Shown piece after piece: positions 1 through 34,421 of a stretch of DNA of 34,421 bases. The stretch is from Alphaproteobacteria bacterium (lineage in GTDB: Bacteria; Pseudomonadota; Alphaproteobacteria; SMXQ01): contig WHSO01000034.1 of NCBI GenBank assembly GCA_009380075.1, forward strand, positions 1 through 34,421. The letters are read 5' to 3'. Under the pieces are notes generated by a model, which saw nothing but the letters and a program-made list of their open reading frames with translations, was not told where the DNA came from and ran no database searches. Within the stretch, counting starts at the first letter, position 1; each line of letters opens with the position of its first letter. A program made the position numbers and the translations under genes.

Positions 1-102
1 CAGCGAGCGGTCGGCGTGCCGGGGCATCTCGGCGTGCGCCATGCCGGTCGCCTCGATCAGCTCCCGGGGCGGGGCGTAGACCTTGTTGTGCCTGCCGAGC
101 CG
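1..102 (-). other. Unidentified coding fragment at the window edge (partial)
   Basis: On the minus strand these bases form an open frame of 34 codons running off the left edge, and every one of the 34 codons ends in G or C, as real genes in this window do. It includes the stretches RLGRHNKVYAPPREL and IEATGMAHAEMPRH. The plus-strand frames over the same bases do not show the expected ABC signature region (LSGGQ) that should precede the Walker B motif starting at about 102. I do not recognise the protein family. The fragment appears to be fused head to head with the ABC ATPase remnant, by rearrangement or misassembly. Coding status is supported by composition only. Confidence 0.5.
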
Positions 103-401
103 ATCTGCTGCTGCTCGACGAGCCGACGGCGTCGCTCGACCCGGACACCGCCGACTGGGTGCGGAGCTACCTCCTGGCCTACCAGCGCGAGCGTGGCGCG
201 ACGCTGCTGATCGCTTCGCACAACATGGCCGAGGTGGAGCGGCTGTGCGACCATGTGCTGATGATGCGCGAGGGCCGCATCGTCGACCGCGACAGCCCGC
301 AGGGGCTGCTTGCCAGGTACGGCCGGCGGACCCTGGAGGAGGTGTTTCTCGACATCGCCCGCGGCCATCGGGAATCCGCGGACCAGACCGCGGCGCAATA
401 G
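102..401 (+). pseudogene. ABC-2 exporter ATP-binding subunit, C-terminal remnant
   Basis: The frame reads from the Walker B motif (DLLLLDEPTASLDPD, about 102-146) through the D-loop and the H-loop histidine (LIASHNMAEVERLCDHVL) to the typical C-terminal end of a drug or polysaccharide exporter ATPase (RRTLEEVFLDIARG) and a TAG stop at 399-401. The Walker A, Q-loop and LSGGQ signature that should lie about 130-150 residues upstream are absent, because the bases before about 102 do not read as this family. It therefore looks truncated at its 5' end, unless the left edge is an assembly join. The stop lies 3 bases before the permease start, so the two were one operon. Its role would be to energise export through the permease that follows. 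Confidence 0.75.
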
Positions 402-404
402 GCG

Positions 405-1238
405 ATGGCCAAGCTGCGCGCCGCCGGCCGCACGCCGAGCTTCTACTTCTCGCCAGGCCGCATCGGCGCGATGGTGCTGCGCTATTTCTACCTGATCCGC
501 GGCTCGGTGCCGCGCATCGTCGAGCTCGCCTATTGGCCGACGATGCAGATGATGATCTGGGGATTCCTGTCCCAGTTCCTCTACCAGCATTCCGAATGGT
601 TCGTCCGCGCCGGCGGCGTGCTGATCGCCGCCGTGCTGTTGTGGGACATCATGTTCCGCTCGAACATCGGCGTCGCGATCTCCTTCCTCGAGGAGATGTG
701 GTCGCGCAATCTGGGCCAGCTCTTCGCGAGCCCTCTCAGGCCCTACGAATGGGCGGTGTCGCTGCTCGTCATCGCCGGGCTGCGCACGCTGATCGGGGTC
801 CTCCCGGCGTCGCTGCTGGCGATCCCGCTCTACCACTATTCGGTGTTCGACATGGGGCTGCCCCTGGTAGCCTTCTTCACCAACCTCATGATCTTCGGCG
901 CCGCCGTCGGCCTCGCGGTCTCCGGCCTCGTGCTGCTGTTCGGGCTCGGCGCGGAGAGCCTCGCCTGGGCGGCGATCTTCGCGCTCGCCCCCATCAGCGG
1001 CATCTACTACCCGATTTCGGTCCTGCCCGACTGGCTGCAGCCGGTCGCCTATTCGCTGCCGTCGGCGCACGTGTTCGAAGGCATGCGCGCGGCAGTCATC
1101 GACGGGATGTTCCGCGTCGACCGCTTCCTGTGGGCAGTGGGCCTGAACGCGGTCTATATGGGACTCGGGCTTGCCGCCTTCCTCGCCGCGTTCCGCACGG
1201 CGCGGCGGCGCGGCAAGCTGCTGATGATGGGCGAGTAA
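405..1238 (+). CDS. ABC-2 type transporter permease
   Basis: This 277-residue protein starts at ATG 405, immediately after the ATPase stop. After about 30 polar residues it has around six hydrophobic segments, starting near residues 40-60 (VELAYWPTMQMMIWGFLSQF) and ending near 250-270. A conserved cytoplasmic loop (FLEEMWSRNLGQLFASPL) and the late segment with PISGIYYPISVLPDWLQ are typical of ABC-2 permeases of the drug, lipid or polysaccharide export type. It would form the membrane channel with the ATPase encoded just upstream. The substrate cannot be told from the sequence. The gene itself looks complete, but its partner is truncated in this window. Confidence 0.88.
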   Translation: MAKLRAAGRTPSFYFSPGRIGAMVLRYFYLIRGSVPRIVELAYWPTMQMMIWGFLSQFLYQHSEWFVRAGGVLIAAVLLWDIMFRSNIGVAISFLEEMWSRNLGQLFASPLRPYEWAVSLLVIAGLRTLIGVLPASLLAIPLYHYSVFDMGLPLVAFFTNLMIFGAAVGLAVSGLVLLFGLGAESLAWAAIFALAPISGIYYPISVLPDWLQPVAYSLPSAHVFEGMRAAVIDGMFRVDRFLWAVGLNAVYMGLGLAAFLAAFRTARRRGKLLMMGE

Positions 1239-1245
1239 GGTCGCC

Positions 1246-1668
1246 TCACTTGCCGGCCGTCCTTTCGCGGAGCCGTTCTTCCTGCTCGGCGAGTTCCGGG
1301 GTCAGGGCGTCGCCGAAATCGGCGGCCTCGAACAGCGGGCGGATCTCGATCTCGCTCGGGCCCGGCATCGGGTTGGGGCAGCGCTTGACCCATTCGACCG
1401 CCTCGGCCATGTCCTTGACCTCCCACAGCCAGAATCCGGCGACCAGCTCGCGGGTCTCGGCGAAAGGGCCGTCGATGACGGCGCGTTTCGGCCCGTCGAA
1501 GGCGACGCGCTTGCCTTCCTTCGAGGGTTTCAGGCCCTCGCCGGCCAGCATGATCCCGGCCTTGGCCAGTTCCTCGTTGTATTTGCCCATGGCTTCAAAG
1601 AGTTCGGTTGGGGGCATGATTCCCTGCTCGCTGTCCTTCGTCGCCTTCACGAAAACCATCACACGCAT
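1246..1668 (-). CDS. YciI-like (DGPF domain) protein
   Basis: A 140-residue protein starting MRVMVFVKATKDSEQG. ATG 1668 is preceded by a clear ribosome site (GGAGACAGGAAA), so I reject the longer upstream frame. It carries the family hallmark DGPFAETRELVAGFWLWEVK around residues 67-86, followed by an EAVEWVKRCPNP segment, as in the dimeric alpha-beta fold YCII/DGPF family. The biochemical role of these proteins is mostly unknown. Some are encoded near extracytoplasmic sigma factors or act as small dehydrochlorinase-like enzymes, but no sigma gene lies next to this one. It is convergent with the ABC permease (7 bases between stops) and divergent from the VOC gene. Confidence 0.85.
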   Translation of the reverse strand: MRVMVFVKATKDSEQGIMPPTELFEAMGKYNEELAKAGIMLAGEGLKPSKEGKRVAFDGPKRAVIDGPFAETRELVAGFWLWEVKDMAEAVEWVKRCPNPMPGPSEIEIRPLFEAADFGDALTPELAEQEERLRERTAGK

Positions 1669-1865
1669 TTTCCTGTCTCCTCTGGTCTCGGGAAGCCACG
1701 GCGGCCTCCCTGCACATAGGTCGAATGAACGCCCCCGGAATCGACATGCCCCCAAAAAATTTTTTCGAACGAGGGTTCGGAGAAGGCCGGGTCGGGATCG
1801 GGGGAGCTGTCCGGGATGCGCCAGGAACCTTAACACGCGACGGAAAGTGGCGTAATGAAACCGGC

Positions 1866-2213
1866 ATGCTGACGATCGGTTCCATCGTCTGGGGCGTGCG
1901 CGACGTGCCGCGTGCCATCCGCTTCTGGTGCGACGCGCTCGACTACCAGCCCGCACGCGCGCCGTCCGACGACTGGGCGATCCTCGTGCCGCGAAGCGGA
2001 ACGGGGCAGCAATTGTCGATCACGATCGTTTCATCCGACGCGAAAGACCATCAGCGCCATCATCTCGATCTCTACGCGATCGACCAGGCGGCCGAAGTGG
2101 AGAGGCTGCTCGGCCTAGGCGCCCGGCGGGTGGACTGGCGCTACCCCGATCATGCCGATTACGTCGTGCTGGCGGACCCGGACGGCAACACGTTCTGTGT
2201 CGTGCAGAAGTAG
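1866..2213 (+). CDS. VOC (glyoxalase/bleomycin resistance) superfamily protein
   Basis: A 115-residue protein starting MLTIGSIVWGVRDVPRAI. It has the paired beta-alpha-beta-beta-beta layout of vicinal oxygen chelate proteins: an opening strand and helix ending in FWCDALDYQP, a central HHLDLYAID stretch at about residues 61-69 that supplies a likely metal or substrate ligand, and the characteristic ending VVLADPDGNTFCVVQK. The single-domain length suits a dimer. The actual substrate is unknown; members include glyoxalases, dioxygenases and antibiotic-binding proteins. ATG 1866 is chosen because the family N-terminus begins right there; an ATG 11 bases earlier is out of frame. Confidence 0.8.
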   Translation: MLTIGSIVWGVRDVPRAIRFWCDALDYQPARAPSDDWAILVPRSGTGQQLSITIVSSDAKDHQRHHLDLYAIDQAAEVERLLGLGARRVDWRYPDHADYVVLADPDGNTFCVVQK

Positions 2214-2438
2214 GCCGGGGACGCAGAAACAGGCGGGCCGCGTGAACACCGCGGCGGGCGCCATGAAAATGGCCCGGCCCATTAACCATCCTTGAAGAGA
2301 ATCCTGATACACGCTTCATGCGGTCTCCGGCATGTGATCGCTTTGTGTGTTCGCGACCCCGCCGCCGCCTTTGACGCGGTGACGTTAATGCGGTAGGACA
2401 TTCATACACGGCCCCTTCGTGGGCTGTGGAAAAGGACC

Positions 2439-3497
2439 ATGTTCGCGCTTCTTTCAAGGCCCAGGGCGCCGTTCCGGGCGCTGCTCACGGCTTTCGCCGC
2501 GATGGCCTCGTGTGTGTTCGCAACGTCGTCGTCCGCCCAGGAAATCCGCTTCTTCCGCATCGGCACCGGCTCCATCTCCGGGGTCTATTTTCCCATCGGC
2601 GGGACCATCGCCAGCGCCATCTCCAATCCGCCCGGCGCGCGCAGTTGCGACCTCGGCGGCAGTTGCGGCGTGCCCGGGCTGATCGCGGTGGCCCAGGCGA
2701 CGCTGGGCTCCGTTGCCAACGTCAAGGCGATCCATTCCGGCAATCTCGAATCCGCCCTGGTGCAGGCGGATGTCGCGTTCAACGCCTTTTTCGGCAAGGG
2801 CACGTTTAAGGGCTCCAAGCGCATGACCGGACTGCGCGCCATCGCCAACCTGTACCCGGAGGCGGTGCACATCGTGGTGCGGCGCGACTCGCCGATCAAA
2901 TCGGTGCGCGACCTCAAGGGTCGGCGGGTGTCGCTGGACCTCGACGGGTCGGGCACGCGCGCGCTGGCGCTCCTGGTGCTGAACGGCTACGGCGTCGATC
3001 CCCGGAAGGTGAAGCAGGTCAATTCCCAGATCGGCCCCGCCTCGGACCGCATCCGGCTCAAGAACATCGATGCGTTCTTCTTCGTCGGCGGCTTTCCGGT
3101 CGGCGCGCTGTCGCGCCTGGCGCGCGACGCGCAGATCCGCCTGATCCCGGTGGACGGCAAGGAAGCGGCGGCCATCCAGGGAAAGGAGTCGTTCCTGTCC
3201 GCGACCCGCATCCCGGCGAAGACCTACCGCGGGGTCGGCGACACGGCGACGGTGGCGGTCAATGCCCAATGGGTGGTGTCGGCCAAGGTGGACGACGAAA
3301 CGGTCTACGGCGTCACGCTCGCGCTGTGGCATTCGGCGACGCGGCGGCTGCTCGATGGCTCCGTTCCGGCGGCGCAAGGAATCCGTTCCGACCGCGCGCT
3401 CGAGGGCCTCGCCCTGCCGCTGCATCCGGGCGCGGCGCGCTACTACCTCGATCACGGGATGCTGAAGGACCCGACGAAGGATCAGGGCAAGAATTAG
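2439..3497 (+). CDS. TAXI family TRAP-type solute-binding protein
   Basis: A 352-residue secreted protein. Residues 1-33 form a signal peptide with cleavage after SSSA. The mature part opens with IRFFRIGTGSISGVYFPIGG, the diagnostic start of TAXI (TRAP-associated extracytoplasmic immunogenic) receptors. It continues with the two-lobed pattern: HSGNLESALVQADVAF, LRAIANLYPEAVHIVVRRDS and LKGRRVSLDLDGSGTRA. Such proteins deliver small carboxylates or amino acids to a TRAP membrane protein. No DctQM or fused TRAP permease gene lies nearby, so the partner must be elsewhere or the protein acts as a sensor or scavenger. A conserved-looking GARSCDLGGSCGVPG insertion near residues 66-80 holds two cysteines. 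Confidence 0.9.
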   Translation: MFALLSRPRAPFRALLTAFAAMASCVFATSSSAQEIRFFRIGTGSISGVYFPIGGTIASAISNPPGARSCDLGGSCGVPGLIAVAQATLGSVANVKAIHSGNLESALVQADVAFNAFFGKGTFKGSKRMTGLRAIANLYPEAVHIVVRRDSPIKSVRDLKGRRVSLDLDGSGTRALALLVLNGYGVDPRKVKQVNSQIGPASDRIRLKNIDAFFFVGGFPVGALSRLARDAQIRLIPVDGKEAAAIQGKESFLSATRIPAKTYRGVGDTATVAVNAQWVVSAKVDDETVYGVTLALWHSATRRLLDGSVPAAQGIRSDRALEGLALPLHPGAARYYLDHGMLKDPTKDQGKN

Positions 3498-3509
3498 GAC
3501 GCGTTGTCC

Positions 3510-3526
3510 GACGCGGTCACCGCGTC
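3510..3526 (+). terminator. Hairpin after the TAXI gene
   Basis: A perfect 7-bp inverted repeat (GACGCGG / CCGCGTC) with a 3-base loop starts 13 bases after the stop. No T-run follows, so termination activity is only suggested by position. Confidence 0.35.
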
Positions 3527-3534
3527 CAACTCCC

Positions 3535-3651
3535 CGTCATACCCCGCTTTATGCGGGGTATCCATTGAGTTGCAGGAGCGTATGGATGGCCCGGACGTGA
3601 AGCTTGTCCTTGGGCCGCGCTTCGCGCGGGCCCGAGGGCCGGGGCATGACG
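3535..3651. repeat. Palindromic intergenic repeat, copy A (117 bp)
   Basis: The element begins CGTCATACCCCGC and ends GGCCGGGGCATGACG; the ends are inverted copies with one mismatch. Internal sub-hairpins include CCCCGCTTTATGCGGGG and the GC-rich arm around 3612-3640. Three related elements in this window share the CGTCAT...ATGACG ends and occupy gaps beside gene ends. Such mosaic hairpin repeats are common in alphaproteobacterial genomes. Confidence 0.85.
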
Positions 3652-3684
3652 TTTATTTGTTGCACTGAATGTGTCCAACCCCTC

Positions 3685-3762
3685 GTCATTCCCCGCGCAT
3701 GCGGAGAATCCATCAGATACCCCGGACGATCCCCCGATTACGTCGGGGGAGGGGCATGACGT
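3685..3762. repeat. Palindromic intergenic repeat, copy B (78 bp)
   Basis: It starts CGTCATTCCCCGCGCATG and ends GGGGCATGACG, with an internal hairpin CCCCCGATTACGTCGGGGG. Its length and internal layout match copy D at 30384-30461 closely, so B and D form one subfamily. Confidence 0.85.
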
Positions 3763-3773
3763 CGTTTGAACAT

Positions 3774-4460
3774 TCAGGTTTCGGCGCGGCCCTCGGGCTC
3801 GAACTCGGGGATCATCCACGGTTCCTCCTGCGCCGCCGCGATCCACTCCGCCACGAACGGCTGGGCCAGGATCGCGGCGACATAGGCGCTGGCCTGATCC
3901 TCGAGCGCGATGCCGTAGGTGTCGAACCGCGTCGCCACCGGCGCGAACACGGCGTCGGCGGCGGAGAATCCCCCGAACAGGAACGGGCCGACGCCGAGCG
4001 CGCTGCCGAAGCGACGGCGCGCGTCGCGCCAGATCGCCTGGATGCGATTGACGTCGGCCTGCACGGCGTCGTCGAGGAAGGGCGGGGCAATCTTGCGCCG
4101 GAGATTCATCGGCAGGGTGCGGCGCAGGGGGACGAACCCGCCGTGCATTTCGGCCGCGATGGCGCGGGCATGGGCGCGCACCGCCAGATCCTTCGGCCAC
4201 AGGGGCGCGTGGGGATACTTGTCGGCGAGGTATTCGATGATGGCGAGGGATTCCCACACCGTCACCTCGCCGTCGATGAGCGCCGGCAGCTTGGCCGAGG
4301 GCGAATACTTGACGATCTCCGTCCGCGTGTTCGCCTCGCGGAGCGGGATCACGACCTCTTCATAGGGCACGCCCGCGATCCGCACCGCGAGCCAGCCGCG
4401 CATCGACCACGACGAATAGGCCTTGTTGGCGACGACGATGGTAAGAGCGCGGTCGGGCAT
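3774..4460 (-). CDS. Glutathione S-transferase family protein
   Basis: A 228-residue protein. Residues 1-85 form a thioredoxin-like domain: LTIVVANKAYSSWSMRGWLA carries the serines usually contributing to the glutathione site, followed by SAKLPALIDGEVTVWESLAI with the cis-proline (LPALI) and the glutamate-serine pair that binds the gamma-glutamyl group. The C-terminal helical half includes FGGFSAADAVFAPVATRF, the typical N-capping region. The function is probably conjugation or reduction of electrophiles in the cytosol; the substrate is unknown. It is divergent from the aminopeptidase gene. The C-terminal tail EPEGRAET is short and acidic. Confidence 0.9.
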   Translation of the reverse strand: MPDRALTIVVANKAYSSWSMRGWLAVRIAGVPYEEVVIPLREANTRTEIVKYSPSAKLPALIDGEVTVWESLAIIEYLADKYPHAPLWPKDLAVRAHARAIAAEMHGGFVPLRRTLPMNLRRKIAPPFLDDAVQADVNRIQAIWRDARRRFGSALGVGPFLFGGFSAADAVFAPVATRFDTYGIALEDQASAYVAAILAQPFVAEWIAAAQEEPWMIPEFEPEGRAET

Positions 4461-4625
4461 GGCGGGGGCTCCGGCGGTGGCCTCCCCTGATACGCGAGCC
4501 TTCGGGCGGGCGCAAGACGCCCCACATTTACCGAGGGATTCCGCGCCCGGCGGGGCGTTTGGGCCTTTTCAAGGCGCGGGCTTCGCGCCATCCTGTTAAC
4601 CGGCACGGCAGGGAGATATTCCATC

Positions 4626-6089
<1,464 letters not shown>

Positions 6090-6181
6090 TTCGCCGATCG
6101 GCCCGGCGCAGCCGCGGCTTGATCGGGGCCGCGCCCGGGTCTAACTTGATTCGCGGGCGAAACGATTTCCCGGGGGAAGCT

Positions 6182-6532
6182 GTGGGGGTATTCCTGTCCG
6201 TGGGCCAGGCGCTCGCCATCCTGCGCGACGCCATTCTCGAATCCGTACGCTACGATCCGCGCGACCTGACCCAGCGCCAGACCGCGGTGATGCTGATGGT
6301 CTATCTGTCGTCGGCGCCGATGACGGTGCGCGGGCTCGCCGCCGCGCTCGCCGTCGGCAAGCCCGCCATCAGCCGCGCGCTGGACCGGCTCGAGGCGCTG
6401 GGGCTCCTGCGCCGCATGCCGGACACGCGCGACCGGCGCTCGATCATCGTCGCCCGCACCTTCGCCGGTACCGTCTATGTGCACGAGCTCGCCGACCGGA
6501 TGGTGACGGCGGCGGCCCTGTCGCAGGACTGA
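6182..6532 (+). CDS. MarR-like winged helix regulator, short
   Basis: A 116-residue protein with a probable GTG start at 6182, preceded by CGGGGGAAGCT as ribosome site. A winged helix-turn-helix spans about residues 28-95: LTQRQTAVMLMVYL, MTVRGLAAALAVGKPAISRA (recognition helix) and the wing LLRRMPDTRDRRSIIV. It is shorter than usual MarR proteins (about 140-150 residues) and lacks much of the C-terminal dimerisation helix. The frame is open far upstream through the aminopeptidase gene, but composition and family similarity support only the part from 6182. It may control its own gene, the aminopeptidase, or the bufferin operon that starts 156 bases downstream; the target is unknown. Confidence 0.78.
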   Translation: MGVFLSVGQALAILRDAILESVRYDPRDLTQRQTAVMLMVYLSSAPMTVRGLAAALAVGKPAISRALDRLEALGLLRRMPDTRDRRSIIVARTFAGTVYVHELADRMVTAAALSQD

Positions 6533-6688
6533 TCTCGGCACAACCGCCGCCCCGCCCCGCATCCTCGCGCGCGTCTCACAACAAGTTGAAAAGTCGTGTC
6601 GTGCGCGATCGGCGGCGACGGTTACGCTGGTCCCGTTCACGGATGCCCCGACGCGTCCCCCCAACAAGAAAACCCGAAGGAGATTTCC

Positions 6689-7039
6689 ATGTCCAAGCTC
6701 AACACGACCTTTTCCGCCGCGGCGCTCGCCGGCGCCTTCGCCGCCGCCGTGTCCATCGCCGCCAGCCCCGTCCTGGCCCAGGACGCCAAGGAGAAATGCT
6801 ACGGCGTTTCCATGAAGGGCAAGAACGACTGCGCCGCGGGCCCCGGCACGACCTGCGCCGGCACCTCCAAGGTCAACTACCAGGGCAATGCCTGGTCGTA
6901 CGTTCCCGCCGGCACCTGCGCCAAAATGAAGTCGCCCACCTCGCCCACCGGCTTCGGCCAGCTCAAGGCCTTCAAGGAAACGAAGATGATGAAGGATAAG
7001 GGCATGATGAAGGACAACATGAAGAAGGACGGCATGTAA
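6689..7039 (+). CDS. bufA1: Bufferin-type precursor peptide (DUF2282) with Met/Lys-rich tail
   Basis: A 116-residue secreted peptide; ATG 6689 follows a strong CGAAGGAG ribosome site. Residues 1-30 are a Sec-type signal peptide ending SPVLA. The core contains [22 protein letters not shown] and VPAGTC, giving four cysteines at 37, 48, 56 and 77, the DUF2282 pattern. In the characterised Caulobacter bufferin of this family, core cysteines are converted by the MNIO enzyme to thiooxazoles and the exported product binds copper; that role is inferred here. After residue 98 comes an unusual tail with repeated MMK and MKK units (Met 100, 101, 106, 107, 111, 116). The gene heads an operon with the DUF692, DUF2063 and DoxX genes. 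The symbol is by family. Confidence 0.92.
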
Positions 7040-7062
7040 TTCGTGCTGATCCGGTCGCGATC

Positions 7063-7968
7063 ATGAAGGTCCTGGCCACTCCTGCGACCCGTCCTCCGCC
7101 GGGTGGTTTCGGCGCCGGCCTGCCCGCGCAGGCCGGCGTCGGCCTCAAGGCGGAGCACCTCGACGCCGTCCTCGGCGGCGGCCACGGGGTCGCGTTCTTC
7201 GAGGTCCATGCCGAGAACTACATGGGCGACGGCGGCCCGGCGCACCGCGGCCTCTCGGCGGTGCGCGACCGCTGGCCGCTGTCGGTCCACGGCGTCGGGC
7301 TGTCGCTGGGCGGCGCGGCGCGGCCCGACCGCGACCACCTCGCGCGCCTGCGCCGCCTGTGCGACCGCTACGAGCCCGCCGCTTTCTCCGAACACCTGGC
7401 GTGGTCGAGCCACGGCGGCGTCTTCTACAACGATCTGCTGCCGCTGCCCTACGACGCGCCGACGCTCCGGCGCGTCATCGCCCATGTGAACGAGGTGCAG
7501 GACGTGCTCGGCCGCGTCATGCTGCTGGAAAACCCGTCGACCTATGTCGGCTTCGACGCCTCCACCATGTCGGAGGTGGACTTCCTGACCGGGATCGCGC
7601 GGGCCACCGGCTGCGGGCTGCTGCTCGACGTCAACAACGTGTACGTCTCGGCGACCAACGCGGGGTTCGACGCAGAGGCCTATATCGCCGCCTTCCCGGT
7701 GGAGCGCGTCGGCGAGATCCATCTCGCCGGGTTCGCCGAGGATGCGAGCCCGGGGCCGCGGCTGCTGATCGACAACCATGGTGCGCCGGTGGATGCCGCA
7801 GTGTGGGCGCTCTACCGCGCGGCGCTGGCGCGGACCGGCCCGGTGCCGGTGCTGATCGAGCGCGACACCAACATCCCGGAATTCTCCGTCCTCGCGCGCG
7901 AAGCGGAACATGCGGCCCGTCTGCTGGCCACCGGCACGCGCCCGGCGCGGACGGCGGTGGCACGATGA
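7063..7968 (+). CDS. bufB: MNIO (DUF692) RiPP-modifying enzyme
   Basis: A 301-residue TIM-barrel protein of the multinuclear non-heme iron-dependent oxidase family. Polar residues expected to bind the iron cluster are present in order: EVHAEN (His49, Glu51, Asn52), SVHGVG (His76), SEHLAW (Glu110, His111), LENPSTY (Glu156, Asn157), LLDVNNVYV (Asp189, Asn191, Asn192), EIHLAGF (Glu218, His220), IDNHG (Asp237, His239) and VLIERDTNIP (Glu266, Asp268). These enzymes modify cysteines in precursor peptides, here probably converting Cys to 5-thiooxazole in the peptide encoded 23 bases upstream. The stop overlaps the DUF2063 start (ATGA), indicating translational coupling. The ribosome site is weak. 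Confidence 0.95.
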   Translation: MKVLATPATRPPPGGFGAGLPAQAGVGLKAEHLDAVLGGGHGVAFFEVHAENYMGDGGPAHRGLSAVRDRWPLSVHGVGLSLGGAARPDRDHLARLRRLCDRYEPAAFSEHLAWSSHGGVFYNDLLPLPYDAPTLRRVIAHVNEVQDVLGRVMLLENPSTYVGFDASTMSEVDFLTGIARATGCGLLLDVNNVYVSATNAGFDAEAYIAAFPVERVGEIHLAGFAEDASPGPRLLIDNHGAPVDAAVWALYRAALARTGPVPVLIERDTNIPEFSVLAREAEHAARLLATGTRPARTAVAR

Positions 7969-8738
7969 ACGCCTCGCCCTTTCAGGCCGGATTCGGCGCG
8001 GCGCTGCTCGACGCCGACCTTCCGCCGCCCGATGGCCTGCGGGTGCCCGCGGGCGATTCGCCGGCGCGCCGCTTCGCCGTCTATCGCAACAACGTCCTCG
8101 TCTCCCTGGTCGATGCGCTGGCGGCGCGCTTTCCGGTGACCGAACGCCTGGTCGGCACCGATTTCTTCCGCGCCATGGCCCAGGCCTTCGCCGCCGCCGC
8201 GCCGCCGCGCTCGCCCCTGCTGACGGTCTATGGCGACGCCTTCGCCGATTTCATCGCCGCCTTCCCGCCGGCGGCAGGCGCGCCGTATCTGGCCGATGTC
8301 GCCCGCCTCGAGGCGGTATGTACCCGCGCCTATCACGCCGCCGATGTCGCGCCCCTGCCGGAGGCGGCGATGCGGGCGCTTGCGGCGCGCGACGGTGAAA
8401 AACTGCTCGCCACCCGCCTGACCCTGCATCCGTCGGTCGAGGTGTTGCATTCGCCCTTCGCCGTCGCCACCATCTGGGCGGCGCATCAGGGGGACGACGT
8501 GCCCTGCGGCCTCGACCCCGAGGGGCCCGAGGACGTGCTCGTCGCCCGCCCGGAATCCGATGTCGAGGTCACGCGGCTGCCGCCGGGCGGTGCCATCTTC
8601 GTCGGTGCGCTCGGCGACGGTGTGACCCTGGCGGAGGCCGCCCAGACGGCTTGTGTCGCGGAACCGGGGTTCGACCCGACCGAAAACCTGGTTGCGCTGA
8701 TCGGCGCGCGGGTGATCATTGCCGTTTCCGACGGTTGA
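7965..8738 (+). CDS. bufC: DUF2063 partner protein of the MNIO enzyme
   Basis: A 257-residue protein whose N-terminal half is a DUF2063 domain: FQAGFGAALL near residues 6-15, RRFAVYRNNVLVSLVDALAA, FPVTERLVGTDFFRAMAQAF, and the LADVARLEAVCTRAYHAAD helix. The C-terminal half is a smaller alpha-beta domain. Proteins of this type pair with DUF692 enzymes and are thought to recognise the precursor's leader region (which here is the signal peptide) and present it to the enzyme. Overlap of the start with the MNIO stop (4 bases) fits a stoichiometric complex. The symbol follows bufferin operon usage and is by family plus context. Confidence 0.92.
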   Translation: MNASPFQAGFGAALLDADLPPPDGLRVPAGDSPARRFAVYRNNVLVSLVDALAARFPVTERLVGTDFFRAMAQAFAAAAPPRSPLLTVYGDAFADFIAAFPPAAGAPYLADVARLEAVCTRAYHAADVAPLPEAAMRALAARDGEKLLATRLTLHPSVEVLHSPFAVATIWAAHQGDDVPCGLDPEGPEDVLVARPESDVEVTRLPPGGAIFVGALGDGVTLAEAAQTACVAEPGFDPTENLVALIGARVIIAVSDG

Positions 8739-8750
8739 GGGGAGGGATCC

Positions 8751-9278
8751 ATGGCTATACCGCTGGACAACACGGCGGCCGGTGCCGCCTGGAAGAGGTA
8801 CGGCCCGGTGGGGCGGCTCGCCGCCGCACTGCATGGGGCGATGGCGGGTATCCCGCACTGGTTTGTCGCGGCGCTGGCGCGGTTCTCCATCGCTGCGGTG
8901 TTCTGGAAGTCGGGACAGACAAAGGTGGCGGGTTTCCAGCTCGATCCCATCGGCGGGGTATTTGAGATCGGCTGGCCGCGGCTTTCAGACAGCGCCGTGG
9001 CGCTGTTCCGCGAGGAATACCGCCTGCCGCTGATTCCGCCCGAGGTCGCGGCGCCGCTCGCCGCGGCGGCGGAGCACGTCTTCCCGTTCCTGATCCTGAT
9101 CGGCCTCGCGACCCGGTTCTCGGCGCTGGCGCTGCTGGCGATGACCGCAGTCATCCAGGTGTTCGTCTACCCCGGGGCCTATCCGGTGCACGGCACCTGG
9201 GCGGCGATCCTGCTGTTCCTGATGGCCTGGGGGCCGGGGGCGCTGTCCGTCGACCGGCTGATCGCCGCCCGCACCTGA
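8751..9278 (+). CDS. DoxX family membrane protein of the bufferin operon
   Basis: A 175-residue inner-membrane protein. After about 35 residues it has four hydrophobic segments: around FVAALARFSIAAVFWKSG (about 38-55), the PPEVAAPLAAAAEHVFPFLI region, a segment through ALALLAMTAVIQVFVYPGAY, and AAILLFLMAWGPGALSVDRL. The WKSGQTK motif and the final GPGALSVDRLI stretch are typical of DoxX. DoxX proteins frequently close bufferin-like operons and are thought to link to respiratory quinones or redox chemistry, but their exact part in metallophore making or export is not established. It starts 12 bases after the DUF2063 stop with a GGGGAGGGATCC ribosome site and ends just before a strong hairpin. 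Confidence 0.9.
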   Translation: MAIPLDNTAAGAAWKRYGPVGRLAAALHGAMAGIPHWFVAALARFSIAAVFWKSGQTKVAGFQLDPIGGVFEIGWPRLSDSAVALFREEYRLPLIPPEVAAPLAAAAEHVFPFLILIGLATRFSALALLAMTAVIQVFVYPGAYPVHGTWAAILLFLMAWGPGALSVDRLIAART

Positions 9279-9285
9279 TGCAAAA

Positions 9286-9307
9286 GGCCGGCCCTTGCGG
9301 GCCGGCC
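9286..9307. terminator. Convergent hairpin terminator
   Basis: A perfect 9-bp stem (GGCCGGCCC / GGGCCGGCC) with a TTGC loop lies 7 bases after the DoxX stop. Read on the minus strand it is followed by TTTTG, so it is a rho-independent type for the convergent secreted-protein gene; for the plus strand there is no T-run, so it is probably weaker. Confidence 0.8.
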
Positions 9308-9332
9308 CTGATGCCCTGACCCCGGGGACGCG

Positions 9333-9659
9333 TCAGATTTTCAGGCCCGTCTCGATGAGATGGAGCGATTTTTCCGGATCGAGGCCTTCGCCGGTGGCCA
9401 GCACGCAACTGACGTTTTCCTCGTCGGTGACGAGCGCCGTCCAGGTGCCCTCGGTGGGCGATACGTGGAATTCGAGCAGGCCGGTGCCCTTGATCTCGTG
9501 CACCTCGGCGAGCTGTTCGCCGTACTCGTCGATCAGGGTATCGATCATATGGGAGCGGTCGATGCAGAGGCGTTGCTGCGCCTGGGCCGTTTGCGGCGCG
9601 ATGGCCAGCAGCGCGGCGACCAGGACGGGCAGTGTCAGAAGACTCGCAAGCTTCCTCAT
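9333..9659 (-). CDS. Small secreted protein of unknown function
   Basis: A 108-residue protein with a clear signal peptide (MRKLASLLTLPVLVAALLAI, cleavage near AQTAQA|QQ, about residue 28). The mature part has two cysteines (32 and 85), which could form a disulfide in the periplasm, and a regular pattern of short strands (GLLEFHVSPTEGTWTALVTD). I do not recognise a named domain; similar small periplasmic proteins are widespread in alphaproteobacteria. It shares its terminator hairpin with the bufferin operon that converges on it. That is suggestive of position only, not of common function. The ribosome site is AGAGG, just below a hairpin at 9669-9693. Confidence 0.82.
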   Translation of the reverse strand: MRKLASLLTLPVLVAALLAIAPQTAQAQQRLCIDRSHMIDTLIDEYGEQLAEVHEIKGTGLLEFHVSPTEGTWTALVTDEENVSCVLATGEGLDPEKSLHLIETGLKI

Positions 9660-9926
9660 ATCAACCTCTTTTCCGGTCCCGTCGCCCGGAAAAGAAAGGC
9701 GGCAGGACTCACGCGTCTACGTCGTTACACCTCACTCCCATGGCTGGCCTTCCTGCTTCTCGAATATGCGGCTTCGTTTCCCGAAGCATTCGCCGCGGCT
9801 TCGGACCTCATCTGCGGGGTCCTCGGGCTGCGACGGTCTCACCCTACGCTACGTTTATTAACATAATCTGGATAAGGCCGGTTCCAAGCGGATCCCCCAT
9901 TCCGTCCCGGAAATGTTGCCATGCAC

Positions 9927-9963
9927 CAAACGCGGGGCTCGCCCCATACCGCGTTTGTGGGGC
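9927..9963. repeat. Overlapping alternative hairpins
   Basis: CAAACGCGG (9927-9935) pairs perfectly with CCGCGTTTG (9949-9957). CGCCCCA (9940-9946) pairs with TGGGGCG (9957-9963). The two stems share bases and cannot form together, the layout of a switch or of a degraded repeat. No gene is clearly attached. Confidence 0.5.
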
Positions 9964-10119
9964 GCATTTTCAGTACCGCCGCACGAGTACATCGCATCGG
10001 CCCACCGGCGCGTCCGGCCGCACCGGACGTCACGGTAGCGCCCAGGCGCCGGAACCGAGGCCCTTGGGGGAACTGAAGCCGGCGCCGAAGCGGGCTGCGT
10101 CTTGGGCATGGCGACAGGG

Positions 10120-10250
10120 CCCGCGATTATTCCGGATCGCCGGCAGTTGCGCACCCCGGGCAACGGCCGAAACCTCGTGGCCGGCCCCGGGCGAGGTAGC
10201 CCGCGAGTATGCTGCCGATGACACCGGCGCCAGAGATGCGGATGCGCCTG
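10120..10250 (-). pseudogene. Ketopantoate-reductase-like (PanE/ApbA) N-terminal remnant
   Basis: From 10246 downward the minus strand reads RIRISGAGVIGSILAGYLAR, a Rossmann dinucleotide-binding start with the GxGxxG motif. After one extra base at about 10186 it continues AGHEVSAVARGAQLPAIRNN, the next conserved part of 2-dehydropantoate 2-reductase family proteins. The reading needs the one-base correction and stops resembling the family after about 40 residues, so most of the roughly 300-residue gene is gone. An expected start codon is not visible at the first RIRI. Such reductases often sit with TctC-type receptors, aldolases and GntR regulators in hydroxyacid clusters, matching the neighbours on the right. 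Confidence 0.62.
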
Positions 10251-10289
10251 TGTCAACGTACTCCTGCGTGTGGATCGTAAAATCGTCCA

Positions 10290-10327
10290 GAAAAAAAGCA
10301 AGGCGACCCGGCGTGTGGCCGGGTCGC
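10290..10327 (-). terminator. Rho-independent terminator of the TctC-like gene
   Basis: On the minus strand a perfect 10-bp stem (GCGACCCGGC / GCCGGGTCGC, 10303-10327, 5-base loop) is followed by CTTGCTTTTTTT, with seven T at 10297-10291. It lies 25 bases past the stop of the binding-protein gene. Confidence 0.92.
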
Positions 10328-10352
10328 TCGTGCTGTGTCGGAGACTTGCGTC

Positions 10353-11651
10353 CTACTTGCAGTCCGCGTTGGTCACCAGATTCGTGACGCCGCCGATGTA
10401 AGTCAGACGGCACTGCATGTTGGTTTTCAACGCGGCCGAACTGGATTTCTTGCCGGCGAGTTTCACACGGGTCTGCTTGGGATGGACCTTCAGCTTGACG
10501 GCCTTGCACGATGCGTCGGTGATCGTGATGTTTCGTTTTTCAAGAGCCGAAATCGTACCGTTGATGGTTGCCTCCGCGATCGCGTTGACGTCATTCGGCG
10601 AAATCAGCTGACGCAGGCGTTCGACGGCTTCCTTGGGCGCGGACACGACGCTGACGGCCAGTTTCTGGACCTCCTCGCCCGACATCGGTCGAAGATCCAT
10701 CTTCTGTTTCCTGGTGAAATCCCGGAACTCTTTATCCTTCATGGTCGCGTCAAACGCCTTGCGCAGCGCCGCAACGCGATCCGCCGGCACCTTCGGCGGC
10801 GCGATGATCGGGCGCCCGATGGCGACGCCGGCGAGGATCATGTTCAGGGCCTGCCGGTCGAGGTCGGTCTTGGCGAATTCCGTGATGAGAGGGACCGGAC
10901 GACCCATGTAGGCCTCGATCTCCGGATCCTTTTCCGTGCCCCATTGGAGGATGAAATTGAGTTCGCGCTTCTTCAAGTGATCGCCGAGCGTCGCCTTGGT
11001 TGAGGACCAGCTGTTGGAGCCCCGGCAGTTGACCTCCCCGCGTGCCACCGCGAGATTGATGATCGACCCACCGGGATAGCCGCGAATGATCTTGAACTTG
11101 GTCCCGATCAGGTTGTTGATGATCTGCGGCGAGGTGACGGACGGACTGGTGGCGCCGGTTGCACCACAAACGACGCCGCCCATCCGCTTGGCATCTTCGA
11201 TCGTCTTTATTTCCGTCGCGGCCCAGACCGACGTCAGGTTGTTGTCGACGATCGAGTTGCCGATCCAGTTGAACTTGGCCGCATCGTACTTGACGCCCTT
11301 TTCCCCCATGGCCTGGTCGAGAGGCATCGCCTGCCCCAGCGTGGCGATGACGCTGCCGTCCTTGGGCGCCAGGTTATAGAGGAAATTGGCCGCAAGGCGG
11401 CTCCCCGCGCCCGTCATGTTCTGGGGCACGATGGCCGGATTGCCGGGAATGTGCTTGTTGATGTATCGCCCCAATGCCCGGGCATAGACGTCGTAACCGC
11501 CGCCCGCGCTGTAGCCGATGATCAGCTTGATGGTGTTGCCCTTGTAGAAAGCCTCGACCGACTGGGCGCCGGCCGGGTCAGCCATTGCGCTTGCGGTGAT
11601 AAGAGCGGTGACGCCGACGAGGGCTGCCCCGAAATGCCGATTTTTCGTCAT
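10353..11651 (-). CDS. TctC/Bug family solute-binding protein with C-terminal extension
   Basis: A 432-residue secreted protein. ATG 11651 has an AGGAAGG ribosome site; the signal peptide ends near MADPAGAQ. The body shows the tripartite tricarboxylate receptor pattern: KLIIGYSAGGGYDVYARALG, IPGNPAIVPQNMTGAGSRLA, NFLYNLAPKDGSVIATLG and IIRGYPGGS. Usual family length is about 320-340 residues. Here residues 368-432 are extra, rich in Lys, Ser and Thr, with cysteines at 382, 414 and 431. No TctA or TctB membrane gene is present nearby, so it is an orphan receptor. It is divergent from the GntR gene, which probably controls it. Its lower GC content than the flanks suggests acquisition. Confidence 0.9.
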   Translation of the reverse strand: MTKNRHFGAALVGVTALITASAMADPAGAQSVEAFYKGNTIKLIIGYSAGGGYDVYARALGRYINKHIPGNPAIVPQNMTGAGSRLAANFLYNLAPKDGSVIATLGQAMPLDQAMGEKGVKYDAAKFNWIGNSIVDNNLTSVWAATEIKTIEDAKRMGGVVCGATGATSPSVTSPQIINNLIGTKFKIIRGYPGGSIINLAVARGEVNCRGSNSWSSTKATLGDHLKKRELNFILQWGTEKDPEIEAYMGRPVPLITEFAKTDLDRQALNMILAGVAIGRPIIAPPKVPADRVAALRKAFDATMKDKEFRDFTRKQKMDLRPMSGEEVQKLAVSVVSAPKEAVERLRQLISPNDVNAIAEATINGTISALEKRNITITDASCKAVKLKVHPKQTRVKLAGKKSSSAALKTNMQCRLTYIGGVTNLVTNADCK

Positions 11652-11697
11652 GGGTGCCTTCCTGGGTTGGGGGTTTTCGGGCTTCTTGACTTTCCAT

Positions 11698-11735
11698 ATT
11701 TTATAAAATAATGATAGAAAAATCAAATTTTATAA
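11698..11735. promoter_or_regulatory. AT-rich palindromic operator candidate
   Basis: A perfect 12-bp palindrome, ATTTTATAAAAT, lies at 11698-11709, and its left half ATTTTATAA recurs at 11727-11735, 29 bases on. Both are within the 114-base gap between the divergent TctC-like and GntR genes, the only strongly AT-rich stretch in the region. FCD-type GntR proteins usually bind short AT-containing palindromes beside their own gene. Binding is inferred from position and symmetry. Confidence 0.55.
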
Positions 11736-11765
11736 TCTATCTATTTTGGGTAGGATAACGCCACC

Positions 11766-12491
11766 ATGGAAAAGCCGGCTTCGAACATCGTTCCCTTCGC
11801 CGCCGGCGCGGATGCGCGGGAAGAGCAGCCCCGCCAGACGGCGGCCTCGACCTTCTACGACGAGCTGCGAAACGACATTCTTATGGGGTTCCTTGAACCC
11901 GGCGCCCGACTCGTGGTGGATCACCTCCGCGCACGGTACGGAGTCGGCATCAGCCCGATTCGCGACGCGCTAAACCGACTGTCGACGGAAGGCATCGTGA
12001 AGCGCGAAGACCTCAAGGGTTTCCGCGTGATGGAGCTCACCGAGCAGGAGCTGGCGGAGATTATTGAAACCCAGGTCTGGCTCAACGATATCGCTTTGCG
12101 AAAATCCATGGAGCGGGGCGACCAGGCCTGGGAGGAGAGGGTCGTCGTCGCCTTTTACAGGATGCGCAAGCATCGCCGGTCGCAGAGCGAGACCCGGTAC
12201 GTTGTGAACCCGGAACGCGAAGCCCTTCACAGAGATTTCCATCTGTCGCTTCTGTCCGCCTGCGGCTCGCGTTGGATGATCCGCTATTGCGCCCAGCTTG
12301 AGGATCTTTTCGGGCGCTATCGCAGGTTCGTGATGCGGTCGGATTATCCAGGGTCTGCCCCCGGTAACGTTCATAAGAACCTGATGGACGCGACACTGGA
12401 ACGCGACGTGGAAAAGGCCGTGCGTCTGCTGATCGAACACGTCCAGAACATGGGGGAAAATGCGCGCATGCATCTGGGCAGGTCCTGCTAA
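11766..12491 (+). CDS. GntR family transcriptional regulator (FCD subfamily)
   Basis: A 241-residue regulator. Residues about 30-95 form the winged helix-turn-helix (FYDELRNDILMGFLEPGARL, YGVGISPIRDALNRLSTEG, IVKREDLKGFRV). Residues about 100-230 form the all-helical FCD ligand-binding domain, with EIIETQVWLNDIALRK and histidines in REALHRDFHLSLLSACGS and LLIEHVQN that could bind a metal. The ligand is likely a small organic acid. It is divergent from the TctC-like receptor and upstream of a class II aldolase by 67 bases, so it probably represses the local uptake and catabolism genes. ATG 11766 has a weak GATAACG leader. Confidence 0.92.
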   Translation: MEKPASNIVPFAAGADAREEQPRQTAASTFYDELRNDILMGFLEPGARLVVDHLRARYGVGISPIRDALNRLSTEGIVKREDLKGFRVMELTEQELAEIIETQVWLNDIALRKSMERGDQAWEERVVVAFYRMRKHRRSQSETRYVVNPEREALHRDFHLSLLSACGSRWMIRYCAQLEDLFGRYRRFVMRSDYPGSAPGNVHKNLMDATLERDVEKAVRLLIEHVQNMGENARMHLGRSC

Positions 12492-12558
12492 GGGGGCGCA
12501 GCCGGGGTGTGGCGATGCATTCGTCGCCGAAACAAACGGATAACAGGGGAGGAAAGCC

Positions 12559-13335
12559 ATGTCCGTCACCGAAGATATTTTCGCCATTCCGTCCATGCGC
12601 GGGCGCGTCAGCCACGAGGAGTGGGAGGCACGTGTCACCCTCGCCGCCGCCTATCGCCTGACGGCCCATTTCGGCTGGACGCATCTCGTCAACAACCACA
12701 TCTCGCTCAGGGTGCCGGGTACGGACGATCAGTTCCTGATCAATCCTTACGGGTTCCTGTACGAACAGATCACGGCGTCCTCTCTCGTCAAGATCGACGT
12801 CGACGGCAACGTGCTGCAGGACACCGATTTCGAGGTCAACCGCCCCGGGTTCGTCATCCACTCGGCCGTGCACATGGCGCGCAAGGACTTGCACTGCGTC
12901 TTCCATACCCACACGGTGGCCGGCCAGGCGGTTTCGGCTCTCGATTGCGGGGTGCTGCCGCTCAACCAGGGCGCCATGCGGTTCTATAACCGCGTCGGCT
13001 ATCACGATTTCGAAGGCATCGCGCGCGACATCGACGAGCGTGAACGCCTGGTCGCCGACCTCGGCGAACACAAGGTCCTTATCCTGCGTAATCACGGGCT
13101 TCTGACCGCCGGCGTCAACGTCGGCGAGGCCTTTCACCTCATGTATCATCTGGAAAAATCCTGTCAGACCCAGATGCAGGTATTGGCTTCCAACATGCCC
13201 TATTCGCTGCCGTCCAAGGAGGCCTGCGAAAAGGCGGGAGGCCAGTTCTGGCGTCCCAACAGGGTAATGGGAGCGCGCGACTGGCCGGCCCTGGTGAAGC
13301 TCGCCGATAGCCTGGACCCGGGTTATCGCACCTGA
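12559..13335 (+). CDS. Class II aldolase/adducin family protein
   Basis: A 258-residue protein with a GGGGAGGAAAGCC ribosome site. The zinc-site histidines appear in VFHTHTVAGQAVSAL (His116, His118) and LILRNHGLLTAG (His179), and the substrate phosphate or carboxylate pocket region in THLVNNHISLRVPG (residues 41-54). This is the fold of fuculose-phosphate-type aldolases and of decarboxylating variants. The specific substrate is unknown: the NPYGFLYEQITASSLVKID segment is typical of the broad catabolic subgroup found with GntR regulators. It probably works with the regulator and receptor to its left in degrading a hydroxyacid. It is convergent with ghrA. Confidence 0.92.
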   Translation: MSVTEDIFAIPSMRGRVSHEEWEARVTLAAAYRLTAHFGWTHLVNNHISLRVPGTDDQFLINPYGFLYEQITASSLVKIDVDGNVLQDTDFEVNRPGFVIHSAVHMARKDLHCVFHTHTVAGQAVSALDCGVLPLNQGAMRFYNRVGYHDFEGIARDIDERERLVADLGEHKVLILRNHGLLTAGVNVGEAFHLMYHLEKSCQTQMQVLASNMPYSLPSKEACEKAGGQFWRPNRVMGARDWPALVKLADSLDPGYRT

Positions 13336-13359
13336 TCCAGGCGGCGAGGGAACGCGCTG

Positions 13360-14294
13360 TCAGTACTGCCGCGCCGCATCCACCACGCCGACCATCGGTT
13401 CTCCGGCGCGGCAGCGGCGGATATTGGCGGCGATTACGTGGGCCGCGGTGTCGGCGAGCGTCACCGCCGCCGCATGGGGCGTGACGGTGACGCGGGGGTG
13501 GCGCCACAGCGGGTCGTGGGCGGGCAGGGGCTCGGTGGTGAACACGTCCAGCGTTGCCGCAGAGATCTGCCCCGAATCGAGGGCCGAGATCAGATCCGCC
13601 GCGACCACGTGGCCACCGCGGGCGCCGTTGATGACGGACGCACCTTGGGGCATCCGGGCAAAGGCGCGGGCGTCGAGCACGCCGCAGGTCTCCGCCGTCA
13701 GCGGCAGCAGGCAGACGACGATGTCCGCGCGCGCGAGGAAGGGGCCGAGGCCCTCGCGACCAGCGAAAATCTCGCCCTTCGCCCACGGCCGGTCGTGCCG
13801 CACCCAGGCGGTCAGCGGGAAGCCGAAGGGACGGAGCGCCGCCGCCGCGGCGCGGCCGAGCTCACCCAGCCCCATGATCCCGACGCGGCGGTCTCCGGCG
13901 GGCGGGATGTCGTAGCGCTTCCAGTACGCCCGCGCCTGCTGCTCGGCATAGACCGGCATCTGGCGGTGGTGGCGCAGCACGTTATCGCCACCCATTCGGC
14001 CATCTGCTCGGTCAGGGCCGGGTCGACCAGCCGCACCACGGGAACGCCGGCGGGCAGCTCCGGGTCGAGGAACACATGATCCACCCCGGCGCCCAGCGAC
14101 AGGATCGCCTTCAGCCCGGGAAGCCGCGCCAGCAGCCCCGGCGGCGGGTACCAGACCACGGCGAAATCGATGTCAGCGGCGTGCGTGGCCGCCGCCTCGG
14201 CGCCGATCAGCACCTCGTCGTCGGGCAGCTCGCGCGCTAGCGCCGCGGCCCATGCGCCGGTCTGGTCGGCATCGGAAAGGAACAGGATCGCCAT
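13360..14294 (-). pseudogene. ghrA: Glyoxylate/hydroxypyruvate reductase A, single-base frameshift
   Basis: The first half (from ATG 14294) reads MAILFLSDADQTGAWAAALA through LPGLKAILSLGAGVDHVFLD to LTEQMAEWVA. The second half, in another frame, reads NVLRHHRQMPVYAEQQ, the NAD site GIMGLGELGRAAAAAL, GARGGHV with catalytic Arg, TTEPLP with Glu, and TPHAAA with His. Joining them needs one base at about 13981-13990. The total of 935 bases is one short of 312 codons, matching the normal 311-312-residue length. All catalytic residues are intact, so either the lesion is very recent or it is a sequencing error. The product would reduce glyoxylate and hydroxypyruvate with NAD(P)H. It lies 13 bases after yejF. 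Confidence 0.88.
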
Positions 14295-14307
14295 CGCCGC
14301 GGGCGCC

Positions 14308-15942
14308 CTACTGATTGAGGGCCTCGACCTCCGCCACCTCGAGGTCGAAGGCGGCGGCCATCAGGGCGCGGGTGTAGGGCGACGTCGGGTTCCCGAATAT
14401 CTCGTCGGCGGTGCCGAACTCGACCGCCTTGCCGTCCTTCATCACCAGCACTTCGTCCGACAGCGCGCGCACGACCTTGAGGTCGTGGCTGATGAACATG
14501 TAGGCGAGCTGGTGGCGGTCCTGCAACGCGCGCAGCAGGTCGACGATCTGCGCCTGCACCGACATGTCCAGCGCCGATGTCGGCTCGTCGAGGACGATCA
14601 GGCGCGGCTTGAGCACGAGGGCGCGGGCGATGGAGATACGCTGGCGCTGGCCGCCGGAAAATTCGTGCGGAAAGCGGTGCGATGCCGAAGGGTCGATGCC
14701 GACCTCGACCAGCGCCTCCTCGATCAGCCGCTCCCGCCCGGCCGCGTCCCGGCCGATGCCGTGCACGGACAGCCCTTCGCCGACGATCTGGCCGATGGTG
14801 AGCCTGGGACTCAGGGACGAATAGGGGTCCTGGAAGACAATCTGCATCTCGCGCCGCAGTGGGCGGACCCGGCGCTCGGAGAGGCCCTCGATGTCGGTGT
14901 CGTGGAAGCGGACGGTGCCTTTGGCGCGTTCGAGGCGCAGCAGTGCGAGGCCCAGCGTCGTCTTGCCCGAGCCCGATTCGCCGACGATGCCGAGCGTGCG
15001 CCCCCGGCGCAGCGTGAGGGAGATCCCGTCCACCGCCTTGATGTGGTCCACCGTGCGCAGGAACACGCCGCGCTTGATCGGGAACCACACACGCAGGTCC
15101 TTCGCCTCCATCACCACCGGCGTGTCCCGTGCGGCGCGGGCAGGCTGGCCCTTGGGTTCGGCCGCCAGCAGCTTGCGGGTGTAGTCGTGGCGCGGGCGCT
15201 CGAAGATGTCGCGGGTGGTGCCCTGCTCGACGATTTCGCCCTCGGTCATGACGCAGACCCGGTCGGCCATGTGACGCACGATGCCGAGGTCGTGGGTGAT
15301 CAGCAGCAGCGCCATGCCCATCTTCTTCTGCAGCTCGCGCAGGAGGGTGAGGATCTGCGCCTGGATGGTGACGTCGAGCGCGGTGGTCGGCTCGTCGGCG
15401 ATCAGCAGGTCCGGCTCGTTGGCAAGCGCCATGGCGATCATCACCCGCTGGCGCTGCCCGCCTGACAACTGGTGCGGATAGGCGGTGAGGCGCTTCTCCG
15501 CGTCGCGCAGGCCGACGAGCCGGAGCAGCTCCAGCGTGCGCGCCCGCGCCGCCGCGCGCACCATGCCCTTGTGCAGGATCAGGGTTTCGGAAACCTGCTT
15601 CTCGATGGTGTGGAGCGGGCTCAACGACGTCATCGGTTCCTGGAATACCATGGCGACGCGGTTGCCGCGCACCTCGGTCAGGGCCTGGGCGCCGGCGCCG
15701 ATCATCTCCCATCCGGCGACGGTGATGGAGCCGGAAGGATGGCTCGCCGCCGGGTAGGGCAGGAGCTGCAGGATCGACAGCGCGGTCACCGACTTGCCGG
15801 ACCCCGATTCGCCGACCAGCGCCACGGTCTCGCCCTTGGCGATGGAGAAGCTCACGTGCCGGACCGCATCGGTGGCGACGCCGCCGGCGCGGAACCGAAC
15901 CGAAAGGTCGCGGACGTCGAGGAAAGGGTGCTCTCCGGCCAT
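14308..15942 (-). CDS. yejF: Peptide ABC transporter ATPase, two nucleotide-binding domains
   Basis: A 544-residue protein with two complete ABC modules. The first has Walker A GESGSGKS (about residue 44), signature LSGGQRQR, Walker [13 protein letters not shown] and H-loop ITHD. The second has [28 protein letters not shown] and ISHD. Each is followed by the oligopeptide-type C-terminal stretch ([20 protein letters not shown]). Fused ATPases of this kind power the YejABEF importer, which takes up microcin C-like peptides and other oligopeptides. The start at 15942 lies 4 bases after the yejE stop, in a tight operon of hisN-yejA-yejB-yejE-yejF with ghrA at the end. Confidence 0.95.
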
Positions 15943-15946
15943 GGTG

Positions 15947-16996
15947 TCAGCCTTGCGTCTTGCGTGGGTCGAAGGCGTCGCGCACCGCCTCGCCGACGAA
16001 GATCAGCAGGCTCAGCAGCGCCGCCAGCACGCAGAACGACGAAATACCGATCCACGGCGCCTGCAGGTTGGCCTTGCCCTGGGCCAGCACTTCGCCCAGC
16101 GAGGCCGAGCCCGGCGGCAGGCCGAGGCCGAGGAAGTCGAGCGACGTCAGCGCCGTGATCGAGGAATTGAGCACGAACGGCAGCAGCGTCAGCGCCGCCA
16201 CCATGGCGTTGGGCAGGACGTGGCGGAACATGATGACGATATTGCCGACGCCCAACGCCCGCGCGGCGCGGACGTAGTCCTGCTGGCGGCCGCGCAGGAA
16301 CTCGGCCCGCACCACCGACACCAATGACATCCAGTGGAACAGGATGAGGATGCTGAGCAGCCACCAGAAATTCGGCTCCACGAACGACGCCAGGATGATG
16401 AGGACGTAAAGCCGCGGAATCCCGGACCAGATCTCCATGAAGCGCTGGAAGCCGAGATCGACCCAACCGCCGAAATAGCCCTGCACCGCGCCCGCGGTGA
16501 CGCCGATGATGGTGGACGCCAGCGTCAGCAGCAGCCCGAACAGGACCGAAATGCGGAATCCGTAGATCAGTCGCGCCAGCAGGTCGCGTGCCTGGTCGTC
16601 GGTGCCGAGCCAGTTGACCTCGCTCGGCGGCGCCGGTGCCGGCACCTCGAGCAGGTAATTGATCGAGGTGTGGTGCCAGGGGACCGGCGGGAAGACCATC
16701 CAGCCCTTCGCTTCGATGAGGCCCTTCAGGAACGGGTCGTTGTAATCGGCCTCGGTCGGGAATTCGCCGCCGAACGTCGTCTCCGGATACATCGTCAGCA
16801 CCGGCATGTAATAGGCGCCGTCGAACTTGACCAGGATCGGCTTGTCGTTGGCGATAAACTCGGCGACGAGGCTGGTCAGGAACAGAGCCAGGAACAGCCA
16901 GAGGGAGATGAATCCCCGCCGGTTGCCGCGGAAATTGTCGAGCCGCCGCCTCGTCAGCGGCGAGATGGCGATGCCGAGGAAGCGGTTCCCGCTCAT
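15947..16996 (-). CDS. yejE: Peptide ABC transporter permease YejE
   Basis: A 349-residue inner-membrane protein. The N-terminal cytosolic stretch includes SPLTRRRLDNFRGNRRGFIS, the YejE/DppC-type opening, followed by the first membrane span (LWLFLALFLTSLVAEFIA). A long periplasmic loop contains FGGEFPTEADYNDPF. The binding-protein-dependent permease domain follows, with the EAA-like loop VRAARALGVGNIVIMFRHVLPNA that docks to YejF. The start at ATG 16996 is chosen because the family N-terminus begins there and the yejB stop lies 10 bases before it; a longer open frame would run into yejB. Confidence 0.95.
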   Translation of the reverse strand: MSGNRFLGIAISPLTRRRLDNFRGNRRGFISLWLFLALFLTSLVAEFIANDKPILVKFDGAYYMPVLTMYPETTFGGEFPTEADYNDPFLKGLIEAKGWMVFPPVPWHHTSINYLLEVPAPAPPSEVNWLGTDDQARDLLARLIYGFRISVLFGLLLTLASTIIGVTAGAVQGYFGGWVDLGFQRFMEIWSGIPRLYVLIILASFVEPNFWWLLSILILFHWMSLVSVVRAEFLRGRQQDYVRAARALGVGNIVIMFRHVLPNAMVAALTLLPFVLNSSITALTSLDFLGLGLPPGSASLGEVLAQGKANLQAPWIGISSFCVLAALLSLLIFVGEAVRDAFDPRKTQG

Positions 16997-17006
16997 CGGC
17001 CCGGCC

Positions 17007-18113
17007 TCACGGCGCGCGCTCGAAGGTGATGCGCGGATCGACCAGCACATAGGCGACGTCGCGGATCAGGTTGATGAGAAGCCCGAGGAGACTGAACACG
17101 AACAGCGTCGCGAAGACGACGGGGTAGTCGCGGTTGATGACGGATTCGTAGGAGAGGAGACCGATGCCGTCGAGGGAGAAGATGATCTCCACCAGCAGCG
17201 CGCCGGTGAACAGGATATCGATCAGGAGCTCCGGCACGCTGGCGATGGGGATCAGCATGGCGTTGCGGAAGACATGGCCGTACAGCACGCGCTTTTCCGA
17301 CAGGCCCTTGGCGCGGGCGGTGATGACGTATTGCTTGCCGATTTCCTCGATGAACATGTTCTTGGTCAGCATGGTCAGGGTGGCGAAGCCGCCGATGACG
17401 ATGGCGGTCAGCGGCAGGGTCAGATGCCAGAAGTAATCCGCGATGCGCGCCGGCCAGGACAGCTCCTCCCAATTGTTCGAAACCAGGCCGCGCAGCGGGA
17501 ACCAGTCGAGATAGCTGCCGCCCGCAAAAATCACGATCAGCAGCACCGCGAACATGAATCCGGGGATGGAATAGCCGAAGATGATGGCGCTCGAGGTCCA
17601 GAAATCGAAGCGCGTGCCGTCGCGCACCGCCTTGGCGACGCCGAGCGGGATGGAGATGAGGTAGATGATCAGGGTCGACCACAGGCCGAGCGAGATCGAC
17701 ACCGGCAGCTTCTCGATCACCAGGTCGACGACGCGCGTGTCGCGGAAGAAGCTGGTGCCGAAATCGAACTGGACGTAATTGACCACCATCTGGAAGAAGC
17801 GCTCGTGGGCGGGCTTGTCGAAGCCATAGAGCCGGTTCAGCTCCTCGACCAGTTGGGGGTCGAGGCCGCGCCGGCCGCGGTAGGCGCCCTCGCCCTGCCG
17901 GCTGCCGGTCTGGCCCGCGGCCTGGGCGGCGCCGACCTCGCGCTGCACGCCGCTTATCCGCGCGGTGGCATCGGTTTCCGCGCCGGTCAACTGGGCGACG
18001 AGCTGGTCCACCGGCCCGCCCGGCGCGAACTGCACGATGACGAAGTTGAGCACCATGATGCCGAACAGCGTCGGCACGATCAGGCCGAGGCGGCGGACGA
18101 TATAGGCGATCAT
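17007..18113 (-). CDS. yejB: Peptide ABC transporter permease YejB
   Basis: A 368-residue inner-membrane permease beginning MIAYIVRRLGLIVPTLFGIM, the DppB/OppB-type first span, then FVIVQFAPGGPVDQL. A periplasmic insertion rich in Gly, Gln and Ala (about residues 40-80) precedes LDPQLVEELNRLYGFDKPAH, as usual for YejB. The EAA loop reads YVITARAKGLSEKRVLYGHV, and the C-terminus ends with INLIRDVAYVLVDPRITFE. It pairs with YejE to form the channel. The start overlaps the yejA stop by 4 bases (ATGA), so the receptor and permease are translationally coupled. Confidence 0.96.
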   Translation of the reverse strand: MIAYIVRRLGLIVPTLFGIMVLNFVIVQFAPGGPVDQLVAQLTGAETDATARISGVQREVGAAQAAGQTGSRQGEGAYRGRRGLDPQLVEELNRLYGFDKPAHERFFQMVVNYVQFDFGTSFFRDTRVVDLVIEKLPVSISLGLWSTLIIYLISIPLGVAKAVRDGTRFDFWTSSAIIFGYSIPGFMFAVLLIVIFAGGSYLDWFPLRGLVSNNWEELSWPARIADYFWHLTLPLTAIVIGGFATLTMLTKNMFIEEIGKQYVITARAKGLSEKRVLYGHVFRNAMLIPIASVPELLIDILFTGALLVEIIFSLDGIGLLSYESVINRDYPVVFATLFVFSLLGLLINLIRDVAYVLVDPRITFERAP

Positions 18114-20173
18114 GCCGCCCCTCCGCGCCGGCGGCGGCGGAGCAACAGTACGACCGCCAGAACCGCCCCAACGCCGGCAACGATCCAGCCCCAGGGCAGG
18201 CCGTGATCCCCGCGCGGCGCCGTGGCGCCCTTCGCCGTATCGTTTCCGGCGTCCTTGGTGCCGGCGGCGCCCGGCTCCGTCGCGGCGGCGGCAATGACTT
18301 CCTTCTGGCGCGCATTGAGCCGCGCCTCGCGCGCCGGATCGACCCACCAGGCGTCGATCTGGAAGCCCATGAGCGGCGTCACCCCCGGGCGCCCGAACTT
18401 GTCCCAGAAGGCGAGGCGGTCGCCCTTGATATGCCAGTGCGGGATGACGTAATGGCCCCACAGCAGCACCCGGTCGAGCGCCCTTGTATAGGCGACCAGG
18501 CTGCGCCGGTCCTTGGCCGCGACCACGCCGTCGATCAACTTGTCCACCACCGGATCGCGAATGCCCGCCAGGTTGTACGAGCCCTCGATCCTGGCGCTGT
18601 CGCTTTGCCAGTAGTCGCGCTGCTCGTTGCCCGGCGACAGCGACTGGCCCCAGACATGGACGATCATGTCGAAATCGAAGGTCTTGCGCCGGTTGATGTA
18701 TTGCGACGCATCGACGGTGCGCACCGTCGCGTTGATGCCGAGGCGCTTCAGGTTGCCGAGGAAGGGCAGCACGATGCGCTCGAAGCTCGGGTTGGCGAGC
18801 AGGACTTCGAACCGCATCGGGCGGCCGGTGGCGCTGTTGACCAGCCGGCCGTCCTGCACCACCCAGCCCGCCTCCCTGAGGATGTCGAGGGCCTTGAGCA
18901 GGTTGCGGCGCAGGCTCAGGTGGGTGCCGTCGGTGGCGGGCGCCTTGTAGGCACTGGTGAAGACCTCGTCGGGCAGCCGGTCGCGGTAGGGCTCGAGGAT
19001 CGCCAACTCGTCCGGGCTCGGCAGTCCTTCCGCCGCGAGGTCCGAATTGGAGAAGTAGCTCTCCGTGCGCGCGTAGGCGCCGAAGAACAGCACCTCGTTC
19101 GTCCAGGCGAAATCGAAGGCATAGGCCAGCGCCGCGCGCACCCGGCGGTCGGAGAAGATGTCCTTGCGGGTGTTGAACACATAGGCCTGCATGCCGGTCG
19201 GCTGGTGGTGCTCGAGGAACAGCTTGCGCAGGAATCCCTCGCGCACCGCGGGCACGTCGTAGCTCGCCGCCCAGAACTTGGAAACGTGCTCCTCGCGGAA
19301 ATCGTAGTTGCCGGCCTTGAGCGCCTCCAGTGCCACCGTCGAGTCGCGGTAGTAGTCGATGCGGATGCGGTCGAAGTTGTAGCGGCCGCGGTTGACGGCA
19401 AGGTCGCGCCCCCAGTAGTCGTTCACGCGCTCGAGGGTGACGGCGCGGCCGGGATCGACGCCGGCGACGCGGTAGGGCCCGCTGCCGAGCGGCGGCGTCA
19501 TGGTGGTTTTCTCGAAATCCTTGTCGGCCCAGTAGTGCCTGGGCAGCACCGGCAACTGCCCGACGATCAGCGGCAGCTCGCGGTTGACGCCGCCCTTGAA
19601 GGTGAAGCGCACGCGCCGCGGCCCCTCGGCAATGGCCTTGTCCACCGCGCCCCAGTAGAGCCGGAAGCGCGGGTGCCCCTTGGTGCGTAGCGTGTCGAAG
19701 GTCCACACCACGTCGTCCGCCGTCACCGGCGTGCCGTCATGGAAGCGCGCCTCGGGCCGCAGGTTGAACACCACCCAGGAGCGGTCCTCGGGCACCTCGA
19801 TGGACTCCGCCAGCAGCCCGTATTCCGTGAACGGCTCGTCCGCCGAGGAGACCATCAGCGTCTCGAACACAAAGTCCGAGCCCGACGCCGGCACGCCCCT
19901 GAGCGTATAGGGGTTGAGGGTGTCGAAGGTGCGTATACCCGCCATGCGCAGGGTGCCGCCCTTGGGCGCCTCCGGGTTGACGTAATCGAAATGGCTGAAG
20001 CCGGGACGGTATTTCAGGTCCCCGTGCATGGCGATGCCGTGGGCCGGCGCAACGGAAGGTGCCGGCGTGTTCTGGGCCAAGGCGCGCGTTGGAAGCGACA
20101 GGAATGGGGACGCGAGCGCCGCGGTCAGGGCCCCGGCGATCACGCAACTCCTCAAGGCCCCCATACGCGACAT
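18110..20173 (-). CDS. yejA: Peptide-binding protein YejA with C-terminal membrane anchor
   Basis: A 687-residue extracellular family 5 binding protein. The signal peptide ends near residue 33 (TRALA|QN). The body has HGIAMHGDLKYRPGFSHFDY, NPEAPKGGTLRMAG, FDTLNPYTLRGVPA and the RFHDGTPVTADDVVW motif, all typical of YejA peptide receptors. Usual members end soon after the AWWVDPAREARLNARQ region near residue 620. Here a Gly/Ala/Thr/Asp linker follows, then a hydrophobic helix at 659-678 (LPWGWIVAGVGAVLAVVLLL) and RRRRRGGAA. This predicts a periplasmic receptor tethered to the inner membrane by its C-terminus, which is unusual for a Gram-negative binding protein. The start lies 9 bases after the hisN stop. 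Confidence 0.95.
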   Translation of the reverse strand: MSRMGALRSCVIAGALTAALASPFLSLPTRALAQNTPAPSVAPAHGIAMHGDLKYRPGFSHFDYVNPEAPKGGTLRMAGIRTFDTLNPYTLRGVPASGSDFVFETLMVSSADEPFTEYGLLAESIEVPEDRSWVVFNLRPEARFHDGTPVTADDVVWTFDTLRTKGHPRFRLYWGAVDKAIAEGPRRVRFTFKGGVNRELPLIVGQLPVLPRHYWADKDFEKTTMTPPLGSGPYRVAGVDPGRAVTLERVNDYWGRDLAVNRGRYNFDRIRIDYYRDSTVALEALKAGNYDFREEHVSKFWAASYDVPAVREGFLRKLFLEHHQPTGMQAYVFNTRKDIFSDRRVRAALAYAFDFAWTNEVLFFGAYARTESYFSNSDLAAEGLPSPDELAILEPYRDRLPDEVFTSAYKAPATDGTHLSLRRNLLKALDILREAGWVVQDGRLVNSATGRPMRFEVLLANPSFERIVLPFLGNLKRLGINATVRTVDASQYINRRKTFDFDMIVHVWGQSLSPGNEQRDYWQSDSARIEGSYNLAGIRDPVVDKLIDGVVAAKDRRSLVAYTRALDRVLLWGHYVIPHWHIKGDRLAFWDKFGRPGVTPLMGFQIDAWWVDPAREARLNARQKEVIAAAATEPGAAGTKDAGNDTAKGATAPRGDHGLPWGWIVAGVGAVLAVVLLLRRRRRGGAA

Positions 20174-20182
20174 ATTTCCCCG

Positions 20183-20980
20183 TCAGCCAGATTGCAGGAT
20201 CGCCAGCACATCCCGATGCAGCCCCGCGTCGCCCGTGGCGAGCACCCGGCCGTCGGAGGCCAGCGTCAACGGCCGTCCGTCCCAGTCGGTGATGACGCCG
20301 CCCGCGCCCTCGATCACCGGCACCAGGGCGGCATAATCGTAAGGCTTGAGGCCGGACTCGACAACGATGTCGGCGTGGCCCGAGGCGAGCAGCCCGTAGG
20401 AGTAGCAATCCCCGCCGAACAGCGCATGGCGCACCCGCCGGCGCAGCCGGTGAAAGCGGTCCTCGTCGCCGCCCGGAAACAGGTAGGGGCTGGTGGTATA
20501 GAGCATCGCGTCGGCGACGCTCCCGCACGGGCGCACGCGCGCCGGCGCGCCGTTGAAGGTGGTGGCCCGGCCTTCCGCGCCGATCCAGCGCTCGCGCTGG
20601 ATCGGCTGGTTGATCAGCCCGATCAGCGGGCGCCCGCCGCGGGCGAGCGCGACCAGGGTGCCGAAGGTCGCCTTGCCGGTGATGAAGGACTTGGTGCCGT
20701 CGATGGGATCGATGACCCAGGTGAATTCCGCCCCGGGGTTCCGCGGCGGCATTTCCTCGCCGAGGATGCCGTGGTCGGGCACGGCATCGGCGATCAGCGC
20801 CCGCATGGCGGCCTCGGCGTCGCGGTCGGCGACGGTCACCGGCGTCGCGTCGGGTTTGGTGTCGACGGCCAGGGACGTACGGAAATGCCGCGAAAGAATC
20901 TCCCCGGCAGCGTCGGCGCAGGCCTCGGCCAGCGCGATGAAGCGGTTTGTCGTGGCGGGATCGAGCGCAGGGACGGGCAT
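20183..20980 (-). CDS. hisN: Inositol monophosphatase family, probable histidinol-phosphatase
   Basis: A 265-residue cytosolic phosphatase. The magnesium-site motifs are in order: DHGILGEEMPP (Glu pair, about residue 75), WVIDPIDGTKSFITG (about 88-102) and KPYDYAALVPVIEGAGG (about 218-234). The last motif with YDYAAL is characteristic of the HisN-type histidinol-phosphatases of alphaproteobacteria and actinobacteria rather than inositol phosphatases proper, so it probably dephosphorylates L-histidinol phosphate in histidine biosynthesis. The ATG at 20980 has only a weak ribosome site. Inositol or other sugar phosphatase activity remains possible. Its proximity to yejA suggests a shared transcript, not a shared pathway. 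Confidence 0.85.
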   Translation of the reverse strand: MPVPALDPATTNRFIALAEACADAAGEILSRHFRTSLAVDTKPDATPVTVADRDAEAAMRALIADAVPDHGILGEEMPPRNPGAEFTWVIDPIDGTKSFITGKATFGTLVALARGGRPLIGLINQPIQRERWIGAEGRATTFNGAPARVRPCGSVADAMLYTTSPYLFPGGDEDRFHRLRRRVRHALFGGDCYSYGLLASGHADIVVESGLKPYDYAALVPVIEGAGGVITDWDGRPLTLASDGRVLATGDAGLHRDVLAILQSG

Positions 20981-21024
20981 GGTCAGGACACCTTCATGCC
21001 GTCGCGGCGCCGGTGCCCATCGGC

Positions 21025-21573
21025 CTACGGCAGCGGGACCGGATTGTCGGCAAGGCTCCGCAGATAGGCGATCAGCGCGGCACGCTCCTTGTCGTTCTTG
21101 ACCCCGGCGAAGGCCATCTTGGTGCCCGGCGCGAAGCCCTTGGGATCGTGGAGGAACTTGTTCAGCTTTTCGAAATCCCAGTTGCCCGCGAGACCCTTGA
21201 GCGCGGACGAATAGGCGAACGAGCCCTCGGCGATGTCGCCGCCGAGGACCCCCCACAGGGCCGGGCCGACCTTGTTGGGGCCGCCCTTGTCGAAGGAATG
21301 GCAGATCGCGCACTTGCGCGCGGCCTTCTGGCCGTCCTCGGTACTGGCCTTGGCCAGGAGCGGTGCGATGGCGGGAACCTCTGGCGCGGCCTTCTTCGCT
21401 TCCTTGGCCTCGCCGCCCGCGGGCTGGGTCTGCGCGACCCCCTCGATGGGGTAGGCGTGCTTGGCGGGGGCCTTTGCGTGGGGCATCGCGTCTCCGGCGA
21501 TATCGATGACCTTGATGACAAGAAGCGCCAAGAGGATGGACCCGGCGATCTTGTTCCACTCGAATGTGGACAT
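21025..21573 (-). CDS. Membrane-anchored class I cytochrome c
   Basis: A 182-residue protein with an uncleaved N-terminal anchor (about residues 10-27, AGSILLALLVIKVIDIAG), an Ala/Pro/Lys-rich linker to about residue 70, and a cytochrome c domain. Haem is attached at CAICH (residues 88-92) and the distal ligand is probably Met153 in GTKMAFAG. The conserved GPALWGVLGG and YSSALKGL stretches match the cytochrome c2/CycM type of alphaproteobacteria. It would shuttle electrons between the bc1 complex and a terminal oxidase at the periplasmic face of the membrane. It is divergent from kdsB, an arrangement I recall from other alphaproteobacteria. Confidence 0.93.
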   Translation of the reverse strand: MSTFEWNKIAGSILLALLVIKVIDIAGDAMPHAKAPAKHAYPIEGVAQTQPAGGEAKEAKKAAPEVPAIAPLLAKASTEDGQKAARKCAICHSFDKGGPNKVGPALWGVLGGDIAEGSFAYSSALKGLAGNWDFEKLNKFLHDPKGFAPGTKMAFAGVKNDKERAALIAYLRSLADNPVPLP

Positions 21574-21870
21574 GGGTTACTCCGGACTGGCTGGTCCGCG
21601 CAGCCCCGATTCGGAGCGGCGGACGGAACGAAAAGGAAGCGACCGCGGTCGGGTCGCGGCCGGAATGTAACGTCTCGAACCGGTGGTGTCCAACGGCGAT
21701 TGCCCGCGGTCGGCGGGCCGTTCGTCCCGATGCGGTACGGTGCGGCGCGGTCCGTGCGGCGCGGGTTTGCGGTTTCGGCTGGCGGGGGGCGCGGGATCGG
21801 ACTAGTCTCCCAAACGCCCTGAAATTGTGGAGTTTTTCGGCCTCCCGCCGCTCCGACCCGCCGCCCTGCA

Positions 21871-22662
21871 ATGATGACGCCCCCGCCGCCCGCCGCCCGC
21901 ACCGCGCCCCGCAATCCCGTCGTGCTGATCCCGGCGCGCATGGCCTCGACGCGCCTGCCGGGCAAGCCGCTCGCCGACATCGGCGGCGCGCCGATGATCG
22001 TCGCGGTGTGGCGCCGGGCAATGGAGGCCGGCATCGGCCCCGTCGTCGTCGCCGCCGCCGAGCCCGAGATTGCCGACGCGGTGACCAAGGCCGGCGGCCG
22101 CGCGGTGCTGACGCGCGCCGATCATCCCTCGGGCTCCGACCGCATCTGCGAAGCGCTGGCGGTACTCGACCCCGACTCCCACTACGACGCGGTGATCAAC
22201 ATCCAGGGCGACCTGCCGACGCTGGACCCGGCGCTGCCGCGGCGCGCGCTCCGCTTCCTCGACGACCCGGCGGTGGATATCGGCACGCTGGCGGCGCGCA
22301 TCACGGTCGAGCGCGAGCGCACCGACCCCAACGTGGTCAAGGCGGTGGTCGCGGCAGAGGATGGCGCCGACGCCGGCCGCGCGCTCTATTTTTCCCGCGC
22401 CACGGTGCCGGCGGGCGATGGCCCGCTCTACCATCACATCGGACTCTATGCCTGGCGCCGCGACGCGCTGGCGCGCTTCATCGCCCTGCCGCCGAGCCCG
22501 CTGGAAATGCGCGAGCGGCTCGAACAGTTGCGCGCGCTCGAGGCGGGCATGCGCATCGACGTGGCCTTCGTTGACACGGTTCCCCTCGGTGTCGATACTC
22601 CGCGCGACCTTGCCCGTGCCCGCGAGATCCTCGCCGCCGCCACCGCGAAACCCGGCCGATGA
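21871..22662 (+). CDS. kdsB: 3-deoxy-manno-octulosonate cytidylyltransferase
   Basis: A 263-residue enzyme that activates Kdo as CMP-Kdo for lipopolysaccharide core synthesis. The nucleotide-binding start [20 protein letters not shown] (about residues 18-37), the Kdo-site HPSGSDRI, the metal-site [12 protein letters not shown] and the late [13 protein letters not shown] and VDTPRDL motifs are all present. An N-terminal proline/alanine extension (residues 1-14) precedes the domain; ATG 21871 or the ATG 3 bases on could be used. Its presence indicates a Gram-negative outer membrane with Kdo. The stop overlaps the pheA start (ATGA). Confidence 0.96.
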
Positions 22663-23537
22663 CCGATACCGACACCGCCCGCCCCGGGGCCGCCGATCCG
22701 GCCCGTACCATCGTCTTCCAGGGCGAGGCCGGGGCGTACTCGGACCTCGCCTGCCGCCAGGTGTTCCCGGACATGACGACGCTGCCGTGCCCGACCTTCG
22801 AGGAAGCCTTCGCCCGGGTCGAGGACGGGCGCGCCCGCCTCGCCATGATCCCGATCGAGAACTCGGTGGCCGGCCGCGTCGCCGCCATCCACCAGCTCAT
22901 CCCCCACGCGCAGCTCCACTTCATCGCCGAGCACTTCCAGCCGGTCAACCACCACCTGCTTGCGGTACCGGAGGCGAGGCTCGCCGATATCAGTGTGGTG
23001 CACAGCCACGTCCATGCGCTGAGCCAGTGCCGCACGTTTCTCAACGCGCACGGCATGCGCGCCGTCGTCCATGCCGACACCGCGGGCGCGGCACGCGACA
23101 TCGCGGCCAAGGGCGACCGGCACGAGGCGGCCATCGCGTCGGAGCTGGCGGCGGAGATCTACGGCCTCGCGTCGCTCGCCGCAAATATCGAGGACGCCGC
23201 CCACAACACCACGCGCTTCGTCATCCTCGCCAAGGAGCCGGTGGACCCCGGCCCCGGCAATGGCCCGGTGATGACCGCCTTCCTGTTCCGGGTGCGCAAT
23301 ATCCCGGCGGCGCTCTACAAGGCGCTCGGCGGCTTCGCCACCAACGGCGTCAACATGACCAAGCTCGAGAGCTACATGGTCGACGGCAACTTTTCCTCGA
23401 CCGAATTCTACGCCGAGGTCGAGGGCCACCCGGAGCAACAGCCGCTCCGCCTCGCGTTCGAGGAACTGCGCTTCTACTCGGAGAAGGTCCGCATCCTCGG
23501 TACCTTCCCGCAGCATCCGTTCCGCCGCGGCGGGTGA
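22659..23537 (+). CDS. pheA: Prephenate dehydratase
   Basis: A 292-residue enzyme that converts prephenate to phenylpyruvate in phenylalanine synthesis. The catalytic domain includes [20 protein letters not shown] (about residues 18-37), [19 protein letters not shown], the [12 protein letters not shown] region and the signature [11 protein letters not shown]. The C-terminal ACT domain (about 203-285) begins [19 protein letters not shown] and contains the phenylalanine-binding-type [11 protein letters not shown], so feedback inhibition is likely. There is no chorismate mutase domain, so it is the monofunctional type. It is translationally coupled to kdsB by a 4-base overlap. Confidence 0.96.
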
Positions 23538-23594
23538 GGGACGCGCCGTATCGAGGCGATTGATTCCGCTACTCGATACGCCTATATAAGCCCC

Positions 23595-23770
23595 GTCATT
23601 GGGGAGTAGCCGCCCGCACCTTCAGCGGGGGATGCGTCAACAGACTTGAGCCCGCACCATCGTGGCGCGCGTTCGTGGCGCTTCCGGCCCAGCCTGGCGA
23701 GACCTTTGGCCTGATCGCGCCCACATGGGTTGGGCGGCGCGGCAGGCCATCGGTTGAAGCCCGGCCCCGG
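23595..23770 (+). ncRNA. yybP-ykoY manganese riboswitch
   Basis: The leader of the GDT1-type gene contains the conserved yybP-ykoY elements in order: CATTGGGGAGTAGCC (23597-23611), GCGTCAACAGACTTGAG (23634-23650) and GGCGAGACCTTTGGCC (23696-23711). Downstream, GGCCTG and CAGGCC enclose an inner GCCCA/TGGGC hairpin (about 23708-23749), a likely expression platform just before the weak ribosome site. This class binds Mn2+ and turns on export genes; that function is by family. The exact ends are approximate. Confidence 0.9.
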
Positions 23771-23785
23771 AAAGCGGTTGCTCTC

Positions 23786-24358
23786 ATGGAAGCCTTCCTC
23801 GTCTCCCTCGGCGTCGTCGCCATCGCCGAAATTGGCGACAAGACGCAGTTGCTCGCCATCGTGCTGGCGGCGCGCTACCGCGCGCCCTATGCGATCTGCG
23901 CCGGCATCCTGCTCGCCACCATCGCCAACCACGCGCTCGCTGCCGCCTTCGGCGGGCTGGTGGCGGACTGGCTCGGCCCCGCCTGGCTGCGCTGGCTGCT
24001 GGCGGCGAGTTTCCTCGCCATGGCCGCCTGGGTGCTGGTGCCCGACAAGGCCGACGACCGACCCACCACGGCGGCGCGGGCGAGCGCCTTCCTCGCGACG
24101 CTCGTCTCCTTCTTCCTGGTCGAGATCGGCGACAAGACCCAGGTCGCGACCATCGCGCTCGCCGCGCGCTATCACGACGTGGTGCTGGTGACGCTCGGCA
24201 CCACGCTCGGCATGATGGCGGCGAACGTGCCGGCGGTGTGGCTCGGCGAGGTGGCGGCGACGAAGCTGCCGATGCGCCTGATGCGCGTGATCGCGGCGGC
24301 GATCTTTGCCGCCCTCGGCCTCGGCGCGCTGTTCAATATCGGCAACGTGTTCGGATAG
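23786..24358 (+). CDS. GDT1/UPF0016 family manganese exporter
   Basis: A 190-residue membrane protein with six hydrophobic segments arranged as two homologous halves. Each half carries the family motif: AEIGDKTQLL (residues 15-21 core) and VEIGDKTQVA (113-119 core). These acidic motifs bind the transported cation. Bacterial members such as MntX export manganese from the cytoplasm. The Mn2+ riboswitch in its leader supports this substrate directly. ATG 23786 is preferred because the first membrane span starts there; a longer open frame upstream runs through the riboswitch. Confidence 0.93.
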   Translation: MEAFLVSLGVVAIAEIGDKTQLLAIVLAARYRAPYAICAGILLATIANHALAAAFGGLVADWLGPAWLRWLLAASFLAMAAWVLVPDKADDRPTTAARASAFLATLVSFFLVEIGDKTQVATIALAARYHDVVLVTLGTTLGMMAANVPAVWLGEVAATKLPMRLMRVIAAAIFAALGLGALFNIGNVFG

Positions 24359-24381
24359 AGCGTGTTGCTCTCAAGTGAATT

Positions 24382-24480
24382 CGTCATGCCCCGACTTGTT
24401 CGGGGCATCCACCCGCCTTCGCGAAGCCCGCTTCGGCGGGCGAAGGAAGGTGGATCGCCCGGACAAGCCGGGCGATGACG
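24382..24480. repeat. Palindromic intergenic repeat, copy C (99 bp)
   Basis: It begins CGTCATGCCCCGACTTG and ends ACAAGCCGGGCGATGACG, with a central hairpin CCCGCTTCGGCGGG and an outer arm in which ATCCACC pairs with GGTGGAT. It lies between the convergent GDT1-type gene and nudC, 24 bases after the first stop and 20 before the second. Confidence 0.88.
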
Positions 24481-24499
24481 AAGTAAGTGGAGCCGCGGC

Positions 24500-25465
24500 T
24501 TACGCCTTGCCGTCGAGCCAGTCGCCGATCAGCCGCCGGGCGATGGAGATGGGCCGCGGCAGGTGCAGGGCGAAACCGGCGCGTTCGGCCTCGGCGCGGT
24601 CGCGCGCGGCCATCAGGGCGCGCACCTCGTCGCGGCCGAACCAGCGCGCGTCGGCGAGCTCTTCCGGGTTGAGGCGGATGTTCGTCGTCGCCGCATCGGC
24701 GTAGAAGCCCAGCATCAGGTTGGCCGGGAAGGGCCACGGCTGCGAATGGGCGTAGCGCACGGCGTTGAGCGCCACGCCGGTCTCCTCCATCACCTCGCGG
24801 GCGACGGCTTCTTCCAGGGATTCGCCCGGCTCGACGAATCCGGCCAGCGTCGAATACATCCGGTTGTCGCGTCCCGGCCGCCGCCCGAGCAGGCAGCGCG
24901 CGCCGTCCACCACCAGCATGATCACCGCCGGATCGGTGCGCGGGAAATGATGGATGCCGCAATCGCCGTTGGTGCAGACGCGCACGTGGCCCGCTTCCGC
25001 CGCTTCGGTCGGCGCGCCGCAGACGCCGCAGAAGCCGTGCCGCCGGTGCCAGTAGAGGAGTGCCCGGGCGTGGGCCAGCATCTGCGCCTCGGCCCGGCCC
25101 ATGAGGGCGGCGACGTCGCGGATGTCGAGGAAATCGCCGCAGCCGGCGAGCGCCGGATGGGCGCAGGGGTCCTCGATGTGGGAGATATCGGCGCAGAATA
25201 CCGCGCCGTCGCCGTAAAGGCCGAGCAGCGCCGGCGCCGCGCCCGGCCCGGCCAGCGCCAGCACTTCGGCGACCGGCAGGAACACCGGCGCGGCGTCCTC
25301 GCCGACGGCGACGAGGTGCCGGTCGCGCCAGACCAGCACCGCGCGGCTCGCGGGATTCGAAAGGCACTCGGCGATCCACTCCGCGTCCTTGCGCCGGAGC
25401 CCGGCCCGGTCGACGCCGCCCCCGGAAAAGATGTTGGCGGCGCGGTCCCGGAAGATGTCGGTCAT
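24500..25465 (-). CDS. nudC: NAD(+) diphosphatase
   Basis: A 321-residue Nudix hydrolase. A four-cysteine zinc ribbon at 146-169 (CGVC ... CTNGDC) links an N-terminal regulatory domain to the catalytic domain. The catalytic part has the Nudix box GFVEPGESLEEAVAREVMEE (from residue 209), and the NudC-specific SQPWPFP at 241-247 with NLMLGFYAD. It cleaves NAD(H) to NMN(H) and AMP and can remove NAD caps from RNA. Start 25465 overlaps the EgtD stop by 4 bases, so the two genes are translationally coupled, a pairing without an obvious metabolic link. Confidence 0.95.
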   Translation of the reverse strand: MTDIFRDRAANIFSGGGVDRAGLRRKDAEWIAECLSNPASRAVLVWRDRHLVAVGEDAAPVFLPVAEVLALAGPGAAPALLGLYGDGAVFCADISHIEDPCAHPALAGCGDFLDIRDVAALMGRAEAQMLAHARALLYWHRRHGFCGVCGAPTEAAEAGHVRVCTNGDCGIHHFPRTDPAVIMLVVDGARCLLGRRPGRDNRMYSTLAGFVEPGESLEEAVAREVMEETGVALNAVRYAHSQPWPFPANLMLGFYADAATTNIRLNPEELADARWFGRDEVRALMAARDRAEAERAGFALHLPRPISIARRLIGDWLDGKA

Positions 25466-26460
25466 GCGGCCTCGCCGCGCCCGAACAGCATCAGCGAGAA
25501 CCAGCCGCACGCGTCGGTCCATTCGGCCCGGCGGGCGAAGCCGAGGCGCGCCAGCTCCGCCGCCAGGGCGTCAGGCTCGAACTTGCGCGAAATCTCGGTA
25601 TGGATGCGCTCGCCCGCCTCGAACGACGCATCGAGGTCGAGATCGTCGAGCCGCGCCGCCTGCGCCCGGTCGCTCTCGAGGTAAATCTCGATCCGGCTCT
25701 CGTAGCCGTTCCACAGGGCCACGTGGCGGAAGCGTCCCGGGCGGAAGTCGCCGTGGAAGCGCGCGTTCAGGTGGGCGAGGATGTTGCGATTGAAGGCCGC
25801 GGTGGCGCCCTCGGCATCGTTGTAGGCGGCATGCAGGATGCCCGCGTCCTTGACCCGGTCGAAGCCGAGCAGGAAGAAATCCCCTGGCGCCATGGCGGCG
25901 CGGATACGCGCGAGGAAGGCACCGCGCTCGTCGTCGGTGAAATTGCCGATGGTGGAGCCGAGGAACAGGAACATGCGCCGGTCGTCGGGCGCCGGATGCA
26001 GTGCCGCGAGCGCGTCCTCGTAGGTGCCGGCGATGCCGCGGATGGTAAGGTCGTCGTAATGCGCGATCAGTTCGCGCGCGCTTTCCACCAGCATGTCGCC
26101 GGACACGTCGATGGGGGCGAAATGCACCTCCGGCGCGCGGGCCGAATAGGCTTCCAGCAGCAACCGCGTCTTGCGCGCCGAGCCGGAGCCGAGCTCCACC
26201 AGCTCCGCCGCGCCGGTCGCCTCGGCAATGTCGCCGGCGCAGGCCTCGAGGATCGCGCGCTCGGTGCGGGTCGGGTAGTACTCCGGCGTGGCGCAGATGC
26301 GCTCGAACAGCTCCGAGCCGCGGGCGTCGTAGAAATACCTGCAGGGAAGGGATTTTCGCGGCGCGCCGAGCCCGGCGACCACGTCGGCGCCGTCATCGGC
26401 CGCGCCGGGGGCGTCGAGGCGGGTCAGTTCGAAGCGCGGCAGGTCGCCGATGTCGTCCAT
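25462..26460 (-). CDS. egtD: L-histidine N(alpha)-methyltransferase
   Basis: A 332-residue SAM-dependent enzyme that trimethylates histidine to hercynine, the first step of ergothioneine synthesis. Motifs: LPCRYFYDARGSELFERICA and TPEYYPTRTE (residues 38-67), the SAM site LVELGSGSARKT (about 87-98), and FLFLGSTIGNFTDDE further on, then the substrate region through SRKFEPDALAAELARLGF. The start at ATG 26460 follows AAGGACCAGGAT. The usual partner egtB (sulfoxide synthase) is not adjacent; it may be elsewhere in the genome, or hercynine itself may be the product. Confidence 0.93.
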   Translation of the reverse strand: MDDIGDLPRFELTRLDAPGAADDGADVVAGLGAPRKSLPCRYFYDARGSELFERICATPEYYPTRTERAILEACAGDIAEATGAAELVELGSGSARKTRLLLEAYSARAPEVHFAPIDVSGDMLVESARELIAHYDDLTIRGIAGTYEDALAALHPAPDDRRMFLFLGSTIGNFTDDERGAFLARIRAAMAPGDFFLLGFDRVKDAGILHAAYNDAEGATAAFNRNILAHLNARFHGDFRPGRFRHVALWNGYESRIEIYLESDRAQAARLDDLDLDASFEAGERIHTEISRKFEPDALAAELARLGFARRAEWTDACGWFSLMLFGRGEAA

Positions 26461-26678
26461 ATCCTGGTCCTTCCCCCCTGTTTTTTCCCGGCCATGATAG
26501 ACCCCCCGGCTGATCCTGGCAAAAGCCCGTGGCGCGAGGGTGTTCACAATCATGTCATGCATTTCACGACGGGCATCGGGACGAACGGCGCGGCGGTTGT
26601 TTTGTTCCCCGCAGTTACCTAGGATCGCGCCCGCCGGCGCGTCGCAATCCGCCGTTTCTCCCAAAAGGAATACCACCC

Positions 26679-27950
26679 TTGCGCCGTCCCCTCGCCATCT
26701 TCGTCGCCATCGTCGCCGCCCTCACCATGAGCCAGTTCATGCGCGCGGCGATGTCGGTGGTGGCGCCCGACATCATGGCCGAGGCGCATCTCACGCCGGA
26801 GGCCTACGGCACCATGGCCGGCGCCTTCTTCCTCGGCGTCGCGGCGGCGCAGATTCCCACCGGCATGCTGTTCGACCGCTTCGGCCCGCGCGTCACCATC
26901 ACCGGCACGCTGGTGCTGGCCGGGATCGGCACCTTTGCCTTCGCCGCGGCGGAAAGCTTCGCCGCCCTGTTCGCCAGCCGCTTCGTCATCGGCGTCGGCT
27001 TCGCCTCGGCCCTGATGGGCGGGCTCGTTGTCGCGGCGCGCTGGTTCCCGCCAGACCGTTTCTCGCAAATGACCGGCCTGTTCATCGCCGTTTCCGGCGC
27101 CGTCGGCCTAATGGGGGCGGCGACCCCGATGGCCTGGCTGACGGCGCAGATCGGCTGGCGCGCCGCCTTCGCCGCCGGCGGCGCGGTGACCCTCGTCACC
27201 GCGGTGGGGATCTGGTGGTGTGTGCGCGACGCGCCGCCGGGCCATCCCTGGCACGACCGTCGCCCGGAATCGGCGCGCGAATCCCTGCGCGGCTACCTTA
27301 CCATCCTGCGCCTGCCCGGGATCGCCTGGATCATGCTGATGGCGGCGGTCGGCTACGCCACCATGATCACCCTCATCGGCGTCTGGGTTGGGCCCTATCT
27401 GCACGACGTGCATGGGCTTGACGGCATCGCCCGCGGCAACGTCATGTCGGCGATGGTCGCGGGCAGCGTCGTCGGCCTGCTGGTCTACGGGCCGCTCGAT
27501 CGCTGGGTGGACACGCGCAAGCATGTGGTCATCGTCGGCGTGCTGGCGAGCGCCGCGCTGCTCGCGTTTCTGGCGGCGCTGTCGCGCCCGCCGCTCGTCC
27601 TCGTGACCGCGCTGTTCGCGCTCTACGGCGTGATCGGGTCGTACTACATCACCAACATCGCACTCGGCCGGGCGCACTATCCGGACCACCTGGTCGGGCG
27701 CGGCGTCACCACCGTCAACCTCTGCACCTTCATCGGCGTCGTCGTGGTGCAGTTCGCCTCGGCCCGCCTGATGGGCGCGTTCGGCGCCGAGGCGCCGGGA
27801 ATGCCGGTGCCGGAGGCGGCCTACCGCATTTTCTTCGGCGCGCTCGCCGCCTATGCGGCAGTGATCGGGCTGCTGTATGTCCGCACCCGCGACGTGAAGC
27901 CATCGGCCGAACGCGCGCACGCCAAAGGCCCCGAATCCCACGCGAATTGA
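26679..27950 (+). CDS. MFS transporter, likely 12 membrane spans
   Basis: A 423-residue inner-membrane transporter; the likely start is TTG 26679, with AAGGAA 9 bases upstream and the first membrane span beginning right after (MRRPLAIFVAIVAALTMSQF). The MFS motif between spans 2 and 3 reads GMLFDRFGPRVTITGT, and span 4 has FVIGVGFASALMGGLV. A central loop (HDRRPESARESLRGYLTILR) separates the halves. A second GPLDRWVDTRKHVVI loop mirrors the first. The substrate is unknown; similar proteins move organic acids. It is divergent from egtD across 218 bases, so export of ergothioneine-type compounds is possible but unsupported. Confidence 0.88.
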   Translation: MRRPLAIFVAIVAALTMSQFMRAAMSVVAPDIMAEAHLTPEAYGTMAGAFFLGVAAAQIPTGMLFDRFGPRVTITGTLVLAGIGTFAFAAAESFAALFASRFVIGVGFASALMGGLVVAARWFPPDRFSQMTGLFIAVSGAVGLMGAATPMAWLTAQIGWRAAFAAGGAVTLVTAVGIWWCVRDAPPGHPWHDRRPESARESLRGYLTILRLPGIAWIMLMAAVGYATMITLIGVWVGPYLHDVHGLDGIARGNVMSAMVAGSVVGLLVYGPLDRWVDTRKHVVIVGVLASAALLAFLAALSRPPLVLVTALFALYGVIGSYYITNIALGRAHYPDHLVGRGVTTVNLCTFIGVVVVQFASARLMGAFGAEAPGMPVPEAAYRIFFGALAAYAAVIGLLYVRTRDVKPSAERAHAKGPESHAN

Positions 27951-27975
27951 GCACCCGCCATTTCCCCGATTCCGG

Positions 27976-28006
27976 TTGGCGGGGGTTGTGCCAAAACTGA
28001 TATAGT
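27976..28006 (+). promoter_or_regulatory. Probable promoter of the SRP RNA gene
   Basis: TTGGCG (27976-27981) and TATAGT (28001-28006) are separated by 19 bases, and the SRP RNA begins 7 bases after the second box. The spacing is slightly long for a sigma-70 type promoter. Confidence 0.5.
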
Positions 28007-28012
28007 GCAAAT

Positions 28013-28106
28013 GGGAGGCTGGCGGTGGACGTGCACCCCGCCAACCCGGTCAGGTCCGGAAGGAAGCAGCCGTAACGGGATTCGCCCGGGTCATTGTCAG
28101 TCTCCC
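28013..28106 (+). ncRNA. ffs: Signal recognition particle RNA, small bacterial type
   Basis: The 94-base RNA folds into one long hairpin: GGGAGGCTG at the 5' end pairs with CAGTCTCCC at the 3' end. The apical part shows the invariant sequences CAGGTCCGGAAGGAAGCAGC and CCGTAACGG-type pairing around the GGAA tetraloop, the Ffh-binding site. It works with Ffh to target proteins to the membrane. It stands 61 bases before dnaX, the common alphaproteobacterial order. Confidence 0.96.
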
Positions 28107-28167
28107 ACCCGCCTGCGTCTTTTCACTCCGAGAGGAGCCCTCCGGCCCCGAGGCCCGCGATTCCGCC

Positions 28168-30021
28168 ATGAGCGACCCGACCGCCACGACATCTGCGCCG
28201 CCGAAGGGCTATCAGGTGCTTGCCCGCAAGTACCGGCCGCAGAACTTCGCCGAACTGATCGGCCAGGACGCGGTGGTGACGACGCTGGCCAACGCCATCG
28301 CCGGCGACCGCCTTGCGCACGCCTGGCTGCTGACCGGCGTGCGCGGCGTCGGCAAGACGACGACGGCGCGCATCCTCGCCCGCGCGCTGAACTGCGTCGG
28401 GCCCGACGGCAACGGCGGGCCGACGGCCACGCCCTGCGGCGTCTGCGCCAACTGCGTCGCCATCGCCGACGACCGCCATCCCGACGTGATCGAGATGGAC
28501 GCCGCGTCGCGGACCGGTGTCGACGACATCCGCGAGCTGATCGAGGCCGTGCGCTACCGCCCGACCTCGGCGCGCTACAAGGTCTACATCATCGACGAAG
28601 TACACATGCTCACCAACAACGCCTTCAACGCGCTGCTGAAGACGTTGGAGGAGCCGCCCGAGCACGTGAAGTTCATCTTCGCCACCACCGAGACGCGCAA
28701 GGTGCCGGTCACGGTGCTGTCGCGCTGCCAGCGGTTCGACCTGCGCCTGGTGCCCGAGGACCTGCTGGCGCGGCATTTCACCGCCGTGGCCGAGGCCGAG
28801 GGCGCGATGCTGGAACCGGGCGCCGCGCGCCTGATCGCGCGCGCCGCCGATGGCTCGGTGCGCGACGGCCTGTCGATCCTCGACCAGGCGGTGGCGGGCG
28901 CGGCCCAGGGCGTTGCCATTACCGAGGACGCGGTTCGCGCCATGCTCGGCCTCGCCGACCGCACCCAGGTGTTCGACCTGTTCGAAGCGCTGATGCACGG
29001 CGACATCGCCCGGGCGCTCGACCTGGTATCGGCGGCCCATGCCGCGGGCGCCGACGCCGAAAGCATGATCGGCGACCTGCTCGAGCTCACCCACTGGCTC
29101 ACCCGCGTCAAGATCACCCCGGCCGTCGCCGACGACCCCGTCGTGCCCGAGGCCGAGCGCGTCACCGGCCGGGCGCTGGCCGAAGGGCTCGGCATGGCGG
29201 CGCTGGCCCGCGCCTGGCAGATGCTGCTCAAGGGCCTGGCCGAGGTGCAGGCCGCGCCGCAGCCGATGAAGGCGGCGGAAATGGTGCTGGTCCGCATCGC
29301 CTACGCGGCCAATCTTCCGTCCCCCGCCGATCTGGTGGAACGTCTGGAGAAAGGCGAGGGGGCCGCCGCCGCCCGCGCGTCCGGCCCGTCCGGCGGGGCG
29401 GCTCATGGCGGCGGCGGCAATGGCGCGAGCGGCGCTAACGGCGCGCGGGCCCCGGCCGAGGGGCCGCGCGGCTCGGTTCGGGCGCAGGCGGCGCCCGCCC
29501 GCGACAGCGCGCCGGAAGCCGTATCGCGCACGCAGCCCACGGTGGCGCTGCCGTCCACCTTCCTCGGCGTCGTCGAACTGCTGGAGAAGAACCGCGAGGC
29601 GCGCCTCGCCTCCGAATTGCGCTCGGCCGTGCATCTCGTGCGGTTCGAGCCGGGCCGCATCGAGGTCCGCCCCGTCGCCAACGCCGACCGCACGCTGGCG
29701 AGTCGGCTGGGCGAGACGCTGCGCCGCCTTACCGATACCCGCTGGGCGATCACCCTGTCCTCGGAGGCGGGCGAGCCGACGCTGGCCGAACAGGCCTCGA
29801 GCCTCGTCGATGCACGCCGCCGCGCCGCCGCCGAACACCCGCTGGTCAAGGCGGCACTGGCGACCTTTCCCGGCGCGAAGATCGTCGACGTGCGCGGCGG
29901 GCCGGTGCCCGCGGCGGAAGAACCGCCGCCGCCCGATCCCGAATCCTACGGTGACATGGACCACGACCTGATCGCCCCCGACGACGATTCGTCCGCGACC
30001 GCACCCGAGGAGGATTCCTAG
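28168..30021 (+). CDS. dnaX: DNA polymerase III subunit gamma/tau
   Basis: A 617-residue clamp-loader ATPase. The opening YQVLARKYRPQNFAELIGQD is diagnostic. Walker A is GVRGVGKT (57-64). A zinc site uses Cys76, Cys90, Cys93 and Cys96, Walker B is IIDEVHML, and FIFATTETRKVPVTVLSRCQ holds sensor 1. Domain III follows to about residue 385, then an Ala/Gly/Pro-rich linker and a C-terminal tau-type domain for contact with the polymerase. The acidic end (PDDDSSATAPEEDS) is short. I found no A-rich slippery site that would make gamma by frameshifting. The stop lies directly before the ybaB ATG at 30022. Confidence 0.97.
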   Translation: MSDPTATTSAPPKGYQVLARKYRPQNFAELIGQDAVVTTLANAIAGDRLAHAWLLTGVRGVGKTTTARILARALNCVGPDGNGGPTATPCGVCANCVAIADDRHPDVIEMDAASRTGVDDIRELIEAVRYRPTSARYKVYIIDEVHMLTNNAFNALLKTLEEPPEHVKFIFATTETRKVPVTVLSRCQRFDLRLVPEDLLARHFTAVAEAEGAMLEPGAARLIARAADGSVRDGLSILDQAVAGAAQGVAITEDAVRAMLGLADRTQVFDLFEALMHGDIARALDLVSAAHAAGADAESMIGDLLELTHWLTRVKITPAVADDPVVPEAERVTGRALAEGLGMAALARAWQMLLKGLAEVQAAPQPMKAAEMVLVRIAYAANLPSPADLVERLEKGEGAAAARASGPSGGAAHGGGGNGASGANGARAPAEGPRGSVRAQAAPARDSAPEAVSRTQPTVALPSTFLGVVELLEKNREARLASELRSAVHLVRFEPGRIEVRPVANADRTLASRLGETLRRLTDTRWAITLSSEAGEPTLAEQASSLVDARRRAAAEHPLVKAALATFPGAKIVDVRGGPVPAAEEPPPPDPESYGDMDHDLIAPDDDSSATAPEEDS

Positions 30022-30345
30022 ATGAAGAACCTGAGCCAGATGATGAAGCAGGCCCAGGAGATGCAGGACCGCATGCAGGCCATGCAGGAACGCCTGGCCG
30101 AGGAAGAGGTTTCCGGCGCCTCGGGCGGAGGCATGGTGACCGTGACGCTGAACGGCAAGGGCGTGTTGCGCCGGGTCAAGCTCGACCCGTCGCTGGTCGA
30201 TCCCGATGACATCGAGATGCTGGAAGACCTGATCGTCGCCGCCTTCAACGACGCGCGGGCGAAGGTCGATACCCTCGTTGCCGAACGGATGTCGGAGCTG
30301 ACCGGCGGCCTGCAGCTGCCGCCCGGCTTCAAGCTGCCGTTTTGA
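30022..30345 (+). CDS. ybaB: YbaB/EbfC nucleoid-associated protein
   Basis: A 107-residue DNA-binding dimer. It shows the family layout: an N-terminal helix rich in Met and Gln (MKQAQEMQDRMQAMQERLAE), the strand region GGGMVTVTLNGKGVLRRVKL, LDPSLVDPDDIEMLEDLIVA and the ending MSELTGGLQLPPGFKLPF. It is thought to bind DNA broadly and support nucleoid organisation or RecR-linked repair. It begins right after the dnaX stop and is followed by recR across a 143-base gap that holds repeat copy D. Confidence 0.97.
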   Translation: MKNLSQMMKQAQEMQDRMQAMQERLAEEEVSGASGGGMVTVTLNGKGVLRRVKLDPSLVDPDDIEMLEDLIVAAFNDARAKVDTLVAERMSELTGGLQLPPGFKLPF

Positions 30346-30383
30346 GCCGTCACCGGTTGAGTGACGTCGCCTTGTCTCTCAGT

Positions 30384-30461
30384 CGTCATGCCCCGGCTCG
30401 TCCGGGGCATCCACAGATCGCCCGGATGATCCCCCGAACACGTTGGGGGAGGGCGATGACG
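30384..30461. repeat. Palindromic intergenic repeat, copy D (78 bp)
   Basis: It starts CGTCATGCCCCGGCTCG and ends GGGCGATGACG, with an internal CCCCCGAACACGTTGGGGG hairpin. It is the same length as copy B and nearly matches it in the right half. It sits inside the otherwise compact ybaB-recR operon. Confidence 0.88.
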
Positions 30462-30488
30462 AAAATGGCGTGAAAGCCGCCGTCCGCC

Positions 30489-31082
30489 ATGGCCGCACCG
30501 GAAATCGAACACCTGATCGCGCTGCTGGCGAAGCTGCCCGGGCTCGGCCCGCGCTCGGCGCGCCGCGCCGCGCTCTATCTGCTCAAGCGGCGCGAATCGG
30601 TGATGACACCGCTCGCCCGCCTGCTCGAGGACACCGCCGCCGCCGTCGCCACCTGCTCGGTCTGCGGCACGCTCGATTCCACCGACCCCTGCGCCATCTG
30701 CGCCGATCCCCGCCGCGACCGCACGCAGATCTGCGTGGTCGAGGACGTGGCCGACCTGTGGGCGCTCGACCGCGCCGGCACCTACAAGGGGCTTTTCCAC
30801 GTATTGGGCGGCGTGCTGTCGGCGCTGGAAGGGGTGGGGCCGGAGGACCTCAACATCGCCCGGCTGGTGGCGCGGGCGGGCGCGGGCGGGGTGCGCGAGG
30901 TGATCCTCGCGCTGTCGGCCACGGTGGACGGCCAGACCACGGCGCATTACATCGGCGAGCGGCTGGCGGGGAAGGATATCGCGGTGACGCGCCTCGCCCA
31001 CGGCGTGCCGGTGGGCGGCGAGCTCGACTATCTCGACGACGGCACGCTGTCCGCCGCGCTCAAGGCCAGGCGCCCGGTGTAG
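30489..31082 (+). CDS. recR: Recombination mediator protein RecR
   Basis: A 197-residue ring-forming protein for RecFOR-dependent loading of RecA at gaps. The helix-hairpin-helix ([20 protein letters not shown], residues 10-29), the zinc finger with Cys56, Cys59, Cys68 and Cys71, the Toprim domain starting [17 protein letters not shown], and the Walker B-like C-terminal region are all complete. It closes the ffs-dnaX-ybaB-recR cluster and converges with the iron-type binding protein gene. Confidence 0.97.
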
Positions 31083-31089
31083 CGGGCTT

Positions 31090-31122
31090 GCGGCGCCTTG
31101 CCGCGGGAAACGGCGGCGCCGC
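31090..31122. terminator. Convergent inverted repeat between recR and the binding-protein gene
   Basis: GCGGCGCC (31090-31097) pairs perfectly with GGCGCCGC (31115-31122), with a 17-base loop; the right arm touches the stop codon of the minus-strand gene. There is no T-run on either side, so factor-independent termination is uncertain. Confidence 0.4.
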
Positions 31123-32246
31123 TACTTGATCCCGGCCTCTTCCATGATCTTCGTGACCTTCTTCAGGATCTCGCCCTGTTCGTTGATCCAGCGCGGATCG
31201 TCGAAGGCGACGTAGTAATCCACGTCGCGGCGGATGCGGCCGTCGGGCGGCACTTCGTCGTTGGGCACGTCCACGCGCAGGCTGTCGCCGTCCTTGCCCG
31301 CGCGCAGGAACAGGATGTGCGCCTCGCGCGACAGGGCCCAGTTGACGAACAGCTTCGTGGCGTTCGGATTGGGCGCCCGGTCGAGCGCCATGATGTTGGC
31401 AGCCGACGACGTCAGGAACTCGCCTTCCTTCATCGCGTGGGGCAGAAAGCCTTGCACCGGAAAGCCCTGCCCGCGCAGCGCATCGGCCTGGGTCGAAAGC
31501 CCGAACACGCCGATGGGGAACCGGCCGGTCGCAACCCATTCCGCGCCCTGGCGCGCGTCGGTGACGAAGGTCACGTTCATCTCCTTGATGAAACGGCGGA
31601 ACCACTGCTCGCCGATCCTGGGATGCAGCCACATCGAAACGACGCTCGGTGCGCTGCCGGTGCCGTTCGGCGGCCAGGACACGATCTTGCCCTTCCACCT
31701 GGGGTCGAGCAGGCTTTCGAAGGAGGTGATCTGCTCCGCCTTCACCATGTTGGTGTTGAAGCTCACCTGCTGCAGCGGCGAGGCGCCCCAGGCGAAGATG
31801 TACTTGCCCGCAGCGTCGGCGTAATGCAGCCGGCCCTTGTACCACTTGGCCGGATCCTTCACCTCCGGGTCGACCAGCAGATCCTGGATCGGTGTCAGCG
31901 CCTTGTTCGGAATCAGCCGCGTGTTGCCGGTGACGGCGCCGCCGATCCAGGCGTCGATGGTGAATCGGCCGGCACGGCGCTCGGCGAGGATGCGGCTCGC
32001 GTGCTTGCGGCCGCTGCCGGTCTGGAAGTTGACCTTGACCCCGTATTTCTTCTGGAACTCCGGCATGATCTTGGTCAGGCGCCGCGGCATCTGGCCCGAG
32101 AGGATCACTTCGACTTTCCCCTCCGCCTGCGCCGCCTTGACCAGCTTGTCCCATTCGGCATCGGCGCGGGCGGTGCCGGCGGTGAGCAGGACCGCGAGGG
32201 CGGCGGTGACGGCGACGCGGCGTGCCGCAACGGGGGTGCGGGTCAT
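31122..32246 (-). CDS. Extracellular solute-binding protein, iron(III)/2-aminoethylphosphonate type
   Basis: A 374-residue secreted protein with a signal peptide ending near GTARA|DAEWD and a strong GGAGG ribosome site. It opens WDKLVKAAQAEGKVEVILSG, then PEFQKKYGVKVNFQTGSG, and contains the SFESLLDPRWKGKIV motif and a RAPNPNATKLFVNWALSREA stretch, all typical of the family 1 binding proteins with iron(III) or polyamine-like ligands (FbpA/PotD group). The ligand is unknown: the paired tyrosines of true ferric-binding proteins are not clearly placed. No permease or ATPase gene is adjacent, so the receptor is an orphan in this window. It lies downstream of bioD on the same strand. Confidence 0.88.
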   Translation of the reverse strand: MTRTPVAARRVAVTAALAVLLTAGTARADAEWDKLVKAAQAEGKVEVILSGQMPRRLTKIMPEFQKKYGVKVNFQTGSGRKHASRILAERRAGRFTIDAWIGGAVTGNTRLIPNKALTPIQDLLVDPEVKDPAKWYKGRLHYADAAGKYIFAWGASPLQQVSFNTNMVKAEQITSFESLLDPRWKGKIVSWPPNGTGSAPSVVSMWLHPRIGEQWFRRFIKEMNVTFVTDARQGAEWVATGRFPIGVFGLSTQADALRGQGFPVQGFLPHAMKEGEFLTSSAANIMALDRAPNPNATKLFVNWALSREAHILFLRAGKDGDSLRVDVPNDEVPPDGRIRRDVDYYVAFDDPRWINEQGEILKKVTKIMEEAGIK

Positions 32247-32334
32247 GGAGGCCTCCTCTGATGATCGGACGCGCTTCGCGGGCCGTCCAGTTTTTCGCTT
32301 GCCCGGCATGGTAGCCCAGTTGGTGCGACGGCGG

Positions 32335-33015
32335 CTAGCTCGGCAGCAACTCCAGAAGGGGCGGGGCCGTTTCCCACGGGCGCGGACCGCCCGCAAGCCG
32401 GGGCAGGGGTAGCACCGGTACCTCGGCATGGGCGGCGATCGCCTCGCAGGTTTCCGAAAGGGGTGCCGGGGCTCCGCGCGATTCGCTGACGACGATAGCG
32501 CGCACGGTGATCTGGCGCTGGAGGAGGGATTCTAGCGCGGTCAGCGCATGGCTAATGGCGCCGAGGTAGCTGCCGGTGACGAGCACAGCCGGCACCTCGA
32601 GCTCGGCGATGAGGTCGCGCACGGTCTCGCGCGCGCCAAGCGGCACCATGGTGCCGCCGACACCTTCGATGACGGTGAAATGATCGGGGTGCAACGACGC
32701 GCGGCAATGGGCGAGCGCGGCGCCGAAATCCACATGGCGGCCTTCTCGCCGCGCCGCCATGTCCGGCGCGAGCGGCGCCTTGAATCGCCACGGCGTGCAG
32801 GACGTCAGCGTTTCCGCCGTGATCGGCAGGCCGGCGGCGGTCAGCAGGTTGTAGGTATCGGTTTCGCCGATGTTCATTTCGTCGAAGCCGGTGGCGACGG
32901 GCTTGAGCACGCGCACGGCAAGCCCCTGCGCGCGCGCCTGATGGGCCAGCGTGCAGGCCACCAGCGTCTTGCCGATGTCGGTGCCGGTGGCGGTGATGAA
33001 CAGCGCGCGCGTCAC
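32335..33015 (-). CDS. bioD: Dethiobiotin synthase
   Basis: A 226-residue ATP-dependent ligase that closes the ureido ring of biotin. It has the P-loop-like FITATGTDIGKTLVA (Lys16), the VLKPVATGFDE segment with the catalytic lysine region, and IEGVGGTMVPL for the product site. The start is GTG at 33015, whose TGA overlap with the bioF stop (33012-33014) gives coupling. The C-terminal part is a little divergent but the family is clear. Confidence 0.93.
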   Translation of the reverse strand: MTRALFITATGTDIGKTLVACTLAHQARAQGLAVRVLKPVATGFDEMNIGETDTYNLLTAAGLPITAETLTSCTPWRFKAPLAPDMAARREGRHVDFGAALAHCRASLHPDHFTVIEGVGGTMVPLGARETVRDLIAELEVPAVLVTGSYLGAISHALTALESLLQRQITVRAIVVSESRGAPAPLSETCEAIAAHAEVPVLPLPRLAGGPRPWETAPPLLELLPS

Positions 33016-34187
33016 GCGGGCTGCGTCTCCGGCACCAAGCCGAGCGCGCGCACCGCCGCGATCAGGCTGGCCACGTCGTCCTCGGAATGGGCGGCGGAGA
33101 AGGTGAAGCGCAGCCGCGACGTGCCCGCCGGCACCGTCGGCGGCCGGATCGCGGCGACGAGAAAGCCGCGTTCCTCGAGCGCGGCGGAGGCGGCGAGGGC
33201 GCGCGCCTCGTCCCCCAGCACCAGGGGCACGACGGCGCTCTCGGCCTGGGGCAGGCCCAGCGCCGAAGTGAAGGCGCGGGCGCGGGCAAGGGGGGCCGCG
33301 GTGAGCGACATGTCCTCCTCGATCAGGCGCAGCGCCGTCCCGGCGGCGGCGAGCACGCCCGGCGGCAGGCCGGTGGTGAAGATCAGGCTGCGCGCCCGGT
33401 TGACGAGGTAGTCCGTCACCGCGCGGCTGGCGGCGACGTAGCCGCCGTAGGCGCCGACCGCCTTCGACAGCGTCCCCATGGCGAGGTCGACACCGAGCGG
33501 CCGCCCGTCCACGCCGATGCCGGAGCCGCGCCCGCCGCCGATGACGCCGAAGGCATGGGCGTCGTCCACCAGCAGCCAGGCGTCGAAGCGGTGCGCGAGG
33601 TCTACCAGCTCCGCCACCGGGGCGCGGTCGCCGTCCATGGAGAACACGCCCTCGGTCAGGATCAGGCAGGTGCCGGCGCCGGCGCGGTGTGCGCGCAGCA
33701 GGCGCTCGCAATCGGCGACGTCGTTGTGGCGGAACAGGTACGTGGGTGCGCCCGCAAGCTTCGCCCCCGCGTGCATGCAGGCGTGCATCAGCGCGTCGCC
33801 GAGGATCAGGTCCCGCGGCCCGGCGAAGGCGGGGATGATGCCGATATTGGCGAGGTAGCCCGAGCCGAAGACGCAGGCCGCTTCCGTGCCCTTGAGGCGG
33901 GCGAGGCGCGCCTCCAGCGCCTCATACAGCGGGCCTGAGCCGGTGACCAGCCGCGACGCGCCGGCGCCGGCGCCGTATTTCTGCGTGGCCGCCGCCGCCG
34001 CCGCGATCACGTCGGGGTGCTGGGACAGGCCGAGGTAGTCGTTGTCGCAGAAGGCGATCATCCGCGCCTCGCCGCGGGTGGCGCGGGCGCCCGGCCCGCG
34101 CGCCGTCGTCCGCACCCGGCGGGTCAGGTTGCGCGCCGCGAGGGCATCGAGCTTGCGGCGGGCGAAATCATCGAGGCTCCGGCTCAT
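33012..34187 (-). CDS. bioF: 8-amino-7-oxononanoate synthase
   Basis: A 391-residue PLP enzyme that joins pimeloyl-ACP (or CoA) and alanine to form KAPA, an early step of biotin synthesis. Its motifs are FCDNDYLGLSQHPDV (about residues 46-60), RLVTGSGPLYEALEA, LVDDAHAFGV with Asp208 for the pyridine nitrogen, and the PLP lysine 242 in GTLSKAVGAYGG. It starts at 34187 and is the first gene of bioF-bioD in view; bioA and bioB are not in this window. The bases from 34188 on form a promoter-containing gap. Confidence 0.95.
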   Translation of the reverse strand: MSRSLDDFARRKLDALAARNLTRRVRTTARGPGARATRGEARMIAFCDNDYLGLSQHPDVIAAAAAATQKYGAGAGASRLVTGSGPLYEALEARLARLKGTEAACVFGSGYLANIGIIPAFAGPRDLILGDALMHACMHAGAKLAGAPTYLFRHNDVADCERLLRAHRAGAGTCLILTEGVFSMDGDRAPVAELVDLAHRFDAWLLVDDAHAFGVIGGGRGSGIGVDGRPLGVDLAMGTLSKAVGAYGGYVAASRAVTDYLVNRARSLIFTTGLPPGVLAAAGTALRLIEEDMSLTAAPLARARAFTSALGLPQAESAVVPLVLGDEARALAASAALEERGFLVAAIRPPTVPAGTSRLRFTFSAAHSEDDVASLIAAVRALGLVPETQPA

Positions 34188-34421
34188 GGCACCATGCTAG
34201 CCGAATCGGTGACCGCCGTCCCGCGTCGGCACGGACAAGGCCAGATGACGCGACGCAAAATCACATAGTGCGGCAATGTGGAAAAATTTTCCCCGCTACG
34301 CACCGTTCAAAAATTGAGCAGAAACGTATTTATGTGATGACGGTTCGTTTGTCGGCTCTAACCGCATGAGAAGATTAGGCTTGGGCGGTTGTGGATAATC
34401 TCGCATTTTTCTGCGATGCGG
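34188..34421. other. Upstream gap of bioF with AT-rich inverted repeats
   Basis: No gene is visible in these 234 bases. There is an inverted repeat GGAAAAATTTTCC at 34280-34292 and a short stem TCGCA / TGCGA with a T-rich loop near 34402-34417. The stretch is markedly richer in A and T than the rest of the window, suggesting a promoter or control region for bioF or for a gene to the right. Confidence 0.5.

Follow-up and report, generated by a model that had tools for sequence, protein, structure and literature searches.

Bufferins, which are copper-binding RiPPs, have only recently been recognised as a class, and little attention has been paid to their C-termini. Thousands of Buf1 bufferin operons exist. 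In Buf1 operons such as Caulobacter CC3254-CC3257, the genes follow the order bufABCD and encode a four-cysteine precursor with a signal peptide, an MNIO enzyme, a DUF2063-RRE partner, and a DoxX protein. The DUF2063 plus RRE architecture defines type-1 MNIO partners (PMC12452194; PMC12668002), and one such protein, NGO1945 (3dee), acts in thiooxazole formation (PMC12668002). Of the four Buf1 cysteines, the central pair undergoes modification, and the first and last form a disulphide (PMC12452194). Thiooxazole chemistry and copper binding have both been described for characterised Buf1 systems (PMC12452194; PMC12668002). In Caulobacter, the copper-induced SigF regulon comprises two bufferin operons together with MsrPQ (PMC8224329; PMC3511200).

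Two other groups of systems are relevant to the present work. Captophorins and oxazolin (hvfABC, fonABC) are likewise produced by an MNIO and a PME type-1 partner and carry copper-binding 5-thiooxazoles. Some oxazolin clusters include molybdenum-oxidoreductase and ferric-reductase genes (PMC12452194). The second group is that of the secreted MXKDX proteins (TIGR02953), exemplified by MsrX in Azospira and BcrX in Brucella. These periplasmic methionine-rich peptides scavenge hypochlorite and take part in resistance to it alongside methionine sulphoxide reductase, and in Brucella the SigF-like factor BcrS drives the MXKDX peptide and MsrQP (PMC8315932).

Here we describe a bufABCD operon found on a 34,421-nucleotide stretch of alphaproteobacterial DNA (contig WHSO01000034.1), called the window below. 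The operon is of the known Buf1 kind; what is unusual is the tail of its precursor.

A Buf1 operon of the known kind

Four consecutive genes on the forward strand occupy positions 6689-9278 of the window:
6689..7039, forward (+): bufA, Buf1 (DUF2282) bufferin precursor, 116 aa (PF10048, 87 bits, cut-off 22.4, E 8e-25)
7063..7968, forward (+): bufB, MNIO (DUF692) bufferin maturase, 301 aa (PF05114, E 7e-103; NCBIfam MNIO_BufB, NF050167, 374.5 bits, equivalog cut-off 310)
7965..7968, forward (+): ATGA overlap of the bufB stop TGA and the bufC start ATG, read from the sequence
7965..8738, forward (+): bufC, DUF2063 partner with a C-terminal RRE-type fold, 257 aa (PF09836, E 1e-26)
8751..9278, forward (+): bufD, DoxX-family membrane protein, 175 aa (PF07681, 53.6 bits, cut-off 23.6, E 4e-14)

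All four families exceed their curated Pfam cut-offs and BufB also exceeds its equivalog cut-off, far beyond chance. The initial annotation of a complete four-gene bufferin-type operon, with ATGA coupling between bufB and bufC, is thus confirmed. The order bufA-bufB-bufC, strict in Buf1 operons and often followed there by DoxX, is kept in the window, with DoxX last, and the same gene set is found in most of the relatives that were fetched. The assignment to a genuine Buf1 bufferin operon of known kind is therefore well supported. The NCBIfam HvfC and HvfX models, which would point to captophorins or oxazolin, stay below cut-off on the window. No NCBIfam precursor model exceeds its cut-off for BufA, and the BufA2 model matches below its own; these sub-threshold scores are as expected for a Buf1 system. 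BufA is also unlike the captophorin and oxazolin precursors, which are made of EGKCG repeats. The genome contains one DUF2282 gene and one MNIO gene, the latter being that of the window.

The families, conserved residues, and BufC fold can be established on the window proteins themselves. Compared with 134 BufB proteins, the window BufB lacks none of the His, Asp, Glu, and Asn residues with a conservation of 93% or more and departs nowhere from the strong consensus, so that all conserved residues of ligand type are present. The protein aligns with the MNIO structures 3bww, TglH, and MbnB through H, E, D-x-N-N, H, and D-x-H stretches. A PDB sequence search returned no direct match for either BufC or BufA. 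The AlphaFold2 model of BufC (pLDDT 91.9) matches two known MNIO partners, TglI (8hci_A) and NGO1945 (3dee), each with a Foldseek probability of 1.00. Over 140 aa, BufD shares about 70% identity with its counterparts in Pseudomonas operons.

Operons with the same four genes in the same order also occur on E. coli plasmids. In NZ_CP127851.1 (L216), a conjugative IncF plasmid of an E. coli from blood, a complete DUF2282-DUF692-DNA-binding-DoxX operon lies at 5048-8418 after a TetR gene, a point of difference from the window operon. In all, 248 plasmid records hold DUF2282 relatives, including 60 from Escherichia, and bufferin operons appear to be mobile in enterobacteria. Among the plasmid matches listed, none extends past residue 97 of the window precursor, in a BLAST search that masks low complexity.

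The precursor core

The core of BufA carries the following features:
6689..6778, forward (+): probable Sec signal peptide, codons 1-30 (MSKLN...SPVLA/Q), called by eye from a hydrophobic Ala-rich stretch and an A-x-A-like site
6797..6799, forward (+): Cys37, outer, invariant, expected disulphide with Cys77 (role from PMC12452194)
6830..6832, forward (+): Cys48 (NDC), invariant, expected thiooxazole site (role from PMC12452194)
6854..6856, forward (+): Cys56 (TTCAG), invariant, expected thiooxazole site (role from PMC12452194)
6917..6919, forward (+): Cys77, outer, invariant, expected disulphide with Cys37 (role from PMC12452194)

The probable signal peptide, assigned here by eye, has an equivalent position in aligned relatives. 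Alignment with named bufferins had been proposed as a check on the precursor; BufA shares 60-70% identity with the named Buf1 proteins from Pseudomonas, Thauera, and Contendobacter, and C37, C48, C56, and C77 are invariant in an alignment of 27 sequences. The four-cysteine core is therefore present as annotated, but the number of modified residues had been overstated. Since only the central cysteines are modified in Buf1, the mature peptide should contain two thiooxazoles instead of four, and C37 and C77 probably form a disulphide. The AlphaFold model of BufA (pLDDT 52) is too poor for use.

A methionine-rich tail resembling MXKDX repeats

The earlier account of the precursor omitted its most unusual feature, located at the C-terminus:
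6986..7036, forward (+): methionine-rich MXKDX-like tail, 17 residues, codons 100-116, with three MxKD copies and a 15-bp tandem repeat at 7001-7036

Relatives of the window type end soon past the motif PTGFGQLxAFKE(K), whereas the window BufA runs on for 19 residues. Among 248 distinct Buf1 sequences, it is the sole carrier of MxKD and has the highest number of methionines after the last cysteine (seven). Among the 20,724 distinct open segments of the loci covered by this count, the window tail alone has at least two MxKD. When the letters of the tail were shuffled, three MxKD arose in 5 of 20,000 trials. The TIGR02953 model scores 12.2 bits on the tail, far below its 41-bit cut-off; hence, this is a resemblance in motif and not membership of the family. 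Judging from the motif, the tail may nevertheless work like an MXKDX repeat protein.

The three consecutive M-x-K-D-x units that end this bufferin differ from MsrX and BcrX, which are whole many-repeat proteins, encoded beside msrPQ in Brucella. Stand-alone MXKDX genes are found in about 4% of the sampled genomes of the class (15 of 385 at E <= 0.001, eight of them above cut-off). Their products, for example DGMMKKDTMSKDAMKKD (L287), resemble longer versions of the window tail. Fusion with a nearby stand-alone MXKDX gene was considered and rejected, the stretches of about 3 kb fetched around those genes containing no bufferin gene. A literature search found no bufferin-MXKDX fusion, and the words methionine and Met-rich are absent from the main text of a 2025 survey of MNIO precursors. 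In one other family, two Buf1 tails of at least 50 residues (L264 and L268, from G678 and G674) have a different Met-rich ending, MMEEEMDS or MMMDG.

Three readings of the tail have to be weighed. It might be neutral, a 15-bp repeat having grown past an old stop in a loosely constrained C-terminus without acquiring a function. The recognisable tandem repeat in the DNA, the free variation of Buf1 C-termini in length and sequence, and the occurrence of the exact tail in a single genome are all in keeping with such an origin. Retention of M-x-K-D three times argues against it. So does a second genome of the family, in which the Buf1 backbone and the locus are different but the precursor has MMQDGMMND at its C-terminus; a similar ending is seen in none of about 245 others, although with two cases coincidence is still possible. 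On balance, we regard a functionless tail as rather unlikely.

The tail should lie outside the cytoplasm and adds thioether sulphurs. If functional, these would either supply further ligands for Cu(I) or act, like MsrX, as a sacrificial oxidant sink that might be recycled by MsrP. Paired methionines a few residues apart are typical Cu(I) sites. The tail has paired methionines with such a spacing and is attached to a copper-binding peptide, with which it would share compartment and stress. A role as thioether ligands (Mets motif) instead of an oxidant sink is thus plausible, while falling short of probable, as the K-D spacing fits the oxidant-scavenging MXKDX family more exactly than CTR1-type motifs. 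We give the two functional roles about equal odds.

Regulation and a possible link to methionine repair

The initial annotation also held that the peptide is made in response to copper. The SigF-type promoter motif GTAAC-N15-19-CGWA was sought upstream of bufA, and none was found there or elsewhere in the window. With copies of the same locus counted separately, it precedes 36 of 190 Buf1 precursor genes, among them that of a relative in the family of the window (L179). Mismatched versions of the promoter were rejected as candidates, their matches being near chance level with none upstream of bufA. No sigma or anti-sigma genes adjoin the operon, in contrast with Caulobacter-type Buf1 operons, with their SigF-type promoter and sigF-nrsF neighbour. 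The own genome does encode sigF-nrsF, on another contig. The upstream MarR gene was rejected as a dedicated regulator, since relatives keep it in an equivalent neighbourhood that lacks the operon. The claim thus finds no support in the sequence, and copper induction of the window operon would be an extrapolation from Caulobacter, for which it is well documented (PMC8224329).

On the contig that carries sigF-nrsF (C81; L194, 3461-6190), these genes adjoin two secreted NPCA(P/A)K-repeat proteins. One of the two has a cytochrome P460 domain at its end, and upstream of the small one lies a SigF-type promoter. It is possible that these Cys-repeat proteins are SigF targets.

Neither a promoter nor a regulator of copper-responsive type could be recognised at the window operon, which leaves some room for a product directed against a different stress (gold, silver, mercury, chromate, or oxidants) and not against copper. 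Responses to Cr, Cd, Au, and Ag are known from related clusters (PMC3511200; PMC8224329), and some Buf fusions are located in mercury loci (PMC12452194). However, characterised Buf1 products bind copper and the Caulobacter sigF mutant is copper-sensitive (PMC8224329), so that we consider this alternative improbable.

The genome encodes MsrP (NF003767, 410 bits, cut-off 207) on a contig other than that of the operon, with no SigF-type promoter before the gene. Because related sigma factors control bufferins and MsrPQ in Caulobacter, and an MXKDX peptide and MsrPQ in Brucella, a single polypeptide may here unite metal buffering and methionine-based oxidant scavenging, as two arms of the same stress response.

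Distribution and origin of the operon

The order to which the window belongs is represented in the genome set by one family of 11 genomes, of which two, that of the window and one other, have DUF2282. In that other genome (G001, L179), the bufferin gene lies elsewhere, adjoins sigF-nrsF, and has a SigF-type promoter. Four relatives keep the flanking genes (MarR and a small secreted-protein gene, with the M17 peptidase in two) but lack the intervening bufABCD. Only about 55 bp separate MarR from the small gene in G003, whereas in G010, of the same genus, an amidohydrolase-like gene occupies the position of the operon. Hence, the operon was either gained in the window lineage or lost in the others. 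Its patchy location is solid; its donor is not. Patchiness would also suit a decayed remnant, a reading that is scarcely credible for an operon with all frames open, conserved residues intact, and native GC3.

Whole-operon transfer from beta- or gammaproteobacteria, prompted by the closest matches of the precursor (Pseudomonas and Thauera), was not established. In a BufB tree, the placement of the window is not firm and same-class rows cluster with Roseovarius, which points to Alphaproteobacteria as the class of the window. By the AU test, the window may group with its relative from the family (p 0.215) or with the beta/gamma rows (p 0.51), neither being rejected. In the precursor alignment, an 11-residue ending occurs in class-mates (L109 and L112) as well, and the operon has native GC3.

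Other features of the window were recorded. The small, probably secreted protein encoded downstream of the operon (9333-9659, reverse strand) has no Pfam match and is conserved close to MarR in five of the family's genomes. A Mn2+ riboswitch (RF00080, 23589-23731) lies ahead of a GDT1-family cation antiporter gene (23786-24358), and a bacterial small SRP RNA (RF00169) lies at 28014-28108.

Proposed function and significance

By analogy with characterised relatives, from which the chemistry, export, and copper binding of the product are taken, bufABCD very probably makes a thiooxazole-bearing, copper-buffering peptide whose tail would add Cu(I) ligands or an oxidant sink. BufA would be synthesised with its Sec signal peptide and held by the RRE-type domain of BufC, in a cytoplasmic complex where BufB would contribute a multi-iron centre for oxidation of Cys48 and Cys56 to 5-thiooxazoles. 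The peptide would then be exported, and the Cys37-Cys77 disulphide would form. In the periplasm, the product would bind copper and lower its toxicity, with BufD (DoxX) assisting in some way.

A more specific proposal, which we advance tentatively and regard as rather unlikely, is that of a bifunctional RiPP. Its thiooxazole head would bind copper and its MsrX-like tail would quench hypochlorite or other oxidants and be recycled by MsrP, physically joining the metal-buffering arm of a SigF-type stress response to its arm of oxidant scavenging by methionine.

This BufA makes it possible to examine how a thiooxazole peptide benefits, if at all, from a methionine tail. More generally, the natural MXKDX fusion suggests how protection against copper and methionine-based protection against oxidants, which are co-regulated in Caulobacter, might combine.
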